Shown: positions 1 through 64,000 of the stretch, piece after piece
Numbering within the stretch: position 1 is the stretch's first letter
Layout of the letters: each line of letters begins with the position of its first letter
Assembly (NCBI RefSeq): GCF_002077175.1
Contig: NZ_CP014943.1
Location: forward strand, 4,216,001-4,280,000
DNA from: Colwellia sp. PAMC 21821
Lineage (GTDB): Bacteria > Pseudomonadota > Gammaproteobacteria > Enterobacterales > Alteromonadaceae
Reading direction: 5' to 3'
DNA length: 64,000 bases
Program-made: the position numbers and the translations under genes
Notes under the pieces: model-generated
The model's input: the letters and a program-made list of their open reading frames with translations, nothing else
Databases searched by the model: none
Told to the model about the DNA's origin: nothing

Positions 1-743
1 GTATTGGCTCGGTGCCAGGAATTGGAGAAGATATTGCTGGGTGGGTAAGCTATAGCGCAGCTAAAAAAACATCAACTCCAGAAGAGCAAAAGAAATTTGG
101 GAAGGGATCAGAAGCTGCTATTGTTTCATCCGAGACAGCTAATAACGCGTGTGTAGGCGGTGCATTGATCCCGCTTCTAACTTTAGGAATACCTGGCAGT
201 CCGCCAGCAGCAATGCTATTGGGTGCTTTACTTTTACATGGTATTACCCCTGGGCCTACGGTTGAAATCGACCATCCTAATTTCTTGTTAGAGGTAACTG
301 CTATTCTTGTTTTGGCGTCTTTTGCCATGTGGGCAAATGGGATGTTGCTAGCAAAACAAGTGTTAAAACTATTACAGGTACCTCCGCCATTATTTATTCC
401 AGTGGTTGGTCTGCTATGTGTAATGGGTGCGTACTCTTTAGGTATTAATATTTTTAACCTTTACATTATGTTGCCCGTAGGAATTTGTGCCTATTTTTTA
501 AGTGAAATGAAGTTCCCTTTAGCACCGCTTGTGATTGGGTTAGTGCTAGGTAGTATGGCAGATGATAGCCTCAGACGCGCTTTAATGTTATCTGAGGGGT
601 CATTTTTACCTTTATTCGAACGACCTGTTGCCGTTCTTCTACTATTGATAATTTTGTCCTTTTGCTTAATTCAGGTTCCTTTGGTTCGACGAAGTGTAAA
701 GGCATTTATGAGCCGCTTTTTTAAAGGTATGAATAGTCAGTAA
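1..743 (+). CDS. Tripartite tricarboxylate transporter, large permease subunit (TctA family), 3' part only
   Basis: The reading frame is already open at base 3 and runs to the stop at 741-743, so the 5' half lies outside the window. The visible stretch carries the TctA hallmarks: a P-G-x-G-x-D-I-A-x-W motif at the left edge, the sequence ending in LLTLGIPGSPPAA, and then several long hydrophobic segments. TctA is the large membrane subunit of a secondary transporter that works with a small subunit (TctB) and a periplasmic binding protein (TctC), importing carboxylates or sugar acids. TctB and TctC would be expected upstream. The dehydrogenase and SMP-30-like genes 30 bases downstream on the same strand suggest the imported substrate is a sugar acid or lactone; that is inference. 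Confidence 0.85.
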   Translation, partial: IGSVPGIGEDIAGWVSYSAAKKTSTPEEQKKFGKGSEAAIVSSETANNACVGGALIPLLTLGIPGSPPAAMLLGALLLHGITPGPTVEIDHPNFLLEVTAILVLASFAMWANGMLLAKQVLKLLQVPPPLFIPVVGLLCVMGAYSLGINIFNLYIMLPVGICAYFLSEMKFPLAPLVIGLVLGSMADDSLRRALMLSEGSFLPLFERPVAVLLLLIILSFCLIQVPLVRRSVKAFMSRFFKGMNSQ

Positions 744-773
744 GCGATAAAAAAATTCAAGGTGTTTTAAATA

Positions 774-1832
774 ATGAATAATGTATTACGAGTAGCTTGT
801 TCTGGTACTGGGTATTTTAGTAAGTTTCACTACGAAGCTTGGAGTAGACTCGATAATGTCGAGCTTATCGGTGTCTGTAACCGAGATATAGAGAAAGCAA
901 AAAGTTTCGCAGAAACTTACAAGATCGAACATTATTATCAAAATTTAGAGCTGATGTTACTGGAACTTAAGCCAGATTTTTTGGATATTATTACCCCACC
1001 AGTAACACACCTTGACGCGGTGACTATAGCAGCCAAACTAGGAATAGATGTATGTTGTCAGAAACCATTTGGAGAGAACCTTGAACAGGCTCAGCAAATG
1101 GTAAAAATGGCAAAGAATGCAGGAATTAAATTAGTTATCCATGAAAACTTCCGCTTTATGCCCTGGATCCGAAAAGCTAAAGAGGAGCTTGACAGTGGGG
1201 TTTTAGGAGAGGTATTAAATGTTCAATTTAATCTTAGACCGGGCGATGGTCAAGGTAATGATGCTTATTTAGCACGGCAAGCTTATTTTCAAGATATGCC
1301 TAAGTTTTTAATCCACGAAACAGGTATACATATCGTTGATGTTTTCCGATATTTTTTCGGTGAACCATATTCTGTTTACGCTCAACTGCGTCGTTGTAAT
1401 CCTGTAATAAAAGGGGAAGACGCGGGGACAGTCATCTTTCAATTCGCTGAAAACTTGCAAGCTATTTTAGATGGTAATCGGCTATTAGATCATAATAGTT
1501 CGAATACACGCCGTACCATGGGGGAATGCCAAGTTGAAGGAACACAGGGTACGTTAAATATAGATGGTGAAGGGCGTATGTGGCTTAGAAAAATAGGAGA
1601 GCAAATCAATAATGAAATACATTACGACTGGCAAGATAAAAACTTTGGTGGTGATTGTGTTTACCAAACGATAAAGCATATTGTGCAGCACTACCATCAA
1701 GACACTCCGTTAGAAAATCAAGGGTTTGAATATTTACACAATATTTTAGTTGAACAGGCTATTTATCGCTCTAATGAACAGCGCATGTGTATTGATTTAG
1801 ATTTGCAGCCAAGTACTGAGGTAACACCATGA
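774..1832 (+). CDS. Gfo/Idh/MocA family NAD(P)-dependent oxidoreductase
   Basis: 352 residues, the usual length of the family. The N-terminal Rossmann fold begins with a G-T-G-Y-F dinucleotide-binding loop, and the E-K-P motif appears as Q96-K97-P98, keeping the lysine. The C-terminal half is the usual alpha/beta substrate domain. Such enzymes oxidise or reduce sugars, inositols or sugar acids in the cytoplasm; the substrate cannot be read from sequence. The start has an AAGGTG ribosome site about ten bases upstream. The stop overlaps the next start (ATGA at 1829-1832), so the two are co-translated. It is probably in one operon with the TctA gene, only 30 bases upstream. Confidence 0.87.
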   Translation: MNNVLRVACSGTGYFSKFHYEAWSRLDNVELIGVCNRDIEKAKSFAETYKIEHYYQNLELMLLELKPDFLDIITPPVTHLDAVTIAAKLGIDVCCQKPFGENLEQAQQMVKMAKNAGIKLVIHENFRFMPWIRKAKEELDSGVLGEVLNVQFNLRPGDGQGNDAYLARQAYFQDMPKFLIHETGIHIVDVFRYFFGEPYSVYAQLRRCNPVIKGEDAGTVIFQFAENLQAILDGNRLLDHNSSNTRRTMGECQVEGTQGTLNIDGEGRMWLRKIGEQINNEIHYDWQDKNFGGDCVYQTIKHIVQHYHQDTPLENQGFEYLHNILVEQAIYRSNEQRMCIDLDLQPSTEVTP

Positions 1833-2815
1833 GTAGTTTATCGATAAATGATGTGACGTTTGTAGGTTCTGAACTTGTTCGGCCTGAATGTGTACTAGCA
1901 ACGAAAGCAGGTAATTTATATGTCTCTGATTTTCGCGGCGGAGTTACAAAAATATCACCTGATGGACATATTCAATTTATGGGTGGTGAAGATGTGAAAG
2001 GGTTAGGTAAACTTAAACCCAACGGTATTTGTATGCTAGCCGACGGTAGTTTTTTGGTTGCTCACCTTGGAGATGATAGTGGTGGAATATACCGTGTCTA
2101 TCGAGATAACAAGATAGAAGCTTTTTTAACTGAAATAGAAGGGCAACCTCTACCTCCTACCAATTTTATTATGCTTGATCATCAAGAACGTCTTTGGATT
2201 ACTGTTTCTACACGTAAGTCTCCTAGGGCTAAAGGATACAATCGTGATGTTGCCGACGGTTTTATCGCCTTAGTAGATGCAGATGGGGCGCGAATTGTTG
2301 CTGATAACATTGGATACACTAATGAGGTCTATGTTACACCCGATGGAAAAACGCTTTATGCTAACGCGACGTTTGCTCGACAAACACTAGCTTTTGATAT
2401 TGACGAACAAAATAACCTCTGTAATAGGCGTATTGTGGCTCAGTATGAAAAAGGAATTTATCCAGATGGTCTGACGATGGATGAAAATGGAGATCTTTGG
2501 ATAACCAGTATTGTCAGTAATAGTATTTTAAAGGTTGTTCCAAAAACATCTCAAGTAGAGCTTATTGTTCAAGATGTTGAAGAAAATCATGTTGATTGGG
2601 TTGAAGATGCCTTTACTCGAGGAGAAATGAACAGTAGCCACCTTAGTACCTCAAAGAGTCTTGTTTTCAAGAATATTAGTTCGTTGGCATTTGGTGGTTT
2701 AAATCGACGCACTTTGTATCTTGGGTGTTTACTGGGGGAGTCAGTCGCTGTTTTAAATGGTACTGTGGCTGGAGTACCTCCAGCACATTGGAATTTTGAC
2801 TCGGACACTGAGTAA
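1829..2815 (+). CDS. SMP-30/gluconolactonase-like six-bladed beta-propeller protein
   Basis: 328 residues with repeated blade motifs of the type D-G-x-L-W/Y-V (for example GNLYVSD, GDLWITS, KTLYAN), typical of the SMP-30 / strictosidine-synthase-like beta-propellers. Members hydrolyse sugar lactones to acids in the cytoplasm. There is no signal peptide. It overlaps the preceding dehydrogenase by four bases, which fits a dehydrogenase-lactonase pair: the first oxidises a sugar to a lactone and the second opens it. A GAGGT ribosome site lies within the end of the upstream gene. The family name is well supported; the lactonase activity is inference. Confidence 0.8.
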   Translation: MSSLSINDVTFVGSELVRPECVLATKAGNLYVSDFRGGVTKISPDGHIQFMGGEDVKGLGKLKPNGICMLADGSFLVAHLGDDSGGIYRVYRDNKIEAFLTEIEGQPLPPTNFIMLDHQERLWITVSTRKSPRAKGYNRDVADGFIALVDADGARIVADNIGYTNEVYVTPDGKTLYANATFARQTLAFDIDEQNNLCNRRIVAQYEKGIYPDGLTMDENGDLWITSIVSNSILKVVPKTSQVELIVQDVEENHVDWVEDAFTRGEMNSSHLSTSKSLVFKNISSLAFGGLNRRTLYLGCLLGESVAVLNGTVAGVPPAHWNFDSDTE

Positions 2816-2839
2816 CTTATTTCTAAAAAGCTAAATTAG

Positions 2840-2871
2840 GCGTCTTGGTAGATAAGTAACCAGACGCTTTT
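2840..2871 (+). terminator. Rho-independent terminator after the TctA-dehydrogenase-SMP-30 operon
   Basis: GCGTCTTGGT pairs with ACCAGACGC (one bulged T) around a nine-base loop and is followed by TTTT. It lies 24 bases after the stop codon of the SMP-30-like gene. Confidence 0.7.
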
Positions 2872-3054
2872 GCTGTGAGGTTTCTTACTCGCTTTATCAT
2901 TCTACCTTCCTTAATCTCTATTTATTACTCTTAAATACCTGGCAGATTCAAGTCTGAAGTGCATAGCCTTTAATGTGTAATGTGAACCTTGATTAATAAT
3001 CCGATATAAAAATCTTTGTTTATTTGCACATTACTTGTGATGTAAAAGTCATAA

Positions 3055-3082
3055 CATTGCAGGTTTATAGTAACCTGCAATG
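3055..3082 (-). terminator. Perfect 11-bp inverted repeat, probable terminator of the minus-strand gene
   Basis: CATTGCAGGTT / AACCTGCAATG with a six-base loop sits 31 bases beyond the stop codon of the minus-strand gene. The run of T on the minus strand is weak (TTATGACTTTT), so termination is likely but not certain. Confidence 0.5.
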
Positions 3083-3112
3083 AGTCATGTTTTTCTGAGA
3101 AGAGTTAATTAT

Positions 3113-3946
3113 TTAGGGGGTTGTGTTGAATTTAGTAAAAAATTGGTCAACTGTGTCGACGCCTTTGATGTCTAAAATCGAGATTACTTCTGATAGATCT
3201 GAAAAGTCAGCTCCACCGTAGTGAATACTATCGTTCTGGTATCGTCCATTCACACCATTATATTTGCTACTAATGGCGTTAGCCATTGTCCATACTTGTG
3301 ATGACGGTAGATTGGCCGCTTCAAGTTTCTTCACAGAATAAGAGGTGTTATTATAACCTGGCGAGCCATTTTCTGCAGCATTTCCATCAGGAATTTTAAT
3401 ATAAGTCGTTTGAGCTTTAACAAAGGCTAGCGCATCTTTGCTGGTCTCTTTTTCATTCCAGGTACTATGTTGAACAACAATGAATTGCTCTTTAGTTATC
3501 GGGTTACCCATTTGAGCTAAATGGTTAAGTAAATCTTGAGTAAAATCACTTTGACCAGCTTCTGCAGCCCATACACGTCCACCTGATAAAATAGTTTTTT
3601 CAACTCGTTTTGATGTATCGGTAAGTGCCTTTTTACGTGCCATATGAGCATCGGTCCAATCGTTTTTGAACACTAAATCAAATAAAGAATTTGCAGGAAC
3701 ATATAAACCCGCTTGAATACCATAAGTTCCACTAACTGCAAAATAGTTAAGGTCTTTAAAAGGTTTAGCTTTTAAAATAAGATCTAGCGCGGCAATAGTA
3801 TGAATATCATCAACATCAGTTTTAAGGTCAAAATTTAACAAAAGTAAATCTTTAGCTTTATCAAATTTAGGTGTATCAGCAGCATGGCTTAATAGTGAGA
3901 ATAAAACAGAGGTAGTAAATAGAGTGAGTAAGTAAAGCTTCTTCAT
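3113..3946 (-). CDS. Secreted nucleoside-hydrolase-like protein of unknown substrate
   Basis: 277 residues beginning with a clear signal peptide (MKKLYLLTLFTTSVLFSLLS, cleavage near AHA-AD). The mature N-terminus has the pattern N-F-D-L-K-T-D-V-D-D-I-H-T-I-A-A, which resembles the calcium-binding DxDxxxDD signature of nucleoside hydrolases and the related DUF1593 proteins. The rest gives no firm family. In PULs such exported hydrolase-like proteins are thought to act on glycans, but no activity can be assigned here. Its upstream region carries a palindrome nearly identical to those in front of the TBDR at 6050, so both may be controlled by the GntR repressor encoded between them. Confidence 0.6.
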   Translation of the reverse strand: MKKLYLLTLFTTSVLFSLLSHAADTPKFDKAKDLLLLNFDLKTDVDDIHTIAALDLILKAKPFKDLNYFAVSGTYGIQAGLYVPANSLFDLVFKNDWTDAHMARKKALTDTSKRVEKTILSGGRVWAAEAGQSDFTQDLLNHLAQMGNPITKEQFIVVQHSTWNEKETSKDALAFVKAQTTYIKIPDGNAAENGSPGYNNTSYSVKKLEAANLPSSQVWTMANAISSKYNGVNGRYQNDSIHYGGADFSDLSEVISILDIKGVDTVDQFFTKFNTTP

Positions 3947-4106
3947 TTTTAAATTCCTTGAGGTAATGGGTTATGTATATTGTTATTAAGGCCATAAAAT
4001 GGAGAGCCTAAAAACCAATATGATTTTCTAAATCTGACTTACTCGGTTACTTTCGAGTTGAAACGGCCGAATAACTCAGTGAACATGTCGTTTTAATTAA
4101 ATAACG

Positions 4107-4122
4107 TTAATGTATACATTAA
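4107..4122. promoter_or_regulatory. Candidate GntR operator (perfect 16-bp palindrome)
   Basis: TTAATGTATACATTAA is a perfect palindrome about 160 bases upstream of the minus-strand secreted protein. Its TGTATACA core is typical of operators bound by FadR/FCD-type GntR repressors, and such a gene lies at 4878-5570. Near-copies occur at 5922-5937 and 5946-5960. Confidence 0.6.
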
Positions 4123-4219
4123 TAAGTTACCAGTAACATTGGTTTGAATCAACAGTTTATTCAGTAGATTGCTGTGAGTGGATAACACTGTTGATATAAA
4201 ATGTTAATGCCTGAGACCT

Positions 4220-4845
4220 ATGAATAAAAACAAAATAAAAATAGGCCCATTACAATACATTACTGATGTTGCTCGAATGCCGAAAGTAGCTTTAATGCAT
4301 AATATAAAGAATTCGAATATGGCTAAAGTATTTTCTCACATTCAAATTCAGTCAGTGCTAAGTAAACAAGACTAGATTCCTAGTGAGCGTAAAATCTTTT
4401 ATAAAAAGGTAAATGTTATGCGAGCGTTGTATTTTATCATCAATATTTAATTATATTTTTTGTGAAGCAATACGTAGTTGGCTGACCTAGCTATTAAGCC
4501 GTACGTATTTAAGCCCTTGTGTTTTATTCTTCGGATGTATGTATATTCGCTTATATTTGGAAATACTGGATAGTATTCTTAGCGCAGATACTAAAGGAGA
4601 TACCACTACTTTTAGCAATGACGATGTGATCATGAGAGTGTTAATTACCTGTAAGAAAATATTATTATTGTCCAATAATAATATTGCGGTTTTAGGGATA
4701 CATGGAACCGCTTTATTCTTCCAGGTGTTATTACGCCAAGATTTAAGGTTGGTTAAACCGCAGCAAAGGAACTACTGTCTGATATAAATAGGGTACAACT
4801 TATCGATGCGTGTATCGATCTGGATTTGAAATTATCGATGGAGAT
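4220..4845 (+). pseudogene. Decayed LacI-family repressor (gluconate-repressor GntR/IdnR type)
   Basis: Pieces of a LacI-family protein can be read in shifting frames. From the ATG at 4220 comes a degraded helix-turn-helix (LQYITDVARMPKV...), ended by a stop near 4373. From about 4560 to 4740 the effector domain reads SNDDVIMRVLITCKK, NNNIAVLGIHGTALF. After a frameshift it continues GVITPRFKVG-stop-TAAKELLS and ends IDLDLKLS. These match in order the C-terminal landmarks of gluconate-type LacI repressors (NDDLAxG, IAGFHG, VITPR, AAxxLL, DLGFxL). About 100 codons of the middle are missing. It probably once controlled the neighbouring genes. It is not a functional gene. The assignment is by eye. 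Confidence 0.6.
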
Positions 4846-4877
4846 AATATTTAAATACGTTGGTATAGACTCCTGTA

Positions 4878-5570
4878 TTATAAATTATCAAACCTATACT
4901 TTTCGATAATACTGAGTAGATTATGCTTACCCTTCTGGCGGTGTAAACTATGTATTTCGGCTGCTTTTTTCGCATCACCAGCTCGAATAGCCGCGACTAC
5001 TGCTTTATGATCATCGGTTGAATCTGTAGGCTTATCACGTAATGCAAGTGTGAAATAGCGAACTCGATGTGCCTGCCCCCAAAATTGAAGAACGACTTGT
5101 TTCAATCGAATGCTGCCGCATAAATCTAATAGACAAAGATGAAACTCTTCATCAGCTTCAGCCCACTCTTTTAGGTTGTCTTGTTGTAATGCTTTTTCCA
5201 TTTTTAATGTAGGAAGTTCAAGCTGTTTAATTTCTTGTTCCGTAATCGTTTTTTGCGCTACCTTTTCAGCTAGTATTTTAGCTGCTTGGGCTTCCAGCGC
5301 GGTAATTATGTCATAAATTTCGTTCATGTCTGCAGCTGAGATAGGATTAATAAATATTCCTCTTCTAGGCCTTATTGTTATCAAACCTTCTTTTTCAAGT
5401 TGTACACACGCTTCGCGAATGGGGGTACGGCTAATATTGAGTTTTTCTACCAATACTTTCTCTAGTATTTGCTCACCCGCTCGGAACTCATTGTCCAAAA
5501 TCAAAGCCCGAATTGTCTGATAGGCCTTTTCAGAAAGAGGCATAACACTGATTTTTTTTGGTTTATTCAT
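4878..5570 (-). CDS. GntR-family transcriptional regulator with FCD (FadR C-terminal) domain
   Basis: 230 residues. The N-terminal winged helix-turn-helix has the GntR pattern: LILDNEFRAGEQI, then LNISRTPIREACVQLEKEGL and the wing RPRRGIFI. The C-terminal half is an all-helical FCD domain (EIYDIITALEAQAAKIL, then DEEFH, then DDHKAVVAAIRAGD) that binds small carboxylates or sugar acids, often with a metal held by Asp and His. It is most likely a repressor released by an intermediate of the pathway encoded nearby. TGTATRCA palindromes lie in front of the divergent TBDR operon and of the secreted protein at 3113, which would form its regulon. No copy is seen at its own start. Confidence 0.88.
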   Translation of the reverse strand: MNKPKKISVMPLSEKAYQTIRALILDNEFRAGEQILEKVLVEKLNISRTPIREACVQLEKEGLITIRPRRGIFINPISAADMNEIYDIITALEAQAAKILAEKVAQKTITEQEIKQLELPTLKMEKALQQDNLKEWAEADEEFHLCLLDLCGSIRLKQVVLQFWGQAHRVRYFTLALRDKPTDSTDDHKAVVAAIRAGDAKKAAEIHSLHRQKGKHNLLSIIEKYRFDNL

Positions 5571-5899
5571 ACATGTCTTCTTTTACTAGATTCAGATGAT
5601 CATTTTAATTAGATAAGTAGCTATCTACTTAGAAATCCCAAGTGCATTAGCCTTACTTTCTACTTTCGTCATTTATTATATGGAAATTTACACAAAAAAT
5701 TAGAGCGTGTTTCATGATTTAATTCATCTTATCCTCATTAAACCCTGTATTACAAGGGTTTTGCGTACAGAACTGTTCTGTTAGTACCTTTGCATAATCA
5801 ATCCTTACCGTGCTCTCAAGGTAGGTTATTTATAGTATGTACTTATTTTACAAGATGTGTAATTTTTTATTACTTGTAATTAGTTGTTGATTTTTAGCG

Positions 5900-5928
5900 T
5901 TGACATGTTAGCTATTCAATATTAATGT
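5900..5928 (+). promoter_or_regulatory. Sigma-70 type promoter of the TBDR at 6050
   Basis: TTGACA (5900-5905) is a perfect -35 box. A 17-base spacer leads to TAATGT (5923-5928) as the -10 box. The -10 box lies inside the palindrome at 5922-5937, so a bound repressor would cover it. The leader would be about 115 bases. Confidence 0.6.
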
Positions 5929-5960
5929 ATGCATTAATTAATGAGTAATGTATGCATTAA
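5922..5960. promoter_or_regulatory. Two tandem candidate GntR operators
   Basis: TTAATGTATGCATTAA (5922-5937) and TAATGTATGCATTAA (5946-5960) differ by one central base from the palindrome at 4107-4122. Their centres are about 24 bases apart and they overlap the -10 box and start region of the TBDR promoter, as expected for a repressor site. Confidence 0.62.
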
Positions 5961-6049
5961 TTATAATATATACGCAATGGTGTGCAAGCTCTTTAGTCTA
6001 GTGTTACACATCATCCAATTAACAGTAATAAGATTAAAAGGCTTAAAAC

Positions 6050-9000
6050 ATGAATCCACATAATAAGTTTAAAAAGTCACTGTTGACAAAGAGCATATCG
6101 CTATTGCTAAGCTCATCAGTCATCATGCCGAGCATTGCACAAGAGACTCCAACCAAAGAAGGACTTGAAGTCATTTCAGTTACAGGGATCCGCGGTAGTT
6201 TATTTAACTCTATGAATCTTAAAAGAGATTCAGAAGGGGTAGTTGACGCTATTTCGTCGGAAGATATTGGTAAATTCCCCTCTACAAATTTAGCTGAATC
6301 ATTACAACGTATTCCTGGTGTATCTATCGACCGAGTAAATGGAGAAGGTTCACAGATCACCGTGCGTGGTTTTGGTGCCGACTTTAATCAGGTGACACTT
6401 AATGGTCGTACCATGCCCACTGCGAATGTGCCAATTGTTGGGGCAGGTAGTAGTGGCAGTGCGTCTGGTGCTTCAGGTCGAGCGTTTGATTTTTCAAATT
6501 TATCCTCTGATGGGGTACAGATACTTGAAGTATTTAAAACCGGTCGTGCCGATATTTCTTCTGGTGGTATTGGAGCAACCGTTAATGTTGTGACACGACG
6601 TCCTTTGGGCACTTCGGGTGTGCAAGGCTCAATAAGCGCCAAAGCAATACATGATACATCGGTGGATGGAGGAAGTAGTATTACTCCTGAAATTGGTGGC
6701 TCTTTTAGTTGGGCAAATGAAGAAAATACGTTTGGTATTGGATTTTTTGGTGGTATATCAAATCGAGATAGTGCAGCAGCAGGAGCTACATCATCATCAT
6801 GGAATGTTATCCCATACTCTGAGTTTCTAGGGCTAACTACCGAAGATACTATTATTACTAATGCACCGACTTCTTTAGACCAATACGTGACTTTACCAAG
6901 AGATAGCCGATACCAGTTTTCGGAATTTGAGCGCGAGCGTAGTAATGGTCAGTTAGTATTGCAGTTTGCCCCAAGTGAGAATTTGTCTCTGACAGCCGAT
7001 TACACTTTTGCTGTCAATAAAGGTGTGGAAGAAAAAGTAGAATTTTATAATTGGTTCAATCGTCCTTTTACTGAGGTGGTATTTGATGATAGTCCGGTTC
7101 CAAGTACTATTTTCATAAAAGAAAGAGCAATTAATAAAGGCGGCGGAATGCCTCAGGTTATGCGAGCAACCAAAGATGAGTTAAGTTCTTTTGGCTTCAA
7201 CGCAGAATACTATTTAAATGATTCACTTACGTTAACCTTTGATGGTCACTCTTCGAAGGCTGAAGTAACGCCTGATGCACCAATGGGATATACTGAATTT
7301 AACGTTGGTTTAGATCATAAATACGGTAACTCGTCGACAGATTCAGCATTTCAAGCAGTTGACTATAGTGGTGCAATTCCTGTACGTACAGTTGAGACCA
7401 TATCAGGATCGACAGTTATTCGTCCTGAAATAGTAGCAAGTCAAGTTGCTAGTATGCGTAAGGTCACACAAATTAACGAAATTGATCAATACGATTTTCG
7501 TGCTGACTGGGTTTTAGATGATGGAGCAAACCTAACGGTTGGTGCCAATTATCGGACTCAGAAGAATGTTGCCGATAGAACTGACTACCAACAAACTTTA
7601 GGAAATTGGGGGTCTGAAAACCCTGGAGACGTAGAAGATTTAGCTCCTGGTTCGCTTGAAACCTTTTGTTTATCTTGTAAATTTAATGATCACACAATAG
7701 GTGGTGGAACAACTTCTGTTGGCGGATCAACTAACAATCAAGTTTATGCTGTACGAGGAAATGCTGCGGATATTTTTTCTGCACTATCGCCAGCTTATGA
7801 AGCCGGATACTCAGGAGCATCTTCTAGACCTCTTCGCGTAACAGGTAGTGCTTATGATGTGATTGAAGAGGATGTTACATCTATCTTTATTCAGCTAACG
7901 AATGAATTTCAAATTGCTGGCTTAGACGCATATTTGAATGTAGGGCTTAGATACGAACAAACCGATGTTAATGCAACAACTGAATCATCTCCAACATCTG
8001 CCATTATTTGGCAAGGCGATAATGACTTTGCTAAGTCTTCGGCGGCATCGAGTTCGGGATTCTCTTCAGATTCATCATACAGCAATTTGTTACCAAACAT
8101 TGATCTTGCGATTGATCTAAATGATGAAATTAAAGTACGAGCGTCATACAGTAAAACACTTGCGAGAGCGACATATAACAATCTATACGCTAGTGACAAT
8201 GCAAATGCCCCTTCAGGTCCAACAGCATTAGGAAACGTGGTAACAGGCAGTAAAGGTAATCCAGGGTTAAAACCGTTAGAATCAGATAACTATGATGTGT
8301 CTGTAGAATGGTACTTCGATGAAACTAGTTATGTTTCAGCAGGCTTGTTTTCTAAGCGTGTAAGTAATTTTGTTGGTCGAGAAACGGTGAATGGTAACTT
8401 ATTTGGTTTACGCGATGCTACTTCTGGCGCACCGGGTACTCGTTCAGGTATGGCATTAGATATACTTGATAATTTAGGCGTGTTAGCAGACGAAATTAAC
8501 CTATTCGCGGCAACAGTATATGTTGACCAGTTAGGCAATATGGATGATGCGATGGCCATGTTTGTGGCGAATCAAGATGCTAATGGGAATATTGATGATG
8601 CTGAATACGACCGTCTTGAAGGCAGTTTTGAGATAGTACCAAACAGCGATGATCCGTTATTTAACTTTGCTTTGAATCAACCAATCAACAATGAATCAGC
8701 TAAAATTAATGGGCTAGAGCTTCAAGCTCAGCACTTTTTTGGTGAATCAGGATTTGGCGTTGTGGGCAGTTATACTGTAGTTAACGGAGATGTTGGGTAC
8801 AATATTTCTGGTGCTCCAAATATATCTCAATTTGCACTACAAGGTTTAAGTGATACGGCAAACGTCACCTTGATTTACGAAAAAGATGGTTGGTCAAGTC
8901 GCTTAGCTTATAATTGGAGAGATGAATTTCTTGCTTCAGCCAATGATGGCAGCGGATTTAACAATCCTGTCTTTGTCGAAGAATATGGCCAGTTAGATTT

Positions 9001-9160
9001 TAACGTTAGTTATTCGTTTAATGACCAATTAGCAGTATCTTTTGATGCAATCAATTTAAATGAAGAAAGCTCTAGATCGTTTTCGCGTTCGGAAACAGAT
9101 TTACACTTTATACGTGAAAATGCAGCGCGTTATTACGCAGGCATAAGATACAAGTTTTAA
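6050..9160 (+). CDS. TonB-dependent outer-membrane receptor (oligosaccharide/substrate uptake)
   Basis: 1036 residues. There is a signal peptide of about 30 residues (ending PSIAQ), a TonB-box-like segment EVISVTGIR, and a plug domain with the conserved run DIGKFP...NLAESLQRIPGVSI followed by GEGSQITVRGFG. A long beta-barrel ends in the C-terminal phenylalanine of YYAGIRYKF, the outer-membrane insertion signal. It belongs to the large marine TBDRs that import oligosaccharides using energy from TonB-ExbBD. Its cargo is unknown. It has its own promoter and a strong terminator (9170-9207), with the SapC-cupin-halogenase trio directly downstream, an arrangement common beside TBDRs in Alteromonadales. 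Control by the neighbouring GntR repressor is inferred from the operators. Confidence 0.93.
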   Translation: MNPHNKFKKSLLTKSISLLLSSSVIMPSIAQETPTKEGLEVISVTGIRGSLFNSMNLKRDSEGVVDAISSEDIGKFPSTNLAESLQRIPGVSIDRVNGEGSQITVRGFGADFNQVTLNGRTMPTANVPIVGAGSSGSASGASGRAFDFSNLSSDGVQILEVFKTGRADISSGGIGATVNVVTRRPLGTSGVQGSISAKAIHDTSVDGGSSITPEIGGSFSWANEENTFGIGFFGGISNRDSAAAGATSSSWNVIPYSEFLGLTTEDTIITNAPTSLDQYVTLPRDSRYQFSEFERERSNGQLVLQFAPSENLSLTADYTFAVNKGVEEKVEFYNWFNRPFTEVVFDDSPVPSTIFIKERAINKGGGMPQVMRATKDELSSFGFNAEYYLNDSLTLTFDGHSSKAEVTPDAPMGYTEFNVGLDHKYGNSSTDSAFQAVDYSGAIPVRTVETISGSTVIRPEIVASQVASMRKVTQINEIDQYDFRADWVLDDGANLTVGANYRTQKNVADRTDYQQTLGNWGSENPGDVEDLAPGSLETFCLSCKFNDHTIGGGTTSVGGSTNNQVYAVRGNAADIFSALSPAYEAGYSGASSRPLRVTGSAYDVIEEDVTSIFIQLTNEFQIAGLDAYLNVGLRYEQTDVNATTESSPTSAIIWQGDNDFAKSSAASSSGFSSDSSYSNLLPNIDLAIDLNDEIKVRASYSKTLARATYNNLYASDNANAPSGPTALGNVVTGSKGNPGLKPLESDNYDVSVEWYFDETSYVSAGLFSKRVSNFVGRETVNGNLFGLRDATSGAPGTRSGMALDILDNLGVLADEINLFAATVYVDQLGNMDDAMAMFVANQDANGNIDDAEYDRLEGSFEIVPNSDDPLFNFALNQPINNESAKINGLELQAQHFFGESGFGVVGSYTVVNGDVGYNISGAPNISQFALQGLSDTANVTLIYEKDGWSSRLAYNWRDEFLASANDGSGFNNPVFVEEYGQLDFNVSYSFNDQLAVSFDAINLNEESSRSFSRSETDLHFIRENAARYYAGIRYKF

Positions 9161-9169
9161 TAAAAGGTC

Positions 9170-9207
9170 AGTCAAACCGCTATTACTAGCGGTTTGACTA
9201 TTTTATT
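9170..9207 (+). terminator. Strong Rho-independent terminator after the TBDR
   Basis: AGTCAAACCGCTA pairs perfectly with TAGCGGTTTGACT (13 bp) around the loop TTAC and is followed by ATTTTATT. It separates the receptor from the downstream trio, which may depend on read-through or on its own promoter in 9208-9290. Confidence 0.85.
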
Positions 9208-9290
9208 CAAACGATACATATCATGTTTTTCAGTACAATAAATATTATTTAAGTGTCTTATTTGATGTAATAAAAATAAATAGGTGTTAA

Positions 9291-10025
9291 ATGTCGAATT
9301 ATATAGCATTAGATTGTGTGGCTCACCAAAACCTGAAAGTACAGAATCAATATGGTGAGGTATTTGGGGGCAACATCAATCATGCACTCGTTTATCCTAC
9401 CGAAATTGAAATCCTGCACAGAGAATATCCGATTTTCTTCCGCCATAATGAAACTTCAGGTTATTACGCTGTTTGTATTTTAGGATTTGATAAAAATGAA
9501 AATCTTTTTCTAGAGAATGGTCATTGGGCAGCACGTGCTATCCCCGCTATATGTATGCAAGGGCCATTTGCACTAAAACTCACACATTACGAAAATGCTC
9601 TCCAGACCGAGGCTGACCCTATAGTTATGGTTGACCTTGATAACGTGCGCATAAATCCAAATGTTGGCGAGTCAATATTCCAAGCTCATGGCGGTTATAC
9701 TCCATATTTTAAGAAGATACTTCAAGCCATGCGCAAGATCCATGTTGGAAATCAAAGTACAGAATATTTTTTTGCCACTTTAGATAAATTTAAACTGATA
9801 GAGCCTATTGAAATAAAAGTAGATTTGGCAGAGAAAGGTACTTATAACATAGCCGATCTGTTCTCGATAAGTCGTGAACGCTTGGCAGAATTATCTTCTG
9901 ATGAATTGCATGAATTAAATAGTTTGGGATTGCTCGAACATTGTTTTTCTGTGGTATCCTCCGCTGGCAACATGTCGCACCTAGTGAATATGAAAATGCG
10001 CTGCCCTGTATCGCCCAAATCATAG
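9291..10025 (+). CDS. SapC family protein
   Basis: 244 residues, no signal peptide. The N-terminal half has the SapC features: a His near LNHAL/INHALVYPTEI, REYPIFFRHN, and a G-H-W-A-A-R-A-I-P motif. The function of SapC-like proteins is not established; they recur next to TBDRs, JmjC-type cupins and tryptophan-halogenase-like flavoproteins in marine and freshwater Proteobacteria. Here the next gene starts nine bases after its stop, so this is the first gene of a three-gene operon. An AGGTG ribosome site precedes the start. Confidence 0.78.
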   Translation: MSNYIALDCVAHQNLKVQNQYGEVFGGNINHALVYPTEIEILHREYPIFFRHNETSGYYAVCILGFDKNENLFLENGHWAARAIPAICMQGPFALKLTHYENALQTEADPIVMVDLDNVRINPNVGESIFQAHGGYTPYFKKILQAMRKIHVGNQSTEYFFATLDKFKLIEPIEIKVDLAEKGTYNIADLFSISRERLAELSSDELHELNSLGLLEHCFSVVSSAGNMSHLVNMKMRCPVSPKS

Positions 10026-10034
10026 GTAAAGACA

Positions 10035-11060
10035 ATGAACTATGATAATACCCTTCATACAATTAAAGCGTGTCAGTTTAATGAAATAGACTTTAATGCC
10101 CTGACTGAATTAGGTCGACCGTGTTTAATAAAAGGCGCGATTGCTGACTCTCCTTTAGTACTTAAAGGCAACCAATCATTAAGCTTGGCACAAGAGTACT
10201 TACAAACTTTTTATACGCAAAAGCCTATGTTGGTTTATCAATGCGAAGCTGAGGCAAAAGGCCGATTTTTCTATAACGCACAATTTGATGGAATGAACTT
10301 CACAACAAATTTTGCGCAATTAACAGATTTTTTTAACGATATAGAACAGGATCAGCAGACTCATAGTAACAAGGCTTTTTATATCGGCTCAGCTAGACTG
10401 AATGACTACTTTCCAAGAATGCTAGAGGCTAACTTACCTATCGATAATGCCAATCTTGCTGGGCATTCAGCCCAAGCTGGAATTTGGCTTGGTAATAAAA
10501 CTACAGCGGTTACTCACTTTGATACTTCAAATAATATTGCTGCCTGTATGCTTGGGCGGCGTAGATTTACTTTGTTTCCACCAGCCCAGAGTGGCAACTT
10601 ATATCCAGGGCCTTTAGAACCAACACCCGGTGGACAAGTTTTAAGTATGGTAGATATCTCAGCACCCGATTTTGAACGCTACCCCAAGGCACGCGAGGCG
10701 CTTAAACATGCAATCGTAGTAGACTTAGAGCCAGGCGACTTGTTAGTTTATCCTGCATTGTGGTGGCATCAAGTTGAAGCATTAGATGACTTTAACGTGA
10801 TGATCAACTACTGGTGGAATAGCACTCCTGCTTACGTCGACGATCCAATGACTACCTTATTACATGGCATGCTGAGTTTGCGTGATCGGCCACAAAGTGA
10901 AAAAGACGCATGGCAGGCGTTGTTTCAATATTACATTTTTGAAGACAAGCAGCAGGCACGACAACATTTACCTCAGCATACATGGGGAGCTTTACGAGAT
11001 TTAGATGAATTAGGTGCTCGGGTATTACGTAATAAAGTGTTAAAAAAGATTAATCGATAA
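10035..11060 (+). CDS. Cupin-like (JmjC/cupin_8) domain protein
   Basis: 341 residues. The double-stranded beta-helix of the cupin_8/JmjC group is recognisable from the metal-binding triad: H161-x-D163 in THFDTS and H245 in YPALWWHQVEAL. Arg/Lys-rich segments GRRRFTLFPP and the final N-x-W-W-N strand fit Fe(II)/2-oxoglutarate dioxygenases. Family members hydroxylate proteins or small molecules; the target is unknown. It lies between SapC and the halogenase-like gene with only 9 and 45 base gaps, so the three are probably one transcript. The metal site looks intact. Confidence 0.8.
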   Translation: MNYDNTLHTIKACQFNEIDFNALTELGRPCLIKGAIADSPLVLKGNQSLSLAQEYLQTFYTQKPMLVYQCEAEAKGRFFYNAQFDGMNFTTNFAQLTDFFNDIEQDQQTHSNKAFYIGSARLNDYFPRMLEANLPIDNANLAGHSAQAGIWLGNKTTAVTHFDTSNNIAACMLGRRRFTLFPPAQSGNLYPGPLEPTPGGQVLSMVDISAPDFERYPKAREALKHAIVVDLEPGDLLVYPALWWHQVEALDDFNVMINYWWNSTPAYVDDPMTTLLHGMLSLRDRPQSEKDAWQALFQYYIFEDKQQARQHLPQHTWGALRDLDELGARVLRNKVLKKINR

Positions 11061-11105
11061 CAATGTAAACACTTAATATTTTTGGTTTGCAGATAGGAGT
11101 TTTAG

Positions 11106-12587
11106 ATGCAAAAGGTACAAAAGGTGGTCATCGCTGGTGGTGGTACTGCAGGTTGGGTAACAGCTGCTACGCTATCGAGTCAATTGGGCAGCCTGATTGA
11201 TATCACGCTCGTTGAATCTGCAGATATTGGAACTGTTGGTGTAGGAGAGGCAACGATACCTACACACAAAGCCTTTCATCGTCTTATTGGCGTAGACGAG
11301 CAAGAGTTTATGCGAAAAACTCAGGCGACGTTCAAATTGGGTATCGAATTTAGCAATTGGGGGGATATAGGCGAGCGCTACTTCCATGCCTTTGGTCAGA
11401 TTGGTCGTTCCACTTGGATGGGTGACTTTCAGCACCTTTGGCAACATGCAAGCTCACTAGGCTGGGGGGGCGAACTGCAAGATTACTGCTTCGAACTTCA
11501 AGCAGCTAAAGCAGGAAAATTTGATAAAGATAAAGCTAACTATGCCTATCATTTAGATGCAGGTTTATACGCCTCATTTTTGAGCGAATTGAGTCAAAAA
11601 CGAGGTGTTAAGCGAATAGAGGGCACAATTGAAAGCATAGCTATGGATAGTGAAAATGGGCACATTAGCAACCTTGTTTTAAAAAATGGCACGAGTGTTC
11701 AGGGGGATTTATTTATAGATTGTACTGGCTTCAAAGGATTACTGATCAATGGTGCCTTGGGAGTAGGTTTTGAAGATTGGTCACATTGGTTACCTATGAA
11801 CAGTGCTTGGGCAGTACAAACCGAAGGTAAAAAGGAAATTCCGCCGTATACAAAATCTATTGCGCATGATGCCAGTTGGCAATGGCGGATCCCACTACAA
11901 AATAGAGTGGGAAATGGCTTGGTTTTTTGCAGTGACTATACTTCCGAACAAGACGCGCTTCAGTTATTAACCGACAATCTTGAGGGAGATATGGTCTCCC
12001 AGCCGCGCTTACTAAAATTTAAAACAGGTAAACGTAATAAAACATGGTTTAAGAATTGTGTGGCTATCGGTCTTTCTAGTGGATTTCTTGAACCTCTTGA
12101 ATCCACCAGTATTCATCTTAGTCAAATTTCAGCAACACGCTTAGTTCAAATGTTTCCTTTTAATGGCATGGACGAAGTGTTGCAAACGCATTTCAACAAC
12201 TATGTTGATGGTGAGGTAGATAGCATTAGAGACTTCATCATTTTGCATTACAACTTGAATCGACGGTCGGAGCCTTTTTGGCAACACGTTGCAACGATGG
12301 ACATTCCTGACTCACTTCAACATAGGTTGGAGCTATACAAAAGAACCTCTATAGCGTTTAAAAATGATCTCGATCTCTTTCGTGTTGATTCTTGGAATCA
12401 AGTCATGTTGGGACAGGGCATTAAAGTTGAAGGGTATCATCAAATGGGTCGCTTAATTAAAGATGATAACTTACGTCAAGCGTTTAACGACTTACAAGAG
12501 CACATCAATTCGACGGTAGAAGGTTTACCAATGCACGCTGACTTTTTGCGTCAATATGGAGTACTTGATCTTCACCGAAAACCGTAG
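11106..12587 (+). CDS. Tryptophan-halogenase-like flavoprotein
   Basis: 493 residues of the flavin-dependent halogenase family. The FAD-binding GGGTAGW loop is at residues 11-17. A lysine at K77 (ATFKLGIEF) lies where the catalytic lysine of tryptophan halogenases such as PrnA (K79) is expected. The family motif W-x-W-x-I-P is at W258-P263, and LEPLESTS carries E332, near the position of the second catalytic acid. It therefore looks active as an FADH2-dependent enzyme. No flavin reductase or natural-product gene cluster is nearby; its neighbours are SapC, a cupin and a TBDR, so antibiotic synthesis is unlikely. The actual substrate is unknown. A related copy is at 48751-50247. Confidence 0.85.
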   Translation: MQKVQKVVIAGGGTAGWVTAATLSSQLGSLIDITLVESADIGTVGVGEATIPTHKAFHRLIGVDEQEFMRKTQATFKLGIEFSNWGDIGERYFHAFGQIGRSTWMGDFQHLWQHASSLGWGGELQDYCFELQAAKAGKFDKDKANYAYHLDAGLYASFLSELSQKRGVKRIEGTIESIAMDSENGHISNLVLKNGTSVQGDLFIDCTGFKGLLINGALGVGFEDWSHWLPMNSAWAVQTEGKKEIPPYTKSIAHDASWQWRIPLQNRVGNGLVFCSDYTSEQDALQLLTDNLEGDMVSQPRLLKFKTGKRNKTWFKNCVAIGLSSGFLEPLESTSIHLSQISATRLVQMFPFNGMDEVLQTHFNNYVDGEVDSIRDFIILHYNLNRRSEPFWQHVATMDIPDSLQHRLELYKRTSIAFKNDLDLFRVDSWNQVMLGQGIKVEGYHQMGRLIKDDNLRQAFNDLQEHINSTVEGLPMHADFLRQYGVLDLHRKP

Positions 12588-13192
12588 ATATTTTTTGCAG
12601 CTTTGAATCAACTTATAACACCCTATTTTTTGACTATAAAAGCGTAAAAATGAAAATGATAAATTAACGCAAACACGGAAGCCACTACTTGATAAAAACT
12701 TATATGGAAGATAGATATGAGTAAATATACCTCAACAAAAAGTCTGCAAGAAGCAAAATATACAGAATATTAAGTAGAACATGGTGACGCTAAGTTGGCT
12801 TTAGGGTTAAATAATATCTCAAGGATGTATTAACGTTATAGATATAAACGGGCAGCCTGTGCTGCATAATTAGTGGAGAGATTTATGCTGGAATTAACAC
12901 TATAGCGTACTAAAAGATTATCACTTGAGCTTTCAAATGAAATGGGGAAAGAGAAAGTGGGCCTCGATAAATAAAAAACTCGAGACTGTTGATTGCTATT
13001 CCATTACCTAGGTGAACAAGACGTTTGCTTTAAAATATTGATGTTATGTTAAGAGTTCAAAGTATAAGAAAAAACTTAGAGAACTCTTCCGTTAGGAAAT
13101 AGAAAATGATTAAAATCTGAAAATTTGTTGTTTCTCAAAGAGAATAACTTGCACAATATTAAGTACAAGTTATTTCAGGCTCATCTGTTTTA
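12588..13192. other. 605-bp region without an intact gene
   Basis: The middle (12825-13035) holds the decayed DUF1080 gene listed separately. An ATG at 12718 opens a short frame (MSKYTSTKSLQEAKYTEY, then stop) that might be its degraded front part. Nothing else is recognisable. Confidence 0.6.
12825..13035 (+). pseudogene. Decayed DUF1080 (3-keto-glycoside hydrolase-like) gene fragment
   Basis: Consecutive pieces in different frames spell the core of a DUF1080 domain: VIDINGQPVLH, then ISGEIYAGINTIAY, then KDYHLSFQMKWGKRKWA, then RD-C-stop-LLFHYLGEQ. The family core reads in the same order: RISGEIYGxL, YxNYHLxxxFKWGEKKW, RDSGLLYHxxGE. Stops and at least three frameshifts show it is dead. DUF1080 proteins often accompany ThuA and Gfo/Idh/MocA genes, both of which persist at 16.7-18.7 kb. 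The identification is by eye. Confidence 0.62.
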
Positions 13193-13867
13193 TTATTCAA
13201 TTGATAATAAAGTTACAGCTCTCCAACGTCCTCTTGCCCAAGCATAACCACCGTCTTCTGGTATTAAACCATTAGAAGCGACAATTGCTTCAACTTTAAT
13301 TTCGTCGCCTGCTTGTAAAGAAAACACTTTCCCTGTTTTGAAATACACTTCATGAAAATCTAGCTCTGTTCTTGGGTTGGTAAAATCGCCTACTAATTTA
13401 TCATTTAAAAACAACTTGTAGTGACTTTCGCCATCAAATTCAGATAAAGATACAAAACCAAGCTCAAAGTCGCCTTCTTCTTCTGCGCCTAAGGTGTAAC
13501 TCGCTATTGCATATTGCGTACGAAAATCTAAATTAGCGGCATCTATGCCTAGTGAGTCAGTTTTTGGGTCATCATAAAATATAGCATTGCTTGAGTTTTG
13601 TTCATGTAAAGTAAAATCACTATTGGCGAGGAGTACTTTTTCTACATTGGGTAGATGTATAATGTCACTTGGATCCGTCAGCGCCTGACTATTCATTGTG
13701 AAAACACTTGAAGGTTTTATTGTACTTGCTTGGGTTTTCGCTTCAATAACTTCAGACTTTACTGTGTTAGCCTGCAAACTAAGTGTCGATTCTTCTGTTG
13801 CTTTATCGGCTTGAGAACAACCAAAACCAGCTAAAACAAGTGCAGCCATTAAAAGTGAATTCTTCAT
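13193..13867 (-). CDS. Lipoprotein with a predicted beta-sandwich domain, function unknown
   Basis: About 224 residues from the chosen ATG, which has an AAGGA ribosome site six bases upstream; an ATG eleven codons earlier overlaps the stop of the preceding gene but has no such site. The start MKNSLLMAALVLAGFGCSQ is a lipoprotein signal with the lipid-bearing cysteine after LAGFG. The remainder alternates short beta-strands (YAIASYTLGA, DFELGFVSL, YKLFLND, FSLQAGDEIKVEAIV), as in carbohydrate-binding-module-like jelly rolls. I do not recognise a named family. It follows the GH43 gene directly, so it may bind the glycan that enzyme processes; that is inference. Confidence 0.6.
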   Translation of the reverse strand: MKNSLLMAALVLAGFGCSQADKATEESTLSLQANTVKSEVIEAKTQASTIKPSSVFTMNSQALTDPSDIIHLPNVEKVLLANSDFTLHEQNSSNAIFYDDPKTDSLGIDAANLDFRTQYAIASYTLGAEEEGDFELGFVSLSEFDGESHYKLFLNDKLVGDFTNPRTELDFHEVYFKTGKVFSLQAGDEIKVEAIVASNGLIPEDGGYAWARGRWRAVTLLSIE

Positions 13868-13896
13868 ATGTGTTCCTTGTGTTTTATTAAAATAAA

Positions 13897-15063
13897 TCAT
13901 TCGCTGATCTCGCCTAAATAAGCATCAACTGTTTGAATAGTCCCGTCAAGGTTATGAATTAACTCAACCATTTTAATGTTACGTAAATGGGTTTTTCCGT
14001 CACTTAGCGAGGTATCATGGAAGAATAAATACCATTTACCTTTGAACTCTGCGATTGAGTGATGATTAGTCCAACCTAAAACCGGTTCAAGTACTTTGCC
14101 TTTCCAAGTAAATGGTCCGTACGGGCTTTTTGACGTGCCATATTGAATAAAGCGTGAATGACCTGTTGAATAACTAAAGTAGTAAGTATCTTTAATTTTA
14201 TGTACCCAAGCAGCTTCAAAAAACTTCCGGTCAAAATCACCTTGTAGAATAGGTTGTCCAAATTCATCTTGTAGTACAACGTCTTGTAATGGTTGCGCTA
14301 AGCTTTTCATATCAGCATTTAATCTAGCTATTTTAGGCATGTAAACAGGTTCGTCATCAGCAGGGTATTTATCTTCTTCTATGTAACTACCGGTTTGCCA
14401 ACGTTGTAATTGTCCTCCCATAATGCCGCCAACGTATAAGTAATATGATCCATCGTCATCTTGAAATACCGATGGGTCAATACTGTAAGCATTCTCTATT
14501 GGCTTAGCTTCAGGCAAAAAAGGTCCGGTTGGTGTATCAGCAATAGCTACACCTATTCTAAAAATGTCGTCTTTGTCTTTAGCTGGAAAATATAAATAAT
14601 ACTTTCCATCTTTTTCGGCAGCATCTGGCGCCCACATTTGTTTGGTTGCCCATGGAACTTGATCTACATGCAATGCTTGTCCGTGATCAACAACTTTAGG
14701 TTGAGTGTTTTCATTCACTTCATCAATTGAGAATACATGATAATCGCGCATGTCAAAATGTCCGCCAGATGAGTTTCTAACAACACCACTTTCAATATCG
14801 TGAGACGGGTAAATATACAATTTTCCATTAAATACATGAGCTGAAGGATCAGCTGTGTACATGTGCGTAACTAACGGTTTTTGAGGAAATAAAGCTTCAG
14901 GTAAATGACTTTTAAGCTCAAGGGGCATGATTTCTCTACGTTCTTTATTTGCTTTTACTAGCTGTTTTTCAGTGCTCATATCGTTTGAATTAACACTTAA
15001 GCTTATTGTCAAAGCTAATGTCAGCCCAACAGCTAACTTAACAGGATGTGTTTTAATTTTCAT
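13897..15063 (-). CDS. Glycoside hydrolase family 43 enzyme
   Basis: 388 residues from the preferred start, which has GGAG seven bases upstream and begins a proper signal peptide (MKIKTHPVKLAVGLTLALTI); a longer frame to 15120 lacks these. All three GH43 catalytic residues are visible: the base Asp in YTADPSAHVF, the pKa-modulating Asp in YSIDPSVF and the acid Glu in KFFEAAWVHK. The five-bladed propeller repeats (KYYLYFPAKD, SYYLYVGG, TYYFSYS) are typical. GH43 enzymes usually release arabinose, xylose or galactose from side chains; the exact activity cannot be read here. It is followed by the lipoprotein and preceded by a sugar porter on the same strand, suggesting a small saccharide module. 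Confidence 0.85.
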   Translation of the reverse strand: MKIKTHPVKLAVGLTLALTISLSVNSNDMSTEKQLVKANKERREIMPLELKSHLPEALFPQKPLVTHMYTADPSAHVFNGKLYIYPSHDIESGVVRNSSGGHFDMRDYHVFSIDEVNENTQPKVVDHGQALHVDQVPWATKQMWAPDAAEKDGKYYLYFPAKDKDDIFRIGVAIADTPTGPFLPEAKPIENAYSIDPSVFQDDDGSYYLYVGGIMGGQLQRWQTGSYIEEDKYPADDEPVYMPKIARLNADMKSLAQPLQDVVLQDEFGQPILQGDFDRKFFEAAWVHKIKDTYYFSYSTGHSRFIQYGTSKSPYGPFTWKGKVLEPVLGWTNHHSIAEFKGKWYLFFHDTSLSDGKTHLRNIKMVELIHNLDGTIQTVDAYLGEISE

Positions 15064-15183
15064 ATGTTTCTCCGATTTTTGGGCGAAAAATCTAGTAGAC
15101 ATAAAAATGGATTTAAGCATTTTTATGTCTTACTAAGTTATTTAATAAGAAATTTAATAGGGTGGTAAAGCTAAATAAATAGG

Positions 15184-16638
15184 TTACAAACCATCCATTT
15201 GTTCTAGCTCTTTACCTTTGGTTTCGTTCACAAATTTAAGAACGAAGATTATTGAAAGGCCGGCAAACAGAGCATAAAAGCTATACGCTGCTGCTAAGCC
15301 AATTGAACCAAGCATGATAGGAAACATCATGGTAACAGCGAAGTTGGCTGTCCACTGAGTAAAGCCACTTACCGCTAAACCTAATCCTCGTATTTGGTTA
15401 GGGAACATTTCACCAAGCAACACCCACATTACCGGGCCCCATGAAAGGTTAAAAAAGAACACATAAGCGTTTGCTGAAATCAATGCAACAACACCCATAG
15501 AGCCTAAAATTAAGTTACCTGATGCATCTACATCAGCTGTCATGAAAGAAGCAACTAAAGTAGCTAGCGTAATTGTCATCCCGATTGAGCCGATAAGTAG
15601 TAAAGGTTTTCTGCCTATTTTGTCTATGTAATACATAGTGACAAAACATGCGGCAATACTTACACCACCGCTTAAGATGTTAATAAGTAGGGCGTCTGAT
15701 TCTGAAAAACCAACGGCTTGCCAAAGTATCGCACCATAATAAAATACAATGTTAATACCTACTAGCTGCTGTAATGTGGCTAAACCAATACCTACCCAAA
15801 CGACTTTGCGAACTTCACCGGTTTTTTTATTTAATAAGTCTTTAAAAGTTGGTTGATGATTATGTTGATTGAATGACGCTTGAATTTCGCTAAGTTTACT
15901 TTGTGCATACTCCGCACCATATAAACGTTTAAGTACGGCTAGGGCTTGATCTTCACGTTGTTTTAATACTAAAAATCTAGGGCTTTCAGGTATGAATAAT
16001 AAAGCGATCAAAAATACTAAAGCAGGTAATAATTCTATCCAAAACATCCAACGCCAAGCTTCAAAATCCATCCATAAAACTGCTGTTGAAATACCCGCTA
16101 TATCAGCTAAATAATAGTTACTAACAAATGCTGAAAACAAACCAGAAATAATAGCGACTTGCTGAATAGTTGCTAACGTACCACGATACTTAGCAGGTGC
16201 AATTTCACTGATATAAGCAGGCGCTAAAACAGATGCCGCACCAACAGAAAAACCACCAATAATGCGGTAAATAACAAACTCGAAAGAGCTAATTGAAACA
16301 CCTGAACCATATGCACTTACGATAAATAAGACAGCTGTAATAATCAGTATAGTTTTACGACCTAGTTTATCGGCTAAACTACCAGCAACAAAAGCACCTA
16401 TAGCGCAACCAAGCAACATGCTAGCTACGTTAAAACCTGTACCTACGCTATCTGAATTAAAGGCAAGCCTTAAGCCGTCAACTGTACCGTTAATTACACC
16501 ACTGTCGAAACCAAATAGAAAACCACCTATGGTTGCAACAACACAAATTAAGAAGATAAATAACTTATTTTCTTTCATGGTAAGTTCTTCACTGACAACG
16601 CCTTGTGCGCCGTTATCCGTTTGATTACTGTTTAACAT
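15184..16638 (-). CDS. Sugar porter of the major facilitator superfamily (SP family)
   Basis: 484 residues with twelve predicted membrane segments. It has the classic sugar-porter signatures: GFDSGVINGT after the first helix, DKLGRK between helices 2 and 3, PESPRFL before the central loop, and DKIGRKPLLL in the second half. The QQLVGIN segment is also typical of xylose/glucose symporters such as XylE. It probably imports a monosaccharide across the inner membrane by proton symport. A G-rich ribosome site (GGGGGGA) lies seven bases upstream. It sits between the dehydrogenase (16731) and GH43 genes on the same strand and likely takes up the sugar they release and oxidise. Confidence 0.9.
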   Translation of the reverse strand: MLNSNQTDNGAQGVVSEELTMKENKLFIFLICVVATIGGFLFGFDSGVINGTVDGLRLAFNSDSVGTGFNVASMLLGCAIGAFVAGSLADKLGRKTILIITAVLFIVSAYGSGVSISSFEFVIYRIIGGFSVGAASVLAPAYISEIAPAKYRGTLATIQQVAIISGLFSAFVSNYYLADIAGISTAVLWMDFEAWRWMFWIELLPALVFLIALLFIPESPRFLVLKQREDQALAVLKRLYGAEYAQSKLSEIQASFNQHNHQPTFKDLLNKKTGEVRKVVWVGIGLATLQQLVGINIVFYYGAILWQAVGFSESDALLINILSGGVSIAACFVTMYYIDKIGRKPLLLIGSIGMTITLATLVASFMTADVDASGNLILGSMGVVALISANAYVFFFNLSWGPVMWVLLGEMFPNQIRGLGLAVSGFTQWTANFAVTMMFPIMLGSIGLAAAYSFYALFAGLSIIFVLKFVNETKGKELEQMDGL

Positions 16639-16650
16639 TTTAATCCCCCC

Positions 16651-16665
16651 GATCGTTAATCGATC
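16651..16665. promoter_or_regulatory. Inverted repeat in front of the sugar porter
   Basis: GATCGTTAATCGATC (GATCG / CGATC around TTAAT) lies 13 bases upstream of the sugar-porter start, next to its ribosome site. It could be an operator or translational control element; no matching copy was found elsewhere. Confidence 0.3.
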
Positions 16666-16730
16666 TTTTTTATACTTTTTTAATTGTTATTAGTGGCTGA
16701 TAGCGCCAGTTTATTTTTATGATCTGTTTA

Positions 16731-17702
16731 TTAGTGTTTTTTATATGTACTTCTTATAGCTTCCATTTGTTTTTGTAATTGTTGGCTAACCGCATGAGGC
16801 ATATTTGGATGTTCTAACTTATGAGCTAAAACTGCTTCACCCGCTGCTTGTGCTTCGTAATTTAAGCCGATACTTTGTCGGTTATCTTGGAAGCTCTCAA
16901 CTAAATCGTCTGAATGATAGAGCTCACAACTTTTAGCACGCCAAAAATCAGGAATAACTACCGAACCTTTTTCGCCAATAATAATTGCCCAATTATGTAG
17001 TTTACATTGGAACGATGTACCTAACGTAAGATGAACATCACCCGCAGTTGCTAATATCGCTAAATCATCTTCAACGCCATTCGGTGCAAACTGTGGTTTA
17101 ACATAAAAATTATCTAGCTCAGCGTCTGTAAATAAGGTCGAAATAGCTAAAGGATAAATCCCCATATCTAACAAACAACCGCCAGCTAAATCTTCTCTAT
17201 AGACACGCGACTCAAGTTGATAAGGCATTGGATAACCAAAGTCAGCTTTGATCTGTTTAACTTTACCAATGCGTCCTTGTGCTACCCACTGTTGTGCTTT
17301 AATAATGGCAGGTAAAAAATATGTCCACATAGCTTCCATCAAAAATAGTTGTTTTTGCTTTGCTAAATCAAATAGTTGCTGGCTTTCTTCACTGCTAATG
17401 GTAATTGGTTTTTCACACACAACGTGTTTACCTGCCATTAATGCGTCACGTACATTCTCAAAATGAAAATTATGCGGCGTTGCTACATAAATAATATCGA
17501 CATTGCGATCATCATAAACAGATTGGTAATCGCCGTAGGCATTAGTAATATTAAACTTGTCGGCAAAAGCATGTGCGTTTTCTATATTTCTTGAACCTAC
17601 AGCAACAAGCTCACCGTTATCAACAAAAGTCATGTCAGCGCAAAAATCATTGGCTATGTTGCCTGTACTGATAATTCCCCAACGTAATTTTTCACCTTGC
17701 AT
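16731..17702 (-). CDS. Gfo/Idh/MocA family oxidoreductase (dihydrodiol-dehydrogenase-like)
   Basis: About 323 residues. The Rossmann loop reads RWGIISTGNIA, and the E-K-P catalytic motif is intact (CEKPITI). The following EAMWTYFLPA is characteristic of the branch related to dimeric dihydrodiol / D-xylose dehydrogenases. Two in-frame ATGs sit close together; the AGAGGAG ribosome site abuts the first, so the second (17702) has the better spacing. The enzyme probably oxidises the monosaccharide imported by the adjacent porter, in the cytoplasm. It heads a minus-strand series of dehydrogenase, porter, GH43 and lipoprotein and is divergent from the ThuA gene. Confidence 0.87.
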   Translation of the reverse strand: MQGEKLRWGIISTGNIANDFCADMTFVDNGELVAVGSRNIENAHAFADKFNITNAYGDYQSVYDDRNVDIIYVATPHNFHFENVRDALMAGKHVVCEKPITISSEESQQLFDLAKQKQLFLMEAMWTYFLPAIIKAQQWVAQGRIGKVKQIKADFGYPMPYQLESRVYREDLAGGCLLDMGIYPLAISTLFTDAELDNFYVKPQFAPNGVEDDLAILATAGDVHLTLGTSFQCKLHNWAIIIGEKGSVVIPDFWRAKSCELYHSDDLVESFQDNRQSIGLNYEAQAAGEAVLAHKLEHPNMPHAVSQQLQKQMEAIRSTYKKH

Positions 17703-17879
17703 CCCCATCTCCTCTGTTGAAATAAATAGAATTTCAATAGTTAACTCAAATAATCGTTAACCTAAAATCTTTAAAATATATATTTAATTATTAACAATGA
17801 CTTGATTTAAAAGCTATGTTATTGTCAAATTAACTATATCATCATTTATTAAATAAGAAAGTATAAGGTACTAAAAAAT

Positions 17880-18662
17880 ATGAAAACAAGTACGAGAAAA
17901 GCTCAATGTCGAATACTCGTCTTTATGTTTGTGAGCCTGTTTTGTGCTGTAACAGTGGCTCAACAATTTAACGTATTGCTTTTTACTAAAACTAGTGGCT
18001 GGCACCATAAAGCAATACCTGCAGGTGTCGCCAATATTGAAGCACTCGCTAAAGAACATCACTTTAATATGGTTTGGCATGAAGAAGCATCGTACTTTAA
18101 TGATAAATTTTTAGCTGATATAGATGTAGTTATATTTATGATGACCACAGGTGATGTACTTAACGAAGAGCAACAAGCGGCTTTTAAACGTTTCATACAA
18201 TCAGGAAAAGGTTTTGTGGGGATTCATAGCGCTTCAGATACTGAATACGAGTGGCCTTGGTTTCATAAATTAGTCGGCAGAACTTTTGTCATTCACCCTG
18301 AAGTTCAAACGGCAAGAATGCAAGTGGTTAACACTACATTCCCTGGGATGAACCAAGTACCTAATAATATTTTATGGACAGATGAATGGTACGATTTTGG
18401 CGATGAAAACAGCAAAAATTTAAACTACCTTCTAACGGTTGATGAGAACAGTTACAGCACTCACTCTGATTGGGGAAATGGTAGAACAGGCAATGGCATG
18501 GGAGAGTTTCATCCTATTGCTTGGTATCAAAATTTTGATGGTGGACGTTCATTCTATACGGCTTTAGGACACATAAACTCAGTACATAGTAATCCTATTT
18601 TTAAACAACATTTATACGGTGGGATATATTGGGCAGCAACAGGTAAGGGGATATTAGAATAA
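17880..18662 (+). CDS. ThuA-domain protein, exported
   Basis: 260 residues with a signal peptide (about 30 residues, ending AVTVAQQ). The ThuA-like fold is evident from FNVLLFTKTSGWHHKAI, DIDVVIFMMTTGDVLNEEQ, GKGFVGIHSASDTE and FYTALGH, a class-I amidotransferase-like fold. ThuA proteins accompany trehalose or glucoside catabolism through 3-keto intermediates, usually with Gfo/Idh/MocA dehydrogenases and DUF1080 proteins. A dehydrogenase is transcribed divergently from it and a decayed DUF1080 lies 4.8 kb away, which supports that context. Its enzymatic reaction has not been settled. Confidence 0.85.
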   Translation: MKTSTRKAQCRILVFMFVSLFCAVTVAQQFNVLLFTKTSGWHHKAIPAGVANIEALAKEHHFNMVWHEEASYFNDKFLADIDVVIFMMTTGDVLNEEQQAAFKRFIQSGKGFVGIHSASDTEYEWPWFHKLVGRTFVIHPEVQTARMQVVNTTFPGMNQVPNNILWTDEWYDFGDENSKNLNYLLTVDENSYSTHSDWGNGRTGNGMGEFHPIAWYQNFDGGRSFYTALGHINSVHSNPIFKQHLYGGIYWAATGKGILE

Positions 18663-18689
18663 GGACATGAGTAGTTAATTCAATAAGTC

Positions 18690-18733
18690 TGGTTTTATAA
18701 TTCAAGTTAAATTGAAGTGAAACTAAAACCAGA
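18690..18733 (+). terminator. Nested hairpin after the ThuA gene
   Basis: CTGGTTTTA pairs with TAAAACCAG, enclosing a second TTCAA / TTGAA pair. It lies 28 bases after the ThuA stop. The T-run is weak, so this is a probable rather than certain terminator. Confidence 0.45.
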
Positions 18734-19286
18734 ACTTTATATCGATACTAGAACCATCATTATTAATAGAATAATTCGACCCAAAATACCTCTTAGGTTT
18801 TATAATTGAGTAATAAGTGCTTTTTATTGACTATTTTTAACCAAAAAACATAGAGTTCAAATAATTAAACTTTTTCTTTCATTTGAATCTTCCTTAATTT
18901 TAGTCATTATCATAATCAAGTTTTGTCGTGGTGGGATTTACCTGCTCAGAAAGTTTATAGATAAAGACTATTACCGGTAAAGGATAGAAGATATTTACAG
19001 CCGTAAAGTGGGGGGCCGATGTAATCTCTTAATCATGGTGTAAACTATTCTTTAATGATGACGATAAATAACCTTTATCGCCTGAAAATATAGTTGACGT
19101 ATGCCTTTGGTTACAGACTAGCTTTTAGCATAAGAAATAGGTACTAATATATTTTCGTAATGCTAATAAAGACTCTAAATATAATTGAAATCTTTTCCGA
19201 ATATTAATCAAGCTTATTACGGTTATATTGGCCTGAAAAGCCGCTTGTTATTCGGAATAAAATCACTAACTCATTGAATTTAAAGA

Positions 19287-19358
19287 TGTAGGTGTCGGTC
19301 TTGAAAACCGGCAAGGGTTTGTAGCCCTTCTAGAGTTCAAATCTCTATCTCACCGCCA
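19287..19358 (+). tRNA. 5'-truncated tRNA-Ser (anticodon UGA)
   Basis: The anticodon arm TCGGT-CTTGAAA-ACCGG (19295-19311, anticodon TGA) is intact. So are the long variable arm AAGGG...CCCTT of a class II tRNA, the T arm TAGAG-TTCAAAT-CTCTA, the acceptor 3' strand TCTCACC, the discriminator G and an encoded CCA (19356-19358). The acceptor 5' strand (GGTGAGA expected) and the D arm are absent upstream, so it cannot fold as a tRNA. It is a pseudo-tRNA, as left by an element that integrated in a tRNA-Ser gene. Confidence 0.75.
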
Positions 19359-19371
19359 CATTATAGAGAAG

Positions 19372-19403
19372 CCCGTTAATTCGAAAGAGTTAACGGGTTT
19401 TTT
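19372..19403 (+). terminator. Terminator of the tRNA-Ser remnant (unit 1)
   Basis: CCCGTTAA / TTAACGGG with a ten-base loop, followed by TTTTTT. Confidence 0.8.
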
Positions 19404-19433
19404 GCTATCTCAGTGTTTAGTTTTATAAAAAGG

Positions 19434-19487
19434 GTTTGTAGCGCTAATCCTTCGAGTAGAGTTAAAATCTCTATCTCACCGCCACAT
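19434..19487 (+). repeat. Second degenerate copy of the tRNA-Ser 3' tail
   Basis: GGTTTGTAG, then TAGAGTTAAAATCTCTA, then TCTCACCGCCACATTA repeats the T arm, acceptor strand and trailing bases of the tRNA-Ser remnant at 19317-19362, with an altered variable arm. A terminator follows at 19495-19524. Confidence 0.7.
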
Positions 19488-19494
19488 TAAGAAA

Positions 19495-19524
19495 AGGCGC
19501 TAATCGAAAGATTAGCGCCTTTTT
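19495..19524 (+). terminator. Terminator of tRNA-tail unit 2
   Basis: AGGCGCTAATC / GATTAGCGCCT with the loop GAAA, followed by TTTT. Confidence 0.8.
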
Positions 19525-19551
19525 GCTTTTTTGGGTTTATAAAGTGGAATT

Positions 19552-19703
19552 TTAGCGCTAATCCTTCGAGTAGAGCTCAAATCTCTATCTCCAGGTTTTT
19601 ATTACATCCCTGTAAAACCACATAACTTCATCCTTGAAGTTAACCGACACATTAAGAGAAGCCCGCTAATTCGTAAGAGTTAGCGGGTTTTTTGCATTTA
19701 TAG
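19552..19703 (+). repeat. Third tRNA-Ser tail copy, split by about 53 bases, with terminator
   Basis: TTAGCGCTAATCCTTCGAG, then TAGAGCTCAAATCTCTATCTC, repeats unit 2. The expected ACCGCCACATTAAG is interrupted: about 53 unrelated bases follow before CGACACATTAAGAGAAG resumes. The terminator (19671-19703: CCCGCTAA / TTAGCGGG, TTTTTT) is retained. Confidence 0.6.
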
Positions 19704-19743
19704 CCTTTATCTAAGTAAAAAAATGTCAGAAATAAGTTAAGAA

Positions 19744-21396
19744 CTAATTTTTAGCTACTTCAAGTGAAGTAAGGTAGTTATCCCACCAAATTAAATAATC
19801 TTCGTTACTTATGCCGGTTGATAAGCCACGAAGTGCCATTTGTGTTGTGTAGTGTTTTTCAAAAAATTCGTCCCAATAAGCGATTACTTTAGGATCTTCA
19901 TCTATCATACCTAGATCTTTAGTTTCTAATTGCCATCTCTCAAGCTCGGCTCTCATTCGAAGTAAGTTTGATTGGTATTTAGGATTTGCAGCTAAGTTAG
20001 TCGTTTCTTCAGGATCGTTTTTAATATCGTAAAGCTCTTCAATAGGGCGTGTTTTAGCAAAAAACTGATCTTGCATTGGCGATAGCTCACCTGCGTCGTG
20101 CATTTTCTGCATTAAGGTCAATACAGGGTAGTTAAGCTTTTTATAGGCATTAAATTGCGTATACGGCTGTTCAGGCTTGAAGTTTTTGATGTATTTAAAC
20201 TGTGTATCTCGAACGGCTCTTATACGGTCATCTGTTTCATCACAGCGGTCTCGTTGTGCATAAATGTATTCTCTAGTAATTTTATCTTTACCTAAAATTA
20301 CTTTGCCATCCATATAGGCTGGAACAGGTTCGCCAATTAAAGACAAGCTGGTTGGTGCTAAGTCAATTAAACTGACTAAGTCATTATTTACTGTGTTGGC
20401 TTCAATGCCTTTACCCCAAGCAATTAATGGTACTTGAATACCACCATCGTATAGCCATTGTTTATCTCTTAGCATTGCGCGACCGTGATCACCAAATATA
20501 AATACTATGGTATTCTCTAATGCACCTGCTTGTTCAAGTTCGTTGAAAAGGACGCCTATTTTTTTATCAACATGTTGAACGGTTTCAAGATAAAGCGCCC
20601 AATCACGTTTTACTATATCGTGGTCAGGGTAATAACTTGGTGGCTTAACTAATGATACATCTATTGGGTCTTCAACATCGTTAATAAAAGTACGGTGTGT
20701 TTCGCTGTAATTAATTTGAGCAAAAAACGGTTTACCTTCTCCCTGTTTTAAATATTTTTGCCAAGCAGGTTTATTTAAAATACTTTCTTTAACAGGGCCA
20801 TGGGTATAAGCACCGCCTGAATATTGTATTTCACCATCCATTGCATCAAACGGCTCTACACGAGTAGCAAAATTAAAATCAGTTTTTTGTTTAGGTCCCA
20901 TCAATAAATTGAAATATCCCGCTTCGCGCGTATATTCGGACAACATCTTTACCTGCTCTGGTAATTGATAGTTATCGGTTAAATGACTACGGTGATGATG
21001 AGCACCTATCGAAGTAGGGTGCATGCCAGTAAAAAATGCTGAACGAGTGGTAGAACAAACAGACGAGGTGGCAAAGGCATTATTAAAGCGCATGCCTTCC
21101 TTAGCAATTTTGTCTAAATTAGGGGTTTTAACTAATGGGTGGCCGTAAGCGCCAAGATCTAAACTAATGTCTTCTAGTACAACCCAAATAACATTAGGTT
21201 TACCTGCTTTATTTACGGCTTGCTGAGTTATAGCCTTTTTTTCAACGGTAGTTTCATTCATTGGCTTACTGGCATTATTATCGGCATAGTTACCGGCAAA
21301 GTTACATGCGGTTAAAGCACTTAATGTGATTGTTGTACAGATCAATAAAGCACTAGTCTTTGCTAAACGCTGTAGTATATTTTTTTTAGTTTTCAT
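19744..21396 (-). CDS. S1-family sulfatase lipoprotein with a CSTTR active-site motif
   Basis: 550 residues. The N-terminus is a lipoprotein signal (SALTAC, lipid on C31), placing it in the periplasm or outer membrane. The sulfatase core shows the metal-binding E-D-I-S-L-D segment, the formylglycine motif as C114-S-T-T-R, HHHRS downstream, and IFGDHG near the metal site. The usual motif is C-x-P-x-R; Thr replaces Pro here, as seen in some S1 subfamilies. It should remove sulfate from a galactan oligosaccharide after maturation of C114, but no maturation enzyme is encoded in the window. A second sulfatase lies directly upstream on the same strand and they likely form one transcript. Confidence 0.88.
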   Translation of the reverse strand: MKTKKNILQRLAKTSALLICTTITLSALTACNFAGNYADNNASKPMNETTVEKKAITQQAVNKAGKPNVIWVVLEDISLDLGAYGHPLVKTPNLDKIAKEGMRFNNAFATSSVCSTTRSAFFTGMHPTSIGAHHHRSHLTDNYQLPEQVKMLSEYTREAGYFNLLMGPKQKTDFNFATRVEPFDAMDGEIQYSGGAYTHGPVKESILNKPAWQKYLKQGEGKPFFAQINYSETHRTFINDVEDPIDVSLVKPPSYYPDHDIVKRDWALYLETVQHVDKKIGVLFNELEQAGALENTIVFIFGDHGRAMLRDKQWLYDGGIQVPLIAWGKGIEANTVNNDLVSLIDLAPTSLSLIGEPVPAYMDGKVILGKDKITREYIYAQRDRCDETDDRIRAVRDTQFKYIKNFKPEQPYTQFNAYKKLNYPVLTLMQKMHDAGELSPMQDQFFAKTRPIEELYDIKNDPEETTNLAANPKYQSNLLRMRAELERWQLETKDLGMIDEDPKVIAYWDEFFEKHYTTQMALRGLSTGISNEDYLIWWDNYLTSLEVAKN

Positions 21397-21453
21397 TTCT
21401 ATTCTTCCTTAAATCATCATAACCAAATTACTTGGTTATAATGGTTATGCTGC

Positions 21454-23043
21454 TTAAAGATCATTAACTCGTTTACTTTGGTTTTCAATATTTACCATCT
21501 TTTGTTCTAATCTGGCGACAATGTCAGGGTGTTTGTGAGCTATATTGCTTTGTTCACTAGGATCAATGTCTAAGTTGTATAGTTGAACACCTGTAGAGGT
21601 ACCGCTGTTTATATTCTTTTTGGTTTTAATAAATTTAGGCACACGATTCGCTGGGCGAATGTATTTCCAGTTATTTTCTCTAATGGCTAAGGTAAAAGGG
21701 GTTTCTTCAATTAACACATCACGGGCTTCTTCGTTAGCGTTGAAAAAACCGTTAAGTTTTTTCTGGCTATCAATAGCTTCATCGTTACCTAATTCAATAT
21801 TGAGTAGTTGTGAAATAGAGGCATAAATATCAATTTGACTGGTCAATGAATCACTTACGCCAGCTTTAACTTGCTTAGGATAATATAGAATTAAGGGCAC
21901 GCGAGTACCGCCTTCAAAAGCACTATATTTTCCGCCATTGTATACACCATTCGCTTTATGGTCGCCAATGAGTTTGAGTGCATCATCATCATAACCGTCA
22001 GTTAACACCGCGCCGTTATCCGAGGTAAAAATAACCAGGGTGTTATCTAATAAATCGAGTGCTTTAAGGTGATTAACAACTTCACCTGTTATCCAGTCCA
22101 TTTGCACAATGGCATCGCCACGTACGCCCATTTTTGTTGCACCTTTAAATTTCTCATTGGGTACTCTTGGCACATGAATATCGTGGAATGAAAAAAATAA
22201 GAAAAAGGGTTTTTCTTGGTTGTTACTAATAAAGTTATTAGCTCTCTCTGTCAGCACTAATGGGAAATCTTCATCAACCCACTCAGCTGATTTTCCACCT
22301 TTCATCCAGCCTATTCTGCTAATACCGTTTATGATGCTTTTATCGTGTTGGCTATCGGCATTTTGGCGAAGTAGTTCTCTATTTTCGTAGCCGGTAGGGC
22401 GGTTACCTATTTTTTCTTGGTAATTGACATAAAGGGGATCATCCTTCGATAAATTTAGTACCTGATGATTTTCTAAGTACACGGTAGGAACACGATCGCC
22501 TGTTGCCGGTAGTAAAAAGCTATAGTCAAAGCCTATTTCTAAAGGCCCAGGTAACACATTACTATTCCAATCAATATCTTTTTTACCATCACCTAGCCCT
22601 AAATGCCATTTACCAACAACCGCCGTTTGATAGCCATTGTTTTTTAACATTTTAGGTAAAGTATTTTGTTCAGGAGAGATGACCATCGCAGCATCACCTT
22701 TTAATATTTTTACGTTTTTTCTAAAGGCATGTTCGCCTGTTAATAATGAATATCTTGATGGCGTACACGTTGCTGACGATGAATGTGCATCTGTAAAACG
22801 AATACCGTTTGCAGCAAGGGCATCAACATTAGGGGTGTTGACCTGTGTAGCGCCATAGCTACTTAAGTCACCCCAACCTAAATCATCAACATAAAAAATA
22901 ACAATGTTAGGTTTATCCGTTGATTTTTGTTGGTTATCTTGCACTACTTCTGCTGAACAAGCACAAAGAACGCTTAATGATATGGCTAGAATTGAGGAGA
23001 CTTTTACTTTGTTTAAATTAGTTAAATTAGTTAAATTTGACAT
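21454..23043 (-). CDS. S1-family sulfatase (arylsulfatase A-like), lipoprotein
   Basis: 529 residues with a lipoprotein-type signal (SVLCAC, Cys29). The core is canonical: metal-binding FYVDDLGWGD, formylglycine motif C93-T-P-S-R, GKWHLGLG (Lys and His), HDIHVPR, and SDNGA near the metal. It should hydrolyse a sulfate ester on a red-algal galactan fragment. It is clearly paralogous to the sulfatase at 41888, sharing long stretches (LEIGFDYSFLLPATGDR, GDAIVQMDWITG), so the two probably act on related positions or chain lengths. The AATTTAAC-type repeat at its start (Thr-Asn-Leu repeated) is simple slippage. Upstream on the same strand are the lipoprotein and TBDR genes. Confidence 0.92.
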   Translation of the reverse strand: MSNLTNLTNLNKVKVSSILAISLSVLCACSAEVVQDNQQKSTDKPNIVIFYVDDLGWGDLSSYGATQVNTPNVDALAANGIRFTDAHSSSATCTPSRYSLLTGEHAFRKNVKILKGDAAMVISPEQNTLPKMLKNNGYQTAVVGKWHLGLGDGKKDIDWNSNVLPGPLEIGFDYSFLLPATGDRVPTVYLENHQVLNLSKDDPLYVNYQEKIGNRPTGYENRELLRQNADSQHDKSIINGISRIGWMKGGKSAEWVDEDFPLVLTERANNFISNNQEKPFFLFFSFHDIHVPRVPNEKFKGATKMGVRGDAIVQMDWITGEVVNHLKALDLLDNTLVIFTSDNGAVLTDGYDDDALKLIGDHKANGVYNGGKYSAFEGGTRVPLILYYPKQVKAGVSDSLTSQIDIYASISQLLNIELGNDEAIDSQKKLNGFFNANEEARDVLIEETPFTLAIRENNWKYIRPANRVPKFIKTKKNINSGTSTGVQLYNLDIDPSEQSNIAHKHPDIVARLEQKMVNIENQSKRVNDL

Positions 23044-23105
23044 GAGAAATCATTCTTATTTAGCGAGATTTAAAAGAGAGTTCTAAAATAATGTGCTTTA
23101 AATAG

Positions 23106-23132
23106 AGAAGGATCTCAATGTGAGATCCTTCT
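23106..23132 (-). terminator. Perfect 12-bp hairpin after the Ig-like lipoprotein gene
   Basis: AGAAGGATCTCA / TGAGATCCTTCT with an ATG loop. It lies 33 bases beyond the stop of the minus-strand lipoprotein and before the sulfatase pair, followed on the minus strand by TATTTAAAG. It would separate the TBDR-lipoprotein unit from the sulfatases or weaken read-through. Confidence 0.65.
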
Positions 23133-23164
23133 ATTTAATTTACATATTATTTCGCATCACGGTA

Positions 23165-24931
23165 TCAATTATTTAATTGGGCAATTGAAACATCATCAAT
23201 ATAAACATCAATAGGAGTGCTACCGTCAGTTGCGCTTGGCACAAAAATAATATCCCATTTCGCGCGGTCATTACCCCCAAAAGCAGCTACACCGAGAACA
23301 TCTAATTCAACCAATTGCCAATCAGCATTTGCCGCTATCTCGATAGCATCAATACCTTGTTGGTCTAATAATGTATCAGTGAAGTCTCCACTTTCAGGTA
23401 AGAAGGTTTTTGTGGTATTTTTCATAATAGCATTTTCAATTTTAAATGAAGTTGCATTATTATTTTTAATCCAAAAAGAAACTTTAAAATCACCGCCTGC
23501 GGCTAACGATATATTGCCAATATTTCTTGCTGGGTTTTTATCGTATGCAACTAATACTGCATTAGTCCCTGTTGCAGCATCAGCTGTAAACTGTATTCCA
23601 TCACTACCATGCTTACCGATACCTGCAATAACGTTGAATGCGCCTGTTCCATCAACAGTACCATCAGCGCCCGCACCGTTTCGCGCAAAACCATTAAGAC
23701 TCTTAAACATATCTCTATTTTGCTGTGGAGCAGCCATTTTGAAGTTTTCATTCATCATTGGAGCATCTGCGCACATAGCATTTGTAAGCGTATTTATATC
23801 AACATCAACAGAGCTTGGCGGTGTAGAGCCATTTAATAATACTTCAGCCGCTTCTGAACTACCTTCGTTTACAGGAGAGAAATAAGCCTTTGCCTGTTTG
23901 GTAGTATCATCCAAAGTATCTAAAACATAATCAACCACGCTAGATGCTTCTGTACTGTTGTAGCTGTAAACAAAATCTCCACTAAAAGGTTGTGCATCAT
24001 CTTGTTTAATTGGAGTGACAATAAAATTATATGATGTACAGGTTGGCACTGAAACTGTTCCTGTAACATTAGCTCCATTAAGTGTATTTAGCATAATGCT
24101 AGCGACATTTTTTGGTGGGTTGGTTACTGTGATAGTTACCGTTTCAGTTAAGCTAGGCATTTCAACAGACGTTACTGTTAATGTGGTTGAACCTAGTGCT
24201 AAACCGGTTAACATACCACTGTCATCAACACTTGCTATGCCGTTACTATCTGGAACAGACCAAGTAAAGTCTGTTCTCAAGTCTTGTCTTGCTGCATAGC
24301 TAGGTAAAATAGCAAGTGGCGCAACAATTGTGTCATCTAATGGCACATTAAAATCACTTAAGCTAATCGATTCAATAGGGTCGGGTAGCGCATTTATTTC
24401 TAATGTTAAAGTACGGCGATTTGGGTTTGCCTGCTTTTCTTCATCTGTACAATTTAAAGGATGTTGAGCCATGTTTGCACAGACGAATTGAAAACCATTA
24501 TTTATCCAATAGCTAAGCGTGTAAACAGCGGCTTCACCACTGCGAATTTCTTCGTCAAATAAATAAGTATCAACAACTAATTTATTGTCATTTAAAAGAA
24601 TAGGTGAATCGTTACTGCCAAAGCTTAAATTACGGTCTGCAGGGGTAACAGTCCATAATTCAGCAGTATCTTGAATGAATATTCCGGTAGAATCATCGGT
24701 GAGGGTAACGCCTCTAGAGCTGACACCTTGTAATAATTCTACTATTAAATAACGGTTTTCATCATTTTCATTATCGGTTTCAGTTGTACTGATTGTAAAT
24801 GAGCGGCTTTGCATTTCTACTGCTTCATTTGAATCAAGATTGTAATTTAAACCTTCGTCAGCTCCGCAGCCAGCGAGAACTGTGCTAACAAAGGATGCTA
24901 AAATAGCTTTTTTTAGTAAGTTATTCTTCAT
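23165..24931 (-). CDS. Surface lipoprotein with bacterial Ig-like (Big2) domain and C-terminal CBM-like domain
   Basis: 588 residues. The N-terminus has a lipobox (STVLAGC, lipid on C22). Residues about 190-272 form a Big2 domain (LAILPSYAARQDL, WSVPDSNGIASVDDSGMLTGLALGSTTLTV). The C-terminal third (GADGTVDGTGAFNV, then DFKVSFWIKNN, ending VYIDDVSIAQL) resembles jelly-roll carbohydrate-binding modules. I see no catalytic residues. Coming directly after the TBDR gene (123-base gap) it is a good candidate for a surface glycan-binding partner of that receptor, doing the job SusD does in Bacteroidetes. The domain reading is solid for Big2; the role is inference. Confidence 0.7.
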   Translation of the reverse strand: MKNNLLKKAILASFVSTVLAGCGADEGLNYNLDSNEAVEMQSRSFTISTTETDNENDENRYLIVELLQGVSSRGVTLTDDSTGIFIQDTAELWTVTPADRNLSFGSNDSPILLNDNKLVVDTYLFDEEIRSGEAAVYTLSYWINNGFQFVCANMAQHPLNCTDEEKQANPNRRTLTLEINALPDPIESISLSDFNVPLDDTIVAPLAILPSYAARQDLRTDFTWSVPDSNGIASVDDSGMLTGLALGSTTLTVTSVEMPSLTETVTITVTNPPKNVASIMLNTLNGANVTGTVSVPTCTSYNFIVTPIKQDDAQPFSGDFVYSYNSTEASSVVDYVLDTLDDTTKQAKAYFSPVNEGSSEAAEVLLNGSTPPSSVDVDINTLTNAMCADAPMMNENFKMAAPQQNRDMFKSLNGFARNGAGADGTVDGTGAFNVIAGIGKHGSDGIQFTADAATGTNAVLVAYDKNPARNIGNISLAAGGDFKVSFWIKNNNATSFKIENAIMKNTTKTFLPESGDFTDTLLDQQGIDAIEIAANADWQLVELDVLGVAAFGGNDRAKWDIIFVPSATDGSTPIDVYIDDVSIAQLNN

Positions 24932-24990
24932 CTTACTTCTCCAAATTTTTTTGCGTTAACTGCTTATACAAAGCAGGTACTTAATTTTAT

Positions 24991-25043
24991 TACCCTTTAT
25001 TTTTAGTGAGAAATATATTTTCATCGCTAAATAATAAAGGGTA
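24991..25043 (-). terminator. Long inverted repeat between TBDR and lipoprotein genes
   Basis: TACCCTTTATT (24991-25001) pairs with AATAAAGGGTA (25033-25043); inner bases TTTAG / CTAAA extend the stem. It follows the TBDR stop by 12 bases on the minus strand. It may act as a partial terminator that sets the receptor/lipoprotein ratio, or protect the RNA end. Confidence 0.5.
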
Positions 25044-25054
25044 TTGGCGTATGA

Positions 25055-28000
25055 CTAAAAAGAACCACGGATCCCAAGTCTGAACTGACGTCCAGTTTTG
25101 AATAGTTGTGTTGTTCTACTTGTATTTACGTTGTCCGTCATAGCGTTGCCTTCATCTAGTACTTCACCATTTATTACAAAGCCAGTGCTGGTTAAAAAGT
25201 TACGATTGGTGTCATCAGTTAAATTCAATGCTTGGAACGTTAAAGAAATTGTTTTATTTAACTTATAGCTAGAACTGAAATCTAAACGGCTTGTTGCATC
25301 TGACCATTCTGCCGCATTGCCATCGGCAATGTTTCTGTTAACCAGTTGAATTGAATTGTAACGATGTGCTAAACGCATCATAAAGCCATCTTTTTCCCAA
25401 AAAAGGGTGGTGTTGGCAGAATGTCTAGGTGTGTAGGGTTGTGGTAACGGGCTAACAGTTTTACCGGTTGTTACTGAGGTTTCTTTGTCAGACTCAGAAT
25501 CAGCAAAAGTATAATTAACGCTTAGACCTAAACCTGAAAGAGCGCCAGGGAGAAAGTCATAAACTTGGGTGTAATTAAACTCTATACCTTGAGTTAATGC
25601 GCCTTTACCATTTCTTTTAACATCTAAAATTAGCGTGTGACAATTAAAGGTCCAAGCTTCAGAAAGGTTAGAGTGTGAACTACGATCTGGCATACAGGTT
25701 GAGCCATCAGCTAACTCTGTATATGGGGTCTCTTCCCACATTGGTAAGCCAGTAAATTCGTCAACTTTTTGTTCACCATCGTCCCCAAGTAGCGGTGTTG
25801 GTGTGAGCAATACATCGTCTAAGTTTTCTACACCTTCTAAATCATAGTTTGTTCTTAAATCCTTCCAAAGGTAGGTTTCAGCGATACTTTCAGTAAAGTT
25901 TTTCATGTCTTTACGAAAATAAGCAAAAGAAAGCAACCCAGACTCATTGAAGTACCATTCAAGCGATAAATCTAAGTTTTTTGATTCTAAAGGTTTAAGT
26001 GCTGTGTTGTTTATTTGTCCTGAACCGTTAACTTTAAAAATATCTTCATTAATATTTCCACTGGGTCTAGTATCGTCAAATCCAGGCCTAGCCATAGTTT
26101 TTGATGCAGAGAAACGACCGATTAGATCATCACTAAGTGCAAAGTTTAAATTTAAACTAGGCAAAAAAACATTATTACTTGCGCTGTCTTGATTTATTAC
26201 ACTTCGTTGTGAAGCATCAGTCCCTATAGGTTGTCCATTTAAAGTATTGTTAATGTTAGTAGAGCGATCAGCCCATGCTTTGATAGGATTTGTGGCATTG
26301 TTAGGAAAACGTCCATTTCTTCCGTTAGAATTTGAACTATTGTTATTAATACCAATTACATTACCTTGTGCATCATATACAACATCTAATATCTGATTGC
26401 CAAATGCTTGTAACTCGGGAGGTAAAATACCATTAACTAAATCACTTTTATGGAAGTCATAAAGAAATAACGCTTCGTAACAGGTACCCGGAGCAGGTAA
26501 ATTGATTGGATATTCATTTTGATTGCCATTTGGGTAATCAAGTGGATTATCACCGCCATTTGTACTTAAGGTACAAGCTGGCAAATTTGTATTGGCAAGT
26601 TGTTGATTATAAATTAAACCACTAACATCATAAACATTGGCGTTACCTGGGTAATTAATTTTGGTATACGCTTCTGCCGCTGTTTTTGTTTTTACATAAC
26701 GTAAGCCGACATTACCTGTCATAAAACCATCAAAATATTCAAAATTTAATTTTGTATATAATGCACTCACATCTTGTTCGATAACTCTTGAACCGGTTGA
26801 ATCTTCTTTTGTACGAACGTCACGTCCATCGCCACTTGCATAAGCTAAAGCTTTGAATGGGTCTACTACGCCCCAACCATTTAGAAAGTCTTGACGGTTG
26901 CTTACAATGCCATCCATAAAATTATCTACTGGAAATGCACCACCACCTAAAACATCAACCATGCGTAAACTTGAAAGGCCACCCGGAATACTAATTTCTT
27001 CGCCGTTATCGTCAAGTAAACTTGTTGCGTCTGTAATGATCGTTCTTAATGAACTAACATCTTTTACTCTATTGGTGTATTTACCACCAAACTCTATTCT
27101 ATTTACCCCTAAAAATTCAACATCCCAATCAAAATCTAAGAAAATTGATTTATTCGTGTCAGAGTTTTTATCAAGGTCTTGACTAACGTTTTGTACACTA
27201 AATAAGAAAGGGTCAAGTGGGTTAGTGGTATTCGGTGCTAAAGCGTTATTCGCTTGAATTGTGCCAGGTTGATAAAAAGAAAGCTGTTCGGCCACAACCA
27301 GATTACAAACACCAGATGAACAGTCAACACCAGATGGCTCTAAACTTGGAATATTAGGGGAGTTAGACACTAAAGGGGTATCTCGAGTATTCCCTTTTGG
27401 AATAAGTACTATATTCGCATTTTCTTTAGAGCCACTAGTTGTTCGTGAGTAGCCCATAGTTAAGTCAGCACTTAGTGTATCTGTTATTATTTGTTTTATG
27501 TTAAATGAAGCAAGCTTATTCTCAACTTCCTGCCCATCTAATTGACGATAAATACGGCCTTTTGAACGACGCATTAAACGTTTTTCTTGGGTATGTGTTT
27601 CTTGGTTTATTGTCCACCAATCTTCTTGTGGATCAGTATCTAAGTTTGGATCAGTCAAACCAAACTGCATGTTGTATCTGTGGTTATCTAGATCAATATC
27701 TTGTTTAGAATAATTTAAGTCAATTTGTACTTCTGTTGTTTCTGTTGGCAAAAATTGGATACCAGCAGTGGCTGATAAACGATCACGTTTATTAGAATTT
27801 AACTTATATTCAGCACTTGCTGGGGTTATAAATTCCGTTTCTGTGGTTATTAATTCACCAGTTCTAGAGTCGCGTGCTTTATTAGCAGCAGCAGAATGAA
27901 CTTCATCATCCCATTCCATTTTGAATTCATCTACGCGCGTGCTTTGGGTTTCATCAGCGATAGTAAATATAAAACCTAAGTTGTCGTCCATAAATTTATC

Positions 28001-28624
28001 AGAGAAACTTGCTGAAATTTTACGATTAAACTCACCTGAGTAATCATTATAACGACCTTGTACTTCCACTGTTCGTTTAGGAGATTTGATAGATAAAGGT
28101 CTAACTGTTCTCAACACTATATTTGCGCCAAGTGAGCCTTCATCTTGGTCAGCAGAAGCTGTTTTTTGAACATCAATAGAAGATAAAATATCAGAAGAAA
28201 AAGAACTAAGGTCAACACTTTGGTCAGCAACTGCACCATCACCACTACCGCTTAAACCACTGGTTAATGCGATGCCATTCATTGATATTTGATTTAAAGC
28301 AGGGCCTGCACCACGTACTGATATTTTAGTGCCTTCTCCATCTTGCTCTTGAACCGTAACACCGGTAACACGCGATAGCGCATCGGCAATATTTTGATCT
28401 GTTGACTTACCTACATCTTCAGCATGAATGGAATCAACGACACCGTCAGAATAACGTTTTGCATTGATGGATTTTTTTAGACTGCTTTTGAACCCTGTTA
28501 CTTCAATAACTTCAACTGCACTTTTTGGTTCTTTTTTCTCTTCATTCTCAGCAGCATTTGCGATAGGCAAAGCTAAAGATGCCAAGATTGAAATTGAAAT
28601 GGCGTTCAACTTCATATATTTCAT
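25055..28624 (-). CDS. TonB-dependent receptor, 1189 residues
   Basis: A signal peptide (MKYMKLNAISISILASLALP, ending ANAAEN) is followed by a TonB-box-like EVIEVTGFKSSL. The plug has DVGKSTDQNIADALSRVTGVTV and GEGTKISVRGAG. The very long beta-barrel ends in the C-terminal Phe of QFRLGIRGSF. It should import galactan oligosaccharides across the outer membrane. Next to it are the Ig-like lipoprotein, two sulfatases (same strand) and the divergent GH2 beta-galactosidase, which makes it the main receptor candidate for this part of the PUL. It is diverged from the other two receptors, with large loop insertions, so it probably takes a different ligand. Confidence 0.93.
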   Translation of the reverse strand: MKYMKLNAISISILASLALPIANAAENEEKKEPKSAVEVIEVTGFKSSLKKSINAKRYSDGVVDSIHAEDVGKSTDQNIADALSRVTGVTVQEQDGEGTKISVRGAGPALNQISMNGIALTSGLSGSGDGAVADQSVDLSSFSSDILSSIDVQKTASADQDEGSLGANIVLRTVRPLSIKSPKRTVEVQGRYNDYSGEFNRKISASFSDKFMDDNLGFIFTIADETQSTRVDEFKMEWDDEVHSAAANKARDSRTGELITTETEFITPASAEYKLNSNKRDRLSATAGIQFLPTETTEVQIDLNYSKQDIDLDNHRYNMQFGLTDPNLDTDPQEDWWTINQETHTQEKRLMRRSKGRIYRQLDGQEVENKLASFNIKQIITDTLSADLTMGYSRTTSGSKENANIVLIPKGNTRDTPLVSNSPNIPSLEPSGVDCSSGVCNLVVAEQLSFYQPGTIQANNALAPNTTNPLDPFLFSVQNVSQDLDKNSDTNKSIFLDFDWDVEFLGVNRIEFGGKYTNRVKDVSSLRTIITDATSLLDDNGEEISIPGGLSSLRMVDVLGGGAFPVDNFMDGIVSNRQDFLNGWGVVDPFKALAYASGDGRDVRTKEDSTGSRVIEQDVSALYTKLNFEYFDGFMTGNVGLRYVKTKTAAEAYTKINYPGNANVYDVSGLIYNQQLANTNLPACTLSTNGGDNPLDYPNGNQNEYPINLPAPGTCYEALFLYDFHKSDLVNGILPPELQAFGNQILDVVYDAQGNVIGINNNSSNSNGRNGRFPNNATNPIKAWADRSTNINNTLNGQPIGTDASQRSVINQDSASNNVFLPSLNLNFALSDDLIGRFSASKTMARPGFDDTRPSGNINEDIFKVNGSGQINNTALKPLESKNLDLSLEWYFNESGLLSFAYFRKDMKNFTESIAETYLWKDLRTNYDLEGVENLDDVLLTPTPLLGDDGEQKVDEFTGLPMWEETPYTELADGSTCMPDRSSHSNLSEAWTFNCHTLILDVKRNGKGALTQGIEFNYTQVYDFLPGALSGLGLSVNYTFADSESDKETSVTTGKTVSPLPQPYTPRHSANTTLFWEKDGFMMRLAHRYNSIQLVNRNIADGNAAEWSDATSRLDFSSSYKLNKTISLTFQALNLTDDTNRNFLTSTGFVINGEVLDEGNAMTDNVNTSRTTQLFKTGRQFRLGIRGSF

Positions 28625-29033
28625 ATCATATCTCCCCTCGTGAATTTTAAGTTCAAGCTTAATTCCACTTTACTTTTTATTGTTTAACTATAGCTGATTT
28701 ATATATCCAACTTTTCAGATTAACCTTAAAGGTGGTTTAGCGCATTCCTTTGATTGATAATCGCACAAAGTTAAAAAAATATCTAGTTTTATTTAAAATC
28801 ATATGATTTAACATATAATTAAATTAAATCTCTGTTATTTAAGGTTTATATTGTTATTTGTTGAGTTTTTCAATTTAAGCCCCAACTGTTAATATCCTTA
28901 TTAGCTGGTCTTTATTGGTGTTTTTTTTAGAATTTAAGAGGTTTTTCGGTTTCCCTATTTATTTGTTTGTGTCATTATTCACTCATAGTAAGGTTTTCCT
29001 CTATTGAGGATAAATATAATTAGGTAACAAAAG
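28625..29033. other. 409-bp divergent promoter region (TBDR / GH2)
   Basis: Very AT-rich and without a gene. It must hold the promoters of both divergent genes. The one clear structure is the palindrome at 28796-28809, listed separately. Confidence 0.6.
28796..28809. promoter_or_regulatory. 14-bp palindrome AAATCATATGATTT
   Basis: A perfect palindrome about midway between the divergent TBDR and GH2 starts. It could be an operator shared by both. No second copy was noticed in the window, and it lacks the central CG of LacI-type sites. Confidence 0.35.
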
Positions 29034-31541
29034 ATGGGTATGAACTACAAGTTAAAAGAATATAAGTTTTACAAGGTGTATAGTGCTACGCTTTTATTGT
29101 TATTTTCATTTAATTGCCTTTCTGTGCAAGATGTAACGACTAAACAGAGCTTTAATGATGGTTGGAAGTTTGCCAAAGGCGCAATAGCTGACGCAGAAAA
29201 AGAAAGCTTTAAAGATAGCAACTGGCAAGGTATTAAATTACCGCATGACTTAGCAATATTTGGTCCTTTTGATACAAAATATAATGCACGTACAGGTGGC
29301 TTACCTGTTTTTGGTACTTCGTGGTATCGAAAATCTTTTAATTTACCAACATTTGCGCAAGATAAATTTGTCACAATTACATTCGATGGGGTAATGGATA
29401 ACTCTGAAGTTTATATAAATGGTCATTTTGTCGGAAAGCGTCCTTTTGGCTATATTGGATTTGCCTATGACATAACCCCCTTTTTAAATCCAATTGGGGA
29501 TAATAATTTAATCGCGGTAAAGGTAGCTCCTGAAAACAATGCCGCTCGTTGGTACTCTGGCGCAGGTATTTATCGAAATACATGGATAGAAATTGACGAT
29601 CAAGTTCATGTAGCAAAGTGGGGGACTTTTGTCTCAACTCCTGAAGTATCTAGAGATAAAGCAAAAGTAAATTTAAAAACTAAAGTTGTAAATAAAGGCG
29701 ATGATGTTTCTATTACTTTAGTTCACACCGTAAAAAGTGAATTGGGTGATGTAGTTAAAAAAGTATCGCAAAACTATGAAATCAAAGCAAATAAAACAAC
29801 TGAGTTAGCGCAAGAATTTATAATTTCAAATCCTATTTTGTGGGATGTTAATAATCCCCACAGATACCAAATTAGCACTGCCGTTATCAAAAATAATAAA
29901 ACAGTGGATATCTACTCAACTCCACTAGGTGTTAGGCATATTGAGTATAAGCCTGATGATGGTTTTTGGTTGAATTGGCGACGAGTTCAAATTCAAGGGG
30001 TAAGCTTACATCATGATAATGGCCCTTTAGGTGCGGTTGTTAATAAGCGTGCAATTGAGAGAAAATTTGAAATAATGCAGGACATGGGCGCGAACTCTGT
30101 GCGTACTACACATAATCCACCATCACCTGAGTTAGTTGAGTTAGCCGATAAGATGGGTATTTTATTGCAAGTTGAAGCGTTTGATATGTGGAAAATTCAA
30201 AAACCAACTATAGATAATGGCTACCAAAAATACTTCGATGAATGGCATGAGCGTGATTTGCGCGATATGATCATTCAACATCGCAATAATCCCTCTGTAA
30301 TCATGTGGAGCTCAGGTAATGAAGTGATGGAGCAAAGGGAGAGTGACGGTGCTGTAATCACAAAACATTTAACCGATATTATGCATGATGAAGACCCTAC
30401 ACGTTTAGTGACCAATGGTTTAAGTATGTACCCTGATTTTCTAGATAATAAGCTGGGTGACGAACTCGATATTGTTGGTTTAAATTACAAGGCTTATAAA
30501 TATGCGGAAATTAAAAAGCAACATCCAGATTGGATTCTATTAGGTACTGAAACATCTTCTGTTGTGAGCACTCGAGGCGTTTATCACCTACCCATTGAAA
30601 AATACAAAAAACACGAATCAAAGTATGTTTCTAGCTATGATGTGATAACCCCACCTTGGGCTTATATCCCTGATATTGAATTTGAAAACTTAAAGAATAA
30701 CCCTGCCGTTATGGGAGAGTATATCTGGACAGGATTTGATTATTTAGGTGAACCAACACCGTATGGCGGCAGAGACCATAGCAATAAAGGTTATTGGAAT
30801 GGTGATTGGCCTGCTAGAAGCTCTTCTTTTGGTGCAGTGGATTTAGTTGGATTACCTAAAGATAGATTTTACTTATATCAAAGTGAGTGGACTAAAAAAC
30901 CTATGGTTCATTTATTGCCTCATTGGAATTGGGAACATAAAATGGGTGAAGAAATCCCTGTTGTTGCTTATACCAATGCTGAATCTGTTGAGTTATTTGT
31001 TAATGGTAAATCTATGGGGAAAAAAGTTAAAGGTGTTGATACCGTAACGTTACCTGTTAAATTAAAGCATGATAAATCAGTGACACATTTTGAGTCTAAA
31101 TATAGAGTGATGTGGAATGTGAAGTATCAACCAGGAGCCATTAAAGTTATTGCGTACAACGGTGATGAAGCTGTAGCTGAGAAAGAAATAAAAACGGCAG
31201 GTTTACCATATCAGATAGAATTAGTACCCGATCGTCATGAAATTAATGCAGATGGTGAAGATTTATCTTATGTTACTGTTTTAATCAAAGATAAAGACGG
31301 AAATTTATGCCCCAATGCTGACAATAAAGTAATCTTTACTGTTGAAGGCGCAGCGGTTATTGAAGGGGTAGGTAATGGTGATTCTGCAACGGTTGAGCCT
31401 TTTAAAGCAGACTATAGAAGAGCTTTTTATGGTAAAGCGATGCTTATTATTAAAAGTAAAGAAGAAGAGCAGGGGGTTATTAAAATAAGAGCCTATTCAG
31501 ATCGATTAGTAGCGGCCGAGATCAACTTAAAAAGTATTTAA
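29034..31541 (+). CDS. GH2 beta-galactosidase, exported
   Basis: 835 residues with a signal peptide (ATLLLLFSFNCLS). The GH2 domains are in order: sugar-binding jelly roll (GVMDNSEVYINGHFVG), Ig-like domain, TIM barrel, then DUF4982-like and Ig-like C-terminal domains as in the longer GalB-type enzymes. The acid/base is E430 in WSSGNEVMEQ and the nucleophile E506 in LLGTETSS. It should release terminal beta-linked galactose from desulfated galactan oligosaccharides in the periplasm or at the surface. An in-frame ATG two codons later (29040) is an alternative start. The divergent TBDR and downstream transporter and regulator fit a galactan module. A terminator follows. Confidence 0.9.
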   Translation: MGMNYKLKEYKFYKVYSATLLLLFSFNCLSVQDVTTKQSFNDGWKFAKGAIADAEKESFKDSNWQGIKLPHDLAIFGPFDTKYNARTGGLPVFGTSWYRKSFNLPTFAQDKFVTITFDGVMDNSEVYINGHFVGKRPFGYIGFAYDITPFLNPIGDNNLIAVKVAPENNAARWYSGAGIYRNTWIEIDDQVHVAKWGTFVSTPEVSRDKAKVNLKTKVVNKGDDVSITLVHTVKSELGDVVKKVSQNYEIKANKTTELAQEFIISNPILWDVNNPHRYQISTAVIKNNKTVDIYSTPLGVRHIEYKPDDGFWLNWRRVQIQGVSLHHDNGPLGAVVNKRAIERKFEIMQDMGANSVRTTHNPPSPELVELADKMGILLQVEAFDMWKIQKPTIDNGYQKYFDEWHERDLRDMIIQHRNNPSVIMWSSGNEVMEQRESDGAVITKHLTDIMHDEDPTRLVTNGLSMYPDFLDNKLGDELDIVGLNYKAYKYAEIKKQHPDWILLGTETSSVVSTRGVYHLPIEKYKKHESKYVSSYDVITPPWAYIPDIEFENLKNNPAVMGEYIWTGFDYLGEPTPYGGRDHSNKGYWNGDWPARSSSFGAVDLVGLPKDRFYLYQSEWTKKPMVHLLPHWNWEHKMGEEIPVVAYTNAESVELFVNGKSMGKKVKGVDTVTLPVKLKHDKSVTHFESKYRVMWNVKYQPGAIKVIAYNGDEAVAEKEIKTAGLPYQIELVPDRHEINADGEDLSYVTVLIKDKDGNLCPNADNKVIFTVEGAAVIEGVGNGDSATVEPFKADYRRAFYGKAMLIIKSKEEEQGVIKIRAYSDRLVAAEINLKSI

Positions 31542-31550
31542 TTTTAAATA

Positions 31551-31583
31551 AAGACCCTGTAACAGATTTCATGACAGGGTCTT
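31551..31583 (+). terminator. Terminator after GH2
   Basis: AAGACCCTGT / ACAGGGTCTT with a 13-base loop, ten bases after the GH2 stop; the following T-run is short (ATT). Confidence 0.65.
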
Positions 31584-31789
31584 ATTAAACGTTGTAATAG
31601 TTGGTGCTTATCAAATCGAACCTATAACTGATTTTGTATAACTGCCCGCTCGATAGATAGCTTGATGTCGAGCAGGTATAAACTAGTATCTATAAGTTTC
31701 TAAGCTTAAGTAATTTATTTTATATAAATTTCTGCCATTCCTCGCTATATTTAATCTATATCAATTGCACACACACTCTTTTTTTATTT

Positions 31790-33148
31790 ATGAATGAGCT
31801 TATGCCAGTCCAAGAAAAATCAGTAAAGCTTCAACAAAGAATCATTTTAGGCTTTGGCTTTTTAGCTATATTCTTTTCTCACCAGGGCTTGAGTATTTTT
31901 GCCACCCCTTATTATCAAATGACGCTGGGTGTTGATCCCATGTGGCTTGCCCTCGGCATAAAGTTACCTGCTATTGTTGTTATTTTTTTTGCACCCTATA
32001 TTGGCAATCTTTCAGATATATGTCGTTCTAGGTATGGACGCAGAAGACCATTTTTAATGGTGTTTCCTTGGCTTAGTTGTGTATGTTTTGGTTGTATTTG
32101 GATGGTCCCAACGTCTTGGAGTATTAATACACAAGTTAGCTATTTTTTAGTCATGGTTACGCTATTTTATTTCGCTAATTCGTTATGGGTGATCCCACTT
32201 AAGTGTTTAACCTATGAAGCGTCGACAAACAGTCAGGAAAGAACGTCGATACTAGCATTTGTAGCTTACTTCTTTAAATTTGGAGGTATTACCTATCAAT
32301 GGTTATTTCCACTGGCACAACTCAGTATTTTTGGCGGGGTAGTAATTGGTATTAAGTATGTCGGCTGGGGAATAGCGCTTATTTGTATCGGATTATTCGG
32401 CATGCTTCCTGGGCTTTTTATAAAAGAACGAAGCTATAAAAGCCAAAAGAAGAATAAGTCAATTTCAATTATGGCGAGTATAAAAGCAGTGCTCGAAATG
32501 CGGAATATGCGTATATTATTATTGATCATTATAACGCAGTTTATGCTCGGCTCTTTAGCAGCAAATATTGATTATTATGTGTTAGTTTATTACATGAACG
32601 ATGGTGATATAGCTCAAGGTGCTATTTCAAAAGGCATATTATCTAGTAGTTATGCTGTAATGGGATTTGTTTCTGTAGCGGTGATAACCAAGTTATCTGC
32701 TAAATATGGCAAGCGACAAACACTCATTTGGGTTTATACATTAGGTGTTTTTGGCGGAATCATGAAATGGTTTATTTATCAGCCAGGCCAAGAATGGTTT
32801 TTAATTTTAGACGCATTGTTATGTGTTAGTGTCTGGCCTTCATTAGGGGTACTTGTTTCCTCTATGATCACTGACTTAATTGACTCAGATGAAAAAAAGC
32901 ATGATTTAAGAAGAGAAGGTATATTTGTTTCTGTGCAAATGTGGACTTTACAAATCACTATAGCGATATCAGCTATTTTTTCAGGAGCAGCATTAAACTG
33001 GATTGGTTTTGATGCTGAATTAGCTAGTGCTCAAACAGATTCGAGTATTATGTGGATGAGAATATTATTAGCTGGAGGGACTATTCTATCAGCCTTAATA
33101 TGTTTAATTCTTGCTAAGCAATACGATTTAGATGAACGTAAAGTATAA
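31790..33148 (+). CDS. GPH-type (melibiose/sucrose-carrier-like) major facilitator transporter
   Basis: 452 residues, about twelve membrane segments, no signal peptide. The loop after helix 2 reads GNLSDICRSRYGRRRPFL, the hallmark of the glycoside-pentoside-hexuronide cation symporters and their SLC45-like relatives. These import disaccharides or glycosides across the inner membrane using H+ or Na+. In this locus it is the natural candidate for uptake of a galacto-disaccharide produced by GH2 or the other enzymes. The ribosome site is poor. It lies between GH2 and the convergent LacI regulator. Confidence 0.85.
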   Translation: MNELMPVQEKSVKLQQRIILGFGFLAIFFSHQGLSIFATPYYQMTLGVDPMWLALGIKLPAIVVIFFAPYIGNLSDICRSRYGRRRPFLMVFPWLSCVCFGCIWMVPTSWSINTQVSYFLVMVTLFYFANSLWVIPLKCLTYEASTNSQERTSILAFVAYFFKFGGITYQWLFPLAQLSIFGGVVIGIKYVGWGIALICIGLFGMLPGLFIKERSYKSQKKNKSISIMASIKAVLEMRNMRILLLIIITQFMLGSLAANIDYYVLVYYMNDGDIAQGAISKGILSSSYAVMGFVSVAVITKLSAKYGKRQTLIWVYTLGVFGGIMKWFIYQPGQEWFLILDALLCVSVWPSLGVLVSSMITDLIDSDEKKHDLRREGIFVSVQMWTLQITIAISAIFSGAALNWIGFDAELASAQTDSSIMWMRILLAGGTILSALICLILAKQYDLDERKV

Positions 33149-33160
33149 ATCGGTAGGTAG

Positions 33161-33216
33161 TTAATTAGTTAATTAGTTAATTAGTTAATTAGTTAATTAG
33201 TTAATTAGTTAGTTAG
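33161..33216. repeat. Tandem 8-bp repeat TTAATTAG (6 perfect copies plus 1 variant)
   Basis: Six exact copies of TTAATTAG and a final TTAGTTAG lie between the convergent transporter and LacI genes. It is a simple-sequence repeat likely to vary in number by slippage; no coding role is visible. Confidence 0.9.
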
Positions 33217-33239
33217 GTAAATTTGGTTTTACCTAACTA
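33210..33239. terminator. Probable bidirectional terminator between convergent genes
   Basis: TAGTTAGGTAAA / TTTACCTAACTA, a 12-bp stem with a six-base loop, starts within the last repeat unit. It could end both the transporter and the LacI transcripts, though T-runs are absent. Confidence 0.45.
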
Positions 33240-33281
33240 CACAAGCAATCATTTCGACAATGATAACCAACAGAAGAGTAA

Positions 33282-34283
33282 TTAAGATATATCTTTTACT
33301 GAATCTCTTTCAACTAATGTTGCCATAAATTGATGAGATTGATTTACCGGCTTTTTATCATTATGAGTTAATTGTATGGACAATTGAGTGGCGTATTGTC
33401 CCATGTCATAAATTGGGTAGTGCATTGTCGTCAGACCTGGTCTGCTTGTGGATGCAATTAGCACGTCATCAAAACCCATTACTGATACATCTTCAGGGAC
33501 CTTAATACCCATATCTTGTAATTCATTCATCGCCCCAACAGCCATCATGTCATTGTAGGCAATAAGCGCGGTAAATTCTGCTTTACTATTAATTAACTCT
33601 CTAGCCAATTTTTTCCCACCGTCTAATGATGGAATTCCTTCTTTAATGCAGTCAGCACTTATTTGTATGCCTTTACTAGCATAAAAATGTGTGATCCCAA
33701 AAAGTCGATCGAACGCATCAGAAATGCCTCTATCACTATTGATGATAGCAATTTTTCTATGTCCTTTATTATATAAAAACTCTGCGGCAGTGCGTCCTGC
33801 AGAAGAATTGTCTAACCAGACACAACGTGAAGATACTTCACTGATATGACGGTTGATAACAACTAATCCTGGGGTGTCTTCAACAAGGGTTAAAATTTCT
33901 TTTTGCGGTAACATTTTATTGTGTAGAATTATATTCTCACAGCCGAGTTCTTTTAAAGAGTCTATTGCATTGAACACGGTGTTTTTATCGTTAGAGTTAC
34001 TCATTAGTACTCTATATTTTTCACTTAAGGCGGCATCTGAAACGCCTGTAGATAAACTCCCATAAAAAGGACTTGAAAAGTTAGGCGTAACTATGCCCAT
34101 AAGTTCAGTCTTTTGACCCGCTAATGCACGGGCATTAATGTTAGGGCGATAGCCTACTTCATCAATTATTTTCTGAACTTGTTTACGACATTTATTACCT
34201 ACTTTTCCTTTACCATTAATCACTCGAGATACTGTCGTAGGTGATACATTAGCAATTTTCGCTATCTCTTTTATTGTGATCAT
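33282..34283 (-). CDS. LacI-family transcriptional regulator
   Basis: 333 residues from the start with an AAAGG ribosome site; the open frame extends seven codons further. The N-terminal helix-turn-helix reads ITIKEIAKIANVSPTTVSRVINGKG, the standard LacI domain with the central VS-TTVSRV recognition helix. The effector domain shows GIVTPNFSSPFYG, AEFTALIAYNDMMAVGAM, PEDVSVMGFDD and TTMHYP, as in CcpA/GalR-like members. It most likely represses the PUL and responds to galactose or a galacto-oligosaccharide. Candidate LacI-type sites with a central CG occur before galT (53997-54010), GH110 (60455-60468) and GH82 (35372-35385). It is the only intact LacI-type regulator in the window. Confidence 0.92.
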   Translation of the reverse strand: MITIKEIAKIANVSPTTVSRVINGKGKVGNKCRKQVQKIIDEVGYRPNINARALAGQKTELMGIVTPNFSSPFYGSLSTGVSDAALSEKYRVLMSNSNDKNTVFNAIDSLKELGCENIILHNKMLPQKEILTLVEDTPGLVVINRHISEVSSRCVWLDNSSAGRTAAEFLYNKGHRKIAIINSDRGISDAFDRLFGITHFYASKGIQISADCIKEGIPSLDGGKKLARELINSKAEFTALIAYNDMMAVGAMNELQDMGIKVPEDVSVMGFDDVLIASTSRPGLTTMHYPIYDMGQYATQLSIQLTHNDKKPVNQSHQFMATLVERDSVKDIS

Positions 34284-34386
34284 AATAACCTTTGATATTT
34301 GCAAATTTAGGGGTTTATCTAACTAATTTGGATATATAACAAAATTAACAAGATAAGTCGATATAAAGAGTAGATTTAAGTAATTT

Positions 34387-35289
34387 TTAGTTAAATTTCA
34401 TTAACATTTTAGCAAATTCTTTACCTAGCCTAACTTGGCCTTCAGTGTTGTAGTGAACATTGTCATGTTTAGGATAATCTAACCAATTAGAATTTATACT
34501 GGTATTAACTATATCAACGTTTACATCTTCATCAGCAATAACTTGCATGGCATTTCGTACAATTTCAGGTCCTTGCTTGAATTTACCGTAAGTTGAATTT
34601 ATTTGGCCTATAACAAAAGGTTTAAAATTAAATTTATGTCGAAGTTCTTTAATTAGATCCGTTAGATTTTGTTGATAACCTATGGCTGAAAACTCTTTCG
34701 ATGCGTCATTCTCACCTTGTAGCCAAACCATACCGATAATTTTATAAGGCTGCTTTTGATTATCTAAAAGGGTAAGTTGTTTATTAATGTTTTCACTGAA
34801 CATGGAAAATAAAGGTAAATTTTCTTTATAACCTTTCTCTGCTTTTATTGCGTTAGCTTTAGTCCAATATGGGTTCCAGGCACCATAAAGCGAAGTGCCA
34901 CCATAAGCCGTTTTTAGTAATAAAAAACGTTTATTAGGGTAGGCCTCTGCAAGTGTTAAACCTATTAGCATTTCAGGTCCAAATGTTTTATATGCACCGT
35001 ACTTTTTCTTATGATAATCAGATGTTTTATAGGTTAATGGTCCCGCTTCTTCATCTCTTAAGGCATATTGAACTCTGTTCTTAGTGGCGGTGATTCTGTT
35101 TTTAATCGCTTGTGATAACTCATCATAGTTGCCAGCTCCTTCCATATTTGATTGCCCCGCTAATAAAACCACATTAATTACTTGGCTGGTTTTATCTACT
35201 TCAACATTGGAGTTATTAGTGCAGGCAACAGTGGTAAAAAGTAACCCTAAACAGAAAAATATATAATTATTTTTTATATAACACACCAT
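34387..35289 (-). CDS. SGNH/sialate-O-acetylesterase-like (SASA domain) lipoprotein
   Basis: 300 residues from the start with an AAAGGC ribosome site; the frame is open for 12 more codons. A lipobox (FTTVAC) gives a membrane-anchored protein. The esterase core is clear: block I VVLLAGQSNMEGAG with the nucleophile Ser in GQSNM, GMVWLQGENDAS (block III-like), and the C-terminal D-x-x-H in YPKHDNVHYN. It should remove acetyl or similar ester groups from a polysaccharide in the periplasm. Divergent from the first GH82-like gene and next to the LacI gene, it belongs to the galactan locus; the natural ester is unknown. Confidence 0.83.
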   Translation of the reverse strand: MVCYIKNNYIFFCLGLLFTTVACTNNSNVEVDKTSQVINVVLLAGQSNMEGAGNYDELSQAIKNRITATKNRVQYALRDEEAGPLTYKTSDYHKKKYGAYKTFGPEMLIGLTLAEAYPNKRFLLLKTAYGGTSLYGAWNPYWTKANAIKAEKGYKENLPLFSMFSENINKQLTLLDNQKQPYKIIGMVWLQGENDASKEFSAIGYQQNLTDLIKELRHKFNFKPFVIGQINSTYGKFKQGPEIVRNAMQVIADEDVNVDIVNTSINSNWLDYPKHDNVHYNTEGQVRLGKEFAKMLMKFN

Positions 35290-35371
35290 AAAAAAAGCCT
35301 TTTTAACATTTAAAACATAATTCAATTAAACAATATATCATTTTTAATATATGTTTTAAATACCCATTTAG

Positions 35372-35385
35372 GTTTATCGTTAAAC
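35372..35385. promoter_or_regulatory. Candidate LacI-type operator GTTTATCGTTAAAC
   Basis: Fourteen bases with a central CG and six of seven symmetric pairs, the layout of LacI/GalR operators. It shares 11 of 14 bases with the site upstream of GH110 (read on the other strand). It lies between the esterase and the GH82-like gene. Confidence 0.4.
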
Positions 35386-35551
35386 TTAATTGCTTTTGGT
35401 TTATCTGTTTATTACACTTATGTATAAATATTTATTCCTAAATTATATCAATGTCTTATGGTTTTTATTTTGTTTTGTTATATTTTTTAATTTATTTTGT
35501 TTCTGATGTATTTGATTTTATATTACTGAAAACACTAAAAAGGGAAAGCGG

Positions 35552-35580
35552 TTGACCTTGTGTTATAAATAACCAATAAT
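35552..35580 (+). promoter_or_regulatory. Sigma-70 promoter of the first GH82-like gene
   Basis: TTGACC, 17-base spacer, AATAAT. Each box has one mismatch to consensus. The leader would be about 90 bases, ending in an AAGGG ribosome site. Confidence 0.5.
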
Positions 35581-35674
35581 GCAAATAGTAAGTTATACCA
35601 AGGGAACAAAATTTACAAAATTTAAAAAACCTAAATAAGCTTAAAAGCATAATTATTATAATGAAGGGTTCAAT

Positions 35675-38266
35675 ATGAAAAAAATAGCAATATTGGTGAC
35701 AGCACTTGCAAGTATGACTTGCCAGGCCGAGAGGTTAGCAGACAACGAAAATCGATTTTATAATCCAGCATTAATTCCTATCAATGAATTACCTATTACC
35801 TTAACGGGAGACAACTCTGCTTTAGACAGTGATTTACTGAATCAACAAATTATGCAACTTTCCGCTGATGGTGGTGGCACTATAAAAATTAGTGACGGTC
35901 AATACTACTTAAAAGACATTCGCTTGAAATCTAATGTGCACTTAGCATTTACATCTAATTCAACGCTATTACCTTTCTTGGACGAAAGTGCGACAGGTAA
36001 AAATATTATTATGTTTCATATGGGTAACCAGCAACATGTAGAAAATGTTGCGGTTACCACTACGGCTGAAGACTCTGAAGATAGTAGTCAATGGTTGAGC
36101 GTGAATATACCTAAAGGCGATTATAACGGTGTTAAAGTTTTTGAGGTGAGTGATGCAAAAAACTTTAAAATATCAGGCATAAAAATTAACGATACTTATT
36201 CTAAATTTTCAGGCGTTGTATTGAATTTACCTGACAGTTTACAGATTGCTGATATACCAACCAATGGCATAGTTAAAAATGTCAGCATAGAGAATGCACA
36301 TGTTGGTTATGGGTTGGTGCAAACGCAAACAGGTAGAACGGTGCTCTTTAAAAACTTAGCAGGTAAGGGCGGTGTAACGCTAAGATTAGAAACAGGTGTT
36401 AGAGAAGTTAACCTAGTAAATATTGGCACGCTTAACGACATTGTAGGTCGTAATATTAAGATTGTTAATGGCGATACTGCCATGGTTACTTCGCCGCATA
36501 GAGTTGATCAAGGTATTATTGATGTTGAAGGTATTACGGCAATTAACTCTACTTATGCCGTGCGTGTTGCAAAAGGTTTTTTAGATAATAAACCGGGTAC
36601 CGTTGACAATTTAGGTAGTTTTGATAGCCGCTCTTATATTGGCGGTATAACCGTTCAAGGTGGAGAGTTAGCGCAAGTTAAAGGTAAAGATTTACCCTTT
36701 TTTGCTTGTGAAGAAAGAAATGAAATTCGTACTAGCTGTCGTTATCCAGATTTTGAATCGTATTCAGGTCGTTCTATTGGTGTAATTAACGATATTGCCA
36801 ATGTAGCCTCTGGTTGTATTGGCGGTGAAGATAATGGTTGTTATGAAATTAATTATGGTCCAATCACGCGGTTAAATGATGCATTTTTACACAGTGAAAA
36901 TTTCACTTTAAATAGCATGAAAATAAGAGGCTGTAGCTTAGCCGACTTACCTGTGCCTGAGGTGTCGTGTCCAATTTTTGATGATCAAGATGGCGATGGA
37001 TTTTCTGATGTTTTGGATAATTGTGTGTCGACCTTTAACCCGATGCAAAAAGATTCAGATAACAACGGTGTTGGCGATCTTTGTCAAGTTGATGCAACAG
37101 ATACTGATGGCGATGGTGTATTAGATGTAGATGACGCTTTCCCAGAAAACCCTGATGAAACACTCGATACGGATAACGATGGTATTGGAAATAATGCAGA
37201 TCCTGATGATGATAATGACGGTCGAAAAGATACGGTAGATGCCTTCCCACTTGACCCGACAGAAAAGTTTGATTCTGATGGTGATGGTATTGGTAATAAA
37301 GCTGACAAAGACGATGATAATGATGGTGTTCTCGATAAGGATGATGCTTTCTATTTAGATGCAACCGAATGGCTTGATACCGATGGTGATGGTATAGGTA
37401 ATAATGCAGATACCGATGATGATAATGACGGTGTTGAAGATGCCTTAGATGCTTTTCCGTTAGATCCGACTCGAAGTGAAATTGCAATTATTGATGCCGA
37501 TGGTGATTTAGTTGCTGATGAATCTGATAATTGTCCTGCTATTGCAAATGCAGATCAACTTGATACTGATTCAGATGGTTTAGGTGATGTTTGTGATCCA
37601 GACGATGACAATGATGGTACTGACGATGCGCTTGATGCCTTTCCGCGTGATGCCTCTGAAACTGTAGATACCGATCTTGATGGCATCGGAAATAATGCTG
37701 ATCCTGATGATGATAACGATGGTCGTAAAGATACCTTAGATGCCTTCCCATTAGACCCTAATGAAAAATTTGATAATGACGGTGATGGTATTGGCAATAA
37801 AGCCGACAAAGACGATGATAATGACGGCGTATTAGATAAGGATGATGCCTTCTATTTAGATGCTTCAGAATGGCTTGATACCGATGGTGATGGTATAGGA
37901 AATAATGCTGATACTGATGATGATAATGACGGTGTATTAGATAAGGATGATACATTCTCTTTAGATGCCTCTGAATGGCTTGATACCGATGGTGATGGCA
38001 TGGGCAATAATGCAGACACCGATGATGATAATGACGGTGTAGAAGATAACATGGACGATTTCCCATTTGATCCTGTTTACGGTGTTTTAGGTGATTTTGA
38101 TGGCGATAACGACGTTGACCGTAAAGATATTTCATATTTTGTGCGCGCCATAGGAAACCCTGCGCTTGTTCGAATCGAGTTTGATTTTAACGGTGATGGC
38201 AGAGTACATCAAAGTGATGTTAGCCGATTACGCAGCTTGTGTACCCGAACTCGTTGTTCTGAATAG
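35675..38266 (+). CDS. GH82-like (iota-carrageenase family) protein with TSP3 repeats and C-terminal dockerin
   Basis: 863 residues. After a signal peptide comes a right-handed beta-helix (about 40-430) that resembles the GH82 iota-carrageenase CgiA of Alteromonas fortis. By eye, Q216, E239, H275 and D304 have exactly the spacing of CgiA Q222, E245, H281 and E310, and GYGLVQT and RLET match GYGLIQT and RMET. The position of the catalytic base D247 is Gly241. Residues about 436-800 are type 3 thrombospondin calcium repeats (D-x-D-x-D-G units). Residues 807-848 are two dockerin loops ([12 protein letters not shown] and [12 protein letters not shown]), ending in a Cys pair (C856, C861). It probably binds or cuts a carrageenan-type galactan at the surface. 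The cohesin-like gene follows 22 bases later. Confidence 0.8.
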
Positions 38267-38287
38267 TCATTAACCAGGGATTTTATT

Positions 38288-38866
38288 ATGAAAAATGTAA
38301 TGTTAACTTTCTGTTTGCTTGTGTGTAGTTTTCATAGCGTTGCTGGGCTTATTGTTAATTCAGACGCTGACAATTATGCCATTGGGGACACCATTAACAT
38401 CAACCTGAGTTTAGAAAAAAATGAACCGATAAGTAATTTGCTCGATAAAAATTTCGATATGGCTACTTACTTTATGTTTTCAGACAACAAGGGCACTTTT
38501 GATTCAGCGTATTTATCTGGTCTATACACTACCGATGTAGATGCTGATCCAATTGTATCATTTGACAGTTTATTTAAGGAATGGACCTATAGCTTAAGCA
38601 CTTATGGCAGCCAAGCTCCTTTTTCACTGACCGATATGGTGCTTGGTTTGGGGACATTAAGTTTTGTTGCTACTGAAATAGGAAGGTTCGATTTTAATGT
38701 TTCTTATTTCTTTATCAGTGATTCACCAGGTTACTTTGACCAGGCTTTTGACATCCAACACTCAGTACAAATTGTTGCGAATGAAGTTCCAGAGCCTGCG
38801 AGTATTGCTTTGTTTGCTTTTGCGTTTGCTGCTTTATATAGGAAACCTAAAAAGCACTCGTTTTAG
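38288..38866 (+). CDS. Small PEP-CTERM protein with a cohesin-like beta-sandwich domain
   Basis: 192 residues: a signal peptide (1-20), a beta-sandwich (21-165) and a PEP-CTERM sorting tail (VPEP at 167-170, hydrophobic segment, then YRKPKK). The sandwich opens with NYAIGDTININLSLEKN and ends LGLGTLSFVATEIGRFDFNVSY, matching the opening (YxVGDTFTVDLxL) and late strands (LATLxFxAxxxG) of cohesin and cohesin-like domains. The middle is too divergent for certainty. It lies 22 bases after a gene ending in a dockerin, so an anchored cohesin holding the GH82-like enzyme on the cell surface is an attractive reading. No EpsH/exosortase gene is in the window. Confidence 0.62.
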   Translation: MKNVMLTFCLLVCSFHSVAGLIVNSDADNYAIGDTININLSLEKNEPISNLLDKNFDMATYFMFSDNKGTFDSAYLSGLYTTDVDADPIVSFDSLFKEWTYSLSTYGSQAPFSLTDMVLGLGTLSFVATEIGRFDFNVSYFFISDSPGYFDQAFDIQHSVQIVANEVPEPASIALFAFAFAALYRKPKKHSF

Positions 38867-38897
38867 CATTAATTGAATAATTCAAACGATAATATCC

Positions 38898-38934
38898 AAC
38901 CTAGCGCTTTGATAAGCGTTAGGTTTTATTTTTT
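38898..38934 (+). terminator. Terminator after the cohesin-like gene
   Basis: AACCTAGCGCTT / AAGCGTTAGGTT (12 bp, one G-T pair) with loop TGAT and the tail TTATTTTTT. It closes the two-gene dockerin/cohesin-like unit. Confidence 0.85.
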
Positions 38935-39024
38935 CCTACAGGCTCAATTTTATTTACTTTATTAGAATATAAAAAACCTCTAATAAGGCTAAAAGCTCAA
39001 AGTAACAATAAGAAAGGGTACAAT

Positions 39025-40593
39025 ATGAAAACTATTGCGATATTGGCAACAGCGTTGGTAAGCATGACGTGCCAAGCGGAACGATTAACAGACAACGAAG
39101 AGCGTTTTTATACCGATCTGATCCCGACCTATGAGTTATCTGTAGAGTTAAGTGGAGACAATTCATTTCTTGATAGTGAGTTACTGAATCAACAAATCAT
39201 TCAACTGTCGGCCGATGGTGGTGGTACTTTACAAATAGGTGACGGTCAATATTACTTAAAAGACATTCGCTTGAAATCTAATGTGCACTTAGCATTTACA
39301 TCCAATTCAACGCTATTACCTTTCTTGGACGAAAGTGCGACTGGTAAAAATATTATTATGTTCCATATGGGTAACCAGCAGCATGTAGAAAATGTAGCTG
39401 TTACCACTACTGCTGAAGACTCTGAAGACTCTGAAGATAGTAGTCAATGGTTGAGCGTTAATATACCCAAAGGCGATTATAACGGTGTTAAAGTTTTTGA
39501 GGTGAGTGATGCAAAAAACTTTAAAATATCAGGCATAAAAATTAACGATACTTATTCTAAATTTTCAGGCGTTGTTTTGAATTTACCTGACAGTTTACAT
39601 ATTGCTGATATACCGACCAATGGCATAGTTAAAAATATCAGCATAGAGAATGCACATGTTGGTTATGGGTTGGTGCAAACGCAAACAGGTAGAACGGTGC
39701 TCTTTAAAAACTTAGCAGGTAAGGGCGGTGTAACGCTAAGATTAGAAACAGGTGTTAGAGAAGTTAACCTTGTAAATATTGGCACGCTTAACGACATTGT
39801 AGGTCGTAACATTAAGATTGTTAATGGCGATACTGCCATGGTTACTTCGCCGCATAGAGTTGATCAAGGCATTATTGATGTTGAAGGTATAACAGCAATT
39901 AACTCTACTTATGCTGTGCGTGTTGCAAAAGGTTTTTTAGATGATAAACCAGGTACCGTTGATAATTTAGGTAGTTTTGATAGTCGCTCTTATATTGGCG
40001 GTATAACCGTTCAAGGTGGAGAGTTAGCGCAAGTTAAAGGTAAAGATTTACCCTTTTTTGCTTGTGAAGAAAGGAATAAAATTCGTACTAGCTGTCGTTA
40101 TCCAGATTTTGAATCGTATTCAGGTCGTTCTATTGGTGTAATTAACGATATTGCCAATGTAGCCTCTGGTTGTATTGGCGGTGAAGATAATGGTTGTTAT
40201 GAAATTAATTATGGTCCAATCACGCGATTAAATGATGCATTTTTACACAGTGAAAATTTCACTTTAAATAGCATGAAAATAAGAGGCTGTAGCTTAGCCG
40301 ACTTACCTGTGCCTGAGGTATCGTGTCCAATTTTTGATGATCAAGATGGCGATGGATTTTCTGATGTTTTAGATAATTGTGTGTCGACCTTTAACCCGAT
40401 GCAAAAAGATTCAGATAACAACGGTGTTGGCGATCTCTGCCAAGTTGATGCAACAGACACTGGCGGCAATATTGAAGTTTTAGCAGGAGAGGTTATTGAA
40501 GTGGTTAAAGAGGATGAATCGTCGGCAGGAACAATGTCAGTATTATTCACAGGATTATTATTGTTATCATTGTTTCGTCGGCTAAACGGCTAA
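39025..40593 (+). CDS. Second GH82-like protein with one TSP3 unit and a CTERM-like membrane tail
   Basis: 522 residues, nearly identical to the protein at 35675 over the beta-helix and first TSP3 unit, with a more divergent first 60 residues. It has the same active-site pattern: E241 of RLETG, the Gly (243) in place of the catalytic base, and H277 in SPHRV. An extra GAAGACTCT copy adds three residues (EDS). After QVDATDT the proteins part: this one ends in SSAGTMSVLFTGLLLLSLF followed by RRLNG, a small-residue, hydrophobic, basic tail like GlyGly-CTERM signals, instead of TSP3 repeats and a dockerin. It is probably anchored directly in the membrane or processed by a rhombosortase-like protease. 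Confidence 0.78.
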   Translation: MKTIAILATALVSMTCQAERLTDNEERFYTDLIPTYELSVELSGDNSFLDSELLNQQIIQLSADGGGTLQIGDGQYYLKDIRLKSNVHLAFTSNSTLLPFLDESATGKNIIMFHMGNQQHVENVAVTTTAEDSEDSEDSSQWLSVNIPKGDYNGVKVFEVSDAKNFKISGIKINDTYSKFSGVVLNLPDSLHIADIPTNGIVKNISIENAHVGYGLVQTQTGRTVLFKNLAGKGGVTLRLETGVREVNLVNIGTLNDIVGRNIKIVNGDTAMVTSPHRVDQGIIDVEGITAINSTYAVRVAKGFLDDKPGTVDNLGSFDSRSYIGGITVQGGELAQVKGKDLPFFACEERNKIRTSCRYPDFESYSGRSIGVINDIANVASGCIGGEDNGCYEINYGPITRLNDAFLHSENFTLNSMKIRGCSLADLPVPEVSCPIFDDQDGDGFSDVLDNCVSTFNPMQKDSDNNGVGDLCQVDATDTGGNIEVLAGEVIEVVKEDESSAGTMSVLFTGLLLLSLFRRLNG

Positions 40594-40705
40594 AACTATT
40601 TTAGATTGATTAATATACAGAATTTTAAAATAGCGATAGAGCTATATTTATATTGAGCTTATACTCATATTTTCCTACAAATGTTAAATGCCTTAGGAGG
40701 CAGCT

Positions 40706-41722
40706 GTGATCACTCATCAACCTAACTCAATTTATGCAGCTAACATAGATAGATACAAAAACATGCCTTATCTACGCTGTGGAAACAGTGGTATAAAACT
40801 ACCAAGGTTATCTTTGGGATTATGGCAAAATTTCGGCTCCTGCAACGCTTATGAAAATGCCCGTGGCATGATACAAACCGCTTTCGATTCAGGGATTAAT
40901 CATTTTGATTTAGCGAATAATTATGGTCCACCTTATGGCGCAGCTGAGTCAACATTTGGGCAGGTATTTAAACAAGATTTAAGCCCTTACAGAGATGAGT
41001 TATTTATCTCAAGTAAAGCTGGGTATGATATGTGGCCAGGTCCTTTTGGCGATGGCGGGTCACGTAAGTATTTAGTGTCAAGTTGCGATCAAAGCTTAAA
41101 ACGCACAGGACTTGATTACTTCGATGTTTTCTATCACCACAGAATGGATATTGAAACGCCACTTGAAGAGACGATGCAAGCCCTAGACTATATTGTCCGT
41201 TCAGGTCGAGCGCTTTATGTAGGTATTTCTAATTACCAACCAGCGCAAACAAAAAAAGCCATAGAGATATTAAATAGTCTAGGTACGCCATTATTAATTC
41301 ATCAGCCAAGATATAATATGTTCGATCGTTGGATTGAAAATGGATTAACTGATGTATTAAAAGAAAATGGCATTGGCTCTATTGTTTTCTCTCCGCTTGC
41401 TCAAGGGTTATTAACCAATAAGTACCTTAATGACATTCCAAAAAATTCAAGAGCTCACAGTAAAGACATCATCCACTTAAGTGAAGAGCATATTACTGCA
41501 GAAAAAATGACTAAGGTACGGGCGCTGAATGAACTGGCTATACTGCGTGGGCAAAGTTTAGCTCAAATGGCAATCGCATGGACGTTAAATAATGACGCAG
41601 TAACGACGTGTTTAATCGGCGCAAGTTCGAAAGAACAAATTATTGATTCCGTAAAAGCAATGAGTAAATTAGATTTTACCATGGATGAGTTAACAGCTAT
41701 TGAGGGCATTATTAAAGAATAG
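40706..41722 (+). CDS. Aldo/keto reductase (YghZ/Gpr-like)
   Basis: 338 residues, no signal peptide. The aldo/keto reductase tetrad is complete: D68 (HFDLANNYG), Y73, K104 (ISSKAGYDMW) and a His in YHHRMD (144-145). The sequence NNYGPPYGAAE and RYNMFDRW place it with the YghZ / L-glyceraldehyde-3-phosphate reductase branch, NADPH-dependent and cytoplasmic. In carrageenan or agar PULs such reductases can handle sugar aldehydes; the substrate here is unknown. It sits downstream of the GH82-like genes with an AGGAGG ribosome site. The start codon is taken as ATG after GTG at 40705; the exact first codon is slightly uncertain. Confidence 0.87.
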   Translation: MITHQPNSIYAANIDRYKNMPYLRCGNSGIKLPRLSLGLWQNFGSCNAYENARGMIQTAFDSGINHFDLANNYGPPYGAAESTFGQVFKQDLSPYRDELFISSKAGYDMWPGPFGDGGSRKYLVSSCDQSLKRTGLDYFDVFYHHRMDIETPLEETMQALDYIVRSGRALYVGISNYQPAQTKKAIEILNSLGTPLLIHQPRYNMFDRWIENGLTDVLKENGIGSIVFSPLAQGLLTNKYLNDIPKNSRAHSKDIIHLSEEHITAEKMTKVRALNELAILRGQSLAQMAIAWTLNNDAVTTCLIGASSKEQIIDSVKAMSKLDFTMDELTAIEGIIKE

Positions 41723-41748
41723 AATATGAGCGCAATTATGTCCTTTGG

Positions 41749-41777
41749 GACCCTTTAACAAAATCTGTTACAGGGTC
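41749..41777 (+). terminator. Hairpin after the aldo/keto reductase
   Basis: GACCCTTTAACA / TGTTACAGGGTC (one mismatch) with a five-base loop, 27 bases after the stop; weak T-run (CACTATTGGTCTTT). Confidence 0.6.
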
Positions 41778-41887
41778 ACTATTGGTCTTTATATATTATA
41801 TTTCAAGGTGGTTATTGTGTGTTTATATTTTTACAAAGTAGAACTTTTCATGCGGTGTAACGAATTACATGCCTTAGGATATTAATT

Positions 41888-43471
41888 TTACCGCTCTGTT
41901 TTGTTTAATATTTGTTGTATTATTTTTTTCATTTTTATTGAGCGTTTAGGATCTTGTTTCGCAAGGTTTATCGTTTCTTCAACATCAGTCTCTAAATTAA
42001 ATAATTGCACTTCAGCTAAATAGCCACGTTCAACATTATTACCGTTAACCGGCCTCATTTTTCTTTTAGATTTTTTGCCTTTCTTCGCTCTTTTACTGAT
42101 TTGAATGTACTTCCAATTGTTTTCCCTTAACGATAAAGCACCGGGGGACTCTTCAATTAATAGCCTACGTGCAGATTTACTTGCATCAAAAAAAGCAGCT
42201 AAATGGTTTTCACTGTCAATTGCTTCATCTTTTGCTAGGTCTACTTTAACTAACTTTGCTAATGAAGCATAAATATCAATTTGGCTCATCAAGGCATCAC
42301 TTACACCCGGTTTAACTGCATTAGGGTAATGAATGATTGTAGGAACGCGGGTGCCGGCTTCATAAGCACTGTACTTTGAGCCTCTGTATATGCCGTTCGG
42401 CTTATGATCGCCAAGTAATCTAATAGAATCATCATAATAACCATCATGTACAACAGCACCGTTATCACTGGTAAAGATAACCAAGGTGTTATCTAAAATA
42501 CCGACTGATTTTAGTTTATTGACAATTTGACCTGTGATCCAATCCATTTGAACAATGGCATCGCCTCTTGGTCCCATATCCGTTTTTCCCTGAAATATTT
42601 TATTAGGTAATCGAGGAACATGAATGTCATGAAAAGAAAAAAATAAGAAGAAAGGGGACTTTTTATTTTTTTCTATAAATTGATTGGCTTTATTGGTAAA
42701 AACTGAATAAAAATCTTCATCTTTCCATTCAGCGCTTTTACCACCTTTCATCCATCCCATGCGGCTAACACCATTAATAATCGACTTATTATGTATAGTA
42801 TCGGAAGTTTGTTGTTTTAAAAGTGCAGGGTAATTTTCGCCTGTAGGACGTTCGCCTATCTTTTTTATATAACTAACAGATAGAGGGTCTTCTTTAGATA
42901 AATTAAGCACATGATGATTTTCTAAATACACAGTAGGCGTTCGGTCACCTGTGGCAGGTAACAAAAAGCTGTAATCAAATCCTATTTCTAAAGGACCTGG
43001 TGATACCTTATTATTCCAATCAACGTTGCCATCACCCAGTCCTAAATGCCACTTGCCAATAACCGCATTGGTATAGCCAGCTTTACTTAGCATTTTAGGC
43101 AGTGTTGGTTTCTCTACCGAGATTATTAACGGTGCATCTCCCTTTAATATTTGCGCTTTATTTCTAATCGCATGCTCACCGGTTAATAATGAATACCGTG
43201 AAGGTGTGCATGTTGAAGATGAACTATGAGCATCAGTAAAGCGTATGCCATTTTTTGCAAGCTCATCAATATTAGGTGTATTCACGCTTGTTGCGCCATA
43301 CGAACTAATATCACCATAACCTAAATCGTCTACATAAAAGATTACAATATTAGGTTTAGTTTGTACCGAAATATCATCTTTAGCTAAAGCGAAATTAGTA
43401 CTTAACGCTATCGTTGCAATAAGTACATTTATACACATGCTTTTTATTGGTATATTCATTAATGGGTCCAT
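41888..43471 (-). CDS. S1-family sulfatase, exported
   Basis: 527 residues. The signal peptide ends NFALAKD. The active site is canonical: FYVDDLGYGD, formylglycine motif C88-T-P-S-R, GKWHLGLGDG, HDIHVPR and SDNGA. It is a close paralogue of the sulfatase at 21454 (same blocks LEIGFDYSFLLPATGDR, RMGWMKGGKSAEW), but ends in a Lys-rich insert (KRAKKGKKSKRK) absent there. It should desulfate galactan oligosaccharides in the periplasm. The start at 43471 directly abuts the stop of the preceding cytochrome fusion; an ATG four codons later is also possible. It is the last gene of the minus-strand TBDR module. Confidence 0.92.
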   Translation of the reverse strand: MDPLMNIPIKSMCINVLIATIALSTNFALAKDDISVQTKPNIVIFYVDDLGYGDISSYGATSVNTPNIDELAKNGIRFTDAHSSSSTCTPSRYSLLTGEHAIRNKAQILKGDAPLIISVEKPTLPKMLSKAGYTNAVIGKWHLGLGDGNVDWNNKVSPGPLEIGFDYSFLLPATGDRTPTVYLENHHVLNLSKEDPLSVSYIKKIGERPTGENYPALLKQQTSDTIHNKSIINGVSRMGWMKGGKSAEWKDEDFYSVFTNKANQFIEKNKKSPFFLFFSFHDIHVPRLPNKIFQGKTDMGPRGDAIVQMDWITGQIVNKLKSVGILDNTLVIFTSDNGAVVHDGYYDDSIRLLGDHKPNGIYRGSKYSAYEAGTRVPTIIHYPNAVKPGVSDALMSQIDIYASLAKLVKVDLAKDEAIDSENHLAAFFDASKSARRLLIEESPGALSLRENNWKYIQISKRAKKGKKSKRKMRPVNGNNVERGYLAEVQLFNLETDVEETINLAKQDPKRSIKMKKIIQQILNKTER

Positions 43472-46400
43472 CTACAGATTTTCGATGAGTTTACTTTCTG
43501 TTTTATAAAGTCTTTTATTTATTTGGTTTAAGTGCTCTTGCTCTTTTTTAGATAGTTTTTTTCCTTTATCTAAAACCGTGTTATAACGCTTGTATTTATT
43601 AAGCGATACATTATCTAAATCTATATTTGGAAATAATATATTGATGTTAATGTTTATTTTATAAGACTCTTCATTACTAGTATTTTTGGCTAAAATAGTT
43701 AAAGGGTAACTTCTTTTTGTTTTCAATACTCTGTTCGATATATTACGTAAATAGACTTCTTTAAAGTGAAAAACTATATCTCCCGTTTGCGCATCAATTG
43801 AAAACAGCTTGCTATATACCGACGATATAATGCTATAACTTAACTGCTTGGCATCTGCTGCATCTATATCAGGAATAAAGCCTTTACCAACGTTTTGCTT
43901 CTTTTTACTATATTGGTAAACATAATCAAGAGACTGTTTGAAAGCAGATAAGTTAGTTTTATCTTCGCTGTCTAACTGCTGTAAAAAAGCAAGTAATTCG
44001 TTTTTCTCAACCTTATTAAGCTGATTGAATATATTGTGTGCCTTTGCTGGTTCACCTTTACCTGCTTGAAATACATCATTTAAGGTTTTAGCTGAACCAT
44101 CATGTAAATAGGGGGCGCTTTGCCATAGGCTGATTAAACTAGGCGTATCGAAACCATCTAAACCTTCCCCTAATCGATTACCTGAAGATTGGCTTTTTGT
44201 GCCTATATCATGCCTAACACCACTCATGCTGTCAGTATACGTTGAGCCCACATGACAAGTATTACACTGCAAATTAATAAAGTGTTTTTTCCCTTCTATG
44301 GCTTCTGACGTATAAGTACCATTAGGTTTTTTATAGGGACTTCTTGGGTATTTATCTAACGATGAAACGTATTTTGCAAGATTATCTAGCTCAATATTAA
44401 TGCCGGCTTTACTTGGAAATAAATGCATATTGCTAGGTTTTACCGCATCAAATAAAAAACCGGTACCGCCATTTAGGTTAACTATTTGATCGTTAAAATC
44501 TTGTACTTCATCAAAGTTACCTGTCCAATGTAATAAACCGTGTTTCATACCTGATTTACCCCGTAAATCTATGGTGTTTCTTAACCCTTCACCCAAGTTA
44601 GATAAATCCCAGATGCGTCCATCATGGCTACCATCACTGTGGCAACTAGCGCAGCTCATATAACCTTCGCGGGATAAATGACTTTGTGTTGAATTATGAA
44701 AAATACGCTTACCTTGCAAAATATCGCTAGAAAGCAATTCATGATTAACGGTTTTCCATTGATTTTCAAATTGTAAATGGCCGTTAGCTTTGCTATTAAA
44801 TACTGAAATGGATCGAGACAATTGGTTATGAGCAAATAGCTTAGAACCATCTTTACTTGGTATTAACGAAATGGTGCCTTCACCATAACTATTAAATGTA
44901 GATTGTTTATTAGGTTGATACGCATCAATCGCGGTTATTGTTTGGCTGCCCATGGTGGCAATATAAAGGATATTACCTAGCTTGTTGTAGGTGGCAGCAG
45001 AGGCAAAATCACTGTTATCAAAATCTATTTGGTAGGCTTTAATTTCTTCTTTTTTATCAAGGCTAAATGCTGAAGCAATGCTTCTAACGGTATGATCAAA
45101 GGTTAAGGCATTACCATCACGATTAAGTCCTCTAAATAAATTGTCTTTTTTACCTGGAAGCCAAAATGTATTTTGTTCAGGGTTTACTGCAATAGGCCCT
45201 AAATAATTTAGGTAACCACGGCCATTAGATAAACCGTCAGGGTCCATAATAGGAGACAAGCGTTGTTGATATTCAATACTCCATTTATCCGTGTTTACCC
45301 ATTGAACAAAAGCACCTTGTTGGTTGCTTGCGATAAACTGTGGAGCGATCAATAGGTTATTATGCGGGAGAAATGCTAGGTTTCTTAAAGGGCCTTTTAA
45401 TTTGATATTTCGTGTTAATTTTAATGAGCGACTATCAATTTCTTGAACCTTAGCTGCTCCACTTAACGCAACATAAACACGTTTTTTTATTTTATTAAAG
45501 GTAATGCCGTGAGGCGTGGATGCATAACCTAATGGTAGTGTTTTAAATAATTCACCTGTTTTTTTGTTGTGAATACTTAAGCTGTCGTCATCTTTATTAC
45601 TTACCCATAATTGGTCATCTATTTGTATTAAAGCAACGGGATTCTTTCCTGTTGGTTGCTCATAAATAACTTTTCCAGAATCAGTGCTTATGGCTGTTAG
45701 GGTATTATTATCGGGGTTAACGACATAAAGTTGTGCTATGTGCTCGTCTAGTACCATTGTTGAACTTGAAAGAGGGCGCTCATTTGGAACGGGGTTATAA
45801 ATAACTTGTATCGCTGAATTTTTAATTGTTTTCTTAGTCTTTTTATTTTTAACGATGAGCGTAACGTTATAATTATTGGCTTTATCGAATGTTGTTTTAA
45901 TAGATGCAGAGCCACTAAACTCTGTATTTGGTGTGTTATTACCAAAGTTCCATGCATAGCTGAAATCTGCTGTGCTATTCATGCTTTTGACTGAAGCGGT
46001 AAACGTGACGTTATCACCCACTTTTTTAGGCTCATCAACGATTAATTCACTACTAAATTCATTTAACTGATCACCAGTAGAAAAGTAAGTAACAATTTCT
46101 TCACCTTGGTAAGCGTTGCCAACAGTATCTTTTAAGTTTGAAGTAATGATAACTTCATACGATGTATTAGTTTTTAAAGGTGCCTTAGGAACGATGTGCA
46201 CTATTCCCATGCCATGACTAAAACTACTTGGCACGACTTGCTTTGTGGCTTTTTCAATAAGGTAAGTTGCGCCAAACTCTAGGCTGCCATTATCAATAAA
46301 ATCTGAGAATGAAATACCAATTTTTGAAAGCAAAGATACGTTTTTCTCACCTTTTTTCGGTAAAATATAGTTAACTTTAGGGGCTGTAGTATCAGGGGGT

Positions 46401-47602
46401 ATACTGGCAGCAGCAATGCTTAATTTGCTCCTTACATTATGGTCTGAGGTAATAACGGTTAGGTTGCCTAGCGATGAAATAAAGGCATAATCGTCAGCAG
46501 GTGGGTATTGTGGCTCTGCTCTGGTTTCTAAAGTCGCTTTATCCTGATTAACTGACCATTTTGTTAAACCAGGGTAATGGCCAATATATAAATCATCATC
46601 TTTCACATAAATGTATTCAGGCTTGAATAATTGATCGGTAGTGGCAAGTTCAATTGTTTTAATGTTTTCAACATCAGAAAAATCATAGGTGATGATTTCA
46701 GATGTTTTCGCGGTACCTCTATCACCCGAAAATGCACCATTGTAAAAACGAGAACCATAAAGTATGCCTTGATATCCTACTTTAATAGTATGTCGGTTAA
46801 TCAGGAATGGGTTACTGGGATCACTTATATCAAGCAACACCATATCACCTGTTGTGCTTGCAATTGCCGTAGGTGATAAAATTAATAAGTCGCCTATCGC
46901 ATGAGCAGATCGTAATACTTGATTGTATAATTTATCTTTGGTTAAGTGTTTAAGTAATCTCGGTTTTTCTAAGTTAGTTGTATCTATAATATACAAACCA
47001 GTAGAACCTGTAGGGGCAAAAGCATATTTCCCGCCTACCCAAACAGGTGAAAAACTAAAGCCGTCATAAACGGTAGATTTTTCAACCCCTGGAAAATAAA
47101 AACGAGATATAACTTTAGGTAACGTTTTAGGGTCGTCATCAAATAAAGGCCCTAAATCTAAAATTATAAAGCCGTTGCGGTTTTTACCTCTATCAGTCAA
47201 ATATAAATAATCTTTATGAAAATATAGTGTATGTACTTCTCCTAAATCACCTAAATAATGTTTGTCTGACTCATTGTTGTGGTAAATATTAGGGTAGTCT
47301 CGTGAGTCGAAAACGGTTTTAGGGTTGGTAGGATCATCAACATTGTAAGCCGCTAAAGCGCCTTCACCAATACCACCACCAAAGTCAAAGCTTAACGGGG
47401 TTATTAAAAGCCCTTTATGATAAGCAACAGCACTGATGGCTTTTTCGGGATCGATCCACGAAAGAATATCCCCTGCTTTAGCGTTTAGGATCGGCTTATT
47501 AAAAGGGGCATGTACTTTATAGTCTTCTGCATATGAATTAAGTGATATAACGTTAAATACACTACAGAGTAAAACAGCGAGAAATAGGGGCATATTCTTC
47601 AT
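43472..47602 (-). CDS. Giant exported fusion: beta-propellers, Ig-like, PKD and di-haem cytochrome c
   Basis: 1376 residues with a signal peptide (ending NSYAED). In order: an LVIVD-type beta-propeller (about 30-400), an SbsA-like Ig domain (about 405-510, from DTTAPKVNYILPKKGE), a PKD domain (about 515-605, YAWNFGNNTPNTEFSGS), a YncE-like propeller (about 610-960), and a cytochrome region with haem motifs CASCH (about 983) and CNTCH (about 1112) plus the di-haem-peroxidase signature APYLHDGSAKTLNDVF. The haem part resembles the MauG / cytochrome c peroxidase group. It may oxidise a sugar or pass electrons at the outer surface. Its place between an esterase and a sulfatase in one transcript ties it to glycan use. 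Activity is not assignable. Confidence 0.75.
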   Translation of the reverse strand: MKNMPLFLAVLLCSVFNVISLNSYAEDYKVHAPFNKPILNAKAGDILSWIDPEKAISAVAYHKGLLITPLSFDFGGGIGEGALAAYNVDDPTNPKTVFDSRDYPNIYHNNESDKHYLGDLGEVHTLYFHKDYLYLTDRGKNRNGFIILDLGPLFDDDPKTLPKVISRFYFPGVEKSTVYDGFSFSPVWVGGKYAFAPTGSTGLYIIDTTNLEKPRLLKHLTKDKLYNQVLRSAHAIGDLLILSPTAIASTTGDMVLLDISDPSNPFLINRHTIKVGYQGILYGSRFYNGAFSGDRGTAKTSEIITYDFSDVENIKTIELATTDQLFKPEYIYVKDDDLYIGHYPGLTKWSVNQDKATLETRAEPQYPPADDYAFISSLGNLTVITSDHNVRSKLSIAAASIPPDTTAPKVNYILPKKGEKNVSLLSKIGISFSDFIDNGSLEFGATYLIEKATKQVVPSSFSHGMGIVHIVPKAPLKTNTSYEVIITSNLKDTVGNAYQGEEIVTYFSTGDQLNEFSSELIVDEPKKVGDNVTFTASVKSMNSTADFSYAWNFGNNTPNTEFSGSASIKTTFDKANNYNVTLIVKNKKTKKTIKNSAIQVIYNPVPNERPLSSSTMVLDEHIAQLYVVNPDNNTLTAISTDSGKVIYEQPTGKNPVALIQIDDQLWVSNKDDDSLSIHNKKTGELFKTLPLGYASTPHGITFNKIKKRVYVALSGAAKVQEIDSRSLKLTRNIKLKGPLRNLAFLPHNNLLIAPQFIASNQQGAFVQWVNTDKWSIEYQQRLSPIMDPDGLSNGRGYLNYLGPIAVNPEQNTFWLPGKKDNLFRGLNRDGNALTFDHTVRSIASAFSLDKKEEIKAYQIDFDNSDFASAATYNKLGNILYIATMGSQTITAIDAYQPNKQSTFNSYGEGTISLIPSKDGSKLFAHNQLSRSISVFNSKANGHLQFENQWKTVNHELLSSDILQGKRIFHNSTQSHLSREGYMSCASCHSDGSHDGRIWDLSNLGEGLRNTIDLRGKSGMKHGLLHWTGNFDEVQDFNDQIVNLNGGTGFLFDAVKPSNMHLFPSKAGINIELDNLAKYVSSLDKYPRSPYKKPNGTYTSEAIEGKKHFINLQCNTCHVGSTYTDSMSGVRHDIGTKSQSSGNRLGEGLDGFDTPSLISLWQSAPYLHDGSAKTLNDVFQAGKGEPAKAHNIFNQLNKVEKNELLAFLQQLDSEDKTNLSAFKQSLDYVYQYSKKKQNVGKGFIPDIDAADAKQLSYSIISSVYSKLFSIDAQTGDIVFHFKEVYLRNISNRVLKTKRSYPLTILAKNTSNEESYKINININILFPNIDLDNVSLNKYKRYNTVLDKGKKLSKKEQEHLNQINKRLYKTESKLIENL

Positions 47603-47626
47603 AAATATATAACTGCTTATTTTTTA

Positions 47627-48727
47627 TTAATTGTTTATTAATTTTTTTGTCAAAAATTGATGAAGTATTTTGTGTTCTTCATCCCCTCTGAAAAAGTCGT
47701 GCTTTGAACCTTCTACGATATAAAATTCACTGGATACTTGGTTATCTGTTAAGCTTTGATGCAAAATTTTGCTTTGATCCAGAGGGACAATGGGATCTTT
47801 ATTTGCGTGCATAATTAAAAAGGGTGGGTCATTGGGCGTTACATAATTAATAGCACTACCTTGGCGATATAGTTGCCCATGTGTTTCAGGTGTACCGCCG
47901 AAGAGTTTAGGCACCGGAAATCTCAATAAATTCGTCCCAATAGGCTGCGAGTTTTTTCGTCGTTCAAACATTTTTAACATGTCACTAGGGCCATACCAAA
48001 TAACTGCAGCTTGAACTTTACTAGAAGCATTAGTTACGCCTAAGCTTCCTTCTAAGCTAGCATCATCACCCGTTGTAGCGGCTAAAGCAGCTAGATGCCC
48101 ACCCGCTGAAGCTCCCCAAATACCTATTCTATTGGGATCAATGCCATAGGTTTTAGCATTGTGTCTTAAAAAGCGTATAGCCGCTTTTACATCGTGCAAT
48201 TGTGCTGGGTAGGTGTCGTGACGACTCAATCTATAATTGATTGACGCTAAAATAAAACCTTGTTCAAGTAACGCTATTTGTTTACCTAAAAGCAGTTTAG
48301 TGCCTCTTTTCCAACCACCGCCGTGAATCCAAATAACTAAGGGCATAGGTTTAGTTTGTAGATTGTCGGGAATATACAAATCGAGTTTTTGTCGCCTATG
48401 TCCGTTTTCAACATAAGCTATGTTCAGGTGTGCTTGTTCATTTTTTATATTTTTACGTTCTTTAATTATTCTATTTTGATAAATAAAGTAGGCTTTAAAT
48501 TCTTTACTCGAAAGTTTGTTATCAAGATTTATATCCACATGTTCGAATATATCCCTATTCTGGGCTTTGAATTCAAACACCTCTAACAGTTTGTTTTTAT
48601 TCGTATCGAGTAGATCAAATGTGTTTATTAATTCGTTCGGCGTATAGTTAATGTGATCAGCCATGGCATGCCATGAATAAGATAAAGCGAATAATAATAA
48701 ATAGTTGATTTTTATTTTTTTAAACAT
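47627..48727 (-). CDS. Exported alpha/beta-hydrolase (BD-FAE-like esterase) with N-terminal EF-hands
   Basis: 366 residues with a signal peptide (ending WHAMADH). Residues 41-52 (DTNKNKLLEVFE) and 65-76 (DINLDNKLSSKE) are two EF-hand calcium loops. The hydrolase follows: oxyanion motif HGGGW (135-139), nucleophile S207 in WGASAGGH, Asp in HANKDPIVP, His in GSKHDFF. It groups with esterases of the BD-FAE / acetylxylan-esterase-like type. It could remove acetyl, feruloyl or similar esters from the polysaccharide in the periplasm. It lies between the halogenase-like gene and the cytochrome fusion with gaps of 24 bases or less, so it is part of that operon. Confidence 0.83.
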   Translation of the reverse strand: MFKKIKINYLLLFALSYSWHAMADHINYTPNELINTFDLLDTNKNKLLEVFEFKAQNRDIFEHVDINLDNKLSSKEFKAYFIYQNRIIKERKNIKNEQAHLNIAYVENGHRRQKLDLYIPDNLQTKPMPLVIWIHGGGWKRGTKLLLGKQIALLEQGFILASINYRLSRHDTYPAQLHDVKAAIRFLRHNAKTYGIDPNRIGIWGASAGGHLAALAATTGDDASLEGSLGVTNASSKVQAAVIWYGPSDMLKMFERRKNSQPIGTNLLRFPVPKLFGGTPETHGQLYRQGSAINYVTPNDPPFLIMHANKDPIVPLDQSKILHQSLTDNQVSSEFYIVEGSKHDFFRGDEEHKILHQFLTKKLINN

Positions 48728-48750
48728 GAAATGGCCTGCTTTATTAGCGA

Positions 48751-50247
48751 TTAGAATTTTATTTTTTTAATATAAGCCATGTGTTCAAGGGCTTTAGCCG
48801 CACTTTGATCGAGTGCTATTTGTGAACTTACTAGCGCTTGTTGAATTTTTGAATAATCAGACGCATCGATAAGCGGGTCATATTCGTTAGGGCGTACACC
48901 CATTCCTTCCAATACAGAATACCAACTATCTGTGGCAAACAAATCATCAGTATCATGAAATAATTGACCTTGCGAACGAAATAAGTCGAGTTTTGTTTCG
49001 AGGGAATCAGGTATTGCTAAGTTTTGCCACATTTGCCAAAAAGGGGAATCAGTACGCTTGGTTTCACTGTAATGCAATACAATGAAGTCGCGAATACATT
49101 CATATTCATGATCCATTTTACGATTAAATTCATCTATCGGTGCTTGATGCAATTTTTTACTGGGTATTGTTTGCACAAAGTTAAGCATGGCTTTCATTAT
49201 CAAGTAAATGCTGGTGGACTCTAATGGCTCTAAAAAACCTGATGACAAGCCAACAGCTAGACAGTTTTTATGCCACATTTTGTGTCGTTTACCCGTTGTA
49301 AATGAAATAATTCTGGGCTCTGTTATAAAATCACCAACATTTTTTGCAAGTAGATCTTGAGCTTGTTGATCACTGCAATATTGGTCGCAATATACATAGC
49401 CATTACCTGTGCGATTTTGTAATGGTATCTGCCATCTCCATCCGTGTTCATGTGCAAATGAAGAGGTAAAAGAGGGCAGAGGGCGCATCACTTTAGATTG
49501 TGCAGCCACTGCTTTATTTACTGGTAAATAATGTTGCCAATTTTCGTAGCCAATTCTTAAGGCTTTGCCTAATAAAAGCGATTGTTGGCCACTGCAGTCG
49601 ATAAAAAAGTCGCCGTCGACTAGCGCTCCATTTTCTAGCGTTAATTGGCTGATATTACCCTGTGTATCTAACACAACATTTTGGACATGGCCCTTGATAT
49701 GCTCAACGCTGTTATTTTGACAGTATTGAGATAAAAACTCAGCCACTAAGGTTGCATCAAAATGTAATGCATACGTGGATGCTGATAAATTAGTGGGATT
49801 TTGTGGATCAGGTATGAAAAATCGGTTTTGTTTGGCTAATGCAATAGCAGGAGAAAAATCAGTAAATTCAGACGTCCCCCCATTTAACTTGTTTTTCAGC
49901 CAATGTTGATAAAAGGGTTTACCCTCTATTTTATTGCCAACATGACCAAATGGATGCCAGTAATGACTGCCTAATTTATGCCAATCACAAAACTTAATAC
50001 CGAGTTTAAATGTTGCATTGGTTTTTAATATAAATTCAGCTAGAGGAATTTTTAAGTATTCGAGCATATCTACTATAGAAGGAATGGTAGCTTCGCCAAC
50101 ACCAATAGTTGGTACATGAGGTGACTCTATTAAACGGATTTTGCAAGGCAGATTCAATAAGGCTCTGGATAAAATAGCCGCTGATATCCAACCAGCGGTT
50201 CCTCCTCCGACAATCACAAAGGTTTTTATTTGCTGTTCGTTAGACAT
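48751..50247 (-). CDS. Second tryptophan-halogenase-like flavoprotein
   Basis: About 498 residues. It has the FAD loop GGGTAGW, a conserved lysine in ATFKLGIKF (near residue 81-83), the halogenase motif W-R-W-Q-I-P and the LEPLESTSIYL segment, so the catalytic features of the family are kept. Two ATGs lie close together; the AGAGG ribosome site abuts the first, so the second (50247) is preferred. It follows the TBDR at 50337 by about 90 bases, just as the other copy sits beside the TBDR at 6050, but SapC and the cupin are absent here. The substrate is unknown. Confidence 0.84.
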   Translation of the reverse strand: MSNEQQIKTFVIVGGGTAGWISAAILSRALLNLPCKIRLIESPHVPTIGVGEATIPSIVDMLEYLKIPLAEFILKTNATFKLGIKFCDWHKLGSHYWHPFGHVGNKIEGKPFYQHWLKNKLNGGTSEFTDFSPAIALAKQNRFFIPDPQNPTNLSASTYALHFDATLVAEFLSQYCQNNSVEHIKGHVQNVVLDTQGNISQLTLENGALVDGDFFIDCSGQQSLLLGKALRIGYENWQHYLPVNKAVAAQSKVMRPLPSFTSSFAHEHGWRWQIPLQNRTGNGYVYCDQYCSDQQAQDLLAKNVGDFITEPRIISFTTGKRHKMWHKNCLAVGLSSGFLEPLESTSIYLIMKAMLNFVQTIPSKKLHQAPIDEFNRKMDHEYECIRDFIVLHYSETKRTDSPFWQMWQNLAIPDSLETKLDLFRSQGQLFHDTDDLFATDSWYSVLEGMGVRPNEYDPLIDASDYSKIQQALVSSQIALDQSAAKALEHMAYIKKIKF

Positions 50248-50336
50248 TACCATCCTCTTATACTTTTCAAAAAAACAAGCTCTATACTAACACCTAGAGC
50301 TTGTTTGATTATTTAACATTATTTCAATTTTAAAAC

Positions 50337-53192
50337 CTAAAACTTTGCAGAGACACCAATTTGGTATCGACGACCAGAATAAGCTAAATTAACCACACGC
50401 TCTCTTACATCAGCATAACGTAAGTTACTTTCATCGGTTAAGTTAATCACTTCAGCATTTATAGTGAAGTTTTCATTGATGTCATATGATGTACTAAAGT
50501 CAAATTGACCATAGTCTTCAACATGTTGAGGAATGCCATTACTGCCTAAAATAGGACCTTGACGAAATTCTAAGAAACTTTCACGCCAGTTGTAAGCAAT
50601 ACGTGCTTGAAAGGCATCTTTATCGTAAAAGGCGATAATATTATAAGCATTTTCAGACAAGCCTTCTAAGCCATTACCTGGTGCGACGACACCGTCTTGC
50701 GTAAATGTATCAGCATTGTCATCGCTACTGTCAGTGAAGGTATAGTTTGCTTGAATACCGAAACCACTAAGGAAGCCAGGTAAGTAATCAAAGTAATGCA
50801 AACCTGCAATTTCAATTCCGTTTACCGTACCACCGTCACGATTATTTTTTTCAGTAATTGTTTCTACTAGCGGTACTTGTATAACATTATCGTTAGCATC
50901 GAGCTTATCAATGATAAATTGATCATTTCTTTGAACAGTATTAGTAGAGATGTATGTTGCAATATCTTTACGGAAGAACGCGAGACTATATGCGTCACCA
51001 TTTTCTGCGTAGTACTCTAGCGACAGGTCAAACTGAGTTGCTTCATACGGTTCAAGCGTTGGGTTACCACCCGTTTGGAATGCATCAGTTGCGCGTTCGT
51101 AGTTATATGAACGGTTTACACCGATATCTTCTATAGCTGGGCGTGTCATAACTTTAGCTGCCCCTGCTTTGAGGAAATAACCATTGTTAAAATCAAGGCT
51201 GACATTAGCGCTAGGCAAGAAATTTGAATAGTCATTTTCTTTGGTTAAAAACGCAGGTTCAGTATAGGTTGCATCAATTAAACCTCCTTCAGAGCCACCT
51301 AAAACTGAAACTACTTCCAACAGTTCAATAGCATTACCAACTGAAGAGACTTTAGTTTTTACTTGTCGGAAGCCAACATTGCCACTCCAGTTAAATAATG
51401 AATGCTCACCTTCCATATTTAGTTGCACATATAGTGCCGCAATATCTTCGGTGTTTGAAACAGTTTCATTTGGTCGAACTGACGTTTCATTCCAATTAGA
51501 CTCTTTACGAATTTGGCCAATAGCATCTGTAAAAGCATTTAAATCGTTAATTAAGACAAAGTCACGAGGAAAGTTACCTGCTACATCGCTTAAAAAACCA
51601 TTGTTACTGTTTATAGCAAATATACTGTCATCTAAGTCGGCACTTGAGTTACAAGTACGTACTTGCTCAGCTTCAGGCAAGGCAAGGTTCACACAACTGT
51701 CTGCAATACGATATGCCGTTTGTGACTTTTTACGCTCGCTGATTGCTATACCTGCATCAATAGAAGTAAAAATACCCTTATCTAACTGGTAATTAACATC
51801 AAATTTAATTGACTTGATTTCATCTTCTCTTTCCATTTGTGCAACGTCATTCCAATGCGCTCGAACTGCTGCGGGATCAGACCAGTCTAGGGTTGATTCC
51901 ACATTAATTACATCACCTCCACGACTGTCGTAACGAATATAATCTTCATCTAAAATAAGACCAAATTCTTGATTAGCTTGGTAGCCTGGATCGCCCGGAA
52001 GTACACTTTGGTCTACACTTGCGTTAACGATATGTGGAATATAGGCACCGCGATTCTCTGTTGCTTCAGCTTTCGAGTAAGATAAATCGAGCTCAAATGT
52101 CCACTCGTCATGGAAAAGCTTACTATTAAAGCCTGTTGCTATTTGTTCAGATTCTTGACCTTCAACTTGAAAGCGGCCATCAATAGGACTTGCTGCTTTT
52201 GTTGCTGCTAAGGCTGTACCGTACTGAGATACAATAACATCAGTGAAACCATCACGTTGAGTAGGTACTTGGATCCCATTACCAAACGCTTCACGATCTA
52301 GCTTTGAATACAAAACGTCAAATGTATGAGTGAGATCATCGTTTTGAGCCCACTGTATGGTTGAGTTAGCACTCGTGCGTTTTCTAGACTCGGTATCCAT
52401 TGAGTACCATGCGCGACCTGGAAACCAAATACTGCCACTAGTAACGGCATTGCCTGCTTCATCAGTAATAGGACCTGGAGCAAAAACGGTGTCGGCGGCA
52501 TCAAAAAAAGCCCAACGGTTAGCGCCTGCGCTGTCTATACGGTTGGTAACATCTAATTGAGAAAGACCAAATAACACACCAACAGTATCATCTACAAAAG
52601 TATTACTCACAATTGCTGATATTTTAGGATCAACTTCTTCAGCTAGGTCATTATATTTTGCGTTAATAGACCCCGCGGCTTGAAAGCCAGCTTTATCTAA
52701 AGGTCGAGCTGTTCTGATATTTACATAGGCACCTAAACTACCTTCAGCAATATTCGCTCTCGACGCTTTAACTACATCAGCACCCGAAATGAGTTCAGAA
52801 GGTAAAGATTGGAAGTCAAACTCCCGGCCTCTGTCAGTTGTCGCAACAACACGATTATTAAGGTGAACTGAGTTAAATTTAGGGCCAAATCCACGTACGG
52901 TAACTTTTGCACCTTCACCGTTGGTACGAGAAATCATTACACCTGTGATGCGTTGTAATGATTCTGCAACGTTTTGATCGGGAAATTTACCGATATCTTC
53001 AGCAACAATACTATCTTGTATAGATGACGCGTTTTTCTTTAAATCCATTGATTCAATCAAACTGCTACGGATACCAGAAACTTCAATCACTTCAATTGAT
53101 TTATTTTCCTGAGCAAAACCATACTGAGTAAATAGCGCGCTGGATATTGCTAACGCAAGAGGTAATACCTTAGTATTAATTGATTTTTTCAT
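50337..53192 (-). CDS. TonB-dependent receptor, 951 residues
   Basis: A signal peptide (ending YGFAQEN) is followed by TonB-box-like IEVIEVSGIRSSL, then a plug with DIGKFPDQNVAESLQRITGVMI and GEGAKVTVRGFGPKFNSV. The beta-barrel ends RYQIGVSAKF. It is related to the receptor at 6050 in the plug region. It heads the minus-strand module with the halogenase-like protein, esterase, cytochrome fusion and sulfatase, and should import another galactan-derived oligosaccharide. A 15-bp hairpin lies in its leader (53276-53312). Closely spaced downstream genes suggest a single long transcript ending near 41.9 kb. Confidence 0.93.
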   Translation of the reverse strand: MKKSINTKVLPLALAISSALFTQYGFAQENKSIEVIEVSGIRSSLIESMDLKKNASSIQDSIVAEDIGKFPDQNVAESLQRITGVMISRTNGEGAKVTVRGFGPKFNSVHLNNRVVATTDRGREFDFQSLPSELISGADVVKASRANIAEGSLGAYVNIRTARPLDKAGFQAAGSINAKYNDLAEEVDPKISAIVSNTFVDDTVGVLFGLSQLDVTNRIDSAGANRWAFFDAADTVFAPGPITDEAGNAVTSGSIWFPGRAWYSMDTESRKRTSANSTIQWAQNDDLTHTFDVLYSKLDREAFGNGIQVPTQRDGFTDVIVSQYGTALAATKAASPIDGRFQVEGQESEQIATGFNSKLFHDEWTFELDLSYSKAEATENRGAYIPHIVNASVDQSVLPGDPGYQANQEFGLILDEDYIRYDSRGGDVINVESTLDWSDPAAVRAHWNDVAQMEREDEIKSIKFDVNYQLDKGIFTSIDAGIAISERKKSQTAYRIADSCVNLALPEAEQVRTCNSSADLDDSIFAINSNNGFLSDVAGNFPRDFVLINDLNAFTDAIGQIRKESNWNETSVRPNETVSNTEDIAALYVQLNMEGEHSLFNWSGNVGFRQVKTKVSSVGNAIELLEVVSVLGGSEGGLIDATYTEPAFLTKENDYSNFLPSANVSLDFNNGYFLKAGAAKVMTRPAIEDIGVNRSYNYERATDAFQTGGNPTLEPYEATQFDLSLEYYAENGDAYSLAFFRKDIATYISTNTVQRNDQFIIDKLDANDNVIQVPLVETITEKNNRDGGTVNGIEIAGLHYFDYLPGFLSGFGIQANYTFTDSSDDNADTFTQDGVVAPGNGLEGLSENAYNIIAFYDKDAFQARIAYNWRESFLEFRQGPILGSNGIPQHVEDYGQFDFSTSYDINENFTINAEVINLTDESNLRYADVRERVVNLAYSGRRYQIGVSAKF

Positions 53193-53275
53193 TATTTCCT
53201 TCCCTTAGTAAGTCCATGTAAATATTTTTTTAACAGTATTTACACTGCTAAATATTATATTTTTATTATGTATTA

Positions 53276-53312
53276 CTAACTTTTAATAGGTATCACCCCT
53301 ATTGAAAGTTAG
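53276..53312 (-). promoter_or_regulatory. 15-bp hairpin in the TBDR leader
   Basis: CTAACTTTTAATAGG pairs with CCTATTGAAAGTTAG, one T-G pair, around a seven-base loop (TATCACC). It is 84-120 bases upstream of the TBDR start on the minus strand. It may be an attenuator or RNA-stability element, or the terminator of a short leader RNA. Confidence 0.45.
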
Positions 53313-53996
53313 CAACCTATTAGAGGTTATGCGCAACCATTTTGCAATGATTTTGTTGTATTATAATATTTTATTTATCAATTCATTTAAGTGTAATTTT
53401 AATGTATCTAGTTAAATTACTATTGTATCAATAACTTGTAGTGTTTTCGATGGTGGGTCTGTGGTTTTGTTGCTCTCTTTTATTGGGTTTTGCGCTATCC
53501 TTAGTCGGAGGTTTCAATGGGTGACTCTGTCCCAGAGTAAACTTATCACTCATAAGTTTCGACCAATCTCTGCTGTTTATCATGCATTACGTTTTTTTGT
53601 TTAAAACACGCAAGGTTGATCTGTTTTAATGGCATGTAACACTTCAAAATAGAAATGTATTTTAATTAATGGAGGTGTGGACTTAGCACACTCTACTAGA
53701 AACCAATTGAGTTTAAAGCGACCACTATAAATATGTCTTATTATTCTGCTTTACCAGAACATTCTATATCTTAGTTTGATATAGAACAGACAATAAATTT
53801 ATCAACAGGTATGTATTAATATCTAAATTTCAGGTTGAATTTTAGTTGTGAACTAGATGCATAGTCACCTTTGTTTCTAATCAAGAGTTACCATTTATAA
53901 AAAGATGCACCTTGTACATCGTTCGCTCAGGTATCTGTAAACTCGCATTTTATCAACGTAAAATCAGAAAAAAGGTACGATACACTACGTGAAAAG

Positions 53997-54010
53997 GTGT
54001 TGCGTTACAC
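53997..54010. promoter_or_regulatory. Candidate LacI-type operator upstream of galT
   Basis: GTGTTGCGTTACAC matches the site before GH110 (GTGTTGCGTTAAAC on the other strand) in 13 of 14 bases; both have a central CG. A looser copy, GTGTTGCGCGTTCC, lies at 54257-54270, 53 bases before the galT start. Confidence 0.5.
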
Positions 54011-54322
54011 GTTAGAGTTTTAAAGTTCTGGATTACAGCTTTATTGCCTATGTTTAAACGTAATATATAAGTTATATCGCTTGCCTCTAAATTTTAATTT
54101 ACATGGTTAACTTTGTTTAATTGACATTTAAATCAACGGTATAACTTTTATTTTTGTGTTTTCCTTTAACCTTATGGATATTTAGTTACTATTTATTCAT
54201 CACTTTTTATAGCTAATTGTTGCTTTTAATATTAAATCGAGTATCTTTACCTGTAGGTGTTGCGCGTTCCCGTCTTGCAATAAAACACGAAAAACATAAA
54301 CAGATTAAATGGGATTAATAGA

Positions 54323-55369
54323 ATGAAGAATGAAGATTTTGATCCAACAGAACACCCTCATAGAAGATACAACCCCTTAATAAATGAATGGGTACTCGTA
54401 TCTCCACACAGGGCTAAACGGCCATGGCAGGGTCAAGTTGAAACATTGGATGAAGATGAAAAGCCGACTTATGATGAAAGTTGTTTTTTATGTGCTGGTA
54501 ATACGCGCATTAATGGCGAAGTTAATGATCATTATGAAAAGACCTTTGTATTCACTAATGATTTTGCTGCATTAAAACAAGACACGCCAACAGTTGTTAA
54601 CAATGACCCTTTATTTAAGATGGCGACAGAGCAGGGTGAAAGCCGTGTAATTTGTTTCTCTCCTGATCACAGTAAAACTTTACCACAACTTAGCGTTGGT
54701 GAAATTAAAGCCGTTGTTGATACGTGGCAAGTACAATGTCATGAACTTGGGCAAACCTATCAGTGGGTACAAGTTTTTGAAAACAAAGGTAGTGTAATGG
54801 GGTGTTCAAATCCTCATCCACATGGACAAATTTGGTCACAACAGCAATTACCTACCTTGGTTGAAAAAAAGCAAAACGCTCAACTGGCTTATCTGCAGCT
54901 TCATGGCGGTAATTTATTACAAGATTATGTTAAAAAAGAAATCGACAACGAAGAGCGCATTGTTGTCAGTAATGACGATTGGTTAGTGGTTGTGCCTTAT
55001 TGGGCAGCATGGCCATTTGAAACCCTACTGTTACCAAAATTTAATGTTGCCAGAATGACTGAGTTAACGGATGCTCAAAAAGTGTCGCTGGCGGATATTC
55101 TTAAACAAATAACCATTAAATATGACAATTTATTTAATTGCTCTTTCCCATATTCAATGGGCTGGCATGGTGCACCTTACGATGGTGAAACACATGAAGA
55201 ATGGACCTTACATGCGAGCTTTTTCCCACCATTACTGCGTTCATCTACCGTCCGTAAATTTATGGTAGGTTACGAAATGATGGCTGAAGCACAACGTGAT
55301 TTAACCGCAGAACAAGCCGCCGAAAGATTAAAAGGCTTATCCAATGTTCATTACAAGGACAGCATATAA
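54323..55369 (+). CDS. galT: Galactose-1-phosphate uridylyltransferase
   Basis: 348 residues, the normal length. The active-site motif N-P-H-P-H-G-Q is present at about residues 163-169, the second His being the one that is uridylylated. The zinc/iron-binding Cys pattern ([10 protein letters not shown]) and the C-terminal W-H-G-A-P are also present. It transfers UMP from UDP-glucose to galactose-1-phosphate in the cytoplasm. It is the first gene of a full Leloir operon, overlapping galK by one base (TAATG at 55367-55371). A probable LacI-family site lies 53 bases upstream. Identification is secure. Confidence 0.96.
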
Positions 55370-56511
55370 TGAGCCAACAAGGTTTGATTAAACGATTGTT
55401 TGAAGAACAGTTTTCAATAGCACCGCATGTACTTTGTCATGCGCCGGGTCGAGTAAATGTAATTGGTGATCATACTGATTATAACGATGGTTTTGTTTTT
55501 CCTGCCGCCATTAATTACGGCACTTACATTGCTGCATCTAAACGCGATGATATGTCAGTAAATGTTTATGCTCATGACTGCGACCAAGAATCAACTTCAT
55601 TTAAGCTCGATCAATTAAAATTTGATGAAGAAAAAATGTGGAGTAATTATGTTCAAGGCACCTTACAGGCATTAATGACGGTTTATCCTGATATCAAAGG
55701 AGCAAATATTGCGGTTACAGGCAATGTACCCCAGGGTGCAGGCTTAAGCTCTTCTGCAAGTTTTGAAATAGCAATTCTTAAAACATTTGCACAGCTTTAT
55801 GAATTAGATTTAGATGGTATTAATGCGGCTAAATTAGGTCAAAAAGCTGAAAATAATTTTGTCGGCTGTAATTGCGGCATTATGGACCAATTAATTTCTG
55901 CCATGGGTCAAAAAGGCCATGCAATGCTACTTGATTGTAAAAATCTGTCGTTTGAAGATGCACCGATCCCTAGTAATTTATCACTGTTTATAGTTAATTC
56001 TAATGTTAAACGAGGATTGGTTGATAGTGCATACAACTTACGCAGAGAACAATGTGAGCAAGTAGCCAAACATTTTGGCAAGTCTGCACTTCGAGAAGTA
56101 ACGATAGAGCAACTTGAAGCTGATAAATCGATTATAGACCTTGAACTGTATAAACGTGCACGACATGTTATCACTGAAAATACACGTACTGTTTCAGCCT
56201 TAGCAGCGTTACAAAATAACGATATAGAATCCCTCAGCGCGCTAATGAAAGCGTCTCATGCTTCATTGAGAGATGATTTTGAAGTAACGACTAAAGAAAT
56301 GGATGGCTTAGTTGAGATTATCGACAATGTTATTGGTCTTAATGGTGGTGTAAGAATGACAGGTGGCGGTTTTGGTGGTTGTATTGTTGCTTTAGTACCC
56401 GAGGAAATGGTGACTAAACTGACTGAAGTTGTGAATAAAGATTATCCAGAAAAGTTTGGGTTGGCAGCAACAATTTATAACTGTAAAGCGAGTCAGGGTG
56501 CTTTTAGATAA
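55369..56511 (+). CDS. galK: Galactokinase
   Basis: 380 residues of the GHMP kinase family. The galactokinase signature appears as GRVNVIGDHTDYNDGFVFP (Asp replaces the usual Glu). The ATP loop is GNVPQGAGLSSSASFE and the C-terminal motif GGVRMTGGGFGGCIV. It phosphorylates galactose at C1, feeding galT. It overlaps galT by one base and lies 55 bases before the symporter gene. Identification is secure. Confidence 0.96.
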   Translation: MSQQGLIKRLFEEQFSIAPHVLCHAPGRVNVIGDHTDYNDGFVFPAAINYGTYIAASKRDDMSVNVYAHDCDQESTSFKLDQLKFDEEKMWSNYVQGTLQALMTVYPDIKGANIAVTGNVPQGAGLSSSASFEIAILKTFAQLYELDLDGINAAKLGQKAENNFVGCNCGIMDQLISAMGQKGHAMLLDCKNLSFEDAPIPSNLSLFIVNSNVKRGLVDSAYNLRREQCEQVAKHFGKSALREVTIEQLEADKSIIDLELYKRARHVITENTRTVSALAALQNNDIESLSALMKASHASLRDDFEVTTKEMDGLVEIIDNVIGLNGGVRMTGGGFGGCIVALVPEEMVTKLTEVVNKDYPEKFGLAATIYNCKASQGAFR

Positions 56512-56566
56512 GCTATTAAAATAGAAATTATAAAAATTATAATTAAAAATAAGAGGTGGGGGAATT

Positions 56567-58141
56567 ATGGATTTTGCAAACAAATTGGGCACGATAGACA
56601 GCACAATTTTTATTGTTTACGTTATAGGGCTGTTATGTGTTGCATTGTGGATTTCTCGCAGTGAGAAAGCAGAAGGAGCGAGCACAGAAGATTACTTTTT
56701 AGCAGGTAAATCATTACCGTGGTGGGCTATTGGCGCTTCTTTAATTGCCGCAAATATTTCAGCGGAACAGATAATAGGCATGTCTGGCTCAGGTTATGCC
56801 ATAGGTATCGCTATTGCTTCTTATGAGTGGATGGCAGCGATTACCTTGATCATAGTTGGCAAATATATGCTACCTATTTTCTTAGATAATAAAATTTTCA
56901 CCATGCCACAATATTTAGAGCAGCGCTTTGATAGTAAGGTAAAAACGACCTTATCAATTTTTTGGCTAGCGGTTTATACCTTTGTTAACTTAACCGCCGT
57001 TTTATGGTTAGGTGGCTTAGCCATTGAAACCGTTGCGGGTGTTGATTGGATGTTCGGCATGATTTTCTTAGCCGTTTTCTCTGTTGCTTACTCGTTATAC
57101 GGTGGTTTAAAAGCCGTTGCCTATACTGATATATTTCAAGTTGTGTTATTAGTATTTGGCGGACTATTCTTAAGTTACTTAGCACTTGATGCAGTGTCAG
57201 ATGGACAAGGTGTTTTAGCTGGTTTCGGGATTCTTACCGATCAAATGCCTGAGCATTTTGACATGATTTTAAGTCCTGAAAATGAGCATTACATGAGCTT
57301 GCCGGGTATTTCGGTATTAATCGGCGGTATGTTAGTGATGAACTTCAGTTATTGGGGCTTCAATCAATATATTATTCAACGTGCTTTAGCGGCTAAAGAT
57401 ATAAAAGAAGCGCAAAAAGGTATCGCTTTTGCGGCCTACCTTAAATTATTGATGCCTGTTATTGTCGTCCTGCCTGGTATTGCTGCCGTTGTTTTATATC
57501 CTTCATTAACAACGCCAGACCAAGCTTACCCGTCAATGATGGCATTAATGCCAGTTGGTATTAAAGGGTTGGTATTTGCGGCCTTAGTTGCTGCTATCGT
57601 TTCTTCTCTTGCCTCAATGACCAATAGTATTTCAACTATTTTTACTATGGATTTATATACGCGTTTTAAGCCAAACAAAAGTCAACGCCATTACGTGCAT
57701 GTGGGTCGTATTGCTGCATTAATTTCTTTGTGTATCGCTTTGGTTGTAGCTGAACCATTATTGGGTAAATTTGATCAAGCATTCCAATACATACAAGAGT
57801 TTACCGGCTTCTTTACACCAGGCATTGTGGTGATATTTGTGATGGGTATGTTCTGGAAACGCGCTACGTCAATGGGTGCACTTGCGGCTGCATTCGGTTC
57901 AGCTGTCTTTTCTTTTGCCTTAATGCAACTTTGGCCTGAGTTACCGTTTATGGACCGAGTTGGCTTAGTTTTCTTGCTTTGTTTGGGCCTTTGTTACCTT
58001 GTATCAATTATGGGTAAGCCAAATACACAAGATAGCAGCGTTAGTTTAGATACCGTGAGCTTTACTACGGCTAAATCTTTTAATGTGGCTAGCCTTGGCG
58101 TGATATTTATCCTTGTCGCTTTATACGCAACTTGGTGGTAA
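56567..58141 (+). CDS. Sodium/galactose (glucose) symporter, SSS family
   Basis: 524 residues with about 14 membrane segments. It resembles the vSGLT-type transporters: AGKSLPWWAIGASLIAANISAEQIIGMSGSGYA, then YSLYGGLKAVAYTDIFQV, and SSLASMTNSISTIFTMDLY, which carry Na+ and sugar contacts of the LeuT-like core. Between galK and galE it must bring galactose across the inner membrane. A strong AAGAGGTGGGGG ribosome site precedes the start. Two hairpins follow, before galE. Confidence 0.93.
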   Translation: MDFANKLGTIDSTIFIVYVIGLLCVALWISRSEKAEGASTEDYFLAGKSLPWWAIGASLIAANISAEQIIGMSGSGYAIGIAIASYEWMAAITLIIVGKYMLPIFLDNKIFTMPQYLEQRFDSKVKTTLSIFWLAVYTFVNLTAVLWLGGLAIETVAGVDWMFGMIFLAVFSVAYSLYGGLKAVAYTDIFQVVLLVFGGLFLSYLALDAVSDGQGVLAGFGILTDQMPEHFDMILSPENEHYMSLPGISVLIGGMLVMNFSYWGFNQYIIQRALAAKDIKEAQKGIAFAAYLKLLMPVIVVLPGIAAVVLYPSLTTPDQAYPSMMALMPVGIKGLVFAALVAAIVSSLASMTNSISTIFTMDLYTRFKPNKSQRHYVHVGRIAALISLCIALVVAEPLLGKFDQAFQYIQEFTGFFTPGIVVIFVMGMFWKRATSMGALAAAFGSAVFSFALMQLWPELPFMDRVGLVFLLCLGLCYLVSIMGKPNTQDSSVSLDTVSFTTAKSFNVASLGVIFILVALYATWW

Positions 58142-58155
58142 TGGTATTAACTCAA

Positions 58156-58183
58156 CAGAGATAAACCTACTTATTTATCTCTG
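58156..58183 (+). terminator. Hairpin 1 between symporter and galE
   Basis: CAGAGATAAA / TTTATCTCTG with an eight-base loop, followed by TTTAAGTTT, 14 bases after the symporter stop. Confidence 0.6.
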
Positions 58184-58208
58184 TTTAAGTTTAATGAAGT
58201 AATCAAAT

Positions 58209-58240
58209 AAAGGTCAACTGGGTATCCGTTGGCCTTTGTT
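58209..58240 (+). terminator. Hairpin 2 between symporter and galE
   Basis: AAAGGTCAAC / GTTGGCCTTT (one G-T pair) with a nine-base loop and the tail GTTTAATT. It lies 20 bases before galE, so it would reduce rather than abolish galE expression, or galE has its own promoter. Confidence 0.6.
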
Positions 58241-58257
58241 TAATTAAAGGAATAAAG

Positions 58258-59283
58258 ATGCAAGTATTAGTAACAGGTGGCGCAGGTTATATTGGCTCTC
58301 ATAGCGTTTTAACTTTATTGGAAAATGACTATGAGGTTATTGTCTATGATAACTTATGTAATTCGAGTGCTGAGTCGATTGAGCGTGTAAAACGTTTAAC
58401 AGGTAAATCAGTTGACTTTATTGAAGGCGATATTCGCGATAAAGACAAACTAATGGAAGTTTTTGAGCACCATAACATCAGTGTTGTTATTCATTTTGCC
58501 GCGTTAAAAGCGGTGGGTGAATCAACGACAATCCCCTTAAGTTATTTTCAAAGTAATGTATATGGTACGGTTTGCGTATTAGAAGTGATGAAAGAGTTTG
58601 GCGTAAATAACTTTATTTTTAGCTCTTCTGCCACTGTATATGGCGAAGAAAACGACGTTCCTTATGATGAGAATATGAAACTGGGCACGCCTTCTAGTCC
58701 TTATGGTGCTAATAAGGTAATGGTTGAGCGAATTTTACAAGATTTAGCTATTTCTGATCCTCAATTTAGAGCCGTTTCGTTGCGCTATTTTAATCCCATT
58801 GGTGCTCACGAAAGTGGTGAAATAGGGGAGGACCCAAGTGGTATTCCTAATAACTTACTCCCTTACGTAGCTCAAGTCGCGGTAGGAAAAAGAGCTAAAC
58901 TCAATATTTTTGGCGGCGATTATCCTACGCAAGATGGTAGTTGTGAACGTGACTATTTACATGTGATGGATTTAGCGGAAGGTCACCTAGCTGCACTTGA
59001 ATGGCTAAATAAAAATGAGTCATTTAGAGGTGTTGAAGCATTTAATTTAGGTACGGGTAATGGTGTTTCTGTTTTTGCTATTGTAAAAGCCTTTGAAAGC
59101 GCAACATCGAAAGCTATTCCTTTTGATGTTGCACCTCGACGATCAGGCGATTTACCTGCTTTTTGGGCTAATGCAAATAAAGCGAATACCCAATTGAATT
59201 GGCAAGCTACAAGAAGCTTAACGCAAATGATGAAAGATACGTGGCATTGGCAATCAAACAATCCAAATGGGTATGCAAAATAA
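58258..59283 (+). CDS. galE: UDP-glucose 4-epimerase
   Basis: 341 residues. The NAD loop GGAGYIGSH, the catalytic SSSATVYG and YGANK (Tyr-x-x-x-Lys) and the substrate segment NPIGAHESGEIGEDP are all present, as in E. coli GalE. It interconverts UDP-galactose and UDP-glucose, closing the Leloir cycle. It lies directly before galM, whose most likely start is two bases after the galE stop. An AAAGGAAT ribosome site precedes it. Identification is secure. Confidence 0.96.
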   Translation: MQVLVTGGAGYIGSHSVLTLLENDYEVIVYDNLCNSSAESIERVKRLTGKSVDFIEGDIRDKDKLMEVFEHHNISVVIHFAALKAVGESTTIPLSYFQSNVYGTVCVLEVMKEFGVNNFIFSSSATVYGEENDVPYDENMKLGTPSSPYGANKVMVERILQDLAISDPQFRAVSLRYFNPIGAHESGEIGEDPSGIPNNLLPYVAQVAVGKRAKLNIFGGDYPTQDGSCERDYLHVMDLAEGHLAALEWLNKNESFRGVEAFNLGTGNGVSVFAIVKAFESATSKAIPFDVAPRRSGDLPAFWANANKANTQLNWQATRSLTQMMKDTWHWQSNNPNGYAK

Positions 59284-59284
59284 A

Positions 59285-60310
59285 ATGAACACCAAAAAAC
59301 TATTAACGCCACAAGAAGAGCAGGCTTTAAAGCCATACCAGCTAAGCGATGGAAAAGGGCTAACAATAAAAGTGCTTGCGTTTGGTGGTATCATTTCGAG
59401 CATCACCTTAAAAGAACAAGAGTTATCGTTAGGTTATGATGATTTATCATTATATTTAGACGACCCCTTTTATTTAGGTGCCTCTGTCGGACGTTATGCC
59501 AATAGAATTAATCAAGGTGTTTTTTCTTTAAATAATCATGAATACACAGTAACAAAAACGCCTGGAGAGCATTGTCTTCATGGAGGAGAACAAGGTTTTA
59601 ATAAGTGTATTTGGCAGGTCATTTATCATCATAAAGATGAGATAAAACTATATTTACATACGCCTGATGGCGATGGCGGTTTTCCTGGCAATGTCGATGT
59701 ATGGCAAACTATTTCTGTAGCGGATAATCAAATAAAAATATCATTTGAGGCATCGTCTGATAAAGATACTGTGCTCAATTTAACGAATCATTGCTATTTC
59801 AATTTAAATAATGACGAGAGCTTAATTGACAATCATTATTTACAGCTATTCTCACAACATTATCTCCCGACTGATAAGGAAGGTATCCCGACAGGGGATA
59901 TTAAACCGACCTTTGGAAGTTGTTTAAATTTCAACGAGCCTACACAATTAAAAGCGGTTTTATCTGATCAACATGAGCAAATTCTACTAGCAAATGGCAT
60001 CGATCACTGTTTCACTTTAGATAATGATGAATCTACTCATAATCTAAATGGCAAGGTTGGAATTAATAATCGTTTAGCAGCAAAATTAACATCACCACAA
60101 AGTAATATTACTTTGTCTTTGTTTACTTCACTTCCCGGTGTACAGGTTTACACTGGCAATTACTTGGCAACACCCTTTAAGAAAAACCAAGGCGTTTGCT
60201 TAGAAGCGCAGTTTTGGCCAGATGCTCCTAATAATGATAGTTTTCCTTCGACAGTTTTATTGGCTAATGAAAAATTCAATCAAGAAATTATCTATGCTTT
60301 TAATAATTAG
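59285..60310 (+). CDS. galM: Aldose 1-epimerase (galactose mutarotase)
   Basis: 341 residues from the start just after galE; an in-frame ATG six codons earlier (59267) would overlap galE. Landmarks are GRYANRI, HCLHGGEQGFNKCIW with the catalytic His pair, LTNHCYFNL with the acid-base His, and the catalytic Glu in CLEAQFWPDAPN. It converts beta-galactose to alpha-galactose, the form used by galactokinase. It closes the Leloir set. Identification is secure. Confidence 0.94.
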   Translation: MNTKKLLTPQEEQALKPYQLSDGKGLTIKVLAFGGIISSITLKEQELSLGYDDLSLYLDDPFYLGASVGRYANRINQGVFSLNNHEYTVTKTPGEHCLHGGEQGFNKCIWQVIYHHKDEIKLYLHTPDGDGGFPGNVDVWQTISVADNQIKISFEASSDKDTVLNLTNHCYFNLNNDESLIDNHYLQLFSQHYLPTDKEGIPTGDIKPTFGSCLNFNEPTQLKAVLSDQHEQILLANGIDHCFTLDNDESTHNLNGKVGINNRLAAKLTSPQSNITLSLFTSLPGVQVYTGNYLATPFKKNQGVCLEAQFWPDAPNNDSFPSTVLLANEKFNQEIIYAFNN

Positions 60311-60454
60311 CGATAACTTTTTTAATATACACGTCTAAACAATAGGTTACCTCTGAAAATTATGCTTGGGTAATGAATAAATTTTATAATCTAGGATAAG
60401 TATTAATGTAAATATATGTAAGTTTTGTTTACATAAATTTATATTTACAATAAG

Positions 60455-60468
60455 GTTTAACGCAACAC
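60455..60468. promoter_or_regulatory. Candidate LacI-type operator upstream of GH110
   Basis: GTTTAACGCAACAC is the reverse complement of GTGTTGCGTTAAAC and matches the galT site in 13 of 14 bases. It covers a possible -35 box for a -10 CATAAT at 60480-60485. Confidence 0.5.
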
Positions 60469-60526
60469 CTTGTTTGTGCCATAATGATTATGTGTTCAAT
60501 TTTAAAATAAGAACGAGTAATAAAAA

Positions 60527-62338
60527 ATGAATTTAATAAAAAGACATAAAAACACCATTATCTTAGCTGCCTTTCTTGGTACTTTAAGTACGTCGGCTGC
60601 TGCTGAACAGATTATAAAATTACAACCCTCGTCTGCAGATATGACACCGGTATTACGTGCAGCATTAGAATCTGTTACAGATGATGAGATTAAAATTATT
60701 TTAGAAAAGGGGACTTATAAGTTTCTACCTGATTATGCCGTATCAAGATATAGCACTGTAACTAATCATGGTAATGGGATGAAAAATATTATTTTCCCTT
60801 TAGACAATTTTAAATCAGTTGAAATTGAAGGCAATGGCGCTGATCTTATTTTCCACGGCCAAGTTGCTCCATTTCAGTTATACAACAATAAAAAAATTAG
60901 TATCAAAGATTTAACCATTGATTGGGATATTCCTTTTACTTTTTTATCTGAAGTTGTTGCTGTTAATGAAAAAGAAAACTGGAGAGATGTTAAACCAGCA
61001 AGTGGCAGCCACCATTGGAAATTGGTAAAAGACCAAATACAATTTCCATTAGTAGACGGTTTTTCTTTCAATGAACTAGGTAGCTCAATGGTGTGGGATA
61101 AAGCGCATAAACGTGTTTATCACAATACATCTGGCTTTAAAAGTAGACCGACTAAAGTTGAGAAACGTCCAAATGGTGTTTTAAGGATTTATGAAGAATT
61201 AAAAAATATGCCACCGGTTGGTAGCTTAATTAGTTCAAAAGGTGATAGAGATAAACACAGATATGCACCTGCTTTTCAAGTTAAGGATTCATCAAATGTT
61301 ACGATTAACAATGTAAAAGTTCATCATGCTTTAGGTATGGGCTTTTTATTTGAACGTACGACCGATATCAATTTACTTAACTCTGGCGTTCATTTATCTG
61401 ATGGTAGTGACCGAGTAATATCGACAATTGCAGATGCTTCTCATTTTGCCAACTGTAAAGGGCATGTATTAATTGACAATGCACGATTTGAAAACATGTT
61501 AGACGATGGTGTTAACCTTCGTGGTACTTACGTTAAAGTTGATAAAATTATTGACGAAAATACCCTTATATTAGAATTAGTTCATTATGAACAGCTGGGT
61601 TATGAATTTGCGGCTAAAAATGATGCTGTATGGTTTATTAAACAACCTAGTCCTGCACGCCAAGAAACAGGCATCGTTAAAAATGTACGTGTTCTTAACG
61701 AAAAATATACCGAATTAACTTTCAACGATAATATACCTGCAGATTTGAAAGCGGGTGATATTTTAGAAAATAAAACCTGGTATCCAACATTTACTATTCG
61801 TAATTCAACCATTATGGATCATAGAGCCAGAAACATTGTAGTCAAAACACCTTTGAAAACGGTTATTGAAAACAACTATTTATCTTCAATGATGGCGAGT
61901 ATTCTATTTCGCGGCGAGACCTTTAATTGGTTTGAAGCAGGCGCTGTTGGTGACATATTAATTCAAAATAATACTTTTGAATACAATTCCTATTCGGCTG
62001 CTGAGCAAGCGGTGATGTATATCACACCAAAATTAGGAAAGACTTTTGATCAAACCGCGAGTTATGACAAAAACATTCGTTTTATCAATAATAAAATCTC
62101 TTCACATGGCGGTCGTATAGTTTGGGCTGACCGTGTAGACGGTTTATTGATCGAAGGTAATGAAATCACGCGTGATATTGATAAGCCTTCTCTTTACCCA
62201 GACGCACCTGTTTTTGATTTAGTAAATAGTAAAAATGTAATAATCAAAAATAATAGTTACAAAGGTGAATATAAACAAGTAATTAAAGCTGATAAACAAT
62301 CTAAAAAATCGTTAATTAATGATCATTCTATTAAGTAA
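60527..62338 (+). CDS. GH110-like alpha-1,3-galactosidase, exported
   Basis: 603 residues. The signal peptide ends TSAAAEQ. The right-handed beta-helix begins with the GH110 pattern of an Asp-rich strand (DLTIDWDIPFTF) and has the MLDDGVNLRGTYVKV segment, close to the DDxxNxHGTYV region of GH110 enzymes with catalytic Asps. GH110 removes terminal alpha-1,3-linked galactose, first known on blood-group B antigen and later shown on lambda-carrageenan fragments. In this locus it should trim alpha-1,3-galactosyl ends of desulfated oligosaccharides. A sulfatase follows on the same strand and a LacI-like site precedes it. Confidence 0.8.
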   Translation: MNLIKRHKNTIILAAFLGTLSTSAAAEQIIKLQPSSADMTPVLRAALESVTDDEIKIILEKGTYKFLPDYAVSRYSTVTNHGNGMKNIIFPLDNFKSVEIEGNGADLIFHGQVAPFQLYNNKKISIKDLTIDWDIPFTFLSEVVAVNEKENWRDVKPASGSHHWKLVKDQIQFPLVDGFSFNELGSSMVWDKAHKRVYHNTSGFKSRPTKVEKRPNGVLRIYEELKNMPPVGSLISSKGDRDKHRYAPAFQVKDSSNVTINNVKVHHALGMGFLFERTTDINLLNSGVHLSDGSDRVISTIADASHFANCKGHVLIDNARFENMLDDGVNLRGTYVKVDKIIDENTLILELVHYEQLGYEFAAKNDAVWFIKQPSPARQETGIVKNVRVLNEKYTELTFNDNIPADLKAGDILENKTWYPTFTIRNSTIMDHRARNIVVKTPLKTVIENNYLSSMMASILFRGETFNWFEAGAVGDILIQNNTFEYNSYSAAEQAVMYITPKLGKTFDQTASYDKNIRFINNKISSHGGRIVWADRVDGLLIEGNEITRDIDKPSLYPDAPVFDLVNSKNVIIKNNSYKGEYKQVIKADKQSKKSLINDHSIK

Positions 62339-62378
62339 TAGTCATTAATCGGTGAGGGTGAGGGTGAGGAATATAACC

Positions 62379-63809
62379 ATGATTAAATTAGCAACAAGTT
62401 TAAGTGTAACATTATCTTTAATAGCCACTATAGGTTGTGCAGACGTTAGTAAAAATAAAACGGCAAGCACGGTAGTAAACGCAGCAAAAAAAACAGTAAA
62501 TGAGCCAAATAAAAAGCCCAATATTGTGTTGTTTTTTGTTGATGATATGGGCTGGGCATCTCGTACAAGTAAAAATAGTCATTACGAAACACCTAATATA
62601 GAAAAGCTGGCAGGCGATGGTGTCGATTTTAATAGTATGTATATACCAACACCTACCTGTAGTCCAAGTCGGGCAACGTTAGTGACAGGGCAGCATCCAG
62701 CCAGAATAAAAATGGTAAGGCATATACCGCATAAACCGCAATATGGCTTTGATGAATATGGCCGCACTGAACAACGCTTTCATTATTGGGAAAAAGATCC
62801 CGCAAAGGTGCCTAGTGTTAATTGGCTAGATACTGAATATACGACTTATGCAGAAGCCTTAAAAGAGCAAGGTTATTATAATATGTTTGTCGGTAAATGG
62901 CATTTAGGTCATGAAGGGTATTTACCAACAGATCAAGGTTTTGATCAGCAACGCGGTACAACAAATTGGGGTCACCCTAAAAGTTATTATGCACCATTTT
63001 TTAAAAATAGTGATGTTTATAAAGACGTTAAAGAAGGCTACTTAACTGATAAATTAACTGATGATGCCGTTGAGTTTATTGAAGAGTTTGATCAAGATAA
63101 GCCTTTTATGTTGTCTATGTGGTATTACGGTATACACAGTCCTTTGCAGGGCAGAAAGGATTTATATGAACATTATAAACAAAAAGGTCTTTCTGATAAG
63201 GAAGCACATCATGCCGCTTTAGTGGGGGGTGTTGATGAATCTATTGGTCGAATTAGACAAGCACTTTCAGATAAAAATATTGATAAGAACACCATTGTTA
63301 TCTTTTTATCTGATCAAGGGGGCTTGTTAGACAATGCACCTTTACAGGGTGGGAAAAAAATCGATACCTTATTTGAAGGCGGCGCTAGAGTACCTTTCAT
63401 TGTAAGTTGGCCTGGCGTAACACAAGCTGGAAAAACCAATGATAGCGTTGTTCAATCAACTGACTTGTTTCCGACCTTAATCGAAATTAGCGGCGGTAAT
63501 GTTGAAAAATACCAAAACCTTGATGGTATTTCTCTTGTTGAGACAATCAAGAATAACTCAAAACTAACACGTACTGAACCTATCTATGGTTATCGTGCAT
63601 ATGAAGATTTATATGCATCTGTGCGTGAAGGCGATTGGAAGTTACTTGCCTATCGAAGTGGTAAATTAAAGCTTTTTAATATTGAAAATGATATGTCAGA
63701 GAAAGTTGATTTAGCCACTGAAAATCCAATCATTGTCACAAAACTTAAAGCTAAGCTTGTGAATTGGGAAAAAGAAATGGAAGTTGAGCAGTATTCTGGT
63801 GTGCAATAA
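62379..63809 (+). CDS. S1-family sulfatase lipoprotein
   Basis: About 476 residues from the ATG that has a GAGGAA ribosome site inside a GGTGAG repeat; the open frame extends nine codons upstream. The lipobox (ATIGC, Cys20) anchors it. The core shows FFVDDMGWA, formylglycine motif C94-S-P-S-R, GKWHLGHEG, a His in YGIHSPLQ and LSDQGG near the metal. It is distant from the sulfatases at 21454 and 41888, so it probably removes a different sulfate. It follows GH110 and should work on the same oligosaccharide. Confidence 0.92.
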   Translation: MIKLATSLSVTLSLIATIGCADVSKNKTASTVVNAAKKTVNEPNKKPNIVLFFVDDMGWASRTSKNSHYETPNIEKLAGDGVDFNSMYIPTPTCSPSRATLVTGQHPARIKMVRHIPHKPQYGFDEYGRTEQRFHYWEKDPAKVPSVNWLDTEYTTYAEALKEQGYYNMFVGKWHLGHEGYLPTDQGFDQQRGTTNWGHPKSYYAPFFKNSDVYKDVKEGYLTDKLTDDAVEFIEEFDQDKPFMLSMWYYGIHSPLQGRKDLYEHYKQKGLSDKEAHHAALVGGVDESIGRIRQALSDKNIDKNTIVIFLSDQGGLLDNAPLQGGKKIDTLFEGGARVPFIVSWPGVTQAGKTNDSVVQSTDLFPTLIEISGGNVEKYQNLDGISLVETIKNNSKLTRTEPIYGYRAYEDLYASVREGDWKLLAYRSGKLKLFNIENDMSEKVDLATENPIIVTKLKAKLVNWEKEMEVEQYSGVQ

Positions 63810-63831
63810 CTAAAGTTAACTGTCGTTTGTT

Positions 63832-63858
63832 ATCGACTTAATTAAAGGTTAAGTCGAT
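63832..63858 (+). terminator. Hairpin after the last sulfatase
   Basis: ATCGACTTAA / TTAAGTCGAT, a perfect 10-bp stem with a seven-base loop, 23 bases after the stop. A T-run (ATTATTTTTTATT) comes only about ten bases later. Confidence 0.6.
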
Positions 63859-63903
63859 GTAAACATTATTTTTTATTAACCGTAAAGGTTGATTGAAAAA
63901 GCT

Positions 63904-64000
63904 ATGAGTGTTTGTATGTTTAAAAAATTTAGTATGATATTGATTTTATGTTCAGCAGGAACAAATTTTGTTTTTGCAGCTAATACCGATAAAGTTGATG
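63904..64000 (+). CDS. Start of another exported protein, cut by the window edge
   Basis: An open frame from ATG 63904 to the end gives a signal peptide (MFKKFSMILILCSAGTNFVF from its second Met, then AANTDK). An ATG at 63916 is an alternative start. Only about 32 residues are visible, so the family is unknown; it is another exported protein of the locus. Confidence 0.55.
   Translation, partial: MSVCMFKKFSMILILCSAGTNFVFAANTDKVD

Follow-up and report, generated by a model that had tools for sequence, protein, structure and literature searches.

A dockerin-bearing GH82-like enzyme and an adjacent cohesin-type PEP-CTERM protein in Colwellia sp. PAMC 21821: a probable one-to-one, non-cellulosomal anchor

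The locus described here raises the question of what a dockerin is doing at the end of a secreted GH82-like (iota-carrageenase-like) enzyme in a gammaproteobacterium, and whether the small protein encoded immediately downstream is its partner. A preliminary description of this DNA had proposed that the two proteins make up a minimal cellulosome-like module displaying a galactan enzyme on the cell surface. Therefore, we performed a computational analysis of the gene pair in the window—the whole 64,000-nt stretch of DNA that was analyzed—in the 4.88-Mb, single-contig genome of Colwellia sp. PAMC 21821, and of its counterparts in other genomes. This led us to a reading that we hold at a probability of about 0.77, namely, that the two genes form an operon for an exoenzyme and its own anchor, a one-to-one, non-cellulosomal clip in which the enzyme would be held by an exosortase-anchored cohesin.

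Table 1. Features of the gene pair and of its immediate surroundings (positions in the window)
Feature	Residues	Positions	Strand	Basis
GH82-like (iota-carrageenase-like) protein, 863 aa: signal peptide, beta-helix domain, TSP3 repeats, dockerin		35675..38266	+	ORF, domain searches
Region aligned to solved iota-carrageenases 1h80/3lmw	44-304	35804..36586	+	E about 3e-27
Thrombospondin type 3 (TSP3) repeats, acidic calcium-binding linker	about 437-797	36983..38065	+	domain scan
Type I dockerin	804-863	38084..38263	+	PF00404, residue check
Dockerin calcium loops	starting at 807 and 837	38093-38128, 38183-38218	+	residue check
Cys pair, last two cysteines of GH82-like protein	C856/C861	38240-38257	+	residue check
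Small cohesin-type PEP-CTERM protein, 192 aa: signal peptide, one cohesin-type domain, PEP-CTERM		38288..38866	+	ORF, domain searches
Cohesin-type domain	20-163	38345..38776	+	family profiles, AF2
PEP-CTERM sorting tail	167-192	38786..38863	+	PF07589 23.9 bits, cut-off 20.7
Terminator-like hairpin 3' of gene pair, 12 pairs + T-run		38898..38925	+	hairpin scan
GH82-like paralogue, 93.8% identical over 480 aa		39025..40593	+	sequence comparison

Both open reading frames lie where they had been described, on the same strand, and the gap between them measures 21 bases rather than the 22 first given. The strong terminator said to close the pair fared less evenly, since a hairpin with a T-run does follow the second gene, but the scan found two such sites against a shuffle mean of 2.0 and on its own is not significant. 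A domain scan of 10 further ORFs, out of 43 listed for the window, found sulfatases, a GH2 enzyme, a sugar transporter, an acetylesterase-like protein and a TonB receptor around the pair, a setting that would fit the use of sulfated galactans. A tryptophan halogenase-like gene (48754-50253) adjoins a TonB receptor, close to the galactan genes, and a 1376-aa protein encoded at 43475-47602 combines LVIVD repeats, Big_5, PKD and a di-haem cytochrome c peroxidase-like part.

The dockerin can be read directly from the GH82-like protein, in which both calcium loops and the C-terminal Cys pair are present as first described. Searches with PF00404 and PF00963 had been suggested as checks, and the former reaches 26.4 bits, above its cut-off of 22.9, with no other hit at E ≤ 1 anywhere in the genome. 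Neither dockerin nor cohesin is reported for the two proteins by a Pfam scan; hmmscan of the entire GH82-like protein lists TSP_3 alone, the dockerin being missed perhaps, we infer, because of the acidic TSP3 array. Each calcium loop is followed by a helix in the fusion model discussed below. A profile built from four such C-terminal ends retrieves solved dockerins (5lxv_B at 4.4e-5 and 6kge_D at 1.2e-3), mixed with EF-hand proteins. Each of the 22 dockerins that we aligned terminates in such a Cys pair with a spacing of four residues, in 9 of them within the motif LCTRxRC, and we know of no named family defined by such a terminal pair.

The cohesin-like reading of the small protein was reached by a longer route. 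As a single sequence the protein matches no cohesin model, PEP-CTERM being its only match; PF00963 finds nothing in it or elsewhere in the genome; and a 7-member profile of its cohesin subfamily matches no solved cohesin. A family profile (A5), built from 22 relatives of the small protein that neighbor dockerins, matches 25 sequences of solved structures at E ≤ 0.01, the best at 2.2e-15. By name, these are 18 scaffoldin, cohesin or dockerin-binding chains, 4 NagJ, which we take to carry a cohesin, and 3 chains named otherwise. The window's subfamily aligns to the A5 profile with a probability of 99.5%, and PF00963 at E ≤ 1 matches 13 of the 31 members of the cohesin-type family (best 3.2e-6). 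The cohesin fold is a nine-strand jelly-roll, and AF2 predicts the small protein to be a beta-sandwich of ten strands, with pLDDT block means of 94-98 over residues 21-160. The earlier reading is thus borne out by the family profile, through which the domain very probably belongs to the cohesin family. The small protein is rare: its relatives form at least 7 protein clusters in a word-limited search, one of them 98% identical, and with the single sequence as query it turned up in 3 of the order's 394 genomes, one of these being the Colwellia genome itself. A second place of the Colwellia genome, outside the window (G000:C1:3608327-3608878), is matched by the cohesin–PEP-CTERM profile, weakly but over nearly the full length (E 8.4e-6), and one-to-one pairing is therefore not strict.

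The signal peptide of the small protein was read by eye, its PEP-CTERM tail, as first described, passes the PF07589 cut-off (Table 1), and the genome encodes an exosortase (PF09721, E 2e-45). There are 13 PEP-CTERM tails genome-wide, so that a PEP-CTERM neighbor by chance is unlikely.

The pair, which the preliminary description had proposed to look for in other genomes, does recur. Two of the conditions that this description had named as refuting it could be checked by sequence, namely a small protein that is not cohesin-like and genes that never co-occur, and neither came true. In the first three relatives that we read (Catenovulum maritimum, L006; G348, L007; G357, L008), a dockerin protein adjoins a cohesin-type gene, which at L007 comes first. 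A dockerin profile found 42 places in 27 of the 394 genomes of the order, to which Catenovulum was added, giving 43 places in 28 genomes. With a cohesin-domain profile always built without the genome under test, an adjacent, same-strand cohesin-type gene was found at 25 of these 43 places, in 19 of the 28 genomes, versus 1 of 351 other nearby ORFs, itself two genes from a dockerin. Four of the 25 paired places had been reached via the cohesin first; among places reached via the dockerin only, 21 of 39 have the adjacent gene. The same kind of cohesin-type gene is also found beside N-terminal dockerins. The other 18 places, which take in all four of G272 plus L055, L058, L060 and L062, have no adjacent cohesin-type gene at E < 1e-3; a weak adjacent match occurs at two of the 18 (L076, 0.0068; L077, 0.056), and at one a cohesin lies two genes away.

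The link also holds in the opposite direction. Of 10 further cohesin-type genes in near relatives, 9 are accompanied by a dockerin in a neighboring ORF (two genes away at L073). Three of these ten loci (L073, L075 and L077) had been fetched through the dockerin, and among the seven fetched by cohesin alone six have a dockerin and one (L098) has none. In samples of the class and phylum, a dockerin at E ≤ 0.01 was found in 13 of 24 loci within the fetched ~3.5 kb, one partial match (G082:C1:615216) being left out; among control pieces it was found in 1 of 94, a known dockerin. Cohesin-profile matches at E ≤ 1e-8 occur in at least 23 of the 369 class-sample genomes and at least 10 of the 398 from the phylum sample, these 10 all belonging to our organism's own class and 8 to its own family; the counts are lower bounds because at most 8 or 9 candidates per genome were scored. 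Exosortase was considered as a marker of dockerin genomes and rejected as too weak, since it is present in 35 of 40 genomes (26 of the 27 in which the dockerin profile had a hit versus 9 of 13 others), and two of those counted among the 13 (G183 and G263) do have a dockerin beside a cohesin-type gene. At L069 (7360-8181), L071 (545-1309) and L074 (5896-6609), the gene after that of a dockerin protein encodes a PEP-CTERM protein without a match to the cohesin profile, which may represent another dockerin-binding fold, or chance.

What recurs is the pair and not the enzyme. Among the 10 partner proteins in which enzyme families were scanned, model matches identify ExeM/NucH DNases at L040, L042, L049 and L056, with Endonuclease I also carried at L042 and L047, an M9 collagenase at L065, a BNR_4 protein at L044 and porphyranase domains at L006 and L007, while CBM6-type domains are the only Pfam match at L008. 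The partners at L041, L043, L045 and L051 are ExeM/NucH-like by their first residues only. The model name ExeM-GG suggests that a GlyGly-CTERM form of these nucleases exists elsewhere. Between the window and C. maritimum, the dockerins are 82% and the cohesin domains 52% identical, while the enzyme families differ (GH82-like versus porphyranase-like).

Taken as a mechanism, our reading would run as follows. Signal peptides would take the enzyme and the small protein out of the cytoplasm. Exosortase would process the PEP-CTERM tail, fixing the small protein either on the outer surface of the cell or within the exopolysaccharide layer. There, its single cohesin domain would bind the enzyme's terminal dockerin in the presence of calcium. 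The GH82-like enzyme would thereby be kept, non-covalently, close to the sugar transporters and to the cell itself, while the TSP3 repeats would serve as a spacer stiffened by calcium. The domains, the exosortase, the linkage of the two genes and the exchange of enzymes are observed; binding, its control by calcium and the location of the complex are what we infer here. A more general version—a plug-and-socket surface display in Gammaproteobacteria, in which any secreted depolymerase, whether seaweed galactanase, DNase or collagenase, could gain a dockerin and the cognate cohesin–PEP-CTERM gene in a single cassette, the pairs being self-specific and offering, in place of direct GlyGly-CTERM or PEP-CTERM anchoring, a reversible attachment that depends on calcium—is a proposal for which we regard the odds as even.

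Where the complex sits bears on the alternative that survives best, in which the two proteins do bind, but the anchor retains the enzyme in a secreted exopolysaccharide or biofilm matrix instead of displaying it on the cell. This is possible, if rather unlikely: DNase and collagenase partners would suit work in a matrix, and PEP-CTERM proteins were first linked to exopolysaccharide loci (PMC1569441), whereas a galactanase feeding transporters would presumably be better placed on the cell.

A different alternative denies the binding itself. The dockerin, stabilized by calcium, would then do no more than cap the end of the TSP3 array, while the small protein would be an unrelated PEP-CTERM adhesin that happens to share the operon. 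The GH82-like protein is indeed rich in TSP3-type calcium motifs, the window's cohesin is divergent, and a linked dockerin–cohesin fusion modeled with AF2 is not confident: both domains fold, but with a pTM of 0.57 and a mean pLDDT of 77.6 their mutual placement is uncertain. Because this pTM is near the value that by our own estimate two folded domains of unfixed placement would give, and because the cohesin part is less confident than in the single-protein model, the fusion lends no support to an interface and, if anything, speaks mildly against one. Against the absence of binding stand the membership of the neighbor in the cohesin family, the linked recurrence with unrelated enzymes in both search directions and a correlated divergence of the two domains. 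Over 22 pairs—three of the 25 (L054, L067 and L075), with an internal or N-terminal dockerin, being left out—dockerin and cohesin distances correlate with r 0.61, above all 5000 permutations (highest 0.35), a correlation that also follows from joint inheritance of the operon, and nearest dockerin and nearest cohesin agree in 12 of 22 pairs. In four genomes with two pairs each, dockerins are 52-53% and cohesins 29-40% identical within a genome, which is as expected for self-specific pairs, if not proof of them. We therefore regard the no-binding explanation as improbable.

The wording "cellulosome-like" in the preliminary description was too strong. The window's genome has one dockerin and one strong cohesin-type gene, which leads us to a one-to-one anchor and not to a multi-enzyme scaffold, and a cellulosome proper can be rejected for this genome, which has one dockerin, no PF00963 match, and one strong cohesin-type gene plus one weak profile match. 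A true cellulosome-like assembly, in which several dockerin proteins share a cohesin or a hidden scaffoldin, would find some encouragement in G272, where none of the four dockerin places has a cohesin next to it and a single cohesin-type gene lies unlinked, but we give it very little credence, because the only further cohesin-profile match of the Colwellia genome is weak, if near-full-length, and each small protein that we read has room for a single cohesin-type domain. In G272 itself (L048, L050, L052, L057 and L098), where the unlinked cohesin-type gene encodes a PEP-CTERM protein, several enzymes possibly share one socket. Equally hard to credit is that the cohesin protein, as a secretion pilot or as an inhibitor, stays with the enzyme while this is exported and is shed afterwards. 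Tight operon order and a dockerin at the end of the enzyme, presumably exported last, would suit such a role, but it is at odds with a PEP-CTERM tail and an exosortase, which point to a lasting anchor, and with the N-terminal dockerins that adjoin such genes elsewhere.

The one-to-one anchor that we favor has both likenesses to and differences from known systems. It shares its two domain families with cellulosomal pairs (type I dockerin; scaffoldin cohesins 3l8q, 1qzn and 6kgc), both partners being present. Unlike in cellulosomes, there is one cohesin domain, no multi-cohesin scaffoldin was seen, the genome has one dockerin, a Cys pair follows that dockerin, the partners are not cellulases and the host is a gammaproteobacterium. 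Non-cellulosomal cohesins and dockerins are reportedly the subject of a survey by Peer et al. in 2009, and a 2017 review calls their function outside cellulosomes not known (PMC5244752). The marine bacterium Saccharophagus degradans has two dockerin-like and six distant cohesin-like ORFs, whose binding was left to future study (PMC2386152); compared with what is described there, the genes here are adjacent, the cohesin is a single domain with a PEP-CTERM tail, and the pair recurs with swapped enzymes. Cohesin/dockerin proteins of ANME archaea and sulfate reducers, proposed to serve adhesion or cell–cell contact (PMC5244752, PMC10553843), are likewise used without cellulose, whereas the role that we propose here is enzyme anchoring. 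As in PEP-CTERM/exosortase and GlyGly-CTERM/rhombosortase anchoring, a sorting tail would serve a secreted enzyme, and the relevant paper reports that some families alternate between GlyGly-CTERM, LPXTG and PEP-CTERM and that extracellular nucleases are among GlyGly-CTERM proteins (PMC3237569). Unlike those tails, the PEP-CTERM here sits on a separate cohesin protein, and the enzyme would be held non-covalently.

Literature searches combining dockerin, PEP-CTERM and cohesin, dockerin and PEP-CTERM, or dockerin and carrageenase, which covered few subscription papers, returned nothing, and broader ones contained nothing on a PEP-CTERM-anchored cohesin among the matches listed. Cohesin–dockerin pairs outside cellulosomes are already known; the widespread, PEP-CTERM-anchored one-enzyme form did not appear among those matches. 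The recurrent two-gene cassette gives non-cellulosomal cohesins and dockerins a likely job. If our reading is true, a non-covalent route would be added to the ways in which Gram-negative bacteria keep exoenzymes at the cell, many natural cohesin–dockerin pairs would become available for surface display in Gram-negative hosts, and the degradation of carrageenan, agar and DNA by marine bacteria would gain a spatial component missed by annotation.

The enzyme itself is, as first described, GH82-like. Its homology with the solved iota-carrageenases, among them CgiA (1h80), extends over about 260 residues, and Q216, R237, E239 and H275, together with a GY pair, are the conserved active-site residues, so that homology and residues both place it in GH82. 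The glutamine, arginine, glutamate and histidine are those given as conserved in PMC3669377, whose E257 we take to be the glutamate E239 here; the chain-to-precursor numbering used for the comparison with CgiA is our own mapping. Two differences from CgiA stand out: the added TSP3 array and dockerin, and a G at residue 241 in place of D247, shared with the tandem paralogue. A review lists D247 among three candidate catalytic residues (PMC4919138). Judging from this substitution, the substrate or mechanism of both copies may differ, and hydrolysis of iota-carrageenan by the GH82-like protein is a prediction. The paralogue has only the start of the TSP3 array and no dockerin, and ends in a short hydrophobic tail with RRLNG at its end, which looks like a direct sorting tail. 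The GlyGly-CTERM model TIGR03501 does not match this tail up to E 10, although its cut-off is passed at five other places and the genome also encodes a rhombosortase. In the window, two near-identical GH82 copies in tandem may illustrate both choices, the direct tail and the clip, and two such catalytic parts with different tails, next to each other, would amount to a natural experiment on anchoring. The DNA match between the two copies, 92.5% over 1501 bases, begins 56-59 bases 5' of the start codons and stops within the first TSP3-like repeats.
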